Shown one piece after another: positions 1-64,000 of a stretch of 64,000 nucleotides of DNA. A program made the translations under genes and the position numbers. The stretch covers positions 558,001 through 622,000 of the forward strand of contig NZ_CP083387.1 in the NCBI RefSeq assembly GCF_020042345.1. The letters run 5' to 3'. Numbering within the stretch: the stretch's first letter is position 1; each line of letters opens with the position of its first letter. The notes under the pieces are model-generated. The model was not told the DNA's origin. It searched no databases and was given only the letters and a program-made list of their open reading frames with translations. The DNA is from Arachidicoccus terrestris (GTDB lineage: Bacteria > Bacteroidota > Bacteroidia > Chitinophagales > Chitinophagaceae).

Positions 1-108
1 ATACGTCTGTTTTACACTGAATACACTTTGTACATCCAAAGCCCGAAATTAGTGATTTTAAACTGATATTCTGCTCCATTATCAACATGCCGTCCGCAAT
101 CTCCAACA

Positions 109-143
109 TAAAAAAGCTGCACACCGAGCGTCGATGTGCAGCT
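109..143 (-). terminator. Rho-independent terminator of the Bor-like gene
   Basis: A perfect 9-bp stem (115-123 with 135-143) has an 11-nt loop. On the minus strand it is followed by a run of T (109-115 read as A on the plus strand). It lies 18 bases past the stop codon of the lipoprotein gene, the expected place and orientation for an intrinsic terminator. Confidence 0.85.
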
Positions 144-160
144 GAAATTCATAAAACGCC

Positions 161-481
161 TCAGTGATTTGCCGGGAGATAATAATTTGTTGTCATAGGA
201 CAATAGATGCCCCACGTAATAACACTCAATAGTCCGTTCACAAAGGTCTGTTGCTTTTCAACGACGTAACTGTCCTGGTTTTGCACATAGTCCTTATCTA
301 CGACCTCTGTGTGTCCACCTGGCGCCAGTCCCCATAAAAAGAAGTTGTTTGTCACGTGATTCACTTTGGAGATAGGGTCAGTCGGCTTAACACTTCCCAC
401 ATAAGTCCGGGTGGTATAGCAGGATGTGAAAATTAAAGAAGCGCCGATTACACAAGCCAGTTGCTGTAAGTTTTTTCTCAT
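161..481 (-). CDS. Bor/Iss-family outer lipoprotein
   Basis: This 106-residue protein starts at the ATG at 481. The reading frame is open further upstream, but that part has no signal peptide or family resemblance. The N-terminus has a short basic region, a hydrophobic stretch and a lipobox ending in Cys (SLIFTSC), so it is a predicted lipoprotein. The body matches the Bor/Iss pattern: a TNNFFLWG-like segment in the middle and QQTFVNGLLSVITWGIYCP near the C-terminus, which corresponds to the QQTFVNGLLGFITLGIYTP region of lambda Bor. Bor of lambda is linked to serum resistance in E. coli, but no such role can be assumed here. The gene is monocistronic, with its own terminator just downstream. 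Confidence 0.8.
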   Translation of the reverse strand: MRKNLQQLACVIGASLIFTSCYTTRTYVGSVKPTDPISKVNHVTNNFFLWGLAPGGHTEVVDKDYVQNQDSYVVEKQQTFVNGLLSVITWGIYCPMTTNYYLPANH

Positions 482-753
482 TTGTTTTGTTTTTAATTTT
501 GAATAGCAGTTACGACTTTTAAAACCATTGCTGTGTAAAACCAGTTTGCATAGCACGAGGTATTGGAGATGGGCAGCCACATTTTCACTCGCAATAGTCA
601 GTTTATGTTTTGGTTCCGCAGTTAAATGGTTCTCAAGTGTATAATTGCGAATCAAAAGTAGGGTATCAAAAAGAAACTTTCAAGAAAATCTTTAGAAGCA
701 AGATTTCCTAACAGCTCTCAATGTCACATCCGGAAAAACCTGCCCGATCATAC

Positions 754-785
754 AAAAACAACCCCCGATAATCGGGGTTGTTTTT
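754..785 (-). terminator. Terminator downstream of tRNA-Cys
   Basis: A 9-bp stem (757-765 with 774-782) has an 8-nt loop. It is flanked by A on the left and T on the right, so it could work in both directions. Only the leftward transcript of tRNA-Cys reaches it. Confidence 0.75.
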
Positions 786-795
786 GCCTTTAAAG

Positions 796-866
796 AGGTC
801 TCGAGCGGATTCGAACCGCTGTAGGAGCTTTTGCAGAGCTCTGCCTAGCCACTCGGCCACAAGACC
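796..866 (-). tRNA. tRNA-Cys (anticodon GCA)
   Basis: The minus strand folds as a full 71-nt cloverleaf. The acceptor stem is GGTCTTG with CGAGACC (one G-U pair), the D arm is GCC/GGC, and the anticodon stem is GAGCT/AGCTC with loop CTGCAAA, giving anticodon GCA. The variable region is 4 nt and the T arm is AGCGG/CCGCT with loop TTCGAAT. The discriminator base is U, as expected for tRNA-Cys. The 3' CCA is not encoded. Confidence 0.95.
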
Positions 867-886
867 TTATCTCTTACAGAGGGTTG

Positions 887-917
887 CAAAAATAATCAAT
901 TCCTCCATAATACAAAA
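887..917 (-). promoter_or_regulatory. Bacteroidota-type promoter for tRNA-Cys
   Basis: On the minus strand a TTTTG (-33 element, 913-917) is followed after 18 bases by TATTTTTG (887-894), which fits the TAnnTTTG -7 consensus of Bacteroidota sigma-ABfr. Transcription would start near 880, about 14 bases before the mature tRNA 5' end at 866. Confidence 0.6.
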
Positions 918-1090
918 TTCTTCTTCGGAATTATTTCTGCACTCCCGGATTCCCTGCAAAAGTACTAACTTCCCACCTGAATCCGGAAAAAACGAATGAA
1001 TATCCACTTTCTGCAGAAAAGTGGTGAAAATAAAGCCCTCTGGTGCCGCCTTTTATATATTCATCGTCCTTACACCTATTAAATAACGAT

Positions 1091-1098
1091 TAATTTTG
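1091..1098 (+). promoter_or_regulatory. TAnnTTTG -7 element touching the start codon
   Basis: TAATTTTG is an exact match to the Bacteroidota -7 consensus and ends 4 bases before the ATG at 1103. If used, it would give a leaderless or nearly leaderless mRNA. No clear -33 TTTG was seen at the usual distance. Confidence 0.5.
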
Positions 1099-1102
1099 CA
1101 TT

Positions 1103-1981
1103 ATGGCGAATACTATTGCTGAGAGCGAACTCATCATTAATGATCGTGGTGCGATCTATCACCTGAACCTGCGCCCTGAGGAACTGGCTCCTACGATCAT
1201 TACAGTTGGCGATCCCGACAGAGTCCAGGAGGTCAGTAAATATTTTGACCAGGTTGAGTTCAAAACCAGACACCGGGAATTCGTAACCCATACCGGTTTT
1301 CTGGGCAGTAAAAGAATATCCGTCGTTTCTACCGGTATCGGGCCGGATAATATTGATATCGTATTCAATGAGCTGGATGCACTGGTAAATATCGATTTTA
1401 ATACACGTACCATCAAGCCCGGTCTTACGTCGCTCAATATCGTCCGCATCGGTACCTGCGGCGCCCTCCAGGAAGAGTTCGTTGTAGATTCCATGGTGGT
1501 TTCCTCACATGGCGTGGGCATCGATAATCTGATGAACTATTATCAGCATGACAATACGGAACAGGAGAACGAACTGCTACAGCAATTTATCCAGCACACC
1601 AGGATAGATCAGCACTTTTCCAGGCCCTATTTGCATAGTGCCGGCAGTTCACTCAGAATGCATTTTGTGGACGGTTTTCATCACGGAATGACCGTTACTT
1701 GTCCGGGATTTTATGGTCCTCAGGGCAGGGTACTTCGTTTGGGTTTACATTATCCTAATTTTATCGATTTATTGACTTCGTTTTCCTATGGTTCACATAA
1801 AATTGCTAATTTTGAGATGGAAACAAGTGCCATTTACGGTTTAGGGAGTGCATTAGGACATCAATGTCTGAGTATCAGTGCAGTCGTTGCCAATCGGATC
1901 AGCCGGACCTTTTCTCCTGACGGGAAAAAGGCGGTTGAAGGAACCATTTGCAAAGCACTGAATGTACTGAGCGGAATTTAA
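1103..1981 (+). CDS. Nucleoside phosphorylase (uridine phosphorylase-like)
   Basis: A 292-residue protein of the PNP/UDP (NP-I) phosphorylase superfamily, which cleaves ribonucleosides with phosphate to free base and ribose-1-phosphate in salvage. Visible family features are the N-terminal GDPDR phosphate-binding motif, VVSTGIGPDN, RIGTCGALQ, and the NFEMETSAIYGL segment that contacts the ribose. It lies closest to the Udp group, although Bacteroidota members are longer than E. coli Udp (about 253 residues). The base preference cannot be fixed from sequence. The start ATG lies 4 bases after a -7 promoter element. dapF follows 42 bases downstream on the same strand and may be co-transcribed. 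Confidence 0.85.
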   Translation: MANTIAESELIINDRGAIYHLNLRPEELAPTIITVGDPDRVQEVSKYFDQVEFKTRHREFVTHTGFLGSKRISVVSTGIGPDNIDIVFNELDALVNIDFNTRTIKPGLTSLNIVRIGTCGALQEEFVVDSMVVSSHGVGIDNLMNYYQHDNTEQENELLQQFIQHTRIDQHFSRPYLHSAGSSLRMHFVDGFHHGMTVTCPGFYGPQGRVLRLGLHYPNFIDLLTSFSYGSHKIANFEMETSAIYGLGSALGHQCLSISAVVANRISRTFSPDGKKAVEGTICKALNVLSGI

Positions 1982-2023
1982 CAGATTAAACTTAACAAGG
2001 CACATTAATAATTAATACGAGGC

Positions 2024-2809
2024 ATGCAGGAAATACAATTTTATAAGTATCAGGGGACAGGTAACGATTTTGTGATGATTGATGGCATAGAAAAGCCGGT
2101 TGATCTTACCCTGGATGAAGTTAGAAGATTATGCAGTAAAGGATTTGGCGTAGCGACAGATGGGTTGATTATCTTAAGAAAAGCCGAAGGACTGGATTTT
2201 GAGATGGATTATTATAACGCTGATGGCACTCAGAGTATGTGTGGCAATGGCGGCCGTTGCGCGGTAAAATTCGCAAAACAACTGGGTATATTGGTTCCGA
2301 CTTATCATTTTAAAGCCATTGACGGACTACACGAAGCGACTATTGAGGAAAACGGATGGGTGAACCTTAAAATGAAAGACGTCAGTCAGATAAAAAACTA
2401 CGGTTCTGATTCTATTTTAAATACAGGGAGCCCCCATTATATTGTGATGACCGATCATGTCAAGGACTTAAATGTTGTTGAGGAAGGTCGCAAAATCCGC
2501 TATAGTGATGGCTTCAAAGAAGAGGGGATCAATGTCAATTTTGTAGAAACGATCAACGACACCAGTATATTTGTACGTACCTATGAAAGGGGTGTAGAGA
2601 ACGAAACACTAAGCTGTGGTACCGGTGTCACCGCGGCCAGTATTGTAGCTGCCCATAATGACAGAGGATTTAACCGCATTGAGGTCGAAACGCTAGGTGG
2701 TAAACTGGCAGTGGAATTTGACCGTACCAGCGAGGAGCATTTTGAAAACATTTTACTCTGCGGTCCGGCTGAGCGCGTATTTTCAGGTCAAATAGAACTG
2801 CCATCCTAA
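2024..2809 (+). CDS. dapF: Diaminopimelate epimerase
   Basis: A 261-residue cytoplasmic enzyme that interconverts LL- and meso-diaminopimelate, supplying lysine and the peptidoglycan cross-linking amino acid. Both catalytic cysteines are visible: Cys73 in the TQSMCGNGGRC motif and Cys198 in LSCGTG. The N-terminal QGTGNDFVMID motif is also present. The length is normal for the family, and nothing points to loss of function. Confidence 0.97.
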   Translation: MQEIQFYKYQGTGNDFVMIDGIEKPVDLTLDEVRRLCSKGFGVATDGLIILRKAEGLDFEMDYYNADGTQSMCGNGGRCAVKFAKQLGILVPTYHFKAIDGLHEATIEENGWVNLKMKDVSQIKNYGSDSILNTGSPHYIVMTDHVKDLNVVEEGRKIRYSDGFKEEGINVNFVETINDTSIFVRTYERGVENETLSCGTGVTAASIVAAHNDRGFNRIEVETLGGKLAVEFDRTSEEHFENILLCGPAERVFSGQIELPS

Positions 2810-2883
2810 GTAAGCAGTACGAACACCTTTGTTTATTACCGATTAACCGATATTACACTATACAATTAAAACGATTCAATTAC

Positions 2884-3594
2884 ATGAAAAAACCATTGAT
2901 GGTTTTAACCCTGGCATTTGCCTGCACGGCGATGTCCTGCGGCAACTTAAATCAAATCGCATCTTCCCTTCCGGGCGTCGGCACAACAACCGGCAATACC
3001 CAAAACACCGCAATCAAAGATCTGCTGACCAACAGCGTTTTGGCAGGCATCGGCAATCTGGGAAGCAATGGCGGATTTTTGAACAATTCACTTTATAAAA
3101 TCCTGTTGCCGCCGGAAGCGCAAAAAGTAGCCGGTACCTTGACCACGCTCGGGCTTGGAAGTATAGTCAATAAAGCCGTAACCCAGATCAATCACTCGGC
3201 AGAAGGGGCAGTAACCTTGGCTAAGCCCATTTTTATCAATGCCATTAAATCGATGTCTATCAGTGATGCTGCAGGGCTGATCACCGGCGGTGACGGCTCC
3301 ATTACCAATTATTTTAAGACAAAGACAACCAGTCAGTTGATGACGGCTTTCACACCGGTGATCGAAAAATCACTGAAAGAAAATGACGCCACCAAATATT
3401 ACGGCCAGATCGCCGACACCTATAATAAGGTTCCGCTGGTTAAAAACAAACTGAATCCGGATTTAAGCAATTACGTAGCCGGTAAAGCCATTGATGCCAT
3501 GTTCTCTCAAATGCTGACCGCTGAAAAAGACATCCGTCATAACCCGGCCAAGCAAACGACAGCCGCGTTGAAGGCAATTTTTGGCAGCAAATAA
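2884..3594 (+). CDS. DUF4197 family lipoprotein
   Basis: A 236-residue predicted lipoprotein. A basic start and hydrophobic run lead to a Cys at residue 19 (TAMSCGNL), a lipobox-like site. The rest is helical and has the DUF4197 pattern: AGGLI-type repeats, a segment KPIFINAIKSMSISDA followed by GGDGSITNYFK, and a C-terminal part with NKVPLV and DPDLSNYVAGKAIDAMF. DUF4197 has no established function; members are secreted or periplasmic. It follows dapF by 74 bases and ends in a strong hairpin. Confidence 0.8.
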   Translation: MKKPLMVLTLAFACTAMSCGNLNQIASSLPGVGTTTGNTQNTAIKDLLTNSVLAGIGNLGSNGGFLNNSLYKILLPPEAQKVAGTLTTLGLGSIVNKAVTQINHSAEGAVTLAKPIFINAIKSMSISDAAGLITGGDGSITNYFKTKTTSQLMTAFTPVIEKSLKENDATKYYGQIADTYNKVPLVKNKLNPDLSNYVAGKAIDAMFSQMLTAEKDIRHNPAKQTTAALKAIFGSK

Positions 3595-3604
3595 ATATTA
3601 TTCC

Positions 3605-3641
3605 CCATATACGACCCGTAAAGATTGCGGGTCGTATATGG
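3605..3641 (+). terminator. 14-bp perfect hairpin after the DUF4197 gene
   Basis: A perfect 14-bp inverted repeat (3605-3618 with 3628-3641) with a 9-nt loop begins 10 bases after the stop codon. No T-run follows at once, so it is either an intrinsic terminator with a weak tail or an mRNA-stabilising 3' hairpin. Confidence 0.6.
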
Positions 3642-3706
3642 ATCTGCCGGATTCTTTTGATTTGATTGAATCACAGGTTCGGGATAGCTAAATCGACAAA
3701 CAATTT

Positions 3707-3868
3707 ATGTATAGGAAATATTATTTATTATACCTCGTTACCGTCATTTCTTTGATTGTCGTGCTCCTCAACGTCAAAAAAGGCGGTACGGCCCTTGCAT
3801 TATCTGTTACCGGCTTTAGCGGCCTTTTGTGTCTTTTAGTAGCCTTTGTAAGGCGATCCGGTAAATAA
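3707..3868 (+). CDS. Small two-helix membrane protein (53 residues)
   Basis: An open frame of 53 codons starting with MYRKYYLLYLV. It has two hydrophobic stretches (about residues 6-22 and 29-48) separated by a short basic turn (NVKKGG), and ends in basic residues RRSGK. This layout fits a small inner-membrane hairpin protein. No family was recognised. It lies alone between the DUF4197 terminator and valS. Support is the membrane-like composition and clean start and stop only, so it could be spurious. Confidence 0.45.
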   Translation: MYRKYYLLYLVTVISLIVVLLNVKKGGTALALSVTGFSGLLCLLVAFVRRSGK

Positions 3869-4150
3869 CTACAACCAGCCTGGGGCGATCCTTTTATGGG
3901 GATCAATATGCGGTGATGGCAGATCACCTGCCATGCGCCACCCCCCGTTTCGATCAATCTGCAGCCCGCATCTGTCATATTATTAACAATTGGTATATTA
4001 TATAAGAATAACAAAACGATTGCGGCTTCTATCTGTTCAATTTAACGGCGGGCCCTTTAAAATTCCCTTAAAAATTACGTTATACAAAGTTAATTGCTTG
4101 TAAAGCTGTGTAGAACGACACGGAATCTAAACTTATTACCTTCCAAATAC

Positions 4151-4158
4151 TATATTTG
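4151..4158 (+). promoter_or_regulatory. TAnnTTTG -7 element touching the valS start codon
   Basis: TATATTTG matches the Bacteroidota -7 consensus exactly and ends 4 bases before the ATG at 4163, the same spacing as at 1091-1098. This placement argues for the start at 4163 rather than the upstream in-frame codon at 4094, and suggests a leaderless mRNA. No convincing -33 element was seen. Confidence 0.5.
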
Positions 4159-4162
4159 CAAA

Positions 4163-6787
4163 ATGGAATTGAGCAAAAATTTTAATGCCGCTGAATCAGC
4201 CAGCAAATGGACTTCCCTCTGGAAGGAAAGGAAATATTTTAACAGCCAACCGGACGCAAGGACTCCTTTTACGGTGGTGATCCCTCCCCCAAATGTTACG
4301 GGTGTTCTCCATATGGGTCATACACTGAATGAAACCGTCCAGGACATCCTGGTGCGCCGTGCCCGCATGCAGGGTAAAAACGCCTGTTGGGTGCCGGGCA
4401 GTGACCATGCCTCTATTGCCACTGAATCTAAAGTAGTGGCTATGCTCAAAGAAAAGGGGATTGACAAGAACGCCCTCACCAGAGCGGAGTTCCTGGAATA
4501 TGCCTTCCAATGGAAGGAAAAATATGGTGGGATCATTTACCAGCAAATTGAAAAACTGGGGTGCAGCGTTGACTGGGAGCGGGTCTCCTTTACGATGGAC
4601 GATCATTATTATGAAGCCGTCATCAAGGTATTTGTGGATCTGCATAAAAAAGGCCTCATCTACCGGGGGGCCCGAATGATCAACTGGGATCCTGCCGCCC
4701 AGACGGCGCTCAGCGATGAAGAGGTTGAATATAAAGACATACAGGGTAAACTCTATTATGTCCGCTACCAAGCCGAAGATAACCCGGCTGATTACATTAC
4801 AGTAGCCACTTCCCGTCCCGAAACGATCATGGGTGACGTGGCGATCTGTGTTCATCCCGAGGACAGCAGGTATCAGCATCTAAAAGGCAAAAAGGTCATT
4901 GTTCCTTTAGTCAACAGGGCGGTACCGGTTATTTTTGATACATATATCGATAGAAGTTTTGGTACCGGAGCGCTAAAAGTCACACCGGCACATGATATCA
5001 ATGACTACAATATCGGCATGAAGCATAACCTGGAGGTCATTGATACGCTCAATCCCGACGGTACGCTCAGTGAAGCTGCGCAGATCTTTGTCGGACTGGA
5101 CCGCTTTGTCGCCCGCGAAAAGGTCGTACAACAACTGGCAGAAAACGGTCTACTGATCAAAGAAGAAGTCTATGAAACCCGCCTGGGTTATTCACAGCGT
5201 TCCGGCGCCGTTGTTGAGCCAAGAATTTCCACACAGTGGTTCGTGAAAATGGAAGCCCTGGCAGCACCCGCTTTAAAAGCGGTGACCGATGGTGATATCA
5301 AAATACATCCCGGCAACCGCTTTATGGCCACCTATCGTCACTGGCTGGAAAACGTCAAGGACTGGTGTATCAGCCGTCAGTTATGGTGGGGACAGCAGAT
5401 ACCCGCCTGGTATGGTCCTGAGGGTTCTCTTGAAGTAGCCGCTACCGCTGAACAGGCACTGGCGCAATTTAAAGCTAAGTTTCCTGATATTCAGCGGGAA
5501 GATATTCGCCGTGACGAGGACGTCCTGGATACCTGGTTTTCTTCCTGGCTATGGCCGATGGAGGTATTCAAGGGTATTACCCAGCCGGAGAATGCTGAAT
5601 TCAAGTACTATTATCCGACATCTGTGCTGGTGACCGGTCAGGATATCATTTTCTTCTGGGTGGCCCGCATGATCATGGCCGGCCTGGAATATGAAAAGGA
5701 AATTCCTTTTAAAGACGTTTATTTTACCGGCATGGTAAGAGATAAGCTCGGGCGCAAAATGTCAAAGTCATTGGGCAATTCACCTGATCTAATCGGCCTC
5801 ATCGACCAGTACGGCGCCGATGCGGTTCGCTTCGGTATTATGATCTCCTCTCCTGCCGGCAACGACCTGCTTTTTGATGAAAGCTCTTTGGAACAAGGCA
5901 GCCATTTCAATAATAAGCTCTGGAATGCCCTGAAGCTGGTTAAGATGTGGGAACATACGGAAGCCACCGAAGTAGATGAGGCGCCAACTGATTTTGCCTG
6001 CAAGTGGTTCGAGTCCCGTCTGCAGCAGGTCAAATCAGAAATTGAACAGTTGCATGAACAGTTCAGGCTCAGTGAAGGCCTGAAAACACTCTATTCCCTG
6101 ATCTGGGATGATTTCTGCTCCTGGTATCTGGAATGGGTGAAACCCGCCTATGGCAAAGCTATCCAGCCCGCTACATTACAACAAACCATAGCGTTCTTTG
6201 AGCAGCTCCTGCAACTCCTTCACCCATATATGCCGTTTATAACAGAAGAGATCTATCATATATTGGGCGACCGGAAAGAGGCTTTATGTGTAAGCGAACT
6301 GACCGCAGCCGGCAACTTCGATGACGGTCTGCTGACACAGGGAGATCTCTTAAAAAATGTCATCACGCAAATCCGTGACGCCAGAGGCAAAAACAACCTG
6401 AAGCCCAAGGAAACAATCCGACTGTTTATTGAGACAGCTGATACCGGTAAATATGCCCCTCTGCAGGCGATCCTGCAAAAACAAGTTAATGCCGAACAGG
6501 TGCAATTTACTGGCCAGCCCATTTCCGGTACAGTAGTCATTACTTTGCAACAGGATAAGTATTATCTGGAACTCAATCAGCAAATTGATGTCGAGGCACA
6601 GAAAAAGGAATTGCAGACACAGCTTAAATATCAGCATGATTTCCTGGAATCGGTTCGCAAGAAGCTGAGCAATGAAAGATTCGTACAGAACGCCAAGCCG
6701 GAAATTGTCGATAAGGAACGTAAGAAAGAAGCCGATACACTGGCCCGCATTCAGACGCTGGAAGAAAGTCTGACGGTGTTAGGCTAA
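4163..6787 (+). CDS. valS: Valyl-tRNA synthetase
   Basis: An 874-residue class Ia aminoacyl-tRNA synthetase that charges tRNA-Val. The HIGH-type motif reads HMGH in PPPNVTGVLHMGHTLN, and the KMSKS motif is intact (GRKMSKSLGNSPD). The editing (CP1) domain with TSRPETIMGD, the anticodon-binding domain and a C-terminal coiled-coil tail (from about residue 805) are all present. The frame is open back to 4094, but the 23 extra residues are not family-like, so the ATG at 4163 is preferred. A 17-bp hairpin follows the gene. Confidence 0.97.
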   Translation: MELSKNFNAAESASKWTSLWKERKYFNSQPDARTPFTVVIPPPNVTGVLHMGHTLNETVQDILVRRARMQGKNACWVPGSDHASIATESKVVAMLKEKGIDKNALTRAEFLEYAFQWKEKYGGIIYQQIEKLGCSVDWERVSFTMDDHYYEAVIKVFVDLHKKGLIYRGARMINWDPAAQTALSDEEVEYKDIQGKLYYVRYQAEDNPADYITVATSRPETIMGDVAICVHPEDSRYQHLKGKKVIVPLVNRAVPVIFDTYIDRSFGTGALKVTPAHDINDYNIGMKHNLEVIDTLNPDGTLSEAAQIFVGLDRFVAREKVVQQLAENGLLIKEEVYETRLGYSQRSGAVVEPRISTQWFVKMEALAAPALKAVTDGDIKIHPGNRFMATYRHWLENVKDWCISRQLWWGQQIPAWYGPEGSLEVAATAEQALAQFKAKFPDIQREDIRRDEDVLDTWFSSWLWPMEVFKGITQPENAEFKYYYPTSVLVTGQDIIFFWVARMIMAGLEYEKEIPFKDVYFTGMVRDKLGRKMSKSLGNSPDLIGLIDQYGADAVRFGIMISSPAGNDLLFDESSLEQGSHFNNKLWNALKLVKMWEHTEATEVDEAPTDFACKWFESRLQQVKSEIEQLHEQFRLSEGLKTLYSLIWDDFCSWYLEWVKPAYGKAIQPATLQQTIAFFEQLLQLLHPYMPFITEEIYHILGDRKEALCVSELTAAGNFDDGLLTQGDLLKNVITQIRDARGKNNLKPKETIRLFIETADTGKYAPLQAILQKQVNAEQVQFTGQPISGTVVITLQQDKYYLELNQQIDVEAQKKELQTQLKYQHDFLESVRKKLSNERFVQNAKPEIVDKERKKEADTLARIQTLEESLTVLG

Positions 6788-6822
6788 CAGTAAGACACTG
6801 ATATCTTCAGTAGTAAAAATAT

Positions 6823-6865
6823 CAAACAGACAACTGATACAATTGCTATATCAGTTGTCTGTTTG
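6823..6865 (+). terminator. 17-bp perfect hairpin after valS
   Basis: A perfect 17-bp stem (6823-6839 with 6849-6865) with a 9-nt loop begins 35 bases after the valS stop codon. It has no adjacent T-run. It covers the upstream TTG (6843) that could otherwise start the next gene, which supports the downstream ATG at 6885 as the true start of that gene. Confidence 0.65.
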
Positions 6866-6884
6866 CATTCACAACAATGGGTTT

Positions 6885-7385
6885 ATGACAAGAATAAACA
6901 TACAGGCTGCAACAAACAAAGACATTCCCAGTATCCAGCATATTGTGGCGATTTCCTGGCCCGCTACTTATGGCAAGATATTGTCCGCCGCGCAACTGAC
7001 CTATATGATCGACCTGTTTTATAGTGACAAGGCTTTGACCGAGCAAATGGACAATGGGCACAAATTTTTCATTCTGTGGGAAGATCAGACGGCCATGGGG
7101 TTTATAGATATTGAAAAATACAGTGACATCGCCTGCAAGCTCCATAAAATATATTTACTGCCCGCATGCCAAGGCAGGGGCTACGGCAAGGAACTGATGG
7201 ATTTTGCGACCGGTCAAGGACGAAAAATGGGTGGCAGGCTTTTAAAACTCAATGTCAACCGTCATAATAAAGCCCTGGGCTTTTATAAGCGCATGGGCTT
7301 TACAATTGACGAAACAGTAGATAACCCCATCGGGCAAGGTTACTATATGAATGATTATGTAATGATCAAATCCCTGGAGGATTAG
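6885..7385 (+). CDS. GNAT-family N-acetyltransferase
   Basis: A 166-residue Gcn5-related acetyltransferase. The acetyl-CoA binding motif A is clear (LHKIYLLPACQGRGYGKELM, Q/RxxGxG/A type), followed by LNVNRHNKALGFYKRMGF, the typical motif B. The N-terminal ISWPATYGKILSAAQL resembles PaiA/indole-acetate-type acetyltransferases. The acceptor substrate is unknown; small amines or antibiotics are possible. Start is at ATG 6885, because the only alternative start is a TTG inside the valS hairpin. Confidence 0.8.
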   Translation: MTRINIQAATNKDIPSIQHIVAISWPATYGKILSAAQLTYMIDLFYSDKALTEQMDNGHKFFILWEDQTAMGFIDIEKYSDIACKLHKIYLLPACQGRGYGKELMDFATGQGRKMGGRLLKLNVNRHNKALGFYKRMGFTIDETVDNPIGQGYYMNDYVMIKSLED

Positions 7386-7389
7386 GCCA

Positions 7390-7827
7390 TTACGGGTTTA
7401 TGCCCAATAGTTCTACATCGAAAATTAAGGTGCTGTTAGGTCCGATGACAGCGGAAACGGCTCTTTCTCCGTAAGCGAGATCCGCTGGAATAAAGAAGCG
7501 AAATTTACTTCCTACTGGCATCAGTTGTAATCCTTCTGTCCAGCCTTTAATGACCCTGTTTAGCGGAAAGGTTGCCGGCTGCCCTCTTTCAACGGAGCTG
7601 TCAAAGACAGTTCCGTCAATAACTGTTCCGTGATAATGACAAGTCACCTGATCAGCAGCAGAAGGCTTTTCTCCTTCTCCCATTGTCAACACCTGATATT
7701 GCAAGCCGCTTTCCAGGCTAATCACCCCTTCTTTTTTTGCGTTTTCTGCCAGGAACTCCTGCCCCGCCTGTAGATTTTCGGCTGCTTTTTTTTGATTGCG
7801 CTGAAATAACATATCTGCGATACCCAT
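7390..7827 (-). CDS. FKBP-type peptidyl-prolyl cis-trans isomerase
   Basis: A 145-residue protein with an N-terminal helical extension (about residues 1-40) and one FKBP domain (about 45-143). Conserved active-site elements are visible: [18 protein letters not shown], a [22 protein letters not shown] segment with the conserved Trp, AYGERA, and the final [10 protein letters not shown] strand. There is no signal peptide, so it is predicted cytoplasmic, unlike the secreted FkpA/Mip forms. It converges on the acetyltransferase gene with only 4 bases between them. A TATTTTTG element on the minus strand about 36 bases upstream may be its promoter. Confidence 0.9.
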
Positions 7828-8015
7828 AGAAATAAAAATGATTTTTAGTTTGAGAAATTAGGCTACAAAAATAGACGATTCTACGTGAAATAGGCGAAAA
7901 AATGAGCCTTGGCCCGGATATCCACAGGCGCTAAAGTTCCGTGGGTATAAAAAAGCGCCGAACGGACAACATAATTTTAGCAAAATTGCCTACATTCGAT
8001 ACTTAATTTTTTGCT

Positions 8016-9998
8016 ATGCGCAGGTACAACTCTACATTTTCTACGCCTCTTTATTTATTAGCTGCAGGAATGCTGGTTTTTGGGCCCCTGAAAGCCCAGA
8101 AATATGATGCTCACGCGGCATTCGCTCCAAATTTGTATACACAATCGGGTAATGAATTCAGAAGCGGTAACGGTGACCCCGGTCCCAAATACTGGCAGAA
8201 CAGAGCCGATTATCAGATTAAGGCATCTTTTGACAGCAGTTCCCATGTATTAAAAGGTGTAGCTGAAATAGACTACACGAATAATAGCGGTGACAATCTT
8301 CCTTATATATGGCTGGAACTGGATCAGAATACCGAGAAACCAGATGCGCTGTCCAATATCCTGAACCCTTCCAAGAAAGAACTGGCACCTGATCTGGGCT
8401 TCCACTTTACCAAAGTACAGATTGGAGCCCGCGGTAACTGGCAGGATGTAAAATATCATGTGGAAGGTACGCGCATGCAACTTATTTTGCCTCAGGTCCT
8501 GAAAGGTGCCGGCGCCAAGTTGCAGATCAGGCTGGATTACTCCTTCGAATTGCAATCATCTTCCGCCGGAGACCGGGCTGGCTATATGGCTACTCCAGAA
8601 GGAACCATTTTTGAATTCGGCTATTGGTTTCCCCGCGTCTGTGTCTATGATGATCAAAGAGGATGGAATACGCTGCCTTTTATCGGCGGTGGAGAGTTCT
8701 ATTTTGAATATGGCGATATGGATTATACCATCACGGCCCCTTCAGGGATGTTAGCCGTAGGTGCCGGTGCATTAATGAATGCAGGTGAAGCGCTGGACAC
8801 TAAACTGTATGACAGGCTTCAAAAAGCAAAGACCTCTGATAAGACAGTTATCATCAGAACAAAAGAAGATGTCAAAAACGGTGTAGCCACCAAACAAAAA
8901 AATGGCACCACCACCTGGCATTTTCAGATGAAAAACACACGTGACGTAGCGTTTGCCTTATCTACAGCATTTATTTGGGATGGCGCAAAGATTAATCTGC
9001 CCAGTGGCAAAACCAGTTTTGCCCAGTCCGTATACCCGATCAGCAGTGCCCGGTCTGACAGTAGCTGGGTCCGCGCCACCGAATTTCTTAAAGCATCTGT
9101 AGAAGATTTTTCAACCCGCTGGTTTGAATATCCATACCCCGAGGCGACCAATGTCGCCGGCCCGATTGGCGGAATGGAATATCCGGGGCTTACCTTCGAC
9201 CATCACAGTGTCAGTGGAAAGGTGCTGTTTATGTTAGTCTCCCATGAAATCGGTCACACCTGGTTCCCCATGATCGTGGGTTCAGATGAAAGGCGGGTAC
9301 CCTTTATGGATGAAGGCTTCAATACCTTTATCGATATCTATGCGCAGCAGTATTTTAATAAGGGAGAATTTGCACCGAAAAGAGATGGAGAATATGCACC
9401 CGGCGGAGGGAATCCTGCAGATGAGATCGTTCCTGTCATCAAAGAAGTGCAAAACGGGCCGACACTCATGACACCTCCGGACTGGCAAGATTATAAATTT
9501 GTGCATCCCATGAGCTATTTCAAAACAGCTTTCGGTCTGGTGCTCTTAAGAGAAGTTATACTCGGGCCTGAGCGTTTTGATTACGCGTTCAGACATTATA
9601 CAGCTAAATGGGCTTATAAACATCCAATGCCCACGGACTTTTTCAGAAGTATGGAAAATGGTGCCGGAGAAGATCTGGGCTGGTTCTGGAGAGGCTGGTT
9701 CTATAATAACTGGCAATTAGACCAGGCCGTCACCAAAGTGGATTACGTAGATGATGACCCTACCAAAGGTGCACTTATCACCATTAAAAATAAAGAACAA
9801 TTACCCATGCCGGTAACGGTGACCATCCAGCAAAGCAAAGGCGCCGCAATTGATGTGCAACTGCCTGTAGAGATATGGCAAAGGGGTGACAGTTGGACCT
9901 TCAAGGTGAATTCAACTTCCAAACTGAAGCGCGTGCAGTTAGATCCAAAAGCCGTTCTACCTGACCTAGATCGCAGCAACAACCGTTGGGAACCATAA
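8016..9998 (+). CDS. M1-family metallopeptidase (secreted)
   Basis: A 660-residue zinc aminopeptidase of the M1 (gluzincin) family. A signal peptide ends near residue 27 (GPLKAQ). The zinc site HEIGH is at residues 410-414, with the third ligand Glu433 in FMDEGFNTF, fitting HExxH-18-E. The substrate-binding GxMEN-like motif reads GGMEYPG just upstream (about residue 385). A conserved Tyr is expected near the MSYFKTAFGLVLL segment. This shorter Bacteroidota form ends in a beta domain (VTKVDYV to the end). It likely trims peptides in the periplasm or outside the cell. It appears to be a single gene with a TACATTCG -7-like element at 7991. Confidence 0.93.
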   Translation: MRRYNSTFSTPLYLLAAGMLVFGPLKAQKYDAHAAFAPNLYTQSGNEFRSGNGDPGPKYWQNRADYQIKASFDSSSHVLKGVAEIDYTNNSGDNLPYIWLELDQNTEKPDALSNILNPSKKELAPDLGFHFTKVQIGARGNWQDVKYHVEGTRMQLILPQVLKGAGAKLQIRLDYSFELQSSSAGDRAGYMATPEGTIFEFGYWFPRVCVYDDQRGWNTLPFIGGGEFYFEYGDMDYTITAPSGMLAVGAGALMNAGEALDTKLYDRLQKAKTSDKTVIIRTKEDVKNGVATKQKNGTTTWHFQMKNTRDVAFALSTAFIWDGAKINLPSGKTSFAQSVYPISSARSDSSWVRATEFLKASVEDFSTRWFEYPYPEATNVAGPIGGMEYPGLTFDHHSVSGKVLFMLVSHEIGHTWFPMIVGSDERRVPFMDEGFNTFIDIYAQQYFNKGEFAPKRDGEYAPGGGNPADEIVPVIKEVQNGPTLMTPPDWQDYKFVHPMSYFKTAFGLVLLREVILGPERFDYAFRHYTAKWAYKHPMPTDFFRSMENGAGEDLGWFWRGWFYNNWQLDQAVTKVDYVDDDPTKGALITIKNKEQLPMPVTVTIQQSKGAAIDVQLPVEIWQRGDSWTFKVNSTSKLKRVQLDPKAVLPDLDRSNNRWEP

Positions 9999-10268
9999 AA
10001 TCTCTAATTTGGGCACTTTTTAACCAATTTATTCGTGTATATTTGAAAGTCGGCAGATTTTTTGCTGATGAAAAAGTCAAATTGACGGGGGTTACTATCA
10101 TTTATTGGAGCAGTAGGAAATATTATCAGAATAATTCATACTCCGCAAGTAACCTGCAAGTCACGTTCATTAATAAAGTGCAATGAAATAAGTCAGGCCT
10201 GGTTTCTTATTTTGGTTTTTAGCCGGCTAATTTCCGTATAGACGATACAATCAAGTTTATTTGAAAGG

Positions 10269-10982
10269 ATGAAAACCAGACATTCACGCTCCTTTTCACT
10301 ACCGGTTTACCTGTTACTGGCAATAGGTAGTGTTTCTATCTTCTCCTGCAGCAGTGTACGTAAAACAAGTACCTCTGCTGCCAAAACCACCCAAAGCGGG
10401 CCGCGGTTTCTGGATGACATCCGTGTCAATCCTGGCGACCGGATATCTTCCAGGAACAAGAGTTACGGATATACAGAAAAGGTACCTGAAGACAAGGAAC
10501 CTGCGGAGGAACCCGGCGCGAACCTAACCCTTAATGAAGCGACCCTTGTCCGTAAATATGCTGACATATTAGGCGTTGACGATAAAAAGGTAAATAATAT
10601 TGATCTTATTGAAGAGATCGACGATTGGTACGGCACACCCTATAGATATGGCGGCAGCTCAAAAAACGGAATAGATTGCTCTGCGTTTTCCAGGACCCTC
10701 TTTAATGATGTATTCAATGCGGCTATTCCCCGTACCGCACAGGAACAGTATGATTATTGTGACCATATTAAAAAAAGCCAGTTAAAGCAAGGTGATTTAG
10801 TCTTTTTTCATACCACCGGAGGCGGTAGAATTACCCATGTAGGCGTTTATCTGCAAAATGGCAAGTTTGTACACGCATCTACCAGTTCCGGTGTGATGAT
10901 CAGCGACCTTGATGACTACTATTGGCGCCGCGTCTACAGGGCAGCAGGCAGACTACCGAAAGCCGAGCTGACTAAAAATTAA
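10269..10982 (+). CDS. NlpC/P60 family cell-wall peptidase lipoprotein
   Basis: A 237-residue predicted lipoprotein (lipobox Cys at residue 27 in SIFSCSS) with a low-complexity linker and a C-terminal NlpC/P60 domain (about residues 120-230). The cysteine peptidase triad is visible: Cys in NGIDCSAFSRTLF, His in GRITHVGVYL and His in KFVHASTSSGV. This family cuts gamma-D-glutamyl-diaminopimelate or related bonds in peptidoglycan stem peptides, so it is probably a periplasmic murein endopeptidase (Spr/MepS-like). No operon partner is apparent. Confidence 0.9.
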   Translation: MKTRHSRSFSLPVYLLLAIGSVSIFSCSSVRKTSTSAAKTTQSGPRFLDDIRVNPGDRISSRNKSYGYTEKVPEDKEPAEEPGANLTLNEATLVRKYADILGVDDKKVNNIDLIEEIDDWYGTPYRYGGSSKNGIDCSAFSRTLFNDVFNAAIPRTAQEQYDYCDHIKKSQLKQGDLVFFHTTGGGRITHVGVYLQNGKFVHASTSSGVMISDLDDYYWRRVYRAAGRLPKAELTKN

Positions 10983-11092
10983 TTCAATTAGAGCTGCCGA
11001 CAGCACACTTCAAAGAACTTTCAAGGCTATACTCCCAATTTGTTGTAACTTTAGTAGTACAATAGTACTCTAATTAGAAAACAACTATAGCC

Positions 11093-11785
11093 ATGGCAGA
11101 AGAAGTGCAACAACAGGAACAGGAACATCAGGTATCCATATTAAATATCGAACCGGTTACGCACAATGTTCTCAGAATCTCAGTAGAAAGACCCAAAAAC
11201 TATAATTTTATTCCGGGGCAGGCAACAGAAGTAGCCATCAATAAAGAAGGATTTACAACCGAGCGACGGCCTTTCACTTTTACCGGTCTGCAGGACTGGG
11301 ACCATCTGGAGTTTACCATTAAAACCTATACGGATCATCCGGGCGTGACCAATGAACTCAGAAGCCTGAAACCAGGTGATTCGCTGCTGCTTCATGATGT
11401 ATGGGGAGCCATCCATTACAGCGGAGAAGGCATTTTTATCGCTGGCGGCGCCGGCATTACGCCCTTTATCGCTATTTTCAGGGATTTGCAGCAAAAGGGC
11501 AAAGTGGGAAATAACCGGCTCTTCTTTTCTAATAAGACCGAAAAGGATATCATCCTGAAGTCTGAGTTCGAAAAAATCCTTGGTGACAGATTCGTCAATA
11601 TACTGACCGAACAAACTGACAGTAAATATATTCATGACAGAATCGATAAGGAATTCTTACGCAGACATGTTTCTGACATGAACCAGCATTTTTACATCTG
11701 TGGCCCGGATCCTATGGTCGCTGCCATACAACAAGACCTGGTTGATTTGGGAGCAGGGGATCATTTAATTACCGTGGAAGTTTAA
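11093..11785 (+). CDS. FAD/NAD(P)-binding oxidoreductase (ferredoxin reductase-like)
   Basis: A 230-residue two-domain reductase. The FAD-binding beta barrel carries the RRPFTFTG motif (R-x-F-[TS]-[FIS]), and the NAD(P) domain starts with FIAGGAGITPFIAIF and ends with FYICGPDPMVAAIQQDL. There is no [2Fe-2S] domain, so it needs a separate electron partner (flavodoxin, ferredoxin or an oxygenase component), none of which is next to it. It converges with the next gene at a distance of 13 bases. A TAACTTTA sequence near 11044 may be a weak -7 element. Confidence 0.85.
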   Translation: MAEEVQQQEQEHQVSILNIEPVTHNVLRISVERPKNYNFIPGQATEVAINKEGFTTERRPFTFTGLQDWDHLEFTIKTYTDHPGVTNELRSLKPGDSLLLHDVWGAIHYSGEGIFIAGGAGITPFIAIFRDLQQKGKVGNNRLFFSNKTEKDIILKSEFEKILGDRFVNILTEQTDSKYIHDRIDKEFLRRHVSDMNQHFYICGPDPMVAAIQQDLVDLGAGDHLITVEV

Positions 11786-11798
11786 TTTCTGCCTCATG

Positions 11799-12320
11799 TC
11801 AGCTCAATATTTGCTTCATCATGATATCGGTCTGAACATCATCCCCTAAAATAAAAGTATGTTTATCAAAGGGCTCAAATCCGTTTTTTTCATAAAAACG
11901 AAGCGCCCTTTGATTTTTTTCCCACACACCCAGCCATATGTAGGGCGCTTTCTTTTCCAGGGCGACCTCTCTTGCTTTTTCGAGTAACAACTGCCCCAGT
12001 TTCTTTCCATGAAAATCCGCCAATACATAGATACGTTCGATTTCCAGGGCTTGAGATGTCTCAGCTTCTGTTTGTGCAGCTCCCCAGTTTAGTTTAAGAT
12101 ATCCGGCTACAGAAGTCCCTATTTTAATGAAAAAAAATAAGGATTCAGGGTTTTCAAGCTCCGCTTTCATCTTATCCAAAGCAAAAGAGGTGGCCACATA
12201 TCGGTCCATCTGCGCTTTGGCATTATGAGGCCCGAAGGTTTCTGTAAAAGTCGCAATGCCGATTTCTCTCAACAGCGCTAATTCTGTTATGGACACTGGT
12301 TGAATTTGTACATTTTCCAT
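11799..12320 (-). CDS. GNAT-family N-acetyltransferase (PaiA-like)
   Basis: A 173-residue acetyltransferase. It has the acetyl-CoA site LADFHGKKLGQLLLEKA and the motif-B segment YIWLGVWEKNQRALRFYEKNGF. The N-terminal IATFTETFGPHNAKAQMDRYV resembles PaiA-type enzymes, which acetylate spermidine and other polyamines in Bacillus. The substrate here is not proven. It is related in plan to the acetyltransferase at 6885 but clearly distinct in sequence. Confidence 0.8.
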   Translation of the reverse strand: MENVQIQPVSITELALLREIGIATFTETFGPHNAKAQMDRYVATSFALDKMKAELENPESLFFFIKIGTSVAGYLKLNWGAAQTEAETSQALEIERIYVLADFHGKKLGQLLLEKAREVALEKKAPYIWLGVWEKNQRALRFYEKNGFEPFDKHTFILGDDVQTDIMMKQILS

Positions 12321-12446
12321 ACTTTATGGTTCTGTCATCTATATGTTGGATAGCGTGCAAAATAAAATAAGTTCGCGACTATTCCTGAAAAACCAATCAA
12401 GACGTAAATATTATTTTTTTTATTAATACATTATTGCCACATCTAT

Positions 12447-12889
12447 TTAATCACGCTCGACATTGTCCAATCTTGTTTTAATCGCATCATCCAGGAAATA
12501 CCCACCTGTTTTACTGGCTCCTTTATAGAATACCAAATGAGACAGCAGCTTTATATCTCGGATAATCGTAATTCTGCTGACGCTAATTAAAAAAACTAAT
12601 TTTCCAGTCTTGATGCAAGGACTCAAGTACACTGACAGGATTATATGACTAAACTTCCGTTTTACAGTATCATTTACCATATCGTTTACAGTATCATTTA
12701 TCTTGTCATTTATCCTGTCATTTATCTTGTCATCAAAAGTTCCACCTCGTTCATCATTGAAAAATCTGGCACCGACACTATCGTGTTGAAAACAGCTCCT
12801 TCTACAAAAGATACAGATTTGTTCGGCGCATAATATCGTATATATTTCGTGGTATTTCTGACGTCAGACCCTAATTCATCTAACCCAGC
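12447..12889 (-). pseudogene. Remnant of an AlbA/Schlafen-type ATP-binding protein gene
   Basis: The minus strand holds about 145 codons matching the C-terminus of the large Bacteroidota ATP-binding proteins with an AlbA_2 (Schlafen-like) domain. An in-frame TAG lies at 12890-12892, directly before a stretch with LDELGSDVRNTTKYI and FVEGAVFNTIVSVPDF (12740-12889). The frame is then lost, and the other frame continues with an Asn-Asp repeat (DKINDRINDKINDTVNDMV) and an intact winged-helix end with VSRITIIRDIKLL and GASKTGGYFL (12447-12735). The N-terminal two-thirds is missing. Family assignment rests on these characteristic motifs. It is a truncated, frameshifted relic and probably not functional, though the 77-codon winged-helix part remains open from 12680. 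Confidence 0.7.
12658..12730. repeat. 12-bp tandem repeat encoding an Asn-Asp tetrapeptide repeat
   Basis: About six imperfect copies of a 12-bp unit (for example CATTTATCTTGT, CATTTATCCTGT, CGTTTACAGTAT). Read on the minus strand, the unit encodes four residues of the form N-D-(K/R/T/M)-(I/V). It lies inside the decayed ATP-binding-protein gene, at the linker before the winged helix. The frame is lost just upstream of it. Confidence 0.85.
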
Positions 12890-13014
12890 CTATATGAAGA
12901 AAAAACTTGTCAATTAAAGGGTTTTTAGGGTGAGGTATAAACTTCCGGGAATCTAAGGAACCGCCCCATTTGGAATGCTGGCGTTTTTAATCTCAACTCC
13001 GCCAAACATAACAA

Positions 13015-13046
13015 GCCCCGAAAAATCAGTTTTGATTCCCCGGGGC
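13015..13046 (-). terminator. Terminator downstream of lpdA
   Basis: An interrupted stem pairs GCCCCG (13015-13020) with CGGGGC (13041-13046) around a 3x3 internal loop and a second helix AATCA/TGATT. On the minus strand a T-rich tail follows. It lies about 75 bases past the lpdA stop codon. Confidence 0.6.
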
Positions 13047-13121
13047 CTATGATGTATGTGACTTTACTTCGCAGCGTATAACCACTCCAAGCTAATCACT
13101 ATTCATTATTCTCGCTAGAGA

Positions 13122-14531
13122 TCAAAGATCGGTCTGCTCTCCATAAGCTACCGCTGTAGCTTCTTTAAAGCCTTCGCTCATGGTTGGGTGAGGATGGATT
13201 GCATTTAAGATCTCATGGGCCGTGGTTTCCAGTTTACGGGCTACCACTGCCTCGGCAATCATATCGGTAACATTCATACCGATCATGTGTGCGCCGAGCA
13301 GTTCACCATATTTGGCATCGTAAATGACTTTTACAAAACCTTCAGTCGCGCCGGCAGCCGCAGCTTTACCAGAAGCGATGAACGGGAACTTACCTACCTT
13401 CAGTTCATAACCCGCTTCCTTTGCCTGTGCTTCAGTCATCCCGACAGAAGAAATTTCCGGCTGGCAGTAAGTACATCCCGGCACATTACCGTAATCAATA
13501 CCCTCCGGCTGGTGTTCCAGTTTCTTATTGACAAAACCGATATGCTCCGCAGCATTGATACCTTCTTTGCCGGCTTTATGAGCGAGCGCCTGATGAGGCG
13601 TGCAGTCGCCGATGGCATATACACCCGGTACATTTGTCTGTTGATATTTATCAACAACAATCTTACCTTTTTCAACGGTAACACCCAAGGTTTCCAGCCC
13701 TATATTTTCAACATTGGCAACGACACCTGCCGCGCTGAGTACGATGTCCGCCTCAATTGTAAAAGTGGATCCGTCTTTTTTCTTAACCGTAGAAACAGTT
13801 CCGGCACCTGAGGTATCTACGCTTTCAACACTCGCGCTGGTATAGATCTCGATACCTTGTTTCTTAAATTGTTTTTCCAGCTCCTTAGACACATCGGCAT
13901 CTTCAACAGGAACCACTCTGTCGGCAAATTCAACGATCGTCACTTTTGTGCCGATGCTGTTGTAGAAATAGGCAAATTCAGTTCCGATCGCGCCGCTACC
14001 AACGATCACCATAGATTTTGGCTGCTCTGAAAGGACCAGGGCTTCCCTGTAACCAATGATCTTTTTGCCGTCCTGGGGAATACTGGGCAGGACTCTGCTC
14101 CTTCCCCCGGTTGCGATAATAATATTACCGGCATCCAGCGTCTGCTTGCTGCCATCGGCAGCAACCACTTCAATCTGAGATTTGGATTTCAGGGTAGCCG
14201 TACCCATCACCACGTCAATCTTATATTTTTTCATCAAAAACTGGACACCTTTGGACATTTTGTCCGCCACGCCACGGCTGCGCTTAATGATAGCTGCAAA
14301 GTCCGCTTCAATTTTCTCCGCTTTAAGTCCATAAGCATCAGCATGTTGAAAATAATTATTCACTTGGGCACTTTTTAAAAGTGCTTTTGTCGGGATACAA
14401 CCCCAATTCAGGCAGATGCCACCCAGCAGTTCTTTTTCGATAATTGCCACTTTTAATCCCAGCTGAGAAGCGCGGATAGCTGCCGGATAACCGCCAGGAC
14501 CGCTTCCGATCACTATTACGTCGTATGCCAT
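13122..14531 (-). CDS. lpdA: Dihydrolipoyl dehydrogenase
   Basis: A 469-residue flavoprotein, the E3 subunit of pyruvate, 2-oxoglutarate and branched-chain 2-oxoacid dehydrogenases and of the glycine cleavage system. It shows the FAD motif GSGPGGYPAAIRASQLG, the redox-active disulfide GGICLNWGCIPTKALL, the NAD motif GSGAIGTEFAY, the FAD contact YAIGDC, and the C-terminal His-Glu pair in HPHPTMSE. The length is typical and all catalytic residues are present. The other subunits are not in the window. Confidence 0.97.
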   Translation of the reverse strand: MAYDVIVIGSGPGGYPAAIRASQLGLKVAIIEKELLGGICLNWGCIPTKALLKSAQVNNYFQHADAYGLKAEKIEADFAAIIKRSRGVADKMSKGVQFLMKKYKIDVVMGTATLKSKSQIEVVAADGSKQTLDAGNIIIATGGRSRVLPSIPQDGKKIIGYREALVLSEQPKSMVIVGSGAIGTEFAYFYNSIGTKVTIVEFADRVVPVEDADVSKELEKQFKKQGIEIYTSASVESVDTSGAGTVSTVKKKDGSTFTIEADIVLSAAGVVANVENIGLETLGVTVEKGKIVVDKYQQTNVPGVYAIGDCTPHQALAHKAGKEGINAAEHIGFVNKKLEHQPEGIDYGNVPGCTYCQPEISSVGMTEAQAKEAGYELKVGKFPFIASGKAAAAGATEGFVKVIYDAKYGELLGAHMIGMNVTDMIAEAVVARKLETTAHEILNAIHPHPTMSEGFKEATAVAYGEQTDL

Positions 14532-14633
14532 AGAATTTGATTATGTTTAATTTATTAAAATACAACCGCGAAAATAAGGCATTTTGCCCATTCTGTAGGC
14601 TAAAAACCAGCCAATTTAATGCCGGTATAGCGA

Positions 14634-15539
14634 CTACCCTTTCCGGTCCTTCCCGAGCAATTCGGCCAGCGCATCCTCCAGATTAGAATAAAGGAAGGTA
14701 AAACCATTTTTTAACAGGTGTTCCGGGTACACCCACCTGCTTTTCAGCAATAGCTCGCTGGAGGTACCGATAATACCTGCCCCTAACCGGAGCAAGGGTG
14801 CCGGAATTGGTAATCCGATAGGCATTTTAACCTGTTGACGCAATAATCGCATCAATGTTTTATTGTCAACCGCATGGGGAGCAGCCGTGTTAAACACACC
14901 CGACAACTGGCGCTGTTCCAGAAAGCGGACAATACGCACCACATCATCGATATGTATCCAGCTGAACATTTCCCGGCCATTACCCTGCGGCCCGCCAACA
15001 CCAAATCTGGCCATTCTTACATAAGGCGCCAGTGCGCCGCCGTCCGTTCCCAGCACAATAGCAATCCTGAGTGCTGCCTGTCGGGTAGCCGGCAGCTGAA
15101 AGCTAAAAAAAGCCTTTTCCCAGGCCTTACCCACTTCTACCGAAAACCCTGTGCCGATTTCTCCATCCTTCTCGGTCATTTTCCGGTCTTCAGCATGACG
15201 GTAGATAGTCGCCGTACTGCTATTGATCCAGAGCTTAGGTGGGTTTTGGCAGGCCAAAATCGCCTCCCCTAATGTCCGGGTGGTCTCAAGACGGGAGGAA
15301 AAAACCCGCGCTTTATTTTTCTCCGTGTACCGGCAGTCGACCGATTTACCAGCCAGATTCACAACCAGTTCCGCATTTTCCAGCGCAGAAACGATTCCGG
15401 CAGTATCACTCCAGCGAAGATCTCCATTATTTCTCGAAATTACCAGAATCTGATAGCCTAGTCGTTGGTAGAATTCCTGCAGATGCCGTCCGATAAAGCC
15501 TGTACCGCCGGCAAGGATAATTTTCTTTTGAGCACTCAT
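14634..15539 (-). CDS. TIGR01777 family NAD-dependent epimerase-like protein
   Basis: A 301-residue short-chain dehydrogenase/epimerase-fold protein. The Rossmann motif ILAGGTGFIGRHL is at the N-terminus. ELVVNLAGKSVDCRYTEKNK and SSTATIYRH are diagnostic of the TIGR01777 group (SDR39U1, YfcH), as is the C-terminal DUF1731-like region (LRLGAGIIGTSSELLLKSRWVYP). The substrate of this family is unknown. It is upstream of lpdA on the same strand with about a 100-base gap. Confidence 0.88.
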   Translation of the reverse strand: MSAQKKIILAGGTGFIGRHLQEFYQRLGYQILVISRNNGDLRWSDTAGIVSALENAELVVNLAGKSVDCRYTEKNKARVFSSRLETTRTLGEAILACQNPPKLWINSSTATIYRHAEDRKMTEKDGEIGTGFSVEVGKAWEKAFFSFQLPATRQAALRIAIVLGTDGGALAPYVRMARFGVGGPQGNGREMFSWIHIDDVVRIVRFLEQRQLSGVFNTAAPHAVDNKTLMRLLRQQVKMPIGLPIPAPLLRLGAGIIGTSSELLLKSRWVYPEHLLKNGFTFLYSNLEDALAELLGKDRKG

Positions 15540-15594
15540 TATTGTGTATTTTTTGGATGAGCCACACCTTATTTATCTCTGAAGAAAAAATAAA

Positions 15595-15732
15595 TTATTT
15601 TTTCACCAAAAGAACAATGCCCGTAGACCAGATCATTTTAGTCATGGACACCTTGTCCATTTGCCCCGTATGGTCAAGGAGAGCCCTTGCCTTCTCTGCA
15701 TGTCCTTCCGGCCAGTTAGGTTGTTCACACAT
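15595..15732 (-). CDS. Short protein of 45 residues, unknown
   Basis: A 45-codon frame on the minus strand beginning MCEQPNWPEGHAEKA. It has an acidic, amphipathic N-terminal half and a hydrophobic C-terminal stretch (MIWSTGIVLLV) that ends in two lysines. The last part could be a membrane anchor. An exact TACTTTTG -7 element (15735-15742) lies only 2 bases before the ATG, as at two annotated genes in this window. No family was recognised. The promoter placement and clean composition argue for a real gene, but it is too short to prove. Confidence 0.5.
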   Translation of the reverse strand: MCEQPNWPEGHAEKARALLDHTGQMDKVSMTKMIWSTGIVLLVKK

Positions 15733-15734
15733 AT

Positions 15735-15742
15735 CAAAAGTA
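15735..15742 (-). promoter_or_regulatory. TAnnTTTG -7 element next to the 45-residue gene
   Basis: TACTTTTG on the minus strand fits the Bacteroidota -7 consensus exactly and ends 2 bases before the ATG at 15732. An mRNA starting from it would be leaderless. Confidence 0.45.
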
Positions 15743-15814
15743 GGCCAAACCGCAACAATTTTCAACTGTCAAAACGCGGAGATAATGATATTGCATAAAC
15801 CCGCCTGCAACGAC

Positions 15815-15845
15815 TGACGCCTGACTTAGTAAAAATCAGGCGTCA
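15815..15845 (-). terminator. Terminator hairpin after ribBA
   Basis: A perfect 10-bp stem (15815-15824 with 15836-15845) with an 11-nt loop lies 26 bases past the ribBA stop codon. The tail is not T-rich on the minus strand, so termination efficiency is uncertain. Confidence 0.6.
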
Positions 15846-15870
15846 ATATTATTATCATCCATAAGAGCAG

Positions 15871-17070
15871 CTATTTCAAAATATCATGCCCCATCTTATC
15901 TCTTTTGGTCTGCAGGTATTTTTCATTGTGCTGATTGGGAGCCGCTTCAATAGGAACGACTTCCACAATCTCAATACCATATCCCAATAAACCTGCTCTT
16001 TTGGTGGGATTATTACTCATCAATCTCAGACGAGTGGCGCCTAAATGGCGCAGGATCTGCGCGCCTACCCCATAGTCTCGTTGATCCGCCTCAAACCCCA
16101 GCTTCAGATTTGCCTCAACGGTATCCAGTCCTTCTTCCTGAAGCTTATAAGCCCTTAACTTATTGATCAGCCCGATACCTCTGCCTTCCTGATTCATATA
16201 CAGCACCATGCCGGTACCCTCTTTTTCGACCATACGCATTGCCGCATGTAGCTGATCACCGCAATCACAGCGGAGGCTGCCCAGGATATCACCGGTTACA
16301 CAACTGGAGTGCACCCTTGTTAATACAGCATCACCCGGTTTCCAGGAACCTTTGATCAACGCCAAATGCTCTGCCGCATTATTTTTTTCCTTAAAAGCCA
16401 CCAACTGAAAATCACCATATTTAGTCGGCATATGCACGCGGACAACTTCCTCGATCAGGGAATCAGATTTTAGCCGGTATTCGATCAGATCTTTTATCGT
16501 TACGATTTTCAGGTCGTATTGTTCGGCCATAACCTCCAGCTGTGGCAACCTGGCCATAGAGCCATCTTCATTCATTATCTCCACTAACACGCCTGCTGGT
16601 TTTAATCCGGCCAAACGCGCCAGATCTACAGCCGCTTCCGTATGTCCTGTTCTTCTGAGAACGCCACCATCCTTTGCTCTGAGTGGGAAAATATGACCGG
16701 GGCGGCCAAAATCTTCGGGTTTAGCATCGTCGTCCACCATCATCCGGATGGTCTGCGCACGGTCATGGGCACTGATACCTGTGGTACAGCCATGGCCTAA
16801 CAAGTCGATACTAACGGTAAAAGGTGTTTCATGAAGGGCAGTATTTTTGGGCACCATCAGTGTCAAATCCAGTTTATCAGCTAACGCTTCTGTTACCGGC
16901 GCACAGATCAGCCCCCTGCCGACCTTACTCATAAAGTTAATAATCTCCGGTGTGACACTCTCGGCCGCTGTAATAAAGTCGCCTTCATTCTCACGATCCT
17001 CATCATCTACCACGATTACCAGTTTTCCCGCTTTTATATCTTTAATCGCTGCTTCTATCGTACTTAGCAT
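15871..17070 (-). CDS. ribBA: Bifunctional DHBP synthase / GTP cyclohydrolase II
   Basis: A 399-residue two-domain enzyme that makes both riboflavin precursors. Residues 1 to about 200 are 3,4-dihydroxy-2-butanone-4-phosphate synthase ([11 protein letters not shown] acidic motif, [15 protein letters not shown]). Residues about 205-399 are GTP cyclohydrolase II, with the zinc cysteines in [17 protein letters not shown], the NQEGRGIGL motif and the [10 protein letters not shown] region. Both active sites look intact. A TAATTTTG promoter element lies about 55 bases upstream on the minus strand; no FMN riboswitch was seen there. Confidence 0.96.
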
Positions 17071-17250
17071 AAAATATTTGCCTTAACATATTCAACCAGG
17101 TAAGCAAGCCCGCCTCCCGGATTAGAAATGCAAAATTACAACTAAATCACCAAAGGGATCGCCCTGAACCGCTTAAACTCTATTTTAGGAAAGCCACTTC
17201 CATGCTACAATAATAAGGTAAAATAAATAAGTATATGATTATCAATAAAC

Positions 17251-17291
17251 AAGAGCGCCCATTAATTTATAATAATTAATAAGACGCTCTT
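17251..17291 (-). terminator. Terminator after the NTF2-like gene
   Basis: A stem of AAGAGCG with CGCTCTT (17251-17257 with 17285-17291) plus an inner ATTAATT/AATTAAT helix, followed on the minus strand by a T-rich tail. It lies about 65 bases beyond the stop codon at 17358. Confidence 0.65.
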
Positions 17292-17357
17292 ACTTGATAT
17301 AAAACACCGGTCAAAAAAGCGACCTATCTCTTGCCGCTTAACAGATGTCATTCAGCA

Positions 17358-17795
17358 CTATTTAGCAGGTTTCACCGCTTGTCTGGCCAGTAACTTCCAA
17401 TTGCCATGGGTTTTCACCCAGACCAGCAAGATTTCCAGGCGAACTGTACCGGGCACTTTGTTATCGAAAGTTTTAGCTGAGAGCATATGGCGGACAGTAG
17501 CCGTATTGCCAATGATCTCAATAGATTGATCAGTAAGATCTATGGAAACAAAATCCGATCTGCCAGAGGTGATTCCTTCTACAAATTCCTTTTGGTTTTG
17601 TATAACACCGGAAGAATGGCCATAGCTCAGGTTCGGATAAGTCATTTTATACAGTGTAGTACCGTCTGCATCAACCATGGCCTTATTCAGTTTGCTGACC
17701 GCCTGTTTAATGGACTCAGCTGCTTTTTTTTGACCATAACTTGTTGCTACGCCTACCATAAAAAGCAAAAACGTACTCAGAAATAAATGTTTCAT
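17358..17795 (-). CDS. Secreted NTF2-like (DUF4440-type) protein
   Basis: A 145-residue protein with a signal peptide (about residues 1-21, cleavage after ATSYG) and one NTF2/SnoaL-like alpha-beta fold. The pattern LNKAMVDADGTTLYKMTYPNLSYGHS followed by VSIDLTDQSIEIIGNTATVRHM and LLVWVKTHGNWKLLARQAVK is typical of DUF4440 proteins. Their function is generally unknown; many bind small ligands or act as simple lyases or isomerases. It lies downstream of the uronate gene cluster in the same direction, 59 bases after the DUF4861 gene, so it may be the last gene of that transcript. Confidence 0.75.
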   Translation of the reverse strand: MKHLFLSTFLLFMVGVATSYGQKKAAESIKQAVSKLNKAMVDADGTTLYKMTYPNLSYGHSSGVIQNQKEFVEGITSGRSDFVSIDLTDQSIEIIGNTATVRHMLSAKTFDNKVPGTVRLEILLVWVKTHGNWKLLARQAVKPAK

Positions 17796-17854
17796 TTTCG
17801 TATTTTTTAAGTTGAACGATGATCATATAAATCGCGCCGGCTACTTGGCAGCGG

Positions 17855-19141
17855 CTATTCCACCTCAATGGGATGTGCTAACAGGTCAGCCTCTTGTTGC
17901 AACATGGCTTTAAATCCTGCAGCACTGTTAAAGGCACTGTCTGTTAACGCCCATCCGGCAAAGAACCGAAATGTCACAGGCACCCCTGCTTTTACAGGTA
18001 CTTCCATCAGATAACTGCTGGTAATATCTGAAACGGGTGTCAGCTTTTCTCCTAAAGACCAGATTCTGGCACCAGCCGGCTGCGTGCTTAGAATCGCCAT
18101 ACCCAGATTATCATGATTTTCAGACTGTTTACCAAAACTATAAACAACTTTAGCCTGGTCTGTAACAATAGAATCCAGCTGAGCCTTGTAAAAATCAGCA
18201 AACCCCATATCTGCCTTCAGATCTTCAGGAAGCGCTTCGCCCTTCACCTCGATCTCACTGGTATAATCATACTTACCTGCAGTAATGCTTATTTTCTCCG
18301 TTACCGTTACCGGCTTTCCGGCCAGTTGCCAGGGATAGGTCATGAGAAAACTGGCCCTTAACGGTCCGTCGGATAATAACTGATACGTCTCACCTTTTAT
18401 ATCCTTTCCTCCCAGTCTGACCAGTGTATCCCTACCGTCTGCTTTCTGATAGTGAAAAGCAAGTGCACCGGCGCCCAGCGAACTACCCACTTTCAGGATA
18501 TCCATACCCCAGTCTGCCAGATGGTGGTAACTGTTTCCGGGATTAGCCCCCACAGAATCCATAACCATTCCGGCAACCCTTTTACCATAGATATCTTTAT
18601 TGTTCCGGGTATCAAAATATAACCGGAAGGCTACTTTATCATTTTCCCAGCCGGGACCTTCCGTCAGGTAAGGTGGAAGCGCTTTCTTTGAAAAATCCGT
18701 CGGCGGATTCTGATCCGGCATCTGTACGGAAGGTCGGCTTTCTCCAAATGTCTGATCTTCATTTTTAAGCTTCATGCGGGCATGTGCAATTGACGGTCCC
18801 TGAAACACCGGTAGTGTATCTGTTTTTTGTAGTTCTATTTTTACGGAAGCGGAAGCTTTCATCGGACAAAGCAATACCACTTCATCCCATTTACCGTCCC
18901 TGTCCAAATCATCGTACTGCGCGGTTAAAGGACTTCCGCCCGCAGCAAACCGCAGATAAAAATTATCTAAAGACCCGGCCTTAGCTTCCAACTGTTTTCT
19001 GGTCAGCACCACAGTCGCTTCAGGCCTGTCCACCCCCATCGTATTTTTCAGCCTCAATTCACTGTTTTTTTGCGCGTCAGAATTCCCGGCGCAGCTAAAA
19101 AGCACCAGTAAGGCCGCAGCGGCCATTAAAGTCTTATGCAT
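17855..19141 (-). CDS. DUF4861 family lipoprotein (uronate/pectin cluster)
   Basis: A 428-residue predicted lipoprotein (lipobox Cys near residue 17 in LVLFSCAGN). Family-like features are NDKVAFRLYFDTRNNKDIYGKRV, HHLADWGMDILKVGSSLGAGAL and the GWALTDSAF segment near the end. DUF4861 proteins occur beside pectin- and uronate-degrading enzymes in Bacteroidota, and their beta-sandwich plus (alpha/alpha) character suggests a carbohydrate-acting role. The reaction cannot be stated. It is 42 bases downstream of kduI in the same operon. Confidence 0.78.
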   Translation of the reverse strand: MHKTLMAAAALLVLFSCAGNSDAQKNSELRLKNTMGVDRPEATVVLTRKQLEAKAGSLDNFYLRFAAGGSPLTAQYDDLDRDGKWDEVVLLCPMKASASVKIELQKTDTLPVFQGPSIAHARMKLKNEDQTFGESRPSVQMPDQNPPTDFSKKALPPYLTEGPGWENDKVAFRLYFDTRNNKDIYGKRVAGMVMDSVGANPGNSYHHLADWGMDILKVGSSLGAGALAFHYQKADGRDTLVRLGGKDIKGETYQLLSDGPLRASFLMTYPWQLAGKPVTVTEKISITAGKYDYTSEIEVKGEALPEDLKADMGFADFYKAQLDSIVTDQAKVVYSFGKQSENHDNLGMAILSTQPAGARIWSLGEKLTPVSDITSSYLMEVPVKAGVPVTFRFFAGWALTDSAFNSAAGFKAMLQQEADLLAHPIEVE

Positions 19142-19183
19142 GTTCCATTGATTTTAATACGCTTAAAAATAAATAGTTCAGCC

Positions 19184-20017
19184 CTATTTTAAATCACTGA
19201 TATCTACCATATCCATATCGGAATAGGTATAATTCTCGCCGGCCATACCCCATACAAATCCATAATTGGAAGTACCGCAACCCGCGTGAATAGACCACGG
19301 AGCCGACAGGATCGCTTCGTTATTATTCACCACCAGATGACGGCTTTCTGAAGGTTCTCCCATTAAGTGGATCACCCGCTGATCCTTCGGTACGTCAAAA
19401 TAAAAATAGGCTTCCATTCTGCGTGTATGCGTATGTGCGGGCATCGTATTCCAAACGCTGCCGGTATCTAGTATGGTTAGCCCCATCACCAGCTGACAGC
19501 TTTTGATGCCGTCTGCATGAATATAACGGTAAATGGTCCTTTTATTAGACGTTTCCAGACTACCCATCTCTGAAGGGAAAGCATCTTTCTTGGCATAATG
19601 TGTCGTAGGATACTCAGTATGCGCAGGCGCAGACAACATATAGAAAATAGCCGGGTTAGATGTATCTTTAGAAGCGAAGCTGACCGCTTCTGTATGCAGT
19701 CCGACATACAGACAATCCAGCTTTTCCAGATCATAAGTCTTATCGCCCGCCTGAATGGTCCCGGGACCGCCCAGATTGACTACGCCCAATTCTCTTCTTT
19801 GCAAAAAATAGTCTGCTTTTAATTCCGGTTCATTTTCGAGTTTCACGGTCGCATCTACAGGAGAAACGCCCCCAACAATAACACGGTCATAATGACTGTA
19901 AACCAATTTTAATTTATCTTTTTGAATCAGCTCTTCAATGAGAAAATTCTCTCTGAGTGCCTGGGTATCCATTGCTTTAGTCTCTTTGGGACTATTTTGA
20001 AATCTAACTTCCATCAT
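19184..20017 (-). CDS. kduI: 5-dehydro-4-deoxy-D-glucuronate isomerase
   Basis: A 277-residue cupin-fold enzyme converting 5-keto-4-deoxyuronate, the spontaneous product of unsaturated uronic acids, to 3-deoxy-D-glycero-2,5-hexodiulosonate. The zinc-binding cluster is visible in MPAHTHTRRMEAYFYFDVP, with a further His in SPWSIHAGCGTSNYGFVWGM. The conserved VGGVSPVD and ELGVVNLGGPG segments are also present. The initiating Met is the first or second of the MMEVRF start. It acts between the GH88 glycosidase and KduD encoded upstream. Confidence 0.95.
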   Translation of the reverse strand: MMEVRFQNSPKETKAMDTQALRENFLIEELIQKDKLKLVYSHYDRVIVGGVSPVDATVKLENEPELKADYFLQRRELGVVNLGGPGTIQAGDKTYDLEKLDCLYVGLHTEAVSFASKDTSNPAIFYMLSAPAHTEYPTTHYAKKDAFPSEMGSLETSNKRTIYRYIHADGIKSCQLVMGLTILDTGSVWNTMPAHTHTRRMEAYFYFDVPKDQRVIHLMGEPSESRHLVVNNNEAILSAPWSIHAGCGTSNYGFVWGMAGENYTYSDMDMVDISDLK

Positions 20018-20076
20018 GTGTCTTTAAATTTATTTTTGTTTAATAAAGAGTCTTATACTGTGGCAGACCGGGAAAC

Positions 20077-20844
20077 TTATCTGCCCATCCAGCCACCGTC
20101 TACATTGAGTATCGTACCGCTGACATAGTCGGCAGCCTTACTGGCCAGATAAACAACGGCGCCTTTAAGATCTTCCGGACTCCCCCAGCGGCCCGCGGGG
20201 ATTCTTTCCAAGATCGATTTGCTCCTGACAGGATCTGCCATCAGGTTCTTGGTATTATCTGTCGCAATATACCCCGGTGCAATGCCGTTGACCTGAACAC
20301 CTTTAGCGGCCCATTCATTGGCGAGTGCCTTTACCAGTCCGGCTATACCGGACTTGCTGGCCGTATACCCCGGCACATTAATACCCCCCTGATACGAAAG
20401 CATCGAGCAGGTAAAAATAATTTTGCCATTTCCACGAGCGATCATGTCTTTACCGAATTCCCTGGCCAGCACAAAAGGCGCATCCAGATTAATCGACAAT
20501 ACTTTGTCCCAATAATCGTCGGAATGTGTCGCGGCAGGCTCCCGCATAATGGTCCCCGCATTGTTGACCAGAATGTCAATGGCCGGCTGCTCATTTTTAA
20601 CCGTTTTAATAAATGTATATATGCTTTCCCGGGAAGAGAAATCAGCATTGTATTTGGTAAATTTCCTTCCTAATGCCAGTACTGCCTCCTCTGTATCAGA
20701 ATGATCAGGGAAGCTGGAGCTGACACCGATGATATCGGCGCCCGCTTCTGCCAGCCCGATAGCCATTGCCTGGCCAATTCCTTTATTGGATCCTGTAACG
20801 ATCGCTGTTTTTCCTTCCAGGTTAAATGCACTTATAATTGCCAT
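20077..20844 (-). CDS. kduD: 2-deoxy-D-gluconate / 2-dehydro-3-deoxy-D-gluconate 5-dehydrogenase
   Basis: A 255-residue short-chain dehydrogenase that reduces 3-deoxy-hexodiulosonate to 2-keto-3-deoxygluconate using NAD(P)H. The cofactor motif is TGSNKGIGQAMA, NNAG is at the end of beta-4, the catalytic Ser is in TCSMLSYQGG, and the Tyr-Lys pair is in YTASKSG. The C-terminus DYVSGTILNVDGGWMGR is typical of KduD. Its identity is supported by the adjacent kduI (59 bases downstream). KDG kinase and aldolase, needed for the next steps, are not in the window. Confidence 0.93.
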   Translation of the reverse strand: MAIISAFNLEGKTAIVTGSNKGIGQAMAIGLAEAGADIIGVSSSFPDHSDTEEAVLALGRKFTKYNADFSSRESIYTFIKTVKNEQPAIDILVNNAGTIMREPAATHSDDYWDKVLSINLDAPFVLAREFGKDMIARGNGKIIFTCSMLSYQGGINVPGYTASKSGIAGLVKALANEWAAKGVQVNGIAPGYIATDNTKNLMADPVRSKSILERIPAGRWGSPEDLKGAVVYLASKAADYVSGTILNVDGGWMGR

Positions 20845-20874
20845 TTTTACGCTTATTTTAAAGTTTACAATTTC

Positions 20875-22446
20875 CTAAACATGTTTATTCTCGCCTTCGG
20901 CAGCTTTCCCGCCCTGGCCTGTTTCCAGTTCAATCACAAATGGCTGATTATGGACCGGGCTCTCTACATGAATAAAGACTTCACCTCCGTCCAGCGGTTC
21001 TATCTGCAGGTTCTTATTATCCCGCAAAAGGTAAGCCTTTTTGATCTGTTGGTTTTTGGCGGGTTTTACTTTTAACGCCCTGTTAATAGGCACATTAAAA
21101 ACAATCATATAAACCTTCCCGTCTTTTCTGCTTTTGGTATAATAGCCCCAGTCTTGTTTTTCCCAGCCGGCATAACCTGCATTGTAAATGGCCGCATGAT
21201 TGACCTTCATCCAGTCACCGATGGCTGCAGCGGTCTCCACTTCTTTCTTTCTAAATGTGCCGTCGCCCCTGGGGCCAAAGTTAACGACAAAATTACCATC
21301 CAGTGAAACGCATTTAGCGAGCATCTCTATCAGCTCATAAGGCGTTTTCCAATGCCCCATCCAGGTTTTTGCATACCCCCAGCCATTTTGCGGTATGGTC
21401 ATAACACAATCCCAGTCATTGCCTCTGGTAGCCGCATAATCTTCCGGGATCTTTCTTTCCCAGCCTTGCTCATAATCTCCCATTAAGTGCCCATTCGCAT
21501 CAAAATGGCGATTACCATAATCATCTGCTCTAAGCCGGCTGCCAATAATGAGTCCCGGACGGATCTTTTTCAGGTATTGATCCAGGCTATCGGAAAAAGC
21601 ACCGCTTTTCTTCCAGCTATTGTCCCAGGTCCCATCAAACCAAAGGCCTTTTGTCTCTGGATACAAAGTTAATAACTCAGTCAACTGGTTTTTTGTAAAG
21701 GCCTTGAAGCGGTTAAAGGCCACCGTATCAGCGGCCGATTTAAGGTCATAACGCCAGTTGGGCTGATGCCAGTCCATGACGGAAAAATACAGATAAACGT
21801 CAATACCCGCCTTATCAAAGGCTTTGACCATGGGTCCGATCATATCCTTTTTATAAGGTGTCTTGGTTATGTTGAAATCAGAATATTTACTAGGCCAGAG
21901 ACAGAACCCGTCATGATGTTTTGTGGTAATGGTCACGTATTTGACACCCATATCTTTCGCCATCTTCGCCCAGGCTTCAGGATCAAAATTTTTTGGGTTG
22001 AACTTTTTATACAGATTATCGTATACCTCATGTGGTAATTTATCCCAGGAACGGATCCACTCAGCGGCACCGCTATAATGCATACCGTTATAATCTCCGC
22101 CTAAAACGGAATAAAGCCCGAAATGAATAAATTCCCCCAACCCATAATCCCGCCACCGGTTCATGGCCGGATCGGTTCTGCGTCCTTCTCTATGCGCGCC
22201 ATATTTAAGCGGCACTTCTTTTTTCTCTTTTTCTACGATTTTCTTGCTCTTCTTGCCCCACTGAGCCTGCAAATAATGAGGTGTGGTCATCACCACCATC
22301 AATATGGCAGATGTGGCCACAATAACTGTTTTAACCAGGCCTGCGGGCCTGACTATTCCACCGGCCGGCATTGTCTTTCGCAGGCTGATAAAGATCTGTT
22401 TCGAAAACTTTGATAACGTTTTCAAAGTAAGTGTTGTAAAAAGCAT
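20875..22446 (-). CDS. Alpha-L-fucosidase (GH29)
   Basis: A secreted GH29 glycosidase of up to 523 residues. The likely nucleophile is the Asp in GLWFDGTWDNSW, and family hallmarks YVTITTKHHDGFCLWPSKYSDFN and GDYEQGWERKIPEDYA are present. The frame opens at 22446. An ATG at 22371 (MPAGGIVRP) gives a conventional signal peptide ending near LQAQ, with 498 residues. The upstream 75 bases contain a 20-bp palindrome, so the later start is more likely. GH29 removes fucose, and some members act on other 6-deoxy sugars. Here it fits trimming of side chains in a uronate-rich glycan. Confidence 0.88.
   Translation of the reverse strand: MLFTTLTLKTLSKFSKQIFISLRKTMPAGGIVRPAGLVKTVIVATSAILMVVMTTPHYLQAQWGKKSKKIVEKEKKEVPLKYGAHREGRRTDPAMNRWRDYGLGEFIHFGLYSVLGGDYNGMHYSGAAEWIRSWDKLPHEVYDNLYKKFNPKNFDPEAWAKMAKDMGVKYVTITTKHHDGFCLWPSKYSDFNITKTPYKKDMIGPMVKAFDKAGIDVYLYFSVMDWHQPNWRYDLKSAADTVAFNRFKAFTKNQLTELLTLYPETKGLWFDGTWDNSWKKSGAFSDSLDQYLKKIRPGLIIGSRLRADDYGNRHFDANGHLMGDYEQGWERKIPEDYAATRGNDWDCVMTIPQNGWGYAKTWMGHWKTPYELIEMLAKCVSLDGNFVVNFGPRGDGTFRKKEVETAAAIGDWMKVNHAAIYNAGYAGWEKQDWGYYTKSRKDGKVYMIVFNVPINRALKVKPAKNQQIKKAYLLRDNKNLQIEPLDGGEVFIHVESPVHNQPFVIELETGQGGKAAEGENKHV
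22408..22427 (-). promoter_or_regulatory. Candidate LacI-family operator near the GH29 start
   Basis: CTTTGATAACGTTTTCAAAG is a 20-bp palindrome with one mismatched base pair and a central CG, the classic layout of a LacI/GalR-family operator. It lies 37 bases upstream of the ATG at 22371 and inside the longer GH29 frame. The LacI-type regulator of this cluster is encoded at 25124-26161. Confidence 0.5.
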
Positions 22447-22475
22447 GGCAGTGCTATTTTATTGATTTACGTTAA

Positions 22476-23780
22476 TTAATAATCTACATGATAATCCTTG
22501 TGGAATGGCTTTCCACTCCAGGCAGCCTTAGCGGTCCAGTCAGCAGGAGCGTTTGTCCAGAAAGGATTGTTGGCCGGTAATCCCAGGGGCAAAAAGCTAA
22601 GCGTTGCCATGTAAAGACTTCCGGTCGAAGTATAATAATCGGCCACTTCGGGCTGCGGTCCGCAAAATCCCAGCTCCAGCCAACCCTGATTATCAAAGCT
22701 ATTGATTTTTGTGAACATATTGTAACATACTTTGGTCAGGGCGCCGCGTACCTGTGCGGGATCAATATGCTTAGGTAATTTTTCCTGCCAGCTCACCATG
22801 GCGAGTGCCTGGAAGGCCCCCGTTCTATAAGGAATAGAGCGGCCAATCGGTGGATAGGTTCCTTCGGGAGAGATCATCTTTTCCTGTTGCTCTGCATAAC
22901 GGACCATTCTCTTATGTGCCTGCAGATACTCTTTTTCTTCCACTAGCTGATGGTCACTCAGTATTTTCAGGGTGTCCACCATAAAAGGATGCATCACGTA
23001 GGCGTTATAATAATCAAAAGCGAATCTCGGACCGTCACTATACCACCCGTCCCCTACGTACCAGCTCTTGAGCCTGTCCACGCCATGCATCAGGCGTTCT
23101 TTATCATATTGCTCTCCAATAGAAAGTAAGAATGCTTCAGCCATCGACCCGAATATCACCCAATTACTTTCGAAAGGTTTTCTGTCACGCAGTGATTTAA
23201 CCTCCTTGACAACTCTTTTTTTGGTCAGTTCATCCAGGGGCTCCCATAAGGCTTTAGGGGCCCGGATAAATGCCTGCACATAATAGGCGGTATCGACGAT
23301 CGGCTGCATTTCCCTATGAAAATTCAGGTAATCTTTCGAGGCCGGGTTAACCGTATGTGGCAGCCCTTTGAGTGCGGCTTCTCTGAGTGTTTTACGTAAT
23401 TTACCTTCTTTCGTATCATCATCGGGTAATGCAAGCCAGGGAGCGACCCCTGCCAGCGTGCGGCCAACCGCTTCCAAATAGGTCACATCAATTGTCCGGC
23501 TATCAAAAGTGGGTGATTTTTTCACCACCATATTTTTCCTCAGCTCATCTTTTGAGAGATTCAGTAAAACAGGAGCTGCCATTTTATACAGCAGGTCCAC
23601 CCAATACTGACGGTCCGCCGCTCCATCTTTTAATAATCCCGCAGGTGCCGTCATACCCGGATCACCGGAAGTATCGCTCCTTTTGGTGGTATTGCCTGCC
23701 AGGAGTTTTACAGGGAGACCACCCAGCGTAATAGCGCCGCCCAACATAAATCCTTTCAGCAATTGTCGTCTGTTTGCCAT
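22476..23780 (-). CDS. DUF2264 family protein (putative polysaccharide-acting)
   Basis: A 434-residue exported protein. The N-terminus MANRRQLLKGFMLGGAITLGG resembles a signal peptide with a twin-arginine-like RR, with cleavage near residue 28. The body has the DUF2264 pattern: YWVDLLYKMAAPVLLNLSKDELRKNM, GRTLAGVAPWLALPDD, WVIFGSMAEAFLLSIG and GDGWYSDGPRFAFDYYNAYVMHPF. The family is an (alpha/alpha)6-type fold, and some members have been assigned to a glycoside hydrolase family acting on glucuronate. The exact activity here is not determinable. It is 29 bases before GH29 in the operon. Confidence 0.8.
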   Translation of the reverse strand: MANRRQLLKGFMLGGAITLGGLPVKLLAGNTTKRSDTSGDPGMTAPAGLLKDGAADRQYWVDLLYKMAAPVLLNLSKDELRKNMVVKKSPTFDSRTIDVTYLEAVGRTLAGVAPWLALPDDDTKEGKLRKTLREAALKGLPHTVNPASKDYLNFHREMQPIVDTAYYVQAFIRAPKALWEPLDELTKKRVVKEVKSLRDRKPFESNWVIFGSMAEAFLLSIGEQYDKERLMHGVDRLKSWYVGDGWYSDGPRFAFDYYNAYVMHPFMVDTLKILSDHQLVEEKEYLQAHKRMVRYAEQQEKMISPEGTYPPIGRSIPYRTGAFQALAMVSWQEKLPKHIDPAQVRGALTKVCYNMFTKINSFDNQGWLELGFCGPQPEVADYYTSTGSLYMATLSFLPLGLPANNPFWTNAPADWTAKAAWSGKPFHKDYHVDY

Positions 23781-23805
23781 ACTATTCAGTGTTGTTTTTT
23801 GGTTC

Positions 23806-23819
23806 TGTAATCGATTTTA
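23806..23819 (-). promoter_or_regulatory. Candidate LacI-family operator between GH88 and DUF2264
   Basis: TGTAATCGATTTTA is an imperfect palindrome around a central ATCGAT. Its left half equals one half of the site upstream of the lacI-type gene (TGTAATC). It sits in the 53-base gap between two cluster genes. This assignment is weak on its own. Confidence 0.35.
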
Positions 23820-23833
23820 GAAGGAGAAAAAAA

Positions 23834-25042
23834 TTATAAATACCAGTCCTTGTAACGACTGAGCGCTTCCAGATAATAATAATCTGCATAGGATAGCGGG
23901 CTGTCAACTTCAGAACCAAAAGGTTTGGCACCGGTGGAGTGCATCAGAATAAAATCACCGTTTTTCCCCAGCTGGGCGCGGTACTTATCGGAGCTGAGCG
24001 AAACCAATATCTTTTTCGCGGCCGCAACGTAGGTCTTCGCGTCTTTTCGTGACGCATACTGTGCCAATTCTAATAAAGCAGATGCGGTAATGGCGGCTGC
24101 AGAAGCGTCACGGGGTGCATCCGGAATGCCAGGTGCGTCATAGTCCCAGTAAGGAATCATATCTGCCGGCATAGACGGACTTGTCAGGATATAATGGGCG
24201 ATATGCAGTGCCTGGTTCAGATAAGCCTTGGTTTTGGTAAAACGATACATCATGGTGTATCCATATAAGCCCCATGCCTGGCCTCTGGCCCAGGAAGAAC
24301 TGTCGTTAGCACCCTGCCACGTTCTCTTTGCGATGACGGCACCGGTATTAGGGTCATAATCAATCACATGATAAGAACTATAATCGGGTCTAAAATGATT
24401 TTTAATAGTGGTATTGGCATGTTCTCTGGCAATATGCAGATAACTGGTATCTCCCGTATGAGCGCTGACCCAGCAAAGCAATTCCAGATTCATCATATTA
24501 TCAATAATAACAGGACAGGTAAAGTTCTTACTTTTATTCCAGGACTGAATGGCATGCACTTTCGGCCGGTAGCGCAATGCCAGCGTTGCGGCTGCCGTAT
24601 CCAGCGTTTTGGCGTAACCGGGATCGCGGGTAATTTTAAACGCATTGCCAAAGCTGCAATTAATCATAAATCCCAGATCATGATTGCCTTTGTAATGCTT
24701 CATAGGAGCCAGTACTTCCAGCCGTTTTTCTGCCTCTGCTTTGATGGCTTTATCTCCTGTCTGTTCATAAATTAACCAAAGCGTGCCGGGATAAAATCCA
24801 CTACACCACCACTGCATATTGCTAAACACACTTTTTCCGGTCTTGGGATCAAAAGTCTGTGGCATTTTATCGGCCGGTGTCTGCTTGGCCATCAGCTTAT
24901 ATTGCCTGGCGGCAAAATCAAACTGCGTTTTGATCATGGCTTTCATAGCCGATTTACTTTGCGCCTGAAGGCTTCCCATTGTAACCAGTACGCAAAAGGC
25001 TGCTAATAACAATTGTCGAATGCGAAGTCGTTCTCGTAACAT
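23834..25042 (-). CDS. Unsaturated uronyl hydrolase (GH88)
   Basis: A 402-residue exported GH88 enzyme (signal peptide to about residue 27, ending MGSLQAQ). It removes the 4,5-unsaturated uronic acid left on oligosaccharides by polysaccharide lyases, through hydration of the double bond. The two catalytic Asp residues are expected in NHDLGFMINCSFG and VIIDNMMNLELLCW; both motifs are intact. Other conserved parts are WWCSGFYPGTLWLIYEQTGD and GQAWGLYGYTMMYR. It delivers the product that KduI and KduD process. The lyase itself is not in the window. It is preceded by the LacI regulator, 81 bases away on the same strand. Confidence 0.92.
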   Translation of the reverse strand: MLRERLRIRQLLLAAFCVLVTMGSLQAQSKSAMKAMIKTQFDFAARQYKLMAKQTPADKMPQTFDPKTGKSVFSNMQWWCSGFYPGTLWLIYEQTGDKAIKAEAEKRLEVLAPMKHYKGNHDLGFMINCSFGNAFKITRDPGYAKTLDTAAATLALRYRPKVHAIQSWNKSKNFTCPVIIDNMMNLELLCWVSAHTGDTSYLHIAREHANTTIKNHFRPDYSSYHVIDYDPNTGAVIAKRTWQGANDSSSWARGQAWGLYGYTMMYRFTKTKAYLNQALHIAHYILTSPSMPADMIPYWDYDAPGIPDAPRDASAAAITASALLELAQYASRKDAKTYVAAAKKILVSLSSDKYRAQLGKNGDFILMHSTGAKPFGSEVDSPLSYADYYYLEALSRYKDWYL

Positions 25043-25123
25043 GTTTTAATTCCGATTTAGCGTTTAAAGAATTGTTTGGTGAATAATTGGGTCTTTCCAA
25101 GCAGCGGAAATAAACCATATTGA

Positions 25124-26161
25124 TTAAGTGGACAGCCGCCTGATTAATTGGACGGGCATAACGGTAGGCGCCAGTAATTCCGCCGGATTCAGGTTTTTAT
25201 GCTGTAGCCTTGCCATCAACACCTCGACGATCTTCTCTCCCATTTTTTCAGGATACTGTTCAATGGTGGTAATGGAAGGGGTGATAATTTCACTGCGAGG
25301 ATCATTGGAATAACCGACGATCTTCAGATCCTGTGGCACTTTAAGTCCCATTTCCTTGGCAAACTTTAATGCAGCGATGGCCGTTGTATCATTGTCGGCA
25401 ACCAGGCCATCGGGCATATCCGGCCCTTCAAATATCTTCTTCAGAGCAATGCGTGCATTTTCTTTATTCAGTTCCTGATAGAACAGCCACTCTTTCCGTA
25501 CCGGAAGCTCAGCAATCTTCATCGCGTTATAAAAACCCTTTAGCCGGTCCTGATACAAATTACAGTCCAGGGGACCGGAAATATGCGCAATCTTCTTACA
25601 CCCGATTTCGATTAAATGTGAGGTAGCCAGATAGCCCCCCTGTATATCATCCCCCTTAATGACCATCGCATTTGTTTTACCTACCGGCACACGGTCATAA
25701 AAGATCAGCGGTGTTCCGCTCGCCATCAGCTGTTCAAAAGGTGTAAAATCAGTGGTATGTAACGTACAGGCAGCAATGACCGCATCTACCCGGACAGACT
25801 GCAGTGCCCTGATTAAATCCTTTTCCATATCTACGGAATCGCCCGATTGGCATATGGTCAGGTTATAGCCGTGTTTATACAGGATGTTCTGAATAGTAGT
25901 TATTACTTCCGCGTGAAAAAACATGGAAATCCGGGGAACGATCAGGCCGATGGTACGCGTCTTATTGCTTCTCAGACCGGAGGCAATATTGTTGCGTTGG
26001 TAGCCTAATTTCTCAATCATTTCCAGTACCTTCTTTTTGGTCGCTTCTTTCACGTACGGATGGTTATTCAGTACACGCGAGATTGTGGCCGGAGAGAGAC
26101 CCGTAGCTTCAGCCACCTGGATAATAGTGTTACTCTTGGGCTTTTTTTTGATTTCTGCCAT
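25124..26161 (-). CDS. LacI/GalR-family transcriptional regulator
   Basis: A 345-residue repressor-type regulator. The N-terminal helix-turn-helix and hinge helix are clear (VAEATGLSPATISRVLNNHPYV to about residue 60), followed by a periplasmic-binding-protein-like sensor domain (TRTIGLIVPRISMFFHAEV to the end). It heads the minus-strand uronate cluster and probably senses a uronate breakdown product such as KDG; the ligand is inference. A palindromic site 77 bases upstream of its start suggests autoregulation. Confidence 0.92.
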   Translation of the reverse strand: MAEIKKKPKSNTIIQVAEATGLSPATISRVLNNHPYVKEATKKKVLEMIEKLGYQRNNIASGLRSNKTRTIGLIVPRISMFFHAEVITTIQNILYKHGYNLTICQSGDSVDMEKDLIRALQSVRVDAVIAACTLHTTDFTPFEQLMASGTPLIFYDRVPVGKTNAMVIKGDDIQGGYLATSHLIEIGCKKIAHISGPLDCNLYQDRLKGFYNAMKIAELPVRKEWLFYQELNKENARIALKKIFEGPDMPDGLVADNDTTAIAALKFAKEMGLKVPQDLKIVGYSNDPRSEIITPSITTIEQYPEKMGEKIVEVLMARLQHKNLNPAELLAPTVMPVQLIRRLST

Positions 26162-26237
26162 AAAATGAGTTTAAAATCTTGGGCATTGAATATGCTGTTA
26201 TGTAACCTCTATCAATTCAAAATCAGGCGCCTATTAA

Positions 26238-26251
26238 TGAAAACGATTACA
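26238..26251 (-). promoter_or_regulatory. Candidate operator upstream of the LacI-type regulator
   Basis: TGAAAACGATTACA has the form TGAAAAC/GATTACA, two inverted half-sites (TGAAAAC and TGTAATC) agreeing at five of seven positions. It lies 77 bases before the regulator's start codon, with a TTTG just upstream that could be a -33 element. Confidence 0.45.
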
Positions 26252-26351
26252 TAAAAACAAACATTAATTTGGTAAATTTAAATGCTTCCTGTCAAAATGC
26301 CAAATTAAAGATATTTTCCGTAAAAACCAGCTCTTTTTTATGGAACATTCG

Positions 26352-27404
26352 CTACATAGGCTGATCTGGCAAAGGGCCAGGTCTCACACCTAAACCAGGT
26401 GCGCCGCTAACCGATACCTTGCCCGCTTCTATTGTCAGGCCGGTACCGCCCGGGGCAGCCAACAAAAGCGGCCCATCCATGTCTACATAATCGAGTTGCG
26501 GTAAAAACTGTGCAATAGCCGCCGACCCAATGACGGTTTCATTCATTGAGCCCATCATCACTTTCATTTCCCGCTCTCTCGCTTCACGGATCAGCACTCT
26601 TGCCGGCGTAATGCCACTACATTTGGTAAGTTTGATATTAATACCGTGGAAACATTTTTCTATACCTTTCATATCGGAGAGCCGGACACAGCTTTCATCT
26701 GCTATCAGCGGCAGTGGTGAAGCGTTGTAAAGTGCCTGCATTTGTTCCAGATCCCAGTCAGTCTTAGCTCTGGCCATAGGCTGTTCTACCAGTTCTACGC
26801 CGAGTTCAGCGAGCCGGGGCAGCATCTCCAGCGCCTTTTCATATGTCCAGCCTCCATTCACATCCACCCTAAAAGGGCTATCCGTCACCTGGCGGAGCGC
26901 CCTGAGCATTGCAAGATCGTCAGCCGCTCCTAATTTAATCTTATAGACGGGCCAGGGCATGGCTTTAATTTTGGCTGCCATCTTATCAATTGCATCCAGC
27001 CCAATGGTATAGTCTGTAAGCGGCGTATTTTGCCAGGTACTCCCCATTAACTGATAGACAGGCGTCCTGTTCATTTGACCATATAGATCCCAACAGGCCA
27101 TGTCTAAGGCACATACTAAAAAAGGATGTTCGGGCAGTAAGTGATGCAGGTAGTGCCAGTAACGCTCCGGATCGGTGAGTGCAAACTTCTCAATAAAGAG
27201 TTTCTTGGCTTTAATTTCACGCACCATTTTCTCCACTGTCACATCATAATAACTGATCGCGGGTGCTTCTCCCCAACCGGTAAGTGGCCCGAGGGACAAT
27301 GAAACGATCAGGGCCGGTTGACTGGATTTGGAGCGCCCCCCGGAAATAGTAAATGTGTCTTTAAAGGGCGTGTCTATTACATGATACTGAAGCTTCATCT
27401 GCAC
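26352..27404 (-). CDS. Dipeptide epimerase (enolase superfamily)
   Basis: A 350-residue enzyme of the muconate-lactonizing/dipeptide epimerase subgroup. The KxK catalytic motif is in YKIKLG, metal ligands are in RVDVNGGW, ELVEQP and IADESC, and the opposite-face Lys is in INIKLTKCSG. The family racemises the second residue of L-Ala-D/L-Glu or related dipeptides, often in murein peptide recycling. Specificity cannot be fixed from sequence. A linked NlpC/P60 or LD-carboxypeptidase gene is not adjacent, so the murein link is only plausible. Confidence 0.85.
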   Translation of the reverse strand: MQMKLQYHVIDTPFKDTFTISGGRSKSSQPALIVSLSLGPLTGWGEAPAISYYDVTVEKMVREIKAKKLFIEKFALTDPERYWHYLHHLLPEHPFLVCALDMACWDLYGQMNRTPVYQLMGSTWQNTPLTDYTIGLDAIDKMAAKIKAMPWPVYKIKLGAADDLAMLRALRQVTDSPFRVDVNGGWTYEKALEMLPRLAELGVELVEQPMARAKTDWDLEQMQALYNASPLPLIADESCVRLSDMKGIEKCFHGINIKLTKCSGITPARVLIREAREREMKVMMGSMNETVIGSAAIAQFLPQLDYVDMDGPLLLAAPGGTGLTIEAGKVSVSGAPGLGVRPGPLPDQPM

Positions 27405-27432
27405 TTACTTTATGACAAAGGTAAGGCATAAA

Positions 27433-27837
27433 CTATAGATACGGATTATAGGCAATCTCCCAGTAATTATCTTCCGGGTCTTTAAAGTAGCCGCTATACC
27501 CGCCCCAAAAAACCGTTTCAGGTTCTTTTTGAATCGAGACGCCCCTTTCTTTTAAAAAGGCGAAAAACGCATCTACTTTTGTAATGGAATCAAAATTAAT
27601 GGCCAGACTCATGCGTTTAAAACTACCCGGAGGAGCGGGCTGATAGCCATCCAGGCCAATATCTGCGGCCAGATCCACCTCTCCAAACAAGGCAAAAATG
27701 AGCCCGGCGTTCATCTTAAAAAAGCGGACGCCCTCCTGCTCTTTTTCCATTTGCCAACCCAAGGTGTCCCTGTAGAACCGGGTCAGTAAATCAAGATCTT
27801 TAACACCAAGGGTAATAAAACTGATCTGAGGATTCAT
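27433..27837 (-). CDS. VOC (glyoxalase/bleomycin-resistance fold) family protein
   Basis: A 134-residue protein with paired beta-alpha-beta-beta-beta units typical of the vicinal oxygen chelate superfamily (FITLGVKDLDLLTRFYRDTLGW at the start, GYSGYFKDPEDNYWEIAYNP at the end). The frame is open to a TTG at 27858, but the ATG at 27837 gives the usual family start (MNPQISF). The substrate is unknown. It is followed upstream by the deoxynucleoside kinase gene with a gap of about 24 bases. Confidence 0.82.
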   Translation of the reverse strand: MNPQISFITLGVKDLDLLTRFYRDTLGWQMEKEQEGVRFFKMNAGLIFALFGEVDLAADIGLDGYQPAPPGSFKRMSLAINFDSITKVDAFFAFLKERGVSIQKEPETVFWGGYSGYFKDPEDNYWEIAYNPYL

Positions 27838-27861
27838 AGGTCGTATTTTTTTCGACAATAA

Positions 27862-28503
27862 TTAAAACAGCCCGTATAACAGACGGTCGATTTTATTGAT
27901 GATCTCGCCCAGATGCTCCTCGTTTTCCGCGAAGTTGACATGATCGACATCAATCACGAGTAAAGGCCCTTCTTTATAGCCTTCAATCCATTTATCATAG
28001 AGCTGGTTGAGCTTTTTGAGATAATCCAGCCGGATATTGTCTTCATATTCACGGCCACGCTTCTGAATCTGCGCCACCAGGGCCGGTACAGAAGCCTTCA
28101 GGTAAATCAACAGATCCGGAGGCTTGATCATTTTTTTGAGCGTTTCAAAAAAATGATAATAATTATTAAAATCCCGGGTACTCATCAGACTCATGTCATG
28201 TAAGTTGGGCGCAAAAATATTGGCATCTTCATAGATCGTACGGTCCTGTATCACCGTCTCCGTGCCGTGGTCGATCTCTATGAGCTGCTTGAGGCGGCTG
28301 TTGAGAAAATAAATTTGCAGCTCAAAACTCCACCGGGCCATATCTTCGTAAAAATCTGTCAGATAGGGATTATGATCCACATCCTCAAACTGTGGGATCC
28401 ATTTATAGTGTTTGCTCAGCAATTCCGTAAGGGTTGTTTTGCCTGCACCGATATTGCCGGCAATGGCGATATGTTTAGGCTTCTGTTTTGCTGCTTTTGC
28501 CAT
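27862..28503 (-). CDS. Deoxynucleoside kinase
   Basis: A 213-residue P-loop kinase of the dCK/dGK family that phosphorylates deoxynucleosides for dNTP salvage. The P-loop GNIGAGKTTLTELL is at residues about 15-28. The DRTIYEDANIF (D/E-R-S motif) and LIYLKASVPALVAQIQKRGREYE (lid and substrate region) segments are intact. Which nucleoside it prefers (dA/dG or dC) cannot be read. It is likely co-transcribed with the VOC protein gene. Confidence 0.9.
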   Translation of the reverse strand: MAKAAKQKPKHIAIAGNIGAGKTTLTELLSKHYKWIPQFEDVDHNPYLTDFYEDMARWSFELQIYFLNSRLKQLIEIDHGTETVIQDRTIYEDANIFAPNLHDMSLMSTRDFNNYYHFFETLKKMIKPPDLLIYLKASVPALVAQIQKRGREYEDNIRLDYLKKLNQLYDKWIEGYKEGPLLVIDVDHVNFAENEEHLGEIINKIDRLLYGLF

Positions 28504-28576
28504 CAGGTTGATTTAGGTTATAATACAGTAAAGAACGCCCAGGTGTCTGTTAGACCTGGGTGAAACTTGTGCTAAT

Positions 28577-29572
28577 TTAATAATTTATTCCCATAGCCTC
28601 ACGGACTATTTTTATCGTGCGGGAAGCGCTTTCCCGGGCCTTTTCAGCGCCCTGGCGCATAATTTTATCTAAATAAGCCTTATCCTGCTGGATAGACAGC
28701 GCCTTCTCACGGATAGGCGCTACAAAACGTACCATATCTTCACCCAGTTGCTTTTTAAAATCACCGTAACGGATCTGGCAATTATTATAATCGGTTTCAA
28801 ATTTATCAATCGTCGCCGGATCACTGACCAGTGAAGCCAGCGTAAAGAGGTTCTGGATATAATCCGGCTTTTCCTGCCTCGGTCCTGTCGGCCCCTGATC
28901 CGTCTGGGCCTTTTTTAATTTTTTCAGGATCAGCTCATCCTCATCTCTGAGATAAATGGTGGCCATCTGATTCTCACTCTTACTCATCTTTCCCTTTCCA
29001 TCCAGACTCATGATCTTAACCAGTTCACTGTTGAAATTAAAGGCCCTCGGCATGGGAAAAACTTCGCCATACCGGTGATTGAATCTTTCAGCGAAATTGC
29101 GGGCCATTTCCAGATGCTGCTCCTGGTCTTTTCCAACCGGCACCTTGACGGCGCGGTGAATCAGGATATCGGCAGCCATCAGTACCGGATAGGTCAACAG
29201 GCCGGCATTCACATTCTCTGGACTCAGGCGAACCTTGTCTTTAAAGGTCGGCACCTTTTCCAGCTCCCCTTTATAAGCTAACATGTTCAGATAAAGGTAT
29301 AATTCCGCGATCTCAGGTACGTCGCTTTGCACGTAAATAGCCGCTTTGTCAGGATCCAGGCCACAGGCGATGTTTTCAGCAATCACCCTACGAACGCTGT
29401 CTCTGAGTTCTTTGGTATCGGGATGCGTGGTCAGGCTATGCCAGTCCGCCACAAAAAAATAACAATTATAGTCTTCCTGCATGCGGACATAGTTACGCAT
29501 GGCCCCAAAATAATTACCTAAATGCAGGTAGCCGGTGGGCCGGATACCGCTCAAAACAATTTCTTTTTGCAT
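28577..29572 (-). CDS. trpS: Tryptophanyl-tRNA synthetase
   Basis: A 331-residue class Ic aminoacyl-tRNA synthetase charging tRNA-Trp. The HIGH motif appears as HLGN in SGIRPTGYLHLGNYFGAMRN and the KMSKS motif as GKGKMSKS. The length and the PVGKDQEQHLEMAR segment are typical. A TACCTTCG element ends 6 bases before the ATG. There is no sign of a T-box or other leader. Confidence 0.97.
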   Translation of the reverse strand: MQKEIVLSGIRPTGYLHLGNYFGAMRNYVRMQEDYNCYFFVADWHSLTTHPDTKELRDSVRRVIAENIACGLDPDKAAIYVQSDVPEIAELYLYLNMLAYKGELEKVPTFKDKVRLSPENVNAGLLTYPVLMAADILIHRAVKVPVGKDQEQHLEMARNFAERFNHRYGEVFPMPRAFNFNSELVKIMSLDGKGKMSKSENQMATIYLRDEDELILKKLKKAQTDQGPTGPRQEKPDYIQNLFTLASLVSDPATIDKFETDYNNCQIRYGDFKKQLGEDMVRFVAPIREKALSIQQDKAYLDKIMRQGAEKARESASRTIKIVREAMGINY

Positions 29573-29578
29573 AGTGTG

Positions 29579-29586
29579 CGAAGGTA
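29579..29586 (-). promoter_or_regulatory. Near-consensus -7 element close to the trpS start
   Basis: TACCTTCG on the minus strand differs from TAnnTTTG at one position and ends 6 bases before the ATG at 29572. It is a third gene (of those with known products) with a -7-like element right at its start codon. Confidence 0.35.
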
Positions 29587-29656
29587 AGAATTTTGCCTAA
29601 CTGGTAGCGCGCACTTAGCTAAAAAAATTGCCGAAAGGCACAGCACTACCCTTCCA

Positions 29657-30424
29657 TTAAAAGGATAACGTCCTCCATTGCCAGTTCAGGGTATTGAATA
29701 ACACCAGCTGGTTATGCAGTACCGGCAAATCCATGAGCAATTTCAGGGATTCCTGCGCCATGAGTAGCCCGATAATACCGGGTAAAGTGGCCAGTACACC
29801 ATTTTCAGCACAATTAGGGGCGGAACCTGGTTTTGGCGGCTCAGGAAACAGATCACGCAGTGTTTTTCCTCCCTTATGCCCGAAAACAGCCAGCTGCCCC
29901 TCAAATCCGAGGATACTGCCATACACCACCGGGATTTTCAGTGTACGACAGCTGTCACTGACCGCATAGCGGGTAGGAAAGTTGTCAGTCCCGTCTATCA
30001 CCAGGTCATAACCGCTCAGTAATCTCCCGGCATTTTCGCGGGTCAATTTTTCATTTTTCCATTCAAATCTACCCGGCCCGCGCCGCGCCGCCAGCACATC
30101 AGCCGCCACCTGCACTTTTAACTGTCCGGTCTGGTCCGGCCTATACAGTATCTGCCGATGCAGGTTGTGTATTTCGATATGGTCAAAATCGATACAGGCC
30201 AGATGCCCGACCCCGGCACCGCTCAGATACTGGAGAATAGGACAGCCCAGTCCACCGGCACCGATCACCATGACTTTTGACCTGGCGAGTTTCAGCTGGC
30301 CTTCGGCGCCGATCTCGGGAACCAGCATTTGGCGGCCATATAACATAAAGTCTTCTTTGGTCAGTTGAGCATGATCAGTGGCTTCCGGTTTGTCAGTGAT
30401 AGTCCCTGATGGATCCTGATACAT
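29657..30424 (-). CDS. thiF: Thiamine adenylyltransferase ThiF (ThiF/MoeB/HesA family)
   Basis: A 255-residue E1-like enzyme that adenylates the C-terminal glycine of ThiS before sulfur transfer. The nucleotide-binding motif GAGGLGCPILQYLSGAG, DFDHIEIHNLHRQ and DGTDNFPTRY are intact. The zinc-binding CxxC pairs of E. coli ThiF are absent (the region reads LFPEPPKPGSAPNCAENG). A single candidate Cys for acyl-disulfide chemistry is in NCAENG. The ATG at 30424 is preferred over a GTG two codons earlier. It is the last gene of the thiamine operon, 17 bases after thiH. Confidence 0.9.
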   Translation of the reverse strand: MYQDPSGTITDKPEATDHAQLTKEDFMLYGRQMLVPEIGAEGQLKLARSKVMVIGAGGLGCPILQYLSGAGVGHLACIDFDHIEIHNLHRQILYRPDQTGQLKVQVAADVLAARRGPGRFEWKNEKLTRENAGRLLSGYDLVIDGTDNFPTRYAVSDSCRTLKIPVVYGSILGFEGQLAVFGHKGGKTLRDLFPEPPKPGSAPNCAENGVLATLPGIIGLLMAQESLKLLMDLPVLHNQLVLFNTLNWQWRTLSF

Positions 30425-30447
30425 TTTCACAAGTAAATTTTATAATT

Positions 30448-31635
30448 TTAAAAATATGCATCACTATTACCCGCCGCGAGCGCCAGATCCCAGTCCTTAA
30501 AAACAGGATCATATCCTGCCTGTTGAATGACTTGACAGATAGTGGCCAGGGATCGCTCATCGCTGATTTCAAACTGCTCCAGAGAGTCACTGTCAGTAGC
30601 GTAACCGCCGGGATTGGTTTTGGAGCCTGCACTCATTGTGGTTATCCCCAACCCGATAAGATGATCTCTAAAGGTTTCAGTCTCTCTGGTGGACAGAGAA
30701 ATATCCAGATCCGGATCACAGATACGATAAGCCAGGATCAGCTGCAAGAGTTCTTTATCAGAAACCGGGAAAGCCGGTGACAACGCCCCTGCGGCCGGCC
30801 GGAGACGGGGAAACGACAGACTGTATCCGGTCTGCCAGTAACGGTGGCGCATAAACCGAAGATGCAGCATTGTCATAAAACTGTCTACCCGCCAGTCCTG
30901 CAGGCCGAGTAAGACGCCCATCCCTATTTTACGGATACCTGCCCGGCAGGCTCTTTCAGCCGTTTCAAGCCGGAAATCAAAATTGGCTTTGCGGCCTCTG
31001 AGGTGGTACTGTTTATAAGCGGCTCTGTGATAGGTCTCCTGATAAACGGTAATTCCATAAGCGCCGGCCTCATTTAACGCTTTGTATTCGTGCTCATAGA
31101 GCGGCTGCACTTCTAAAGAGATCTGGGCAAACTGTTTTTTCAGCTGCCTCACAGTGCGCACAAAATAATCAGTGTTGACTTCCCTGGCCGCTTCTCCCGT
31201 TACCAAGAGTATCTGGTCAAACCCATATTGTTTTAATATCGCGGCTTCCGCTTCAACCTCCAGCGCTGTCAGTGTTTTCCTGGGGATCTTATTGTCCAGG
31301 CTGAAGCCGCAGTAGGTGCATATATTCTGGCATTTATTGCTCAGATAAAGGGGTGCGAATAAGCGAATGGTCTTGCCGAACCGCTGCACGGTCAGCTGCC
31401 TGGCCTTGCGGGCCATCGGCTCAAGATAACCCGCCGCGGCAACTGACAGTAATGCCATAAATTCTTCCAATCCCGGACGGGAATGCTGCAATGCGTTTAA
31501 CACATCCTGCGCTGTTTTAAGACGGATCTTTTTTTGAACCTCTTCCCAGCTGTAACGATTAAAAACGGTCAAAAAATCGGTTCCTGCGGCGGCCTGTGGC
31601 GTGTCAGCGGCTGCCTTTGATGTCATATCTGCCAT
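30448..31635 (-). CDS. thiH: 2-iminoacetate synthase (tyrosine lyase) ThiH
   Basis: A 395-residue radical SAM enzyme that cleaves tyrosine to dehydroglycine for thiazole synthesis; it marks the anaerobic-type pathway, in place of the ThiO glycine oxidase. The CxxxCxxC iron-sulfur motif is in KCQNICTYCGF. The LYLSNKCQN context, GAYGITVYQETYH and SFPRLRPAAG segments fit ThiH. The length is close to E. coli ThiH (377). It is between thiG and thiF. Confidence 0.96.
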   Translation of the reverse strand: MADMTSKAAADTPQAAAGTDFLTVFNRYSWEEVQKKIRLKTAQDVLNALQHSRPGLEEFMALLSVAAAGYLEPMARKARQLTVQRFGKTIRLFAPLYLSNKCQNICTYCGFSLDNKIPRKTLTALEVEAEAAILKQYGFDQILLVTGEAAREVNTDYFVRTVRQLKKQFAQISLEVQPLYEHEYKALNEAGAYGITVYQETYHRAAYKQYHLRGRKANFDFRLETAERACRAGIRKIGMGVLLGLQDWRVDSFMTMLHLRFMRHRYWQTGYSLSFPRLRPAAGALSPAFPVSDKELLQLILAYRICDPDLDISLSTRETETFRDHLIGLGITTMSAGSKTNPGGYATDSDSLEQFEISDERSLATICQVIQQAGYDPVFKDWDLALAAGNSDAYF

Positions 31636-31674
31636 TTTAGAATATTTTTCGTGATAAGAATATAGCCCGGCTGA

Positions 31675-32535
31675 TCAGGATAAAAAGTCGGTCAGCGGAC
31701 TGCTGGCCTCTCCCAGCCTTCCGCGCCCGGCCAGTCCCGCACGATAGGCCAGCCTGCCTGCTTCGACAGCCAGTTTAAAGGCAGTGGCCATTGTGACAGG
31801 ATCGGCAGCCGTCGCAACGGCCGTGCTGATGAGTACGGCGTCTGCGCCCATTTCCATTGCCAGGGCCGCATCGGAGGGGCTGCCAATGCCCGCATCAATA
31901 ATGACGGGTATAGTAGCCTCTGCAATAATTATCTCCAAAAAATCCCGGCTTTTGAGGCCCAGATTGCTTCCAATGGGCGATCCAAGCGGCATTACGGCTG
32001 CTACACCTGCCTGCTCGAGCCGCTTGCAAAGAACGGGATCGGCATGTACATAAGGCAGTACGATAAAACCTTTTTGAACAAGGACGGCCGCTGCCTGTAG
32101 GGTCTCCACCGGATCCGGCATCAAGTGTGACGGATCAGGATGAATTTCCAGTTTAATAAAATTAGTATGCAGCAGTTCCCGTGCCAGCTGCGCCGCTAAT
32201 ACAGCTTCGGCAGCATTTCTGGCACCAGAGGTATTGGGCAGCAAACGCATGGGCTGACTATGCGGTGCGTTTTTCCCTGGTTGTTTGGGAATATAGTCCA
32301 GCAACGAGCCGCCTTCACTTAGCCCTGCCGTACCGCTCTGCCTTGACTGCAAACGCCGAAGTGCCAGTGTGACCATTTCTGTGCCCGAAGTTTCAATGGC
32401 GGTACGCATGACCGCAAGGTCTCCGTATTTTCCTGTCCCCAGTAACAGTCTGGAAGAAAATGTTTCTCCTGCGATGACAAGGGCATCTTCCACCACGCCC
32501 ATTTTCGTTCTTTCTAATGTTTCTGTAGTGTCCAT
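31675..32535 (-). CDS. thiG: Thiazole synthase ThiG
   Basis: A 286-residue TIM-barrel enzyme that joins dehydroglycine, sulfur from ThiS-thiocarboxylate and deoxyxylulose phosphate to form the thiazole phosphate. Visible elements are [36 protein letters not shown], the Schiff-base Lys in [36 protein letters not shown]. About 20-25 extra residues at the N-terminus make it slightly longer than usual (about 260). Confidence 0.96.
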
Positions 32536-32598
32536 TTTTTATTTTTTATTATTCCACGCTTATAACCCTACCAGCCACTCAACACCCAGCAGTTGAAA

Positions 32599-33378
32599 TC
32601 AGACTGAATTTTCATGTAATAGAGCGTCCAGTATTTTTACCTGCCCCGATACGTGAGGCACAGCATCCGGATACCGGATTTTCCATTGATGGTATTGGTC
32701 AATGACATTATCTAAAGTAAGGGACCTTCTAGAGACCTGCAGGGCTGTCAGATCCACCAGCCGGGTCAACCATCCCGAAATAGCGACGCCATTTATTGCC
32801 GTTCCCATTAACAGGGGCAGATCCTCCGGGATAATCCCGCCGATCGCATAGACCGGGCAGGGGACTACTCTTCGCTCTTTATCTTCCCCCAGTATCCGCC
32901 TGTAGCCTTCCAGCCCGAGCACAGGGCTCAGCTTCTTTTTTGTACGGGTGAACCTGTAAGGGCCAAGACCAATATAGTCTACTTCTTCCGCTACCCTTGC
33001 CAACACATCGCCGCCGGTATTCGCCGTTCCGCCAATAAGATAGTCACGCCCCAGGAGCTGCCTGGCTGCTGCAACCGGCTGATCTTCCAGACCGAGATGC
33101 ACGCCCTGGGCATGCACCATTTTTACCAGATGAGGATAATCATTTAATATAAATCTGGCATTATAGGCCCGGCAAAGCTGCGCCACTGCATTGCCGGTTC
33201 GAATAATATCCGGCTCATCTACTTCTTTGAGTCGCAGCTGTATCCAGCGGCATCCGGCTTCCAGCGCCAGATGAATATAAAACAGATGCTCTGCCGGCAT
33301 TGCGCCTTGAGAAACAAATTGCCATCTGGCCCAGCTCTTTTTTACATCAGGTATGGCAATACGGGGTAAATGATTCAT
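32599..33378 (-). CDS. thiE: Thiamine-phosphate synthase ThiE
   Basis: A 259-residue TIM-barrel enzyme that couples HMP-PP and thiazole phosphate to thiamine phosphate. The RLKEVDE pyrophosphate-binding region, RFILNDYPHLVKMV (Asn-Asp), GVHLGLED, GGTANT and DYIGLGPYRFTRTKKKL segments are conserved. The fully conserved motifs make it the true ThiE, in contrast to the related protein at 34299. It is longer than E. coli ThiE (211) because of an extended C-terminus. Confidence 0.92.
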   Translation of the reverse strand: MNHLPRIAIPDVKKSWARWQFVSQGAMPAEHLFYIHLALEAGCRWIQLRLKEVDEPDIIRTGNAVAQLCRAYNARFILNDYPHLVKMVHAQGVHLGLEDQPVAAARQLLGRDYLIGGTANTGGDVLARVAEEVDYIGLGPYRFTRTKKKLSPVLGLEGYRRILGEDKERRVVPCPVYAIGGIIPEDLPLLMGTAINGVAISGWLTRLVDLTALQVSRRSLTLDNVIDQYHQWKIRYPDAVPHVSGQVKILDALLHENSV

Positions 33379-33414
33379 CTTTCCCTGTTTTTAATATAAT
33401 TATCGGGCTCCCTG

Positions 33415-34323
33415 TCAGCTATGATGCATGGCATGTACACCCAGGTTTCCCCGGCCCGTACATAAAAATTGTTCCATATAATCTTTGGCGAGCACCACGG
33501 CTTCTGGCAACGGAAGGCCCTTTGCCAGCGCCGCAGCCAGGAAGCTGCTATGTACACAACCTGAGCCATGCTTTCCGGCAAGGGCGTTGTCTGCTTCCTT
33601 TTGCTCTCGCTTCCACTTCCTTCCAGCTACATGAACTTCCAATGTCTGAGTAGCAGATACAAAATGATATAAGGTATCAACAGGGGGGCTATCAGTCAGA
33701 TGGCCCCCTTTAAGTACCACTGCCGTGTCGGCACACCGGCTTATTTGCCGCATAAGCGGATCCAGGGTCGCCGCAGAAGTGTCAAGTCCTGAGCTGCGTT
33801 CCAGACCCAATAGCCGACACAGTATAATAGCCTCTTCCGCATTGGGCGTCACCACATGACAGCGCTGCAAAATAGATGTCCAGCAGACGGCATTCTTGCC
33901 TGTCAGGTCATCCTGCGTGAGATGGAAAAACCGGACGCCGGAGGAGGCTTTTAATACAGGATCCCATACAATCAAAGCTTCCGGCAGATCTTCATGAATC
34001 TGCGTCAATATTTTCTGCAGCATTGTCCGGTCTGCCATAACACCTATTTTTACTGTCCGGATAGCAAAGCGCGCACATAATGTTTTAAGAGAGTAGCAGA
34101 TCGTTTCTACGTTTTGCCAATCGACATGATAGAGCTTTTCATCTGTCTGAACTGTCGTGCAACTGGCAAGGCCAAGCCCATAGACACCCTGGCTCTGCAA
34201 CGTTTTTATATCCGACAACAGCCCTGCGCCCGCGCTTGGGTCAACCCCTGCAATGCTCAGCACAAAGGGTCTATCGGTCTCTGCCTGTAAAATACGCTTC
34301 ACCGTATCCCCATATTTTTCCAT
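33415..34323 (-). CDS. thiD: Hydroxymethylpyrimidine / phosphomethylpyrimidine kinase ThiD
   Basis: A 302-residue ribokinase-fold kinase that phosphorylates HMP and HMP-P to HMP-PP. The N-terminal SIAGVDPSAGAGLLSDIKT motif (substrate and Gly-rich site), VWDPVLKASSG and the C-terminal catalytic Asp loop GKHGSGCVHSSFLAAALA are visible. The last contains GSG-C in place of the usual GTGC. The gene overlaps the tenI-like gene by 25 bases, indicating translational coupling. Confidence 0.92.
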   Translation of the reverse strand: MEKYGDTVKRILQAETDRPFVLSIAGVDPSAGAGLLSDIKTLQSQGVYGLGLASCTTVQTDEKLYHVDWQNVETICYSLKTLCARFAIRTVKIGVMADRTMLQKILTQIHEDLPEALIVWDPVLKASSGVRFFHLTQDDLTGKNAVCWTSILQRCHVVTPNAEEAIILCRLLGLERSSGLDTSAATLDPLMRQISRCADTAVVLKGGHLTDSPPVDTLYHFVSATQTLEVHVAGRKWKREQKEADNALAGKHGSGCVHSSFLAAALAKGLPLPEAVVLAKDYMEQFLCTGRGNLGVHAMHHS

Positions 34324-35029
34324 ATACCTGAACAGATTTTAAAGTAGCCCGTTATCTTCTTTTCCCACGCCGACGGCTTATCGACATCTAAAGAACGCCA
34401 GACAGCACCCAGTAAAGCGGCACCGTCAAAACCAGCGTTTCTTATAGCCGGCAGGCTTTTCGCCTGAATGCCACCCATGGCTATTCGTCTGCAACCATGA
34501 GGGTTTTTATTTTCCCGTACCACTCGCCAGAGGGCTGGATTTGCTTTATACCCGCGTTTGGACAGACTGTCAAACAGTGGACTGACCAATACATAATCAT
34601 ACCGCAGAGAAGATTTCCTGTTTTGGGACAAAGCATCAAGCTCAGCAGGTGTATGAATACCGGTGGAGAAGGCCATTCTATGCTCCACAGATCTCAGGCT
34701 TGATAAGAGTGCCTCTGCAGCCTGTACACGCAACCACCCCGGAATATGCAACCTGTATAAACCCATTTGTTCCATCCATTGCAACAGTTGCCCCAACCGG
34801 CCTTCCGTATCTGGATCGCCCAACAAATCTTTAGGCGGATGCAGAACGATCTTTGGCCGATCTTCCATTTTAAACTGATCTATCAAAGATGTCAACGCAG
34901 CAAAATCCGCCGCGGGCTTGCGAACATGCAGCAGTTCGAGCCCCTGGTCCAGCAGCGCTGTCATCAAAGCGACCTCGCCGTATGATAAACGGACATCGGC
35001 AAGTTCCGGTCTGGAGATTACAATTATCA

Positions 35030-35030
<1 letters not shown>
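34299..35030 (-). CDS. ThiE/TenI superfamily protein, probably thiazole tautomerase
   Basis: A 243-residue TIM-barrel protein related to ThiE but lacking the Asn-Asp pyrophosphate motif: the equivalent strand reads KIVLHPPKDL. His126 in STGIHTPAEL aligns with the position of the catalytic His of B. subtilis TenI, which isomerises the thiazole produced by ThiG. TenI is therefore the better assignment, but with moderate confidence. Its stop overlaps the thiD start, and its start ATG overlaps the thiC stop codon (TAATG). Confidence 0.7.
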
Positions 35031-36889
<1,859 letters not shown>

Positions 36890-36928
36890 TTAAATAATAT
36901 AATCGGTAAGAAATTTGTTATGAGCGCA

Positions 36929-37162
36929 TTAACCACCCTGTGTGGCGGTTAGAATCAATAACTTGTCATGCTCTTTCAAAAAGGTCGATGGCCAGTTAGC
37001 TCTGGCAATGACCTGATCATGTAATGCAACGGCAATACCACCGGGGCGATCGGGGTAAAGCTGCTCCATCACATTTTCCAGCGACAAGGGATTTGAAAGT
37101 CCGTCAGCGCCTGCTGGCTCTAAGGAGAAATTCTGTTTTTTCTGATTAATTTCCAGTTCCAT
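36929..37162 (-). CDS. thiS: Sulfur carrier protein ThiS
   Basis: A 77-residue ubiquitin-like protein ending in Gly-Gly (TATQGG), which ThiF adenylates to form a thiocarboxylate. The beta-grasp pattern shows GIAVALHDQVIARANWPSTFLKEHDKL. It is first in the operon. Its ATG (37160-37162) lies at the 3' arm of a perfect 12-bp hairpin downstream of the TPP aptamer, with AGGA just before it. Confidence 0.9.
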   Translation of the reverse strand: MELEINQKKQNFSLEPAGADGLSNPLSLENVMEQLYPDRPGGIAVALHDQVIARANWPSTFLKEHDKLLILTATQGG

Positions 37163-37196
37163 TCCTAAAGTTTTTTAATTGAATACTTTAGGAATG
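37160..37196 (-). promoter_or_regulatory. Start-codon-sequestering hairpin of thiS
   Basis: A perfect 12-bp stem pairs 37185-37196 with 37160-37171 around a 13-nt loop. On the mRNA the 3' arm is ACTTTAGGAATG, which holds the AGGA and the ATG of thiS. The 5' arm (CATTCCTAAAG) can instead form 11 contiguous pairs (two G-U) with CTTTAGGGGTG at 37299-37309, the 5' strand of the TPP aptamer. The two pairings exclude each other, so this looks like the expression platform of a translational riboswitch. Confidence 0.65.
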
Positions 37197-37230
37197 ACCA
37201 CTATATGCCGGACGGCAGAAGAAAGCATTT

Positions 37231-37309
37231 CACTTTTCCCTACGCTAGTATGAACTAGATCAGGTTCAGAGGGTAAAATCTCAGCCTACAATTGTAGACA
37301 CCCCTAAAG
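37231..37309 (-). promoter_or_regulatory. TPP riboswitch (THI element)
   Basis: The minus strand carries the conserved TPP aptamer signature in order: AGGGGTG, GGCTGAGA, TTACCC, TGAACCTGATC and ACTAGCGTAGGGAAAA. It lies about 70 bases upstream of thiS and at the head of the thiamine operon. The P3 region is short, so the aptamer is compact. Confidence 0.96.
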
Positions 37310-37437
37310 CGATTCAAAGGTAAGGATCTTTAACTATCCACCAAAAACAATATCTGATACTTTGAGCTAAAATTAATAAAATAAACTTACACCCATATGC
37401 TGAAGCAGCTAATCAGGAATTATTATCCCGCGTTTTC

Positions 37438-38985
37438 TTATTGCTTAGGTTCAATAATTTCAACCTTCCCTTTATTACCTGTTATAGAAGCCAGCGGCGC
37501 CAGAGATGGCCCTTCCAGCACCTCACCGGTTACGGCAAACCGGCTTCCGTGGCAGGGACAATCCCAGGATTGTTCAGCGCTGTTGAACCCAACGATACAT
37601 CCCATATGCGGGCAAACAGCAGATTTAACAATGAGTTTTTTATCCGGTGCCCTGTATACAGCTAATTTATGACCTCCATGATTAATCACTTCGCCCGTTT
37701 CCACCTGTACTTTCGAAAAATCTTTGTCATGATAAGTTCCGATGTCAAGCACCCGCTTGACCAACTTAGCCGCAACGTCGATATTTTCCCGGACAAAGTT
37801 TTTTGCCGACTTAAGCGGATTAAACCTGGAGGGAGAAAATAATGCCGCAAATTCACTTTTCCCTTCCAAAATAAGATCCCTGAGAATGGAGGCGGCAAGC
37901 GTGCCATACACAAGACCATCCGTAGCATATCCGGTGGCTATATATTCACCGGGGCCAGTCTTACCTATATAAGGAAGCAGGTCAGCTGGCCTGTAATGCT
38001 GGCCACCCCAGCAATACACCACTGACTGTACAGGAAAATACTGATAAGCGAATTCCTTCAGTTCTTTAATCAATCTTTCATTATCCATCACATCGCCCGT
38101 CTTGTGCTTTTTACCAATCACCAGCACATACGGCACCTCTTCTATTTCATAAAACCGGACAGAAAATTTCTCATTTTTTAACTGCCCCCAATATATACCG
38201 TTAAAGGCAAGTGCATGGCTTAGCCGGCAAGCAATCCCATATTCCCTGTAAGGGCCTAAAAGCGCCTGCTCAAACATCAAGCCTTTCGGCGTGTGGGTGG
38301 CATGAACGACAGTTTTTGCATGAATGATCCCGTCGCGGGTACGCACGGTAAAATGATCTTTTTCGCGCTGCATCTCTATAACCGGCGAAGCTTCAAATAT
38401 CTTGACAAGTTCAGGGCTTATTTTCTGACTGAGCTCCGTAACATAGCGCAACGGATTAATTTGCATCTGCCCTTCCAGCTTAAAACCTTCAAATGATGGC
38501 AATGGAATTTCATCTCCAGTTGCCTCCCTGACCGGCAAATTTAATTTTCTCGCAGCACGGAATTCCTGCCGGTTAAAATCAATACCATCTGCATCCATAC
38601 TAAATAAATACATATCACAGCGGCGCTGTTTCGCCTCAATAGCATATCTGTTGGTCAAGTCCGCGATGAGTTCAAGTCCCTTCTTCCTGGCCTGAGTAAC
38701 ACTTCGCATCTTCTCTTCATTATATTTATCGCAGAACTCAGTAAGAGAAGTATCCATTAATTCATATAAGTTACCGGTGCTATGTCCCGTCGTGCCCTTT
38801 CCAACCCGGCAAGCCTCTACCACAGTTGACGGCTGACCTTGTTCCGCAAGCAGGGCCGCCAGTGATATACCTGTGATACCTCCGCCGATAATCAAGACAT
38901 CTGTTATATGTTCTGCTGCCAGGCCCGGAAAATCCACTTCCAAACTGTCCGCCTCCCATATTGATCCTGTTGGCCTCATCATCAT
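37438..38985 (-). CDS. FAD-dependent oxidoreductase with C-terminal Rieske domain
   Basis: A 515-residue fusion. Residues about 25-400 are a DAO-type FAD oxidoreductase (DVLIIGGGITGISLAALLAEQG, GKGTTGHSTGNLYEL, ATGYATDGLVYGTLAA). Residues about 425-510 are a Rieske [2Fe-2S] domain with CPHMGC and CPCHGSRF. This architecture is known as a group of proteins annotated as FAD-dependent oxidoreductases with Rieske domain; the substrate is not known. No signal peptide was seen. The ATG overlaps the stop of the next gene upstream (TGATG), implying coupled translation. Confidence 0.9.
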   Translation of the reverse strand: MMMRPTGSIWEADSLEVDFPGLAAEHITDVLIIGGGITGISLAALLAEQGQPSTVVEACRVGKGTTGHSTGNLYELMDTSLTEFCDKYNEEKMRSVTQARKKGLELIADLTNRYAIEAKQRRCDMYLFSMDADGIDFNRQEFRAARKLNLPVREATGDEIPLPSFEGFKLEGQMQINPLRYVTELSQKISPELVKIFEASPVIEMQREKDHFTVRTRDGIIHAKTVVHATHTPKGLMFEQALLGPYREYGIACRLSHALAFNGIYWGQLKNEKFSVRFYEIEEVPYVLVIGKKHKTGDVMDNERLIKELKEFAYQYFPVQSVVYCWGGQHYRPADLLPYIGKTGPGEYIATGYATDGLVYGTLAASILRDLILEGKSEFAALFSPSRFNPLKSAKNFVRENIDVAAKLVKRVLDIGTYHDKDFSKVQVETGEVINHGGHKLAVYRAPDKKLIVKSAVCPHMGCIVGFNSAEQSWDCPCHGSRFAVTGEVLEGPSLAPLASITGNKGKVEIIEPKQ

Positions 38986-39266
38986 CAGGAATTTTCGTCT
39001 TTGTCAATAAACTTATTGAAGTTACTCACCGCTCCTTCCGCTGTTTTCTCCTGATAGAGAAACTGTAACTCTTCCCGGTCAAAGATATCAAAAAACCGGT
39101 CCCATGATATCGCTTCAAGTGAGTCATCTCCGCTATATCCCGGAAAATCGATTCGGAGAATACCGCTATTTTTCTTTTCAGATGTCTTAATGATACTGGG
39201 CTTTCCTTCACGTGCCTCTACCCATTGTTTTATGGTACTGTGATTTGTGGTTGTTGCAGATTTCAT
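38985..39266 (-). CDS. Small conserved protein, often mislabelled branching enzyme
   Basis: A 93-residue protein beginning MKSATTTNHSTIKQWVEA. The pattern ILRIDFPGYSGDDSLEAISWDRFFDIFD and LQFLYQEKTAEGAVSNFNKFID is a conserved small family in many soil bacteria that has been auto-labelled 1,4-alpha-glucan branching enzyme. It has no catalytic domain and the function is unknown. It is translationally coupled to the FAD-Rieske gene. The alternative ATG at 39275 adds three residues. Confidence 0.8.
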   Translation of the reverse strand: MKSATTTNHSTIKQWVEAREGKPSIIKTSEKKNSGILRIDFPGYSGDDSLEAISWDRFFDIFDREELQFLYQEKTAEGAVSNFNKFIDKDENS

Positions 39267-39275
39267 AATGTACAC

Positions 39276-39970
39276 ATTTAATGATTACATTTCAAGAGAG
39301 ATCACCGCTCATAGCGCTCCCCTTATCCCTCACATTTCAGAATGCATGCCAGAAAAATAAGCCATCAGATAGCCTTAAAACTGCATACCCCGCCATCGTT
39401 CTGCCAGCATAGCGGTGGCAATTTATACCCCATATTATTCCAGGGGCGCCCCTCCTCCCTTTGCGTTTATGGAACAACTGATAAAGTGTTTAAAAAAAAC
39501 GGTCAAAGCAGACCATTAACAGGGCAAAACGGCAAGATCGGCTATTCATATTAAACTCATATAAAATGATGCGCACTTAACCGGAAAAAGACATACATCA
39601 GAGATGACTGTTCCCGGCCATGCCCACCTGAGGATCACCAGAAAACCCATACACGCACTGCCTGAAAAAACTGCGACACTAAGGGAGGGGGTCTCGCTTC
39701 CGCATTCTGTGCCAATATTGCTACAATCTGCCGGGTAAAAAAAGTAGGCTGACGATTAAAACCCGGCCTTTAAATTAATTAACTTTTAAAAAACTCGAGA
39801 ACGAATGCTTCAATGTAGCAGATTTCAGTGACAGACCGCCTAACCAGCGCTCTTCCAACTGTAAAACGCTATTTCACGCCCAAAAAATGGACTAAAATTA
39901 GTTGGGATTAAGTAGCGAAGCAAAGAGAGCTGCTTGTTAGATAATTAATAAAATTTAAAACATCCTTTTT
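39276..39970. other. 695-bp divergent intergenic region without a gene
   Basis: No convincing coding frame was found on either strand. It separates the divergent 39266 (minus) and 39971 (plus) genes, so it should hold both promoters. The only structure noted is a 7-bp inverted repeat GCCGGGT/ACCCGGC (39730-39736 with 39761-39767) followed by T-rich DNA, which might be a weak terminator of an unseen rightward transcript. Confidence 0.5.
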
Positions 39971-41080
39971 ATGAAAATTGCACAAATTGCACCTTTAATT
40001 GAAGCGGTTCCACCCAGATTTTATGGCGGTACAGAAAGAGTTGTACACTATCTGACGGAGGAGTTGGTGGCCATGGGGCATGATGTAACGCTGTTTGCCA
40101 GCGGCGACTCCCGTACCAGTGCATCTCTCGTTCCTGTAGTGGGCAAGTGCCTTAGAATGGATAACCAATGCAGCAATCCGATTTCTTATCAGGTCATTCA
40201 ATTAAAGGAAGTGATGGCACGGGCGCATGAATTTGACTTACTGCATTTTCATACAGACTTCCTGCATTTTCCCTGGTTGGAGCATAGTAACATACCGCAT
40301 ATAACGACACTTCACGGCCGGCAGGATCTGGCAGAAAATATGGCTATATATAGGAATTTTCCCAATGAAAGAATTGTCTCAATTTCAAATAATCAACGTA
40401 TACCGTTGCCTGGTGCCGGATGGCTTTCAACCGTCTACCATGGCATTCCTCAAGATCTGCATCATACCGGAAAGGGACGAGGCGGCTACCTGGCTTTTCT
40501 GGGAAGGATTTCACCGGAAAAGGGAATTGAACAAGCGATTGAAATAGCGATTGGCGCGAATATTCCATTGAGAATAGCGGCCAAAATCGACCCCTCTGAA
40601 GTGGATTACTTTGACCGCAACATAAAACATTTACTACATCACCCGCTCGTCGAATTCATCGGTGAAATAGGCGAAGCAGAAAAAACTGATTTTCTGGGTG
40701 AGGCAAAAGCGTTGCTGTTCCCTATTTGCTGGGAAGAGCCCTTCGGAATGGTACTTATAGAAGCAATGAGTTGCGGCACACCGGTGATCGCCTATCCACG
40801 CGGTTCAGTTCCTGAAATACTGCGTGACGGCACCGATGGATTTCTGGTGAAGACACCTCAGCAGGCCATCAGAGCCATTAAATGGGTGGATCAGTTAAAC
40901 AGAGACACCATACGAAGAAACTTCGAAAACCGGTTTACCGCCAATAAAATGGCCACCGCTTATATACGTACCTATCATCAGGTCATTGAGTCCATTCAAG
41001 AAAAAAACAGGCATCTGCCCTTAAGAAAAAATAATTGGAATAATGCGCTCAGTCAACAACTGGTCACAAAGATCATATAA
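39971..41080 (+). CDS. Glycosyltransferase family 4 protein
   Basis: A 369-residue GT-B fold enzyme using an activated sugar. N-terminal domain: IAQIAPLIEAVPPRFYGGTERVVHYL. C-terminal donor-site features are LAFLGRISPEKGIEQAIEIA and the E-x7-E motif in EPFGMVLIEAMSCGTPVIAY. The sequence matches the type often found beside bacterial glycogen-debranching-like enzymes. The adjacent amylo-alpha-1,6-glucosidase gene is 29 bases downstream, which suggests a shared pathway in glucan or compatible-solute metabolism; the precise product is unknown. Confidence 0.88.
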   Translation: MKIAQIAPLIEAVPPRFYGGTERVVHYLTEELVAMGHDVTLFASGDSRTSASLVPVVGKCLRMDNQCSNPISYQVIQLKEVMARAHEFDLLHFHTDFLHFPWLEHSNIPHITTLHGRQDLAENMAIYRNFPNERIVSISNNQRIPLPGAGWLSTVYHGIPQDLHHTGKGRGGYLAFLGRISPEKGIEQAIEIAIGANIPLRIAAKIDPSEVDYFDRNIKHLLHHPLVEFIGEIGEAEKTDFLGEAKALLFPICWEEPFGMVLIEAMSCGTPVIAYPRGSVPEILRDGTDGFLVKTPQQAIRAIKWVDQLNRDTIRRNFENRFTANKMATAYIRTYHQVIESIQEKNRHLPLRKNNWNNALSQQLVTKII

Positions 41081-41109
41081 AGTGCGCGAAGAAAAAATCA
41101 ATAACAGGT

Positions 41110-43338
41110 ATGGATTTATTATCAAATAATACGACCGACACCCAATTAAAATCGCAGCAGGAACATAAACTCGACCGCGACAGATATCATATCCAGCCAG
41201 ATAGCAGACATCGCGGTGATCATATCAGCGTATTGAACCATGCCAACAGTTTTGCATTAATGGATAGCTGGGGCGATATCTATCCGGATAAATCAGGGTC
41301 AGACGGCATCTACCACAGAGGCACGAGGTTTATCAATGAGTGGGTGCTGCGTGTCGATACAAAAAAGCCACTGCTTTTAGGCAGCACCATTAAACAGCAT
41401 AATAATATTCATTCAGTCGATCTGACCAATCCGGTACTGGCCAGCGGCAAAATCCCTGAAAATACGATTCATATATTCAGGCACCAACTAATGCGGGATG
41501 AGGGATTTTATGAAAGAATCACCTGTGTAAACTACAATGAAAGCGATGTATCATTTTCACTATCTCTGTATTACAACGGAGACTTTAAAGACATTTTTGA
41601 GATCCGGGGTACGAAAAGGCAATTGTCACCGGGGCCGGTCAGTAAAATCTGCCAGGAGCATACAGGTACTGTTCTCATTGAATATACCGGACGTGACAAT
41701 ATACAAAGAACTGCTGTAATTGATTATGAAGGAAGCATACATGCCAATTGCAAAGCACAGAAAATGCTCATTCCGGTACACCTCCAACCCCACGAACAGC
41801 GACATTTTCAAATAGCCATTCACTTCGGCATCGATCAGCAAACCGCCCCGCCATTATGCTTTGAAACTGCGAAGCAACAGATCCTGCAAGACAGATACCA
41901 TCATGACCTTCAATGGGCGCAGGTGGTTTCAAAAGACATAGAACTGAATAACTGGATCAATAGAGCTTACACAGATTTGTTTTCCCTGTATGCGAAAGTG
42001 GGTAAAAACCATTATATATATGCAGGTGTCCCCTGGTTTAATACGCCATTCGGCAGAGACGGCATTATCACAGCTATAGAGGTGCTGTGGATACAGCCTG
42101 ACCTTGCCAAAAATGTATTAAAGTTCCTGGCGGACTGGCAAGCTCAGAACAAATCAGAGGACAATGACGCCGAACCGGGCAAGATCCTGCACGAAGCGAG
42201 AGAAGGCGAAATGGCCAATACCGGTGAAATCCCCTTTAAACGCTACTACGGCACTGTCGATGCAACGCCACTTTTTATTATACTGGCCGGCAAATATTAT
42301 AAAAGGTCCGGTGACCTGGGCTTTATCAAGCGTATCTGGGAATCGGTATTAGATGCGCTGAAATGGATGGATCAATATGGCGATCAAGACGAGGATCTAT
42401 TTGTTGAGTATCAGTTTAAGAACCCGGATGCACTCACCAATCAGGGCTGGAAGGATTCTGTTGATTCAATTATGCATGAAGACGGCACGCTGGCCCAAAG
42501 CCCTATTGCCTTATGTGAAGTTCAGGGATACGTCTACCAGGCAAAACTATTGGCCTCAGAGATGGCTACAGCACTGAACGACGACCTCTTTGCAGAAAAA
42601 CTATCCAACGAAGCAGAGGCTATTAAAAGGAAGTTCAATGAGATATTCTGGGATAGCCAGATGAACTGTTATGTACTGGCACTTGACGGCCAAAAAACAC
42701 CTTGCCGCGTTTGCGCTTCCAACGCCGGCCACGCGCTATTCACAGGCATCGCCGATGACGATAAGGCCCGTCAAACCATGCAAACGCTCCTATCAGAGAA
42801 AATGTTCAGCCACTGGGGCATAAGGACCCTGGCCACCGACGCCGTAAAATATAATCCGATGTCCTATCATAATGGCTCTATCTGGCCACACGACAATGCC
42901 CTTATTGCGATGGGCTTTGCCAGATACGGCTTTAAATCGGCGGTAATACAGGTTTTTAACGGGCTTTTTGAGGCGACCACCTTTATTGATCTGCACCGTT
43001 TACCGGAACTGTTTTGCGGACTCAAAAAAAGAAACGGAGAGGGCCCCACCGCTTATCCTGTTGCCTGCTCACCCCAGGCCTGGGCTGTCGGCAGTATATT
43101 TTTACTGCTGGAATCCTTACTGGGCATGGAGATAAACGCACAAAGAAAACAGATTATTTTCCATGATCCATTACTGCCGCAAAAAGTGCAGCAACTGCAC
43201 ATCCAACACCTTTCACTGGGTTCGTTCACATGTGATGTCATCATCAGCGCCAACGCCTTAACTACGCCGGAAATAACGATCGATCATCTTTCTAAGGGTT
43301 GGACATTTCGGACATTAGACACCGGCAAGTTTTGGTAA
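41110..43338 (+). CDS. Amylo-alpha-1,6-glucosidase / glycogen-debranching-type enzyme
   Basis: A 742-residue protein with the N-terminal glycogen-debranching beta domain (residues about 25-260, including SWGDIYPDKSGSDGIYHRGTRF) and an (alpha/alpha)6 catalytic domain (about 300-730). Features are AGVPWFNTPFGRDGIITAIEVLW (the Asp-containing loop), GEIPFKRYYGTVDATPLFIILAGKY, QGWKDSVDSIMHEDG and PMSYHNGSIWPHDNALIAMGF. These proteins hydrolyse alpha-1,6 branches or related glucosides. Specificity cannot be read. It is in an operon with GT4 and Nei. Confidence 0.88.
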   Translation: MDLLSNNTTDTQLKSQQEHKLDRDRYHIQPDSRHRGDHISVLNHANSFALMDSWGDIYPDKSGSDGIYHRGTRFINEWVLRVDTKKPLLLGSTIKQHNNIHSVDLTNPVLASGKIPENTIHIFRHQLMRDEGFYERITCVNYNESDVSFSLSLYYNGDFKDIFEIRGTKRQLSPGPVSKICQEHTGTVLIEYTGRDNIQRTAVIDYEGSIHANCKAQKMLIPVHLQPHEQRHFQIAIHFGIDQQTAPPLCFETAKQQILQDRYHHDLQWAQVVSKDIELNNWINRAYTDLFSLYAKVGKNHYIYAGVPWFNTPFGRDGIITAIEVLWIQPDLAKNVLKFLADWQAQNKSEDNDAEPGKILHEAREGEMANTGEIPFKRYYGTVDATPLFIILAGKYYKRSGDLGFIKRIWESVLDALKWMDQYGDQDEDLFVEYQFKNPDALTNQGWKDSVDSIMHEDGTLAQSPIALCEVQGYVYQAKLLASEMATALNDDLFAEKLSNEAEAIKRKFNEIFWDSQMNCYVLALDGQKTPCRVCASNAGHALFTGIADDDKARQTMQTLLSEKMFSHWGIRTLATDAVKYNPMSYHNGSIWPHDNALIAMGFARYGFKSAVIQVFNGLFEATTFIDLHRLPELFCGLKKRNGEGPTAYPVACSPQAWAVGSIFLLLESLLGMEINAQRKQIIFHDPLLPQKVQQLHIQHLSLGSFTCDVIISANALTTPEITIDHLSKGWTFRTLDTGKFW

Positions 43339-43378
43339 GCAGGCAAATTTGAATCAAATAAAAAATAAAAGCTACATT

Positions 43379-44122
43379 ATGCCAGAAGGTCCTACACTTG
43401 TTATTCTGAAAGAAGCTTTGCAACCTTTTAAAAACAAAAAAGTACTGAAAGTGGAAGGCAATAGCAAAGAACCGATTGCAACAATGAGCGGCAAAATCCT
43501 AAAAGATATCCGCACTTGGGGTAAGCAGCTTTTATTATGTTTTAGCGGCTTTACACTTCGTGTCCATTTTTTACTTTTTGGATCATATACGATTAACGAA
43601 CCCAAAGAGAACAGAACACCAAGAGTAAGCCTCCAATTCAAAAACGGAACGGTTTATTTCTATGCAGCCTCCATCCGCTTCCTGGAAGGCGATCTGGACG
43701 ATCTGTATCCCTGGGAAGCCGACATAATGGCCGACACCTGGAATCCGAAGAGGACAAAAAAATTGCTTTCAGCCCAGCCAGATCTGTTGGTTTGCGATGC
43801 GCTTTTAACCCAGGAACTGTTTGCCGGCTCAGGCAATATCATAAAAAATGAAGTGCTTTTCAGAAAACGGATCCACCCTTTGAATACCATTGGTGATTTA
43901 CCGCCCGCCCAATTGAGCGCGGTCATTAAGGACGTACGTCAATATGGTTTTTTATTCTTAAAATGGAAACAACAATTTGTGTTGAGAAAGCATTGGTGTG
44001 TCCATAACAAATCGATCTGTCCGAGATGCCAGATCCCTTTAAAACGGGCTTATCTTGGCAAATTTAAAAGAAGGACTTTTTATTGTGAGAATTGTCAAGT
44101 ATTATATAACAAGGATCAATAG
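43379..44122 (+). CDS. Fpg/Nei-family DNA glycosylase/AP lyase
   Basis: A 247-residue base-excision repair enzyme. The start at 43379 is chosen because it gives MPEGP, in which Pro2 (after Met removal) is the catalytic nucleophile and Glu3 is required. The frame is open 30 bases upstream but that would destroy the active site. A helix-two-turn-helix region is followed by a zinc finger with CPRC and CENC cysteine pairs. It is likely a distant Nei-type (Bacteroidota) member; oxidised pyrimidine preference is inference. It converges with ligD, 33 bases away. Confidence 0.9.
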   Translation: MPEGPTLVILKEALQPFKNKKVLKVEGNSKEPIATMSGKILKDIRTWGKQLLLCFSGFTLRVHFLLFGSYTINEPKENRTPRVSLQFKNGTVYFYAASIRFLEGDLDDLYPWEADIMADTWNPKRTKKLLSAQPDLLVCDALLTQELFAGSGNIIKNEVLFRKRIHPLNTIGDLPPAQLSAVIKDVRQYGFLFLKWKQQFVLRKHWCVHNKSICPRCQIPLKRAYLGKFKRRTFYCENCQVLYNKDQ

Positions 44123-44155
44123 ACCATACTCCTCGAAATCCTTCGACAGGTCGCA

Positions 44156-47047
44156 TTATTCTATCTGGCTCAGAATCTTTTTAAGATTGATGCCCTTTCC
44201 CAGAACCGGCTTGAACAAGTCTCCCATTTCCCGTACTCTTGCCAGTGCGTTGTTTATAGTAAAATCTTCCCTTTTAAGTCCTGCTTTCACTTCCGACCAA
44301 TCCAAGGGCATAGATACCGTTGCACCTGGCTTCGGTCGGACCGAATAAGGCGCAGCAATAGTTGCCTGCGGACGGTTTTGCAAAAAATCCAGGTACATTT
44401 TTCCTTGCCTGTCGGCTACCGCTCTTTCCAATGTGGTAAACCCCGGAAGCCGTTCGTGGACCATAGAAACGATCAATTTCGCGAATATCTTGGATTGTTC
44501 GTAGCTATACTTATTGCCAAGGGGAATATACACATGCATGCCGCTGGCGCCACTGGTTTTTGGATATCCCTCCACGCCCAGGCCCTCTAATACATCACGT
44601 GTCGCGAGAGCAGCCGTTATGACTTCTTCAAATGCCTTCTGCCCCTTTTTGTTTTTGTCCGGGTCCAGATCTATGATACACCAGGTCGGGTTATCAGGTT
44701 TCTTCACCGTACTACTCCAGGGGTTCATTTCAATACAGCCCAGTGAGGCCATATATAACAAAGAAGCCAGACCGTCTGCCACTAAAAAATGTTTGTCTGT
44801 TTTATCTCCCTCACTATGGTACAAGTAAAGGCTTACCCAGTCAGGAACTTTTCCGGTGACATCCTTTTGATAGAAATTCTGCCCTGTGATTCCATCCGGA
44901 AAACGGTTGAGTGACTGAGGCCTACCTTTAAGATAGGGCAGAATAAAGGAAGCGATCTGATAATAGTAGTTGATGAGCGCCCGCTTTTCAATTTTTTCCT
45001 TTTTCCAATATAATTTATTCAGGTTCGTAAACTGCAGTTGTTGCCCGCCCACGGTCTTGACCTGGGTTTTTTCTGTAGGGTTGAGCAAGGTTTTTTCTCC
45101 CGGGTCTGCTGCCGGTACAGACAGCATGTCCTTCATGTTCTTGTTGGTCGTTTTTGTTGACAGCTCCTTGCCCGAAGGTTTGCGTGCGGTTTTCTTTGCG
45201 GCTTCTTTTTTAGGATTCATTTTACGATCAGTTTGTTTGAGTAATTGCTTTGTGTTGCTTTCTTTTTCCAAAACAACGTCCTTTGGACGCTTATCCGCAC
45301 GAAGTCCTTTAAAAGAAGGATGCCGGAATAACCCATCCGTTGTCCGTTCACGATAGCTCACCTCCCCTATAAGCCTGGGATGTAACCAGGTAACATCGCT
45401 GCCGGGCGGACTGGGACGAAACCGGGAAGGTTTGTCAATATCCGGAACAGTGGATAATGGACTGGTTTTTCTGATATGTGGCTTAAATGCCCTCAATAGG
45501 GTTTCCTGTTCTTTATCGCTAAATCCGGTACCCACTTTACCGGCATACTGAAGCGTTCCGTCCTTATAGACACCCAGCAGCAAAGAACTAAACTTTTTTG
45601 AAGAGCCTTTATTGAGCGTGTAACCAATGATAATCGCTTCCTGCCTTTGTTCTACTTTAACTTTCAACCAGAATTTAGACCGGTGGCCCGTTTCGTAAAT
45701 ACTGTCACGTTTTTTCGCCACCATGCCTTCCAGTCCGAGGCTGGCTGCGCTGGCGAGAAATTTTTTACCCTCGCCCTGGACGCTATATCCCAGGCGGATG
45801 TTAGAATGATCGCCGGTTTTCATTACCGCCTTTAAAACGATCTGCCGAATAAAAACGGGGAGCGCCCGCAAATCCTTCCCTTGGTACCATAAAAGGTCAA
45901 AAACATAATAAAGCAAAGCGCCGTCCGCTTCACTGCGCCAGTTCTGCAACGCGCCGAACTGCGGCATGCCAGCCTTGTCTACGACGACAAGCTCTCCGTC
46001 CAGCACCATCGCCTCCTTAACGCTTTCCAGCGACCCCTTAATGGGATAATACTTCTCTTCAAAATCTTTCTGATTACGACTTTTAATGTGGACGGTCGTT
46101 TTGCGTTTGCTTTTGCCCGTAACTTCCACATAAGCGATCGCCCGGTATCCATCCCACTTGATCTCAAAATTCCAGTCTGGATCGTCAAATGGGGCATTGA
46201 CCAGTGTAGCCAACATCGGATCTATATTAGAAGGCATGGGGGTATCCGGCAGCCGCCCGAGCATTTGTCTCCAGTCCGCCTCTTCCGCGTCAGATAAGCT
46301 GTCACTGGTCGCTGTATCATTTGTAGCAGCCTGCCGTTTACTTCCTTTACTTTTCTTCCGGTCTGCTGCTGTGGCTTTTCCAGTCGCCTGCTTTGTCTTC
46401 TTTTGGGAACCCGCCACTGTTCTAGCCGTGCTTTTTCCATAAGTCCTGTCTGGCGCCTTTTCCATTTGAGCGATCGTCTTGCCGCTTACAACCGATTTAT
46501 CCATCCGGGTAAGATCCTTTTTGCTGACGGTCTCATCTTTATGTTTAATGAGCAGCCAGGCATTCTCAGCCATATTTCCGCCATGGGTCTTAACCAGCGC
46601 AAATTCTCCGGAAAGCTTCTGGCCATGCAGTCTAAATTTAAGATCACCTGACTTAAGTCCGGCAAGCAAAGATTTCTCCATTGTCTTTTTACCTTTTCCG
46701 GCAGCTCCGTCAATAGGCTCATAGGTACCTTCGTCCCATACGATGACGGTACCGGCGCCGTAGTTTCCTTTAGGGATAATTCCCTCAAAATTTCTATAGT
46801 CATAAGGATGATCCTCTACCTGCATTGCCAGACGTTTTATGGCCGGGTCAAGCGAAGGCCCCTTCGGTACGGCCCAACTTTTCAAAACGCCATCCATCTC
46901 CAGGCGAAAGTCATAATGCAGCCTGGAGGCAACATGTTTTTGGATCACAAAATGCAATTTGCCACCTTCGGACCTGCCTCCTTTGGGTTCAGGCGTCTGA
47001 TCGAAATGGCGCTTTTCCGCATACTTTTTAAGACTTTTATTTGGCAT
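44156..47047 (-). CDS. ligD: ATP-dependent DNA ligase LigD (NHEJ)
   Basis: A 963-residue multi-domain end-joining enzyme. Domain order is N-terminal 3'-phosphoesterase (about residues 25-155, FVIQKHVASRLHYDFRLEMDG and NYGAGTVIVWDEGTY), a Lys-rich linker, ATP ligase (about 255-560, catalytic Lys297 in EIKWDGYR, then OB domain) and a C-terminal primase-polymerase (about 665-963, with NKLYW and IDLDPDKN). This order is as in Pseudomonas, not as in Mycobacterium. The start is the ATG at 47047; the 19 residues further upstream are not family-like. Ku is encoded 2.9 kb away. Confidence 0.95.
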   Translation of the reverse strand: MPNKSLKKYAEKRHFDQTPEPKGGRSEGGKLHFVIQKHVASRLHYDFRLEMDGVLKSWAVPKGPSLDPAIKRLAMQVEDHPYDYRNFEGIIPKGNYGAGTVIVWDEGTYEPIDGAAGKGKKTMEKSLLAGLKSGDLKFRLHGQKLSGEFALVKTHGGNMAENAWLLIKHKDETVSKKDLTRMDKSVVSGKTIAQMEKAPDRTYGKSTARTVAGSQKKTKQATGKATAADRKKSKGSKRQAATNDTATSDSLSDAEEADWRQMLGRLPDTPMPSNIDPMLATLVNAPFDDPDWNFEIKWDGYRAIAYVEVTGKSKRKTTVHIKSRNQKDFEEKYYPIKGSLESVKEAMVLDGELVVVDKAGMPQFGALQNWRSEADGALLYYVFDLLWYQGKDLRALPVFIRQIVLKAVMKTGDHSNIRLGYSVQGEGKKFLASAASLGLEGMVAKKRDSIYETGHRSKFWLKVKVEQRQEAIIIGYTLNKGSSKKFSSLLLGVYKDGTLQYAGKVGTGFSDKEQETLLRAFKPHIRKTSPLSTVPDIDKPSRFRPSPPGSDVTWLHPRLIGEVSYRERTTDGLFRHPSFKGLRADKRPKDVVLEKESNTKQLLKQTDRKMNPKKEAAKKTARKPSGKELSTKTTNKNMKDMLSVPAADPGEKTLLNPTEKTQVKTVGGQQLQFTNLNKLYWKKEKIEKRALINYYYQIASFILPYLKGRPQSLNRFPDGITGQNFYQKDVTGKVPDWVSLYLYHSEGDKTDKHFLVADGLASLLYMASLGCIEMNPWSSTVKKPDNPTWCIIDLDPDKNKKGQKAFEEVITAALATRDVLEGLGVEGYPKTSGASGMHVYIPLGNKYSYEQSKIFAKLIVSMVHERLPGFTTLERAVADRQGKMYLDFLQNRPQATIAAPYSVRPKPGATVSMPLDWSEVKAGLKREDFTINNALARVREMGDLFKPVLGKGINLKKILSQIE

Positions 47048-47116
47048 AGTCAAGTATTTTTGATTTAGGAGCAGATAGAAAGGAATACAGTTTAGAAAGT
47101 ACATAATCCATGCCGA

Positions 47117-47254
47117 TTATATATCTACTTTGTAGCACGCCCTGGCGCCCTCAGGCAAGCGGGGAAGAATTTCTACAATCCAGTGATCATCTAACATACC
47201 TTTGTTCGGATTCCAAATATTTTCAATTAGTTTAAGACGCGATCTATAGAGCAT
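47117..47254 (-). CDS. Possible 45-residue protein upstream of ligD
   Basis: A 45-codon frame from MLYRSRLKLIENIWNPNKG to a stop at 47117, with a natural-looking composition (HWIVEILPRLPEGARACYKV). It lies 69 bases upstream of ligD on the same strand. The frame is open further upstream (to 47383) but overlaps the divergent NDH-2 gene there. No family was recognised. It may be spurious. Confidence 0.3.
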   Translation of the reverse strand: MLYRSRLKLIENIWNPNKGMLDDHWIVEILPRLPEGARACYKVDI

Positions 47255-47341
47255 GTCAGAAATTATCGGTAAATTGCCTGAAGAAAATACATTCAAATGA
47301 TATGCCTTGAATGGCCATATTAAGGCAGAAAAACAGACGCC

Positions 47342-48619
47342 ATGAAAGTAGTTATAATAGGTGGAGGGTTTGCCGGCATGCACCTGGCCAAAGCATTAGT
47401 AAAACAAAAAAATATGGATGTTCATCTGGTGGACGTCAATAATTACAACTTCTTTCCGCCTCTACTTTATCAGGTATCAACTGCCTTTATTGAATCCTAT
47501 AATATCAGCTATCCATTTCGCAGGATGTTTCAGGATCATAAAAACTTCACCTTTCATATGGGGTCATTATTAAATGTTGATCCCGATGAGCATTATATTA
47601 TTACCACAAATGAAAAAATAGATTATGACCAGCTCGTACTTTCAATGGGCTGTGAAACCAATTACTTCGGTAATGATGCGTTGGCAAAAGAAGCGCTACC
47701 CATGAAGTCCATACACGATGCTATCAATTTACGAAACCATCTATTACTCATGCTGGAGAAAGCTTCCAGACTACCGGAAGCTGACATCTATCCCTACACC
47801 ACAATTGTTATTGCGGGAGGCGGGCCAACCGGCGTTGAAATCGCCGGTATGCTGGCAGAAATGCAAAGAGAAATCATTCCTAAGGATTATTCTAAAAAGG
47901 TCTGCAAACATATACAAATCTACCTGGTGGATATGGACAGCGCGCTGCTGCGGACGATGAGTGAAAAGGCGGGCAAGGAAGCGCTGGCGGTGTTAGATAA
48001 AATGGGCATCAACATAAAGCTCAATGTAGCTGTTAAAAACTATGTAGATCATAAAGTTTATTTTTCCGACGGAGAGATCATCAAGTCCCATACACTGATC
48101 TGGGCAAGTGGCGTAAAGGCCAATCATGTACCCGGGATACCGGCCTCTTCCCTGGCTAAAAACGGGAGGATTTATGTAAACGAGTACAACAAGGTAGACG
48201 GCATAGAAGATGTATTTTGCCTGGGAGACCAGTGCCTGATGCAAGCGGACCCTGCTTATCAGAAAGGCCATCCGCAACTCGCACAGGTAGCTATCCAACA
48301 AGGTAATTTACTGGCCCAAAACCTCAGGCATCTTGCCAAGCAGCAACCACTTGAACCTTTCCGCTATGTCAACAAAGGTTCCATGGCCATTATCGCCAAA
48401 TACAAGGCAGTGGTGGATCTGCCTAAAGGATTTTTTAAAGGATTTTTTGCCTGGTTGGCTTGGTTGTTCATACACCTCATCCCGATTGCAGGATTCAGAA
48501 ACAAAGTAAAACTATTCTTTTCCTGGAGCTGGTCGTTTTTAACGAATGACCCCACCCTCCGGCTTATTATCCGGCCCCGTAAAAAATATTTCACGGAAGA
48601 GAATACCAGGCCCAAATAA
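47342..48619 (+). CDS. Type II NADH dehydrogenase (NDH-2)
   Basis: A 425-residue flavoprotein that oxidises NADH and reduces quinone without pumping protons. The FAD motif is VVIIGGGFAGMHLAKAL at the N-terminus, the NAD motif is VIAGGGPTGVEIAGMLAEM (about residue 155), and the FAD-contact GLGDQCL appears as CLGDQCLM. The quinone-site segment HPQLAQVAIQQG is conserved. The C-terminal 60 residues contain a hydrophobic amphipathic segment (GFFAWLAWLFIHLIPIAGF), the usual membrane anchor. It is divergent from ligD. Confidence 0.92.
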   Translation: MKVVIIGGGFAGMHLAKALVKQKNMDVHLVDVNNYNFFPPLLYQVSTAFIESYNISYPFRRMFQDHKNFTFHMGSLLNVDPDEHYIITTNEKIDYDQLVLSMGCETNYFGNDALAKEALPMKSIHDAINLRNHLLLMLEKASRLPEADIYPYTTIVIAGGGPTGVEIAGMLAEMQREIIPKDYSKKVCKHIQIYLVDMDSALLRTMSEKAGKEALAVLDKMGINIKLNVAVKNYVDHKVYFSDGEIIKSHTLIWASGVKANHVPGIPASSLAKNGRIYVNEYNKVDGIEDVFCLGDQCLMQADPAYQKGHPQLAQVAIQQGNLLAQNLRHLAKQQPLEPFRYVNKGSMAIIAKYKAVVDLPKGFFKGFFAWLAWLFIHLIPIAGFRNKVKLFFSWSWSFLTNDPTLRLIIRPRKKYFTEENTRPK

Positions 48620-48658
48620 TGCTCCTGTAAAAAATGAAGTTTCAAAGCCGCTGCGGCA

Positions 48659-49276
48659 CTACTGATCTACATCAGACGCCTTCTGATTTCTCTTCTTCGC
48701 CTTGTTCTCTGCAGGCTCATTTACCTCGATTTCCTCTTCAATCTGAGAGGTCTCCATTTCCTCAATGGAGTGAGATCGCTGTAATTCCTTTTCCCTTTTG
48801 GAAATAGAAGACAACTTGATATAATAATCCTTGATCAACACTAACTCTTCTTCTGTCAGGTCTTCAACGTCAATCAGGCGGTTACTGGCTCGCTTATTGG
48901 AAGCGATCAATTCGTTGAGCTTCATCTGCAAGGCCATCGTATCTTTATTCTGAGACTGCTGAATGACAAAAACCATCAAAAATGTCACAATAGTCGTTCC
49001 TGTATTAATAACGAGCTGCCAGGTATCTGAATAATCAAAGATAGGGCCACTGACACCCCAGACGACAATAACCAGAAACGCAACGATAAAAGACCAGGGA
49101 GACCCTGTTATAATCGTTACCTTACCTGAAAACCGGTCAAATATACGGCCCAGGCGGCTCGTTCTCCGCCTTTTCGTATCCGGACCTTGCAGTTTAGCCG
49201 AATTCGCCGTATTAGCTTGGGAAGCAAGTGCCTGGTTGGCCTTCCCAGATGTCACATTCTTACTATTTTTTCCCAT
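48659..49276 (-). CDS. Low-affinity iron permease-like membrane protein
   Basis: A 205-residue protein with a charged N-terminal tail, two membrane helices (about residues 65-85 and 95-115: FIVAFLVIVVWGVSG and TGTTIVTFLMVFVIQ) and a charged C-terminal half. The segment NTGTTIVTFLMVFVIQQSQNKD followed by MQLKLNEL-type text is diagnostic of the Fet4/low-affinity iron permease family. Transport activity of such short bacterial members is unproven. The charged tail is rich in Glu. It is in a tandem with the DUF421 gene. Confidence 0.82.
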   Translation of the reverse strand: MGKNSKNVTSGKANQALASQANTANSAKLQGPDTKRRRTSRLGRIFDRFSGKVTIITGSPWSFIVAFLVIVVWGVSGPIFDYSDTWQLVINTGTTIVTFLMVFVIQQSQNKDTMALQMKLNELIASNKRASNRLIDVEDLTEEELVLIKDYYIKLSSISKREKELQRSHSIEEMETSQIEEEIEVNEPAENKAKKRNQKASDVDQ

Positions 49277-49312
49277 ATAAGTTGATTTAAATAAAAGTGA
49301 CCATCCTAAACT

Positions 49313-49804
49313 TCAGTTATTCTGTTTAGGAATAAAACTAATCCTACCACTGCTCTCCAGCATAGCCGACTCTATCGTCTGAAGATTTTCTGTATTCATC
49401 TCCAAACGAAGGCTTTGCATAAATTCCTGATAGCTAATGCTGGATGCCCTTAGGTTTTTCCAATAGATCTGACCATCACCATATAAAGGGATCGGCTTAC
49501 CTTCCAGCAAATGGCTTAACCAGTTAAATCTTGCACAAAGTCTGGAAATCAACCTGTGAAAAAGCACCATCGTCAGGCACGCGGCTGTTGCCGGAAAAAA
49601 TGCGGCATCGCCGATAATTATTTTGGAAAGGACTGAACCAATAACAATTATAATCACATAATCCAAGGCGGATTTTTTGCCGAAGATCTTCCATCCCCCG
49701 ATGCGTAACAATAAATAGCCTACCCAGAAAATAACAGCACCACGGATAGCCATCTGACTAACACTAAGAGATTCGGCCTGCCCCCAAAAATCCGCATCCA
49801 ACAT
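49313..49804 (-). CDS. DUF421 (YetF-like) membrane protein
   Basis: A 163-residue protein with about three membrane segments (residues about 20-40, 48-65, 68-88) and a cytoplasmic C-terminal domain. LRIGGWKIFGKKSALDYVIIIVIGSVLSKIIIG and LEGKPIPLYGDGQIYWKNLRASSISYQEF are typical of DUF421. YetF-like proteins have unknown function; some are linked to membrane or spore lipids. The gene is short but within the range of the Bacteroidota members. Confidence 0.85.
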   Translation of the reverse strand: MLDADFWGQAESLSVSQMAIRGAVIFWVGYLLLRIGGWKIFGKKSALDYVIIIVIGSVLSKIIIGDAAFFPATAACLTMVLFHRLISRLCARFNWLSHLLEGKPIPLYGDGQIYWKNLRASSISYQEFMQSLRLEMNTENLQTIESAMLESSGRISFIPKQNN

Positions 49805-49991
49805 ATCCGGTGTTTAATTGAAAAATAAAGGTGTGTGGTAAATGGATATCTAAATTCATACCAATCTGCAGACCGGCTTTAAGGCAGGCCGTGAATACCA
49901 GCTGCACGGGTATAGAATGGAACGATTTATGTATTAAAATAAACAGTGGTAACATCCTTCAAACCCTATTAGCTCATCAAAACACGAAAAC

Positions 49992-50846
49992 ATGCGTTCT
50001 ATCTGGACAGGTTCTATCGCTTTTGGACTGGTGAATATCCCGGTAAAGCTCTTTTCGGCCATAGACGAAAAAGGTTTAGATCTCGATATGCTGGATAAAA
50101 AAGACCTTGGACATATCAAATATAAGCGCGTAAATGAAAACACAGGTAAGGAAGTGCTTTGGGAGAATATCGTCAAGGGATTCGAAGTCGACGGGAAATA
50201 TATCGTTTTGACAGATCAGGACTTCGAGAAAGCCAGCCCGGAAAAAACCAAATTAATAAACCTTGAACTATTTACAAAAACGGAGCAAATAGATGTCATA
50301 TTATTCGACCGGGCCTATTATGTTGCGCCGGCCAAGGGCGGTGAAAGAGCATTTGAATTATTAGAAGAAGCGCTGAAAAAAACAGCAATGGCGGGTGTCG
50401 GCACCTTTGTACTCAGAAATAAAGAAAAACCCGTTATCCTGCGCTCAGCGCACAATGTATTACTGCTGCATACCCTAAGGTTCATTCACGAAATCAGAGA
50501 CCCTTCAGAATTTGTGACAAAAAAGGCAACGACAAACAAAAAAGAGCTGGAAATGGCCACCGGTCTGATAAAGACACTCGAGGGGGACTTTAATATCAAC
50601 CAATTTAAGGATACCTATACGGAACAACTACTTAAATTAATTAAAGCGAAGGCAAGTGGTAAAAAATTACCGGCCGCCCCGAAAGTATTGGAAAAACCTT
50701 CTACCGATCTCGTTGCGCAGCTTCAAAAAAGCCTTGCGCTTCATAATGACGGTAACAGCGGGAAGAAATCAGCTAAAACAAAAACCGCGGCCCGGAAACC
50801 CGCCACAAAAAAAGCAAAGCAAGTCAGTAAAACGAAGAAAAAATAA
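49992..50846 (+). CDS. ku: Ku homodimeric DNA end-binding protein
   Basis: A 284-residue bacterial Ku, which binds DNA double-strand ends and recruits LigD for non-homologous end joining. Start MRSIWTGSIAFGLVNIPVKLFSA is the family signature. The core beta-barrel and bridge cover about residues 1-230, and the C-terminal 50 residues are Lys-rich (GKKSAKTKTAARKPATKKAK), which is the DNA-contacting tail. The partner LigD is at 44156. A CinA-C gene follows after 33 bases. Confidence 0.96.
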   Translation: MRSIWTGSIAFGLVNIPVKLFSAIDEKGLDLDMLDKKDLGHIKYKRVNENTGKEVLWENIVKGFEVDGKYIVLTDQDFEKASPEKTKLINLELFTKTEQIDVILFDRAYYVAPAKGGERAFELLEEALKKTAMAGVGTFVLRNKEKPVILRSAHNVLLLHTLRFIHEIRDPSEFVTKKATTNKKELEMATGLIKTLEGDFNINQFKDTYTEQLLKLIKAKASGKKLPAAPKVLEKPSTDLVAQLQKSLALHNDGNSGKKSAKTKTAARKPATKKAKQVSKTKKK

Positions 50847-50879
50847 GCCATTTACCTTAACGCCTATTATCAAAAATAT

Positions 50880-51386
50880 ATGGGAACCCACCAAAAAGAC
50901 CAAATTCAAAAAATTGTTGATGACTGTAGCCAGTTGCTGGTCAAACGTCGCAAAAGGATCGCTTTTGCTGAAAGTGCCACCGCCGGATACCTGATGGCCG
51001 CATTTGCCTGCGCCGAGCATTCTGACGTCCTTAGCGGTGGCGTTGTCTGCTATGACGCAGCCATCAAGACAAATTTATTGTCTGTCAGCCCATCCATGAT
51101 TGACCAATTTACAGCCGAGTCTATACCTGTCACAGAAGCGATTGCTGCCGGACTGGCCAACTTAATATCTGCGGACTATCATATCGGCGTAACCGGGCTA
51201 CTCAAGCCAGGCGGCAGTGAGACGGATGAAAAACCGGTAGGAACCATCTACACGAGCATACTTGAAAAGGGAGAGAAACTCACGAATAAAACTGTCTTTT
51301 CAGGTACGCCTGAACAGATCCGGGACCAGTGTCTGGAAAATATCTGTATGTTACTGATAGAAAAAATGACACTTTCCAACCTCTGA
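50880..51386 (+). CDS. CinA C-terminal domain protein (nicotinamide-nucleotide amidase-like)
   Basis: A 168-residue stand-alone CinA-C domain. The AESATAGYLMAAFACAEHSDVLSGGVVCYD segment and the GVTGLLKPGGSETDEKPVGTIYTSI segment are typical. The family includes PncC, which deamidates NMN to NaMN in pyridine nucleotide recycling; the catalytic Ser is in AESAT. It is immediately downstream of ku. A link to repair, through NAD(H) salvage, is only inference. Confidence 0.88.
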   Translation: MGTHQKDQIQKIVDDCSQLLVKRRKRIAFAESATAGYLMAAFACAEHSDVLSGGVVCYDAAIKTNLLSVSPSMIDQFTAESIPVTEAIAAGLANLISADYHIGVTGLLKPGGSETDEKPVGTIYTSILEKGEKLTNKTVFSGTPEQIRDQCLENICMLLIEKMTLSNL

Positions 51387-51415
51387 TATCATATCGCCCC
51401 GGACAGTTTAAAACA

Positions 51416-51445
51416 CAAACAGGTCTCTGAAAAGAGACCCGTTTG
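51416..51445. terminator. Hairpin between the convergent CinA-C and PA2169-like genes
   Basis: A 13-position stem with one A-C mismatch and a GAAA tetraloop (51416-51428 with 51433-51445) lies in the 100-base gap between the convergent genes. It is a good candidate for a bidirectional terminator. Confidence 0.65.
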
Positions 51446-51486
51446 CATTGCTGAACTAGTCGATGGAAAAGATTTCAAAAATTTAT

Positions 51487-52020
51487 TCAGGATGCTGACG
51501 GTTCGTTTGACAGGTGATTTACCACAGAAAATGTTTTGCCGTCGATACCCCTGCTCGTATCCCTTCTGTAGCGTATTAATAAGGATTCCAGATCCTCCCT
51601 TGTTTTGGTTAAACTAAAATGCTGTTTCAGAAAAGTAAATTTTAATAAGGGAAAATAATATTGCAGATATTTATTAGAACAAAGAAGTTCGTAACTTAAA
51701 CCCATCATTCTTTCTGCTGCCACACTGCAACAAAGCGCCGCACGGTCTTTCCTTGCACAAACGGCTACCCGGACCATCATCCACCCCCTGTACACCGCTC
51801 CGGCCCATGAAGGCTTGGCATGAGTTTCCATGCCCTGCAGCGCCATCGCCGCCTGAAGCTTATCTGCAAAGTGATAACTTTGTTGCATACATTGCTCAAA
51901 TAAGGCCCTTAAGGCATCATCTGCCACCAGAGACCGCGCTTTTTGATAACCCAGTCCGCGATCCAGATGCATTTGTATAATTTTATTTACCTGACAGACT
52001 AATTTTGCACTTTGTTCCAT
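51487..52020 (-). CDS. PA2169-like helical-bundle protein (divergent paralog)
   Basis: A 177-residue, mostly helical protein. The start (KLVCQVNKIIQMHLDRGLGYQKA) and the segment AGAVYRGWMMVRVAV match the neighbouring PA2169-family gene at 52063, in which the same positions read LNSLIQINEDRKEGYQKA and DAYRAWMDIKDAL. It is Cys-rich by comparison and has an extra C-terminal tail of about 45 residues. It is best seen as a diverged duplicate. Function unknown. Confidence 0.65.
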   Translation of the reverse strand: MEQSAKLVCQVNKIIQMHLDRGLGYQKARSLVADDALRALFEQCMQQSYHFADKLQAAMALQGMETHAKPSWAGAVYRGWMMVRVAVCARKDRAALCCSVAAERMMGLSYELLCSNKYLQYYFPLLKFTFLKQHFSLTKTREDLESLLIRYRRDTSRGIDGKTFSVVNHLSNEPSAS

Positions 52021-52062
52021 GGTATATATTGTGGGAGGTGATAAATGATACAGATTTTCGTA

Positions 52063-52512
52063 TTAGGCACTGTCCCTAAGTGCTTTAATTTGATCATGTG
52101 CTTTTTCGATATCACGGGATTGCATCGTAATAACGCCAATTAAATTATTATCCAGATCCTGGCTATCCTTCAATACGTCATTATATGTACCAACAGCCGC
52201 GTCTTCACCCCTTTCACAGCTGGCGAGTACTGTTTTACGTTGATTGGTCGTCAGGGCGTCTTTAATGTCCATCCATGCCCGGTAAGCATCCCCGCTTATA
52301 CTTGTCCGCTCAGCCGGAATTCCGCCATAGCTCTCAACAGCCATCCCCAGATCAACAATATTACGCGCACTCTGTTTTGAAAATTGATCAAAAAGTGTCT
52401 TTAAGCTCAGATCCTCACTTTGCTCCCATGCTTTCTGGTACCCTTCTTTTCTATCTTCATTGATCTGAATAAGTGAATTCAATTTATCTACTACTTTTTC
52501 ATTGGTTGTCAT
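52063..52512 (-). CDS. PA2169 family four-helix-bundle protein (DUF2383)
   Basis: A 149-residue soluble helical protein. Recognised pattern: KLNSLIQINEDRKEGYQKAWEQS, SAYRAW-like SGDAYRAWMDIKDALT, ASCERGEDAAVGTYNDVL, and a conserved final helix. PA2169/DUF2383 proteins belong to a ferritin-like superfamily and are usually associated with stress. Metal binding is possible but not proven. Adjacent is its diverged paralog on the same strand (42-base gap), and upstream is DUF4142. Confidence 0.85.
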   Translation of the reverse strand: MTTNEKVVDKLNSLIQINEDRKEGYQKAWEQSEDLSLKTLFDQFSKQSARNIVDLGMAVESYGGIPAERTSISGDAYRAWMDIKDALTTNQRKTVLASCERGEDAAVGTYNDVLKDSQDLDNNLIGVITMQSRDIEKAHDQIKALRDSA

Positions 52513-52605
52513 AAAATTATATTTAAAGAGTTCAACATTGACAGGTGGAACCCGCAGCAGTGGAAAGAAAACTCCTCATCATCACTGCCGCTGGTTAAAA
52601 CCTTA

Positions 52606-53238
52606 TTATTTAAGAGATGCCTGGATCTTTTTGGCCATTTGCTGGTGAGACTGTAAAATAGGTAACGCATTTGTCACAAAATCGTGTATTTCAGGATTGG
52701 AAGCGTTCGCTGCGGTTTTCTGAAAAAAATCCACATCCTTATTGTGATCCTCTACCATCATATCCATATAAGTCTTATTAAAATCCACCGACTTGGCATT
52801 ATTAAGTTTGTCAATCATGGATTGACTATTACCATTGATAGCAGAAGGAATTGTTACATTCAGTTTACTGGCCAGGGATTTAAGCTGGTCATTCAATTTC
52901 GTATGGTCTTCTACCATTTTCGCCGCAAATTTCTTTACATCGTCATTTGTAGCCTTCTCCTGGGCAATCTGGCCTGCCTGTACTTCTGTCATGCCGCCGT
53001 TGGCCGCCTCGACCAAAAAATTAGCCTCATTGGTTGCAACGGCGGTCGTGCTGTCATCGATTTTCTGGTCATTAATATCCATGGCGCTATCGACACCATT
53101 TCTGTCGGCATTTCCCCCGCCTTTGCAGCCGATGAACATCATCACGGCAAACAGCATACTTGCCATTAGGACGGCACCCGTTTTAAAGCGGGCCTGCATC
53201 AGGCACCGATATTTTTTTAAACTATTATTATTTTTCAT
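52606..53238 (-). CDS. DUF4142 lipoprotein
   Basis: A 210-residue predicted lipoprotein. The start MKNNNSLKKYRC at 53238 is preferred over the longer frame (53346), which lacks a signal peptide; the hydrophobic region then ends in FIGCKGG, a lipobox. The DUF4142 domain (about residues 70-205) has NFLVEAANGGMTEVQAGQIAQEKA, DVKKFAAKMVEDHTKL and FLTN-type NALPILQSHQQMAK motifs. It is a ferritin-like helical bundle of unknown function, frequent in stress-related regions of Bacteroidota and Proteobacteria. Confidence 0.88.
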   Translation of the reverse strand: MKNNNSLKKYRCLMQARFKTGAVLMASMLFAVMMFIGCKGGGNADRNGVDSAMDINDQKIDDSTTAVATNEANFLVEAANGGMTEVQAGQIAQEKATNDDVKKFAAKMVEDHTKLNDQLKSLASKLNVTIPSAINGNSQSMIDKLNNAKSVDFNKTYMDMMVEDHNKDVDFFQKTAANASNPEIHDFVTNALPILQSHQQMAKKIQASLK

Positions 53239-53361
53239 GATCTTCAATTTTACCTTAAAAAATAGGGGAAGCCCAGGCATAAACCCTACAACCAAATCAC
53301 CTGGACTTCCATATATGGAAAAAATATGCGTTCTATTTTTAACCATTCTTACGTATGCAAA

Positions 53362-53925
53362 CTACTCTTCCATCCCTTCCTCATTAATATCATTTTCGGC
53401 AACATCCGTCAGCTTCTGGTCGGCCGCTTTTTCTTCCTCCAGAGTAGCATATAAAAGTTTCGCAGCTTCTCTATGCCCCATTTGTTTTGCCCATTCCGTC
53501 AGGCAGCCATAGGTGGCAATCTCATAGTGTTCCACTTTTTGCGCTGCCATGATTATCCCGCAATCACGTACCATTGTATCACTTTCAGTTTCCTCCATGA
53601 TTTCTGCGGCTTCTTTGGTTAAACCCGCCATCGCCTCGCATTTTTTTGCCTGTGGCTTCAACCCCAGATTTTCAAACACGGATTCGAGCCGCTCCACATG
53701 ACCTTTGGTTTCTTCCAGGTGTCCGTCAATGGCTGACTTTAACTCCTCAGATGTCGCGTTCTTGCTCATTTTTGGGAGTTCCTTAACCAAGTGCTTCTCC
53801 GCCCAATAAATATCCTTTAACCCATCTACAAATAGTTTATGAAAAGGAGACTTGGCCATTGAAGCAGATACGCCTGTTTTTTTAGTGTTTTTTGATAATA
53901 CGTTGGTGTCATTTGTGTTTTTCAT
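53362..53925 (-). CDS. DUF892 (YciE/YciF-like) ferritin-like protein
   Basis: A 187-residue helical protein: LFVDGLKDIYWAEKHLVKELPKM at the N-terminus, ETKGHVERLESVFENLG, AAQKVEHYEIATYG and a Glu-rich C-terminus with EEEKAADQKLTDVAE. DUF892 is a ferritin-like family with metal-binding Glu and His positions, induced by osmotic or oxidative stress in E. coli and Salmonella. It starts a divergent intergenic region. Confidence 0.92.
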   Translation of the reverse strand: MKNTNDTNVLSKNTKKTGVSASMAKSPFHKLFVDGLKDIYWAEKHLVKELPKMSKNATSEELKSAIDGHLEETKGHVERLESVFENLGLKPQAKKCEAMAGLTKEAAEIMEETESDTMVRDCGIIMAAQKVEHYEIATYGCLTEWAKQMGHREAAKLLYATLEEEKAADQKLTDVAENDINEEGMEE

Positions 53926-53967
53926 TTTCTTAGGTTTAAGGGTTAAAATTCATTTTAAATTAAAATA

Positions 53968-54063
53968 CAAGCCTGCTCTATTGAAATAGAACATTTCAAT
54001 GGTTATCCATGAAAAATACGCCAACTACTACATTTTTTCAATAGAATAAAACGAGCAGGCTTG
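53968..54063. repeat. Nested inverted repeat between divergent stress genes
   Basis: Perfect outer arms of 11 bp, CAAGCCTGCTC (53968-53978) and GAGCAGGCTTG (54053-54063). An inner 8-bp pair TATTGAAA/TTTCAATA (53979-53986 with 54036-54043) is separated from the outer arm by 9 bases on the right. The left side alone can also form ATTGAAA/TTTCAAT (53980-53999). The 430-bp gap 53926-54357 has no gene that I can support. It lies upstream of both the DUF892 gene and the gene at 54358. Confidence 0.7.
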
Positions 54064-54357
54064 CTTTGTTCACTTCATGAATCATTGTAGCCAAAGCCAT
54101 TCCGAAAAACGATGCCTCCAAAAATAAGTTCACTATCAACGACTTACTTTTAAAAATAATTTTACTATTTCTGATCGCCTATTTTTTTTGCGACCATTCC
54201 CCAACATTTCGTGCAAGCAACACCACACTTCCCCTCCGGATTGTAAGCTTTTACCTTACACCGGCTTTGCTGCTGGCGCAGGCAGAGATTATGGCATAAT
54301 ATTTTAAGTTATACCGTATCGCTTTACCTGAAATATCACCTCTAAACATGAATTATT

Positions 54358-54912
54358 ATGGCAGAAAATATCGTTAAACTCCTAGAAGACAGATTAAGAG
54401 ACCGCCCGATGAAAACAGTGGACCCTAACACACAGGCTGCGGGAGACGAACAGACACAATCTCCGAAAGCCCTGTATCACCGGGCGGTTATGTCTGCAGC
54501 GTTGGCCGGCTTGTTGGAATTCAGCAGAAAGGATCAGAATATGCGGGAACTGCTGTCCAATCATTCAGATCGGGATTATTCACAGCGCGTGTTCCACCAT
54601 CATTTTTCAGAACTGGAAGATAGAATACGGACATACAGCGGATATTCAGGAGGCCATCCAAAAGAGGATTTTAACTTTGTACTACAGGAATTGGTGGATA
54701 TAGTAGGCGCTCATGCCGCCGGTGATGCGCGTGCAGCAAAAGATTTCCTTTCCAACCAAAGAGCCAATATTGTCTCTTATCTGCCCGGCGACTTGCATAC
54801 GGGCAAACTGCTCAATAACAGCGCAATTGACGACAGAACCAATAAAATGCACGGTCCGTTCTCTGACTTTACCCACTGGATGGAACGAATATTTTCGACT
54901 TCGGACCAATAG
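54358..54912 (+). CDS. Conserved-looking protein of unknown family
   Basis: A 184-residue soluble protein without signal or membrane segment. Residues about 1-35 are polar and charged, then a helical body (KALYHRAVMSAALAGLLEFSRKDQNMRELL, VFHHHFSELEDRI, DFNFVLQELVDIVGAHAAGDARAAKDFL) precedes a C-terminal part with IVSYLPGDLHTGKLLNN. The LPGDLHTGKLLNN text resembles the C-terminal motif of DUF937-type proteins, but the match is too weak for a firm call. It is divergent to DUF892. Confidence 0.6.
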   Translation: MAENIVKLLEDRLRDRPMKTVDPNTQAAGDEQTQSPKALYHRAVMSAALAGLLEFSRKDQNMRELLSNHSDRDYSQRVFHHHFSELEDRIRTYSGYSGGHPKEDFNFVLQELVDIVGAHAAGDARAAKDFLSNQRANIVSYLPGDLHTGKLLNNSAIDDRTNKMHGPFSDFTHWMERIFSTSDQ

Positions 54913-54920
54913 TAATAGTA

Positions 54921-55361
54921 CTACAACGGGCCAGGCTGGTGCTGGTCAGGTGAGGCAAATGTAGGTTCGCCTTTTCCATCCCAGGCTTCGGATGACTTAT
55001 CTCCTGCCCGAGCGGGCTTCTTTTTAGCTTCAGATCCACTTTTTCTTTGGCTTCGCCGCCCTGGTGTAGAAGACCTACCAGATTTCCCGGCGTTTTTTTT
55101 CTTGGGTAAAATCTTTTGGGGAACCCCCTGAGCAGCCATTTGCCGCTCCAATTCAGGATCAACTGCAAACATCGGGTGACGGGGGTTGCCGGTCTGAGAC
55201 TTGTTATCCATATCAGAAGATGTGCCCCCCGGGACTTCTCGGCCACCTGAACCGGACAGCTGAAGCCCATTTCTGACACGCCGCTGCGTTCGGGACTGTT
55301 TTTCAATTCGCGCCAGATTTTTATCGCGGGATGTCTCGGGGTTTTTATTGGTTCTGTTCAT
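54921..55361 (-). CDS. Basic, disordered protein of unknown function
   Basis: A 146-residue protein very rich in Lys, Arg, Ser, Gly, Pro and Gln, with no predicted fold and no hydrophobic segments, apart from one patch (HPMFAVDPELERQMAAQGVPQ). It begins MNRTNKNPETSRDKNLARIEKQ and is likely intrinsically disordered and nucleic-acid binding. A rival frame in the same region (54869-55306) has less natural composition. It converges with the previous gene, 8 bases apart. Confidence 0.5.
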   Translation of the reverse strand: MNRTNKNPETSRDKNLARIEKQSRTQRRVRNGLQLSGSGGREVPGGTSSDMDNKSQTGNPRHPMFAVDPELERQMAAQGVPQKILPKKKNAGKSGRSSTPGRRSQRKSGSEAKKKPARAGDKSSEAWDGKGEPTFASPDQHQPGPL

Positions 55362-55443
55362 GATTGCTTATTGAGATAGCCTACTAAACATGTAAAGTAC
55401 ACACTATCCCAAATGCCACAAAACATGTTCCAAATGGAAAACA

Positions 55444-56133
55444 TTAACTTTGCATTTCAGACCGGAACGCATTCAAAAGCCCATCCATTTTCTCTGACGC
55501 GCTGTGCAGCATTTCTCCTATTTCCCGCAACTCCATGTTTTCTTTCTCCTGTTCTAATAAGCCGCCAATCATGGTAACGGACGTAAGGGGTGTTCGCAGA
55601 TCATGGCGCAACTTTTTAGCCCGCAGGCTATAACGGAACATAACGCAATACAATGTATTATACAAACTGAGCTGCTCAACCACAATATCAAGCAGGCCCC
55701 GGTCTTTTTTATCCAATGTGGGTGTGGTGTTGCCGACACGCCAAAGACAGAACACTCCTTTTCGCATTAAATGAATTCCATGGCTAAATTCAGCACTTTC
55801 AACAAGTTCCGACTTACCGTCATTTGCAGAAAAACACATAAACGGCAGTACCGCCAGTAAATCCGGACAAATCAGATCACTCCCATGAAAATAAGGCTTT
55901 TGGTCTTTCATACAGGAGACAAGAATATCTGAATATTTCCTTAGCCCGTCATTAAAAGCCGGATCGCCCAGCAGTGTTTTAAATTCAGATATTTCTTCAT
56001 TTATAATCTCCGCTGAAAAGACACATATTCTTAGATCAGGCCAGAGCGCAGCCAGCTTTTCACAGGTACCCCGAAGCAGTTCCATCGGGAATGGCAATCG
56101 TTGAAATTCATAATGAGTATGCGCATCCAACAT
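55444..56133 (-). CDS. GAF-like plus DHp protein without ATPase domain
   Basis: A 229-residue cytoplasmic protein. Residues about 15-160 look like a GAF-type sensor ending in a linker helix (DRGLLDIVVEQLSLYNTLYCVM). Residues about 170-225 carry the histidine-kinase DHp signature with His177 in RHDLRTPLTSV. The ATP-binding CA domain (N, G1, G2 boxes) is completely missing: the frame ends at residue 229 and no continuation is seen. It may act as a phosphotransfer or adaptor partner. The next gene is a stand-alone receiver 18 bases upstream. Confidence 0.75.
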   Translation of the reverse strand: MLDAHTHYEFQRLPFPMELLRGTCEKLAALWPDLRICVFSAEIINEEISEFKTLLGDPAFNDGLRKYSDILVSCMKDQKPYFHGSDLICPDLLAVLPFMCFSANDGKSELVESAEFSHGIHLMRKGVFCLWRVGNTTPTLDKKDRGLLDIVVEQLSLYNTLYCVMFRYSLRAKKLRHDLRTPLTSVTMIGGLLEQEKENMELREIGEMLHSASEKMDGLLNAFRSEMQS

Positions 56134-56151
56134 AATGTTGCAACAAAAATT

Positions 56152-56514
56152 TTAATTACATAAATGTCTTTCAACCGTCTTTTTAAAGTTCATCAAATCA
56201 AAAGGCTTTTTCAGATAGCCATCCGCTCCGATATCATCGCTTATCTGGGCGATCTCCGCATTTGCGGAAAACAAAATAACAGCAATATGATCATTACCTC
56301 TGTCTTCTTTCACCAGCTCTATCGCTTTCTTCCCGCCAATTTCAGGTATCCACAGGTCCATCAGAATCAAATCAGGATGGAAGCGTTCCACATCACTAAC
56401 AATGTTTTCACATCTACTGAAAGTTCTGATCGTCCTGCCAGGACCTGTTAGAATAATTTTGCATAATTCTAACAGGTCTCTGTCGTCTTCATAAATTAAA
56501 ATGCACTGTTCCAT
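56152..56514 (-). CDS. Single-domain response regulator
   Basis: A 120-residue receiver domain only. The acidic pair is Asp10-Asp11 (after Glu9), the phosphoacceptor Asp53 is in LILMDLW, Ser83 in LFSAN is the switch residue and Lys103 is in LKKPF. There is no output domain. It is 18 bases upstream of the ATPase-less kinase-like protein and 34 bases downstream of the CheB-CheR kinase, so it probably receives phosphate from that kinase. Confidence 0.92.
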   Translation of the reverse strand: MEQCILIYEDDRDLLELCKIILTGPGRTIRTFSRCENIVSDVERFHPDLILMDLWIPEIGGKKAIELVKEDRGNDHIAVILFSANAEIAQISDDIGADGYLKKPFDLMNFKKTVERHLCN

Positions 56515-56547
56515 AATCTCCGGTTTTAGCTTCGCAGCTTACAACCT

Positions 56548-59500
56548 CTACTTTCTAATGGGCAAAGAAAAGTAGAAGGTGCTGCCCTCTCCATATGTGC
56601 TTTCAACCCAGAGCTTACCGCCATGCCGTTTTACAATTTCATTCGTAATATAAAGACCGATACCCAACCCCTGAAATTGGATGGCATCCTGTTGATTTAC
56701 CCTGTAGTATCTTTCAAATATTTTCTTTAAATGGTCTTTATAAATACCAATACCCTGGTCTGCAACACTTATTATTACACTGTCTGCTTTTTGTTCAATT
56801 GTTACTCTTATTTCCTTCTGATGGGGTGAATATTTAACCGCGTTGGACAGCAAATTAATCAGCACCTGTGTCAGCCTTTCTTTGTCTCCTTTTATTTCTT
56901 TTGTCAGCCTCCCGTTTTTTATGATCCGATAATCGGGTGCCACATAATGAATACTCTCAATCGCTTCATCCACCAGCTCATTAAAATCCAGGTCGCTGAT
57001 CCGGTAAGGTAATTTTCCGTGTTGAATTTTACTTACGTCCAATAACTCCGCAATCAGCTCTGTCAGACGGTTCATCGACGCCAGCGCCTTGCTGGCATAT
57101 AACCTGTTCGCACCTTCGGCGGGTCCAAGATTCTGTTCAATTAACTGAAGATAAGCGGTAGCCGTTGTCAGAGGGGTTTTCATCTCATGACTGGCTATAT
57201 TAAGGAATTCATCTTTTTTCTGCTCGCTAATTTTCTGTTCATGTATATCTGTCGCAGTACCTACCCACATATTAATCTGTTCATCATAAAAAAACGGTAT
57301 CGCTCTGTTCAAGTGCCACCGGTATTTACCATCGCTACTTAAATAACGATTTTCAATCTCAAAAGGTTCGCCACTATCGATGGCCTTTTTAAAAGCATGC
57401 AGCGTATTTTTATAGTCCTCGGGATGAATAATAGACCTCCATCCGCTCCATTTTTGTTCATCAAAATTTACGCCAGTGTATTGATACCATTTTTTATTAT
57501 AGAATGTTATCGTCCCATCATTACGGTTGGTCCAGGTCATTACCGGCAAGGCCTCCAAAATACGTCTTAAATTCGCCTCATTTTCACGAATCTGGGACTG
57601 CGCTCTGATCAAACCGGTAATATCATATACAAAAACCATCACGCCCTCCGGCTGTCCGTCAATGTCACCAAATATCTGACAGGTAATGTCCAGAAACTTA
57701 CGTTCCAGCTTACCATATTTATTTTTGAGAAGGACGGGGATTTCCTTCCCCACATAGGGGGTTTTTGTGTTAAACACCCGGTCAAAGATCTTCAGATACT
57801 TATCATCGAGTTCACTTAATACTTTCTTTAAAGGCAAGCCTTCCGGGCTTCGTTGCCCGATCAGGTGAATAAAAGCAGGATTGGCGAACTCAAACGTAAA
57901 AGACCGCCCTTTTAGAATACAAATAGCGGCGGGCGTCTGCATAAAAAAATCATAATAGGTCTGCCGTTCTCTTGCCAAAATGAGATTCCGCTCATTTAGC
58001 TTACGGTCCGTCAGATCATCGATAGCCAGTAAGTACAGTGGCTCCGAAGACCGCTCAATGGGCTGAATATTAAAACAGATATCTCTCAGGCCCAGAACCG
58101 GGAAAATAAAGCTGACTTCAAGATCAACGGAACTCACTTCTTTTCTCTGGACTTTCAGAAGCGCCTTTTTTAATCCGGGTATATTCCATCCTCTTGCCTG
58201 TATATCAAAAACCGTTTTACCCAAAACTTCGCTCTGAAGGCAATGAAAGTGTTTTAAGAAAGCGGCATTCACCGATTTGACCTGAAAGGAATCATTCAAA
58301 ATAAGAAAGCTTTCATGCAATGTGTCAATAATAGACTCCGTTAGCTGCCGGTAATCATTGAGTTGCTCATTGCGCTCAGAAAGCTCCTGATTCACCGTCA
58401 GCAATTCCTCATTGGCACTCTGCAGTTCTTCCGTGCTGGTCTCCAGTTCTTCATTCAGACTCTGCAGTTCTTCGCTGTCACTGAGCAATTCCTCATTGGC
58501 ACTCTGTAATTCCTCCGTAATCGCTTCCTGATCTTCGCTGATCGCATGCATGTCCTCCCTTAACCTGGAAAGCTCTTTTTCCAGCTGTAAAATCCTTTTT
58601 GTCTTGTTGTCCAGAGACTCTTTATTTTCATCCAGCGCCAGAGGCTGCAGTTTTTCCACAAAGAGGATCAGAAAATAGGGTTCAATGGTGTTTAATAACG
58701 GCAGCACCTCTAATGTAACCAACCTGCCGCCCCCCAGCGGAATATCCTGTTTTACAAAGGGCTGATGTGATTTTTTTACTTTATGTAACGCACTCCTCAG
58801 TTCAAAAGCCAGCCCTTCCAAAACCATTTTCAGCACATTCAGACTGGCCTTACCCGGTGAAGGCTGTAAAAACCTTGATGTGGCACCTCTAAACTGTACG
58901 ATATCGAAATGATCATTTACAATCAGTGACGGTGGAGTAAACTTCGCCAAAAGGACGCTATCGGCATTGCGTTGAAAATCTTCACTTGTCCCCAAATGTG
59001 ATTTTGCCGGAACCTTGTTTTTGGACAGCGGCGTATGGGCTCTTCCAGAAAGCTTCGGAGGCTTTTCCGGCACCCGCTTTCTGGAATATATTTTATTCTT
59101 TTTATCATAAACAAAAAACAAGTCAGAAGCGTTTAAAGTCGTCTCTGATCTGCCAAGTAACAAAAAGCCCTTTTCCGCCAGTGCGTAATGAAATATCGTA
59201 AACGCCTTTTGCTGAAGGAAACTATTCATATAAATCAATACATTCCTGCAACTGATAATATCCATACGGGCAAACGGCGGATCTTTCAGAAAATTATGGA
59301 CCGCGAAAATACACAGATTACGTATTTTTTTATCAATGGTAAATTTTCCTTCAGACTCTGTGAAAAAAGCCGCCAGCCGCTGTGATGAAATCCCCTTTAA
59401 TTCCTTTTTATTATATTGGCCGCTTTTCGCCTTGGCAATAGCCCTTTCAGAAATATCCGTTGCAAAAATCTGAATCTTATATTGTTGGATATCATCTCCC

Positions 59501-60522
59501 AGAAATTCAAACAGCGAGATCGCCATTGAATACACCTCCTGACCGGTCGAACAACCGACGATCCAGACCCTGAGCGGTTGTGTTAAGGATTTTTGCTCAA
59601 GCAAGTACGGGTAAATAGATCCCCTTAAAAAATCAAACGTATTGGGGTCGCGGAAAAATTCAGTTACAGGAATCAACATATCCTGAAAGAGCAGATCCTG
59701 CTCCTCCTTACTTTCTTGCAGATAATGCAAATACTGATGTATCGACTCCAGCTTCAAATGCCCCATTCTACGGATAATCCGGCGACGGACAGTCGTTTGC
59801 TTATAAAAGGTAAAATCAACATCTTTTCTTAACAACAGTAGCCCATAGATCTGCTCGAACAAATTTTCCTGCAGAATGTTCTCCAGTTTTTGTTTGCCGG
59901 CACCATCCTCCAGTGCGTGTTTTACCTGAACAAGCTGGCGAAAAATATGTTCAGGAGCCAGCACCAGATCAACCACTTCTGCCTGAATAGCATTTTCCGG
60001 CATTCTTGTAAACTGTGCTGATTCAAGATCCTGAGCGATCGTAAGTCCTCCATGAGCTTTTATCGCGTGTAAACCCTGGGTACCATCCTCGTCTCTTCCT
60101 GAAAGCAACACACCGATAGCCTCTCCCCTGTGAACTTCTGCCAGTGAGGTAAAAAAAACATCAATCGCTCTGTTCTGTCTGGTATAAGTAGGTCTTTTCC
60201 CTAGCTTTAATACACCGTCGGTGGCAATCAGCAGTTTGTCGCTGGGAATAATATAGATATGATCAGGTTGCACCTTCATATTATCCTTTATGGCCATAAT
60301 AGGCACTTTGCTGAACTTCTCCAGAATGTCTGGAAGAATACTTTCATGCTCGGGCTGAAGATGCTGAACCAGTATAAATGCCATACCGCTGTCAGGCTCT
60401 ATGGACGACACAATCTTCTTAAATGCATCCAGTCCCCCTGCGGAGGCACCGATTCCGATTACCAGAAATCTATTGGTCGACAACTCTTTTTCAGGTGGGT
60501 TTTGTGGATCAAAGGGTGTCAA
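56548..60522 (-). CDS. CheB-CheR-PAS-histidine kinase fusion
   Basis: A 1324-residue cytoplasmic hybrid. CheB methylesterase domain: residues about 18-200, with Ser27 (GIGASAGG), His54 (VQHLQPEH) and Asp146. CheR methyltransferase: about 220-490, SAM site GCSTGQEVYS at 323-332. A glutamate-rich coiled coil follows (about 645-735, repeats of EELQSANEEL). Then at least three PAS domains (about 740-1085) and a HisKA-HATPase module (HEMKTPL, NLLSNAVKYSPH, DQGIGI, GLGIGLYI) to the end. The start is a TTG at 60522 (MTPFDPQ); no ATG is available before the CheB motif. Receptor methylation and signalling output is plausible, but no chemoreceptor is nearby. Confidence 0.93.
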   Translation of the reverse strand: MTPFDPQNPPEKELSTNRFLVIGIGASAGGLDAFKKIVSSIEPDSGMAFILVQHLQPEHESILPDILEKFSKVPIMAIKDNMKVQPDHIYIIPSDKLLIATDGVLKLGKRPTYTRQNRAIDVFFTSLAEVHRGEAIGVLLSGRDEDGTQGLHAIKAHGGLTIAQDLESAQFTRMPENAIQAEVVDLVLAPEHIFRQLVQVKHALEDGAGKQKLENILQENLFEQIYGLLLLRKDVDFTFYKQTTVRRRIIRRMGHLKLESIHQYLHYLQESKEEQDLLFQDMLIPVTEFFRDPNTFDFLRGSIYPYLLEQKSLTQPLRVWIVGCSTGQEVYSMAISLFEFLGDDIQQYKIQIFATDISERAIAKAKSGQYNKKELKGISSQRLAAFFTESEGKFTIDKKIRNLCIFAVHNFLKDPPFARMDIISCRNVLIYMNSFLQQKAFTIFHYALAEKGFLLLGRSETTLNASDLFFVYDKKNKIYSRKRVPEKPPKLSGRAHTPLSKNKVPAKSHLGTSEDFQRNADSVLLAKFTPPSLIVNDHFDIVQFRGATSRFLQPSPGKASLNVLKMVLEGLAFELRSALHKVKKSHQPFVKQDIPLGGGRLVTLEVLPLLNTIEPYFLILFVEKLQPLALDENKESLDNKTKRILQLEKELSRLREDMHAISEDQEAITEELQSANEELLSDSEELQSLNEELETSTEELQSANEELLTVNQELSERNEQLNDYRQLTESIIDTLHESFLILNDSFQVKSVNAAFLKHFHCLQSEVLGKTVFDIQARGWNIPGLKKALLKVQRKEVSSVDLEVSFIFPVLGLRDICFNIQPIERSSEPLYLLAIDDLTDRKLNERNLILARERQTYYDFFMQTPAAICILKGRSFTFEFANPAFIHLIGQRSPEGLPLKKVLSELDDKYLKIFDRVFNTKTPYVGKEIPVLLKNKYGKLERKFLDITCQIFGDIDGQPEGVMVFVYDITGLIRAQSQIRENEANLRRILEALPVMTWTNRNDGTITFYNKKWYQYTGVNFDEQKWSGWRSIIHPEDYKNTLHAFKKAIDSGEPFEIENRYLSSDGKYRWHLNRAIPFFYDEQINMWVGTATDIHEQKISEQKKDEFLNIASHEMKTPLTTATAYLQLIEQNLGPAEGANRLYASKALASMNRLTELIAELLDVSKIQHGKLPYRISDLDFNELVDEAIESIHYVAPDYRIIKNGRLTKEIKGDKERLTQVLINLLSNAVKYSPHQKEIRVTIEQKADSVIISVADQGIGIYKDHLKKIFERYYRVNQQDAIQFQGLGIGLYITNEIVKRHGGKLWVESTYGEGSTFYFSLPIRK

Positions 60523-60638
60523 AATATATTATTATTAAACATTATCTAGATATTATACAAATAAAGCTGCCTCAGCAGCTATGCCTGAAAGACGGCTATC
60601 AAGATCCGGCTTTAGCATCCAACAGGCCCTGTTTGACC

Positions 60639-61985
60639 TCATAGGTTAATTTCTTTCAACTTGTTATAAAGTGTTTTTCGATCAATCTTTAAAATAGAGG
60701 CTGCCTTCGTTTTATTATAATTGACTTTTTCCAGTACCCGGATAATCTCATTTTTCTGCGCTTCCAAAATAACATTCTTTAATTCCACGGGCTGTTTCGC
60801 CTTGGTCATTTCTGAAAAATCCGTGATCTCCAGCGGCAGGCTCTCTACTTCAATTGAGCCACCGTCATCTGTGAGTAAGCAAGCGCGCTTAATCACATTT
60901 TGCAGCTCCCTTATATTACCTGGCCAACTATAGTTCTGGAAAAGTTTTCTGACGGCGGGGCTCAGCCCTTTAATCTTTTTACCCAATTGCGCCTCCGCCT
61001 GATGAATAAAGGCCGCCGCCAGCAGGGGCAGATCCTCGATTCTTTCACTGAGCGTAGGTACTTCCAGTTTAAACTCATTTAATCGATGATAAAGATCCTC
61101 TCTAAAAGATTTCTGGCGGACTTTCTCGTATAAATCTTCATTGGAGGCGGCTATCACGCGAACATCGACAACCCTCTCTTTTACCTCACCAATACACCGT
61201 ACGGACTTTTCCTGTAAGGTTCTGAGCAGATACATCTGTACCTCATAACTCAGGTTACCGATTTCATCCAAAAAAATAGTTCCTCCGTCCGCTATCTCAA
61301 AAGCTCCTTTTTTATCCTGCATGGCACCGGTAAAAGCGCCCTTTAGGTGACCAAAAAGTTCACTGGCCGCCAACTCTTTGGAAAGACTGCCACAATCAAT
61401 GGCCACAAAATTCTGATCTCTTCTGCTGCTTTGATCATGGATCAGCCTGGCCAGCGCCTCTTTACCCGTACCTGTTTCTCCGTGAATGATCACACTATAG
61501 TCTGTAGGGGCAACTAAAGCAACATGTTCAAAAAGTCTTTTTGCCGCTGCACTATTGCCTTTGACATACTGATCATGTGAAGCGACCGTTTTGATTTTAG
61601 CAGGCGCTTTTTCCTTTTTTGGCCTTTTCTGAGATAAGGCCTCTTCGACCGTTTTCAGTATAATGTCGGGATACAACGGTTTGGTTAAAAAATGATAAGC
61701 TCCTTCTTTCACCAAATCTACCGCTGTCTGAATATTGCCGTATCCGCTAATAAAAATCACGATGGAATTTGGGTATAACTCATTTATTTTTGAAAGGATT
61801 TCAAGGCCATTGATGTCTCCCAGATTATAATCACAAACGATCAGATCAAAGGAATGCTTTTTTAGCAACAGCAAAGCCTGTTTACCCGACAGAGCAGTCG
61901 TCACATCGTACCCGCTCTTCTGTAAGAATTTGCTTAAAATTTTACAGATAGAAAGGTCATCGTCAATTATTAAAATTTTTTTCAT
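60639..61985 (-). CDS. Sigma-54-dependent response regulator (NtrC family)
   Basis: A 448-residue regulator. Receiver: residues 1-120, phosphoacceptor Asp52, Lys102. AAA+ sigma-54 activation domain: about 145-375, with Walker A GETGTGKE (169-176) and the sigma-54-contacting GAFTGA loop (216-221). C-terminal FIS-type helix-turn-helix is about 405-448 (KTKAASILKIDRKTLYNKLKE). All motifs for sigma-54 activation are intact. A TATATTTG element lies about 30 bases upstream. It is probably paired with the upstream or neighbouring kinase. Confidence 0.94.
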   Translation of the reverse strand: MKKILIIDDDLSICKILSKFLQKSGYDVTTALSGKQALLLLKKHSFDLIVCDYNLGDINGLEILSKINELYPNSIVIFISGYGNIQTAVDLVKEGAYHFLTKPLYPDIILKTVEEALSQKRPKKEKAPAKIKTVASHDQYVKGNSAAAKRLFEHVALVAPTDYSVIIHGETGTGKEALARLIHDQSSRRDQNFVAIDCGSLSKELAASELFGHLKGAFTGAMQDKKGAFEIADGGTIFLDEIGNLSYEVQMYLLRTLQEKSVRCIGEVKERVVDVRVIAASNEDLYEKVRQKSFREDLYHRLNEFKLEVPTLSERIEDLPLLAAAFIHQAEAQLGKKIKGLSPAVRKLFQNYSWPGNIRELQNVIKRACLLTDDGGSIEVESLPLEITDFSEMTKAKQPVELKNVILEAQKNEIIRVLEKVNYNKTKAASILKIDRKTLYNKLKEINL

Positions 61986-62014
61986 TTTTGTCGCATTGGG
62001 TTCGGGATCACAAA

Positions 62015-62022
62015 CAAATATA
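62015..62022 (-). promoter_or_regulatory. -7 element of the NtrC-type regulator gene
   Basis: TATATTTG on the minus strand matches TAnnTTTG exactly and lies about 30 bases before the ATG at 61985. Unlike the leaderless cases it leaves a normal short leader. Confidence 0.45.
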
Positions 62023-62152
62023 ATTCAATTGTCCCGAAAATGCGAATCAATAACATTTAGCCGAAGGATTTTATGTTCATTTCTATCCTCCCGGCTTCCT
62101 TTGCGGGCACCTTAATAAGAACCCGAATAGACAATATATTTTTTTAATTTGT

Positions 62153-64000
62153 TTATACCCGACCCAGTAACGATTTCGCCGACTGAATGATATTTTCCGG
62201 TGTAAATCCAAATTCATGCATCAGTTCTTCTCCAGGCGCAGATTCGCCAAAATGGTCGAGTCCAATCACCAGGCCCTCGTCACCCACGTATTTACACCAG
62301 CCCACCGGAGAAGCAGCCTCTACAGCGATCCTTTTGCGGATCGTTACAGGGAAAACCTTTTCTTTATATGCCTGATCCTGTTTATCAAAGAGTTCCCAAC
62401 TGGGAAAACTAACGACCCTTGCCCAGATGCCCGACTTATACAACTCGGTTTGAGCTTCTATTAACAGATGAACCTCACTGCCAGACCCCATCAAAATAAT
62501 TTCCGGCTCCTGTCCCTTGGGCGGTTCAGAGAGAATATAAGCACCTCGTTTTAAATTGCAAGCCGGGTAAAACCGCTCCTGGTCCAAAACCGGTATATTC
62601 TGCCTGGTTAAAATGAGTGCTACAGGGCCGGTCGTATGGGAAATAGCTGCTTTCCAGCCATAGGATGTTTCATTCGCATCCGCCGGCCGGATGACCACAA
62701 GATTAGGTACCGATCTTAATCCAACTAACTGTTCTACAGGCTGGTGCGTCGTCCCGTCTTCTCCGAGGCCGATGCTGTCGTGTGTAAATACATATATTGG
62801 GCGTATGCCCATAATTGCCGCCAGCCGGATAGGCGGCCGCATATAGTCCGAGAATATCAGAAAAGTAGCGCCATAGGCAATAAAACCCTTTGTCAGCGTG
62901 ATTCCATTTAAAATAGCCCCCATCGCATGTTCTCTGATACCAAAATGCAGGTTTCTGCCATCGGGATTGTCTACACTGAACGATCCCAAGTTTTCTATTA
63001 ATGTATCCGTAGAAGGGGCTAAATCTGCCGCGCCACCCACCAAAAGCGGTAAATAGTTGGCGATGGCTGTCAGTGCTTTTCCTGAAGCTTTCCGGGTGGC
63101 CATACCTTTATCCGAAGGTTCAAAAACCGGCAAATCTGCATCCCAGTCACCAGGAAGCTCACCACTGGCCGCTAAGCTATAAGCTTCCGCTAATTCAGGA
63201 AATTGCTTACTATAATTTTCCCAGAGCTTTTTCCAGGCTTCCTGCTTTTCCATTCCCTGATTACCGATCTGCTGATAATAAGTAAAGACCTCACTGGGAA
63301 TTTCGAAACTAACATCAGGATTAAATCCGAAATTTTCCTTCACCTTGCGGACCTCGTCCACACCCAGAGGAGCGCCATGCGCCGATGCAGTCCCGGCTTT
63401 ATTGGGACTGCCATAACCGATCTGCGTTCTGACAATAATCAAAGACGGTCTTTTTTTTTCTTCTTTGCCTTTTTGTATAGCTTCTTCAATCCGTCCGGTA
63501 TCATTTCCGTCAGCCACACGCTGAACATGCCATCCATAACTGCGGAACCTTTCCGCTACATCTTCGTTAAAGGCCAGTGAAGTACTTCCTTCAATGGTAA
63601 TCTGGTTATCATCATATAGATAAACGAGGCTCCCTAAACCCAAATGGCCAGCAATGGACGCTGCTTCCGAACTAATCCCCTCCATCATATCCCCGTCACT
63701 GCATATGGCATAAATGTTATAATCAAAAACCGGAAAGTCAGTTTTATTAAACCGGTTTGCCAACATTTTTTGCGCTATGCCCATGCCGACTCCATTGGCA
63801 AAACCCTGGCCCAGAGGCCCGGTCGTCACTTCTATTCCAGGCGTGAGTCCATACTCCGGATGTCCTGCTGTTATGCTATGCAACTGTCTGAAGTTTTTCA
63901 AATCTTCTAACTGAATATCATATCCTGTCAGGTACAGATAAGCGTATTGCAACAAACACGCATGGCCACAGGAAAGAACAAACCGGTCTCTTCCGGCCCA
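62153..64000 (-). CDS. tkt: Transketolase (partial, 5' end outside the window)
   Basis: At least 615 residues of a thiamine-diphosphate enzyme that transfers two-carbon units between sugar phosphates in the pentose phosphate pathway. The frame is open to the window edge, where it reads RDRFVLSCGHACLLQYAYLYLTGY, a family motif. The TPP-binding CSDGDMMEG and YDDNQITIEGS motifs, the second domain (LAPSTDTLIENLGSF, HFGIREHAMG) and the C-terminal domain are intact. The missing N-terminus is about 60 residues. Its cofactor is made by the thiamine operon at 29.7-37.3 kb. Confidence 0.96.
   Translation of the reverse strand, partial: WAGRDRFVLSCGHACLLQYAYLYLTGYDIQLEDLKNFRQLHSITAGHPEYGLTPGIEVTTGPLGQGFANGVGMGIAQKMLANRFNKTDFPVFDYNIYAICSDGDMMEGISSEAASIAGHLGLGSLVYLYDDNQITIEGSTSLAFNEDVAERFRSYGWHVQRVADGNDTGRIEEAIQKGKEEKKRPSLIIVRTQIGYGSPNKAGTASAHGAPLGVDEVRKVKENFGFNPDVSFEIPSEVFTYYQQIGNQGMEKQEAWKKLWENYSKQFPELAEAYSLAASGELPGDWDADLPVFEPSDKGMATRKASGKALTAIANYLPLLVGGAADLAPSTDTLIENLGSFSVDNPDGRNLHFGIREHAMGAILNGITLTKGFIAYGATFLIFSDYMRPPIRLAAIMGIRPIYVFTHDSIGLGEDGTTHQPVEQLVGLRSVPNLVVIRPADANETSYGWKAAISHTTGPVALILTRQNIPVLDQERFYPACNLKRGAYILSEPPKGQEPEIILMGSGSEVHLLIEAQTELYKSGIWARVVSFPSWELFDKQDQAYKEKVFPVTIRKRIAVEAASPVGWCKYVGDEGLVIGLDHFGESAPGEELMHEFGFTPENIIQSAKSLLGRV

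Follow-up and report, generated by a model that had tools for sequence, protein, structure and literature searches.

A putative TPP-sensing OFF switch at the thiS start codon of Arachidicoccus terrestris, a Shine-Dalgarno-free variant of the anti-P1 riboswitch

The leader of the thiamine operon in a 64,000-nucleotide stretch of the Arachidicoccus terrestris genome (contig NZ_CP083387.1, positions 558,001 to 622,000; here called the window) can adopt two mutually exclusive folds. Its most probable function, at a probability of about 0.8, is that of a TPP-sensing OFF switch for thiS translation, in which a strand downstream of the aptamer, the anti-arm, would pair either with the aptamer or with the start-codon region. 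Judged from the sequence, its recurrence and covariation in relatives and modelled folds, this appears to be a genuine anti-P1 TPP riboswitch, a class already known, in a form that lacks a Shine-Dalgarno site. Dependence on TPP, a decision during transcription and a translational read-out are the parts of this proposal that we infer, and a spread of the effect to the downstream genes would need translational coupling, polarity or Rho.

The operon and its leader lie on the minus strand. By Pfam, the gene order is thiS-thiC-(TMP-TENI)-thiD-thiE-thiG-thiH-thiF. The first gene of the operon, thiS, occupies 36929..37162 (PF02597, E 5.2e-06) and is separated by 57 nt, according to the ORF coordinates, from a run at 29657..36871 made up of thiC, a TMP-TENI family gene and the thiD-like, thiE-like, thiG, thiH-like and thiF-like genes. 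The gene at 34299-35030 is a second member of the TMP-TENI (thiE/tenI) family, besides that at 32599-33378, and possibly encodes TenI. The aptamer lies upstream of these thiamine genes (thiS, thiC and others by Pfam) at 37220..37315, ending 57 nt before thiS, and belongs to RF00059 with a cmscan score of 74.2 bits, above the gathering score of 54.3 (E 9.3e-13). The single-contig genome of 4.9 Mb contains five RF00059 matches, two of which exceed the family cut-off. Two TPP-like elements that resemble each other, L003 (G000:C1:2099414-2099529) and L005 (G000:C1:4703822-4703934), both under the gathering score, are each followed directly by a strong GC-rich hairpin and then a T-rich tail. No same-strand ORF of at least 90 aa was found downstream of either element within their 3.1-kb loci, and a pattern built on the two matched this genome only, among 39 searched including itself. 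These elements are possibly stand-alone RNAs or relics.

The first of the two folds is a start-codon sequestor hairpin at 37160..37196, with a 5' arm CATTCCTAAAGT (37196-37185), a 13-nt loop (37184-37172) and a 3' arm ACTTTAGGAATG (37171-37160) that ends in the thiS ATG (37162-37160), the first ATG, GTG or TTG after a stop. All 12 pairs are Watson-Crick. The 5' arm is part of the anti-arm, 37185..37201, which has a second possible partner, an anti-sequestor strand at 37294..37310 that includes the aptamer strand CTTTAGGGGTG (37309-37299). The helix of 37310-37294 with 37185-37201 contains 16 pairs and one U.U mismatch and, with its end at 37294, extends along the 5' side of P1 and P2 into P3. 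The hairpin closes the thiS start codon in its 3' arm, as an OFF stem of the anti-P1 class does. The long-range helix with the aptamer 5' strand, supported by its pairs and its covariation, is exclusive with P1, again as in that class. The preliminary description had proposed a perfect 12-bp hairpin covering the ATG and a competing pairing over 11 positions with two G-U pairs; the former was borne out to the base, and the latter was confirmed as part of the longer helix. When the 191-nt leader was shuffled with its dinucleotides preserved, one of 200 sequences folded at least as well (z -2.93), and none of 200 shuffles of a 160-nt leader (L001) was as complementary to the aptamer strand as the real sequence. 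The two partners of the anti-arm, CTTTAGGGGTG and CTTTAGGAATG, look alike because both compete for one strand.

Relatives were collected from the genus, from 294 family genomes by RF00059, from 394 family genomes by an aptamer pattern (present in 62), and from the best 80 of 591 ThiC loci, taken from named genomes. A hundred further regions consisted of the first 80 locus-less hits among the matches listed for the 294 genomes and of 20 aptamer-pattern hits. The leaders from the 394 genomes were selected for CTTTAGGGGTG, and the rest came from RF00059 hits or ThiC. Among L001-L256, 88 distinct leaders were caught by the aptamer regex with TTTAGGGG; these exclude L031 and L250, in which the regex placed its anchor wrongly. 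A ThiS-like start was recognised by regex in 83 of the 88, and after removal of L025, L071 and L115 (wrong starts), correction of L253 and addition of L070, 81 leaders were retained. Start-codon openness, P3 covariation and nascent folds were assessed in 70 leaders having an anti-arm score of at least 17 and a start downstream, the hairpin swap test used 56 non-redundant leaders, and the codon-2 test used 66 leaders with an anchoring motif (52 unique), a motif that is misplaced in a few of them, such as L170. When the search was widened to the class, 35 of 395 genomes had the aptamer pattern. It gave 30 new loci, of which four were already in the sample and six failed a stricter regex; the 20 further leaders that remained share phylogeny with the first set and are not independent of it.

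The usual description of a translational riboswitch has it concealing a Shine-Dalgarno site. The preliminary description had AGGA buried together with the ATG, and both are indeed in the 3' arm of the hairpin, but AGGA directly abuts the ATG with a spacer of zero and cannot be a Shine-Dalgarno site because nothing separates the two. AGGA was rejected in this role, and no buried Shine-Dalgarno ribosome binding site of the Escherichia coli thiC type was found in the leader. Bacteroidota are reported, in the available text on Flavobacterium johnsoniae, a model of the phylum, to lack Shine-Dalgarno sequences, and initiation in this species is partly tuned by structure around the start codon (PMC6847099). 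GGA stands immediately 5' of the ATG in 36 of the 70 leaders with an anti-arm score of at least 17, which on a simple reading would reflect a second demand on its complement TCC, namely pairing with GGGG of the aptamer.

The transcript is predicted to start close to the aptamer. A Bacteroidota -7 promoter element, TACCTTTG (consensus TAnnTTTG), is located at 37315..37322, and a possible -33 element, TTTG, weakly indicated by sequence, at 37342..37345, 19 nt further upstream. In the available description of probable F. johnsoniae promoters, 4-5 nt separate TAnnTTTG from the start and the -33 element is much less evident (PMC6847099). Together, the -7 element and this spacing place the predicted start at 37310 or 37309, and the mRNA would then begin with the anti-sequestor itself. 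Between -18 and -12 from the C of CTTTAGGGG, 75 of the 81 leaders have TAnnTTTG with no more than one mismatch, and 36 have it exactly; the offsets -15, -14 and -13 accounted for 24, 12 and 25 leaders, and the other tested offsets for at most six each.

The preliminary description had staked its proposal on covariation of the two pairings in relatives, and in part of the relatives both helices were kept despite sequence change. For the hairpin, the anti-arms of 56 leaders gave a mean of -11.8 kcal/mol with their own partners and -9.2 (sd 0.36) with swapped start regions, and none of 5000 swaps was as good, although the z-score of such swaps overstates the evidence because they ignore shared ancestry. 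Only one of the 56 leaders had its own partner ranked first, and 31 had it within the best quarter, since many leaders have similar start regions. The separate arm types are stronger evidence for the hairpin than the swap z-score. Whole arms were replaced in L068 (CTGCAT/ATGCAG), in L041 (TGTCATTCCT/AGGAATGACA), in L029 and its relatives (GTTCAT/ATGAAC) and in L062 (CCATTTC/GAAATGG). The first base of codon 2 also pairs with the arm in 39 of 52 unique leaders through four pair types (C-G 23, T-A 8, T-G 7, G-C 1; 13 unpaired), a test that is modest alone (211/20000), and pairing past this base occurs in a minority (-2/+5 in 17/52, -3/+6 in 21/52).

For the alternative helix, the P1 and P2 strands cannot show covariation here because they are nearly invariant and were partly selected. 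P3 varies freely, and it played no part in locating the anti-arm. The bases just upstream of that arm pair with the 5' strand of P3, as in TCTAC/GTAG, TCTGC/GCAG and, in L062, TCACAC/GTGTG. Over 34 distinct P3 strings, 2.18 of five positions formed Watson-Crick pairs, against 1.52 when the strings were swapped (z 4.2; 1/20000, or 69/20000 counting G-U), in statistics that ignore shared ancestry. Shifts of the register by 1-2 bases gave z values of at most 1.4, and some P3 strings, e.g. in L083 and L216, pair little or not at all. The effect was repeated more weakly in the 20 further leaders (z 2.2, 447/20000, in register 0 only) and at 269/20000 in the 14 of them with a score of at least 17. 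A promoter constraint could contribute as well to the frozen ACTTTA, but it cannot account for the covariation of P3.

Folding was modelled with no term for TPP energy and no polymerase. The first folds, from 37330 or 37320, gave a 5' hairpin using bases upstream of the likely start, and folding was repeated from 37312, 37310 and 37309. Without ligand, nascent RNA ending at 37185-37166 adopted the alternative helix with a modelled probability of 0.98-1.00 (0.98-0.99 for a 5' end at 37310), and RNA with its 5' end at 37310 that reached 37160 or beyond adopted the hairpin at 0.96-0.99. As long as the 3' arm is still to be made, the model prefers the alternative helix to the enforced aptamer by about 12 kcal/mol (5' end 37310), so TPP would need to bind before about 37185 is made; in the ligand-free model with this start, P1 and P2 of the aptamer barely form (at most 0.06). 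In folding under constraints, the A and U of the AUG were open (0.97 and 0.99) and the G partly so (0.38) when the alternative helix was enforced, and the AUG was closed when the aptamer was enforced. The preliminary description, in which the ATG is free without TPP, is qualified by the full-length RNA at equilibrium, where the hairpin stands at about 0.99 even without ligand.

Among the relatives, enforcing the alternative helix left the AUG more exposed than enforcing the aptamer did in 62 of 70 leaders (mean openness 0.43 vs 0.15), a difference that arises partly by construction, and in genus g7 it was no more open in the alternative fold. Nascent RNA favoured the alternative helix in all 70 leaders, and full-length RNA gave it a probability above 0.5 in only 31. 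Given a full-length hairpin of about 0.99 without TPP in the window, either the contest between the folds has to be decided while the RNA is being transcribed, or the modelled energies are wrong. In the available account of E. coli thiC, the anti-P1 helix is found in a stalled complex and is not predominant in the full-length transcript without TPP, which indicates a co-transcriptional decision (PMC5234074). The full-length RNA modelled here is alike in not being mainly in the anti-P1 fold, and by model and analogy the choice of fold is probably made during transcription in A. terrestris as well.

The following course of events is proposed. The polymerase would make the aptamer first, with the 5' strand of P1, P2 and P3 forming the start of the mRNA or lying close to it. 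With TPP bound, the aptamer would retain this strand, and the anti-arm, made next, would stay free to pair with the emerging start-codon region, so that the AUG is closed. Without TPP, the anti-arm would capture the aptamer 5' strand while the start region is yet to be transcribed; the aptamer would be broken up and the AUG left open for the ribosome.

The same two folds could be read out chiefly at the level of mRNA, if RNA left untranslated by a closed AUG is lost through Rho-dependent termination or decay. This is a possibility that we hold tentatively. It fits an operon-wide effect, the thi transcripts of Bacteroides thetaiotaomicron drop with thiamine in the portion of that study available (PMC5613172), so RNA-level control is possible in A. 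terrestris too, and E. coli thiC is described as coupling its fold to Rho termination (PMC5234074). Loss of the mRNA is also compatible with the translational OFF switch as a second layer of it. An improbable reading is that the hairpin is permanent and merely lowers thiS translation, the complementarity to the aptamer being incidental. The full-length equilibrium folding of 0.99 without ligand would suit it, but the P3 extension covaries with the aptamer, and in register only. Many relatives, e.g. L047-L053, moreover have a hairpin of about 7-8 bp, with an anti-arm end (AAAGT or AAGGT) that by eye is unpaired in this short hairpin yet fits the aptamer; in L054, L056 and L078 the arm end deviates from the aptamer complement. 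It is very improbable that a regulator protein binds the inverted repeat as its DNA operator, in spite of the palindrome at the start codon, and this reading was rejected because leaders with 12/12 pairs differ in the distance from anti-arm to ATG (14 to 49 nt) and both arms change together; the upstream part of the arm also covaries with P3 of the aptamer. An intrinsic terminator is scarcely credible and was rejected, since the 12-bp hairpin, strong as it is, is followed by no run of T and a terminator scan of 37000-37450 returned no site.

Among the Bacteroidota sampled, the predicted start-codon device is, on sequence evidence, widespread but patchy. An anti-arm complementary to the aptamer strand was found at a shuffle p of at most 0.05 in 61 of the 88 CTTTAGGGG leaders (46 at p of at most 0.005), and no significant one was found by this test in 27 of the 88 or in 11 of the 20 further, class-wide leaders. 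In the ThiC sample (best 80 of 591 loci), 50 of the 80 loci were taken as Bacteroidota; the regex recognised a TPP aptamer in 41 of these, and 26 of the 41 had a significant anti-arm. The commonest anti-arm is CATTCCTAAAGT, present in Myroides, Flavobacterium, Sphingobacterium, Chryseobacterium and others. Genus g7 has CATCCTTAAAGT, in which 11-12 pairs are kept by shifting the G-U pairs. Low anti-arm scores were obtained for Maribacter, Tamlana and Flavivirga, and the leader of the same-genus genome G003 (L006; p 0.07) is different and by eye resembles the leaders of these three.

Other leader types were recognised by eye. L006, L079, L106 and L107 form a third type with TACAG...CTGT-like pairing just upstream of the start; its genomes are of the Flavobacteriaceae type except for G003, which belongs to the genus of the window and could have acquired it by horizontal transfer. 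L019, L021, L025 and L027 are family leaders with a CTTTAGGGG aptamer and no significant anti-arm, and their downstream protein resembles, by eye, ThiM and not ThiS. L250 appears to have an independent solution, in which GCACCTCTA fits the aptamer TAGGGGTGC at 9/9 positions with one G-U; its CACCTCT also complements AGAGGTG, which codons 2-4 of its thiS-like gene contain. Of 37 TPP leaders whose aptamer strand is CCTCGGGG or close to it, the longest inverted repeat was in 24 a downstream GTTCC.../...GGAAC hairpin, with its 3' arm within the first codons and the ATG in the loop (by eye; e.g. L022, L023, L032, L035, L039, L128, L140, L146, L153, L161, L180, L188 and L191). By eye, the proteins behind CCTCGGGG-type leaders begin like signal peptides. 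CCTGTTC ahead of this hairpin complements GAACAGG of the aptamer, which may therefore be a second platform working on the same principle.

The class of mechanism is not new, as the competition of an anti-P1 helix with a sequestor of the ribosome binding site or start codon is described for E. coli thiC and tbpA in the available text of both studies (PMC5234074, PMC11487190). In thiC, as here, the element has a TPP aptamer, the OFF state closes the start codon, and in the ON state a long-range anti-P1 helix forms at the expense of both P1 and the sequestor; thiC buries the ribosome binding site too, whereas the target here, with no Shine-Dalgarno site, is the start codon with its neighbouring bases, and the alternative helix of the window extends into P3 (PMC5234074, as far as its available text goes). 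E. coli tbpA (thiB) likewise has an anti-P1 ON fold and translational control, but, unlike the window, sequesters a Shine-Dalgarno site and has a GUG start, according to the portion available (PMC11487190). A 2026 full-length covariation model of TPP riboswitches likewise asks which aptamer bases the expression platform shares; in its available text that model, from 48 terminator-bearing seeds, shares two nucleotides, against 16 pairs of the aptamer 5' strand in the window (PMC13273304). For B. thetaiotaomicron, of the same phylum and also with a thiS-led operon under a TPP riboswitch, the accessible part of a 2017 study describes no such expression platform and calls the function of Bacteroidota TPP riboswitches uncertain (PMC5613172).

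A partial search of the literature, made without preprints, found no account of such a platform in Bacteroidota. A 2019 preprint by Costliow is said to place control of the B. thetaiotaomicron biosynthesis operon at the level of transcription. We consider it an even bet that Bacteroidota have TPP platforms of their own that are free of Shine-Dalgarno sites, in which the 5'-terminal strand of the aptamer and the start codon itself share a single RNA strand as partner. The AGGA before the ATG would then be a mimic of the aptamer AGGGG and no ribosome site, P1 and P2 would be frozen because they also serve as anti-sequestor, and the second platform, on transport-type leaders, would use the aptamer GAACAGG and early codons likewise. 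For the Bacteroidota this provides a concrete model, backed by covariation, in which the start codon itself would be the target, and it offers a reason for the near-invariant P1/P2 strand in these leaders. The question thereby becomes testable in a tractable relative such as F. johnsoniae.
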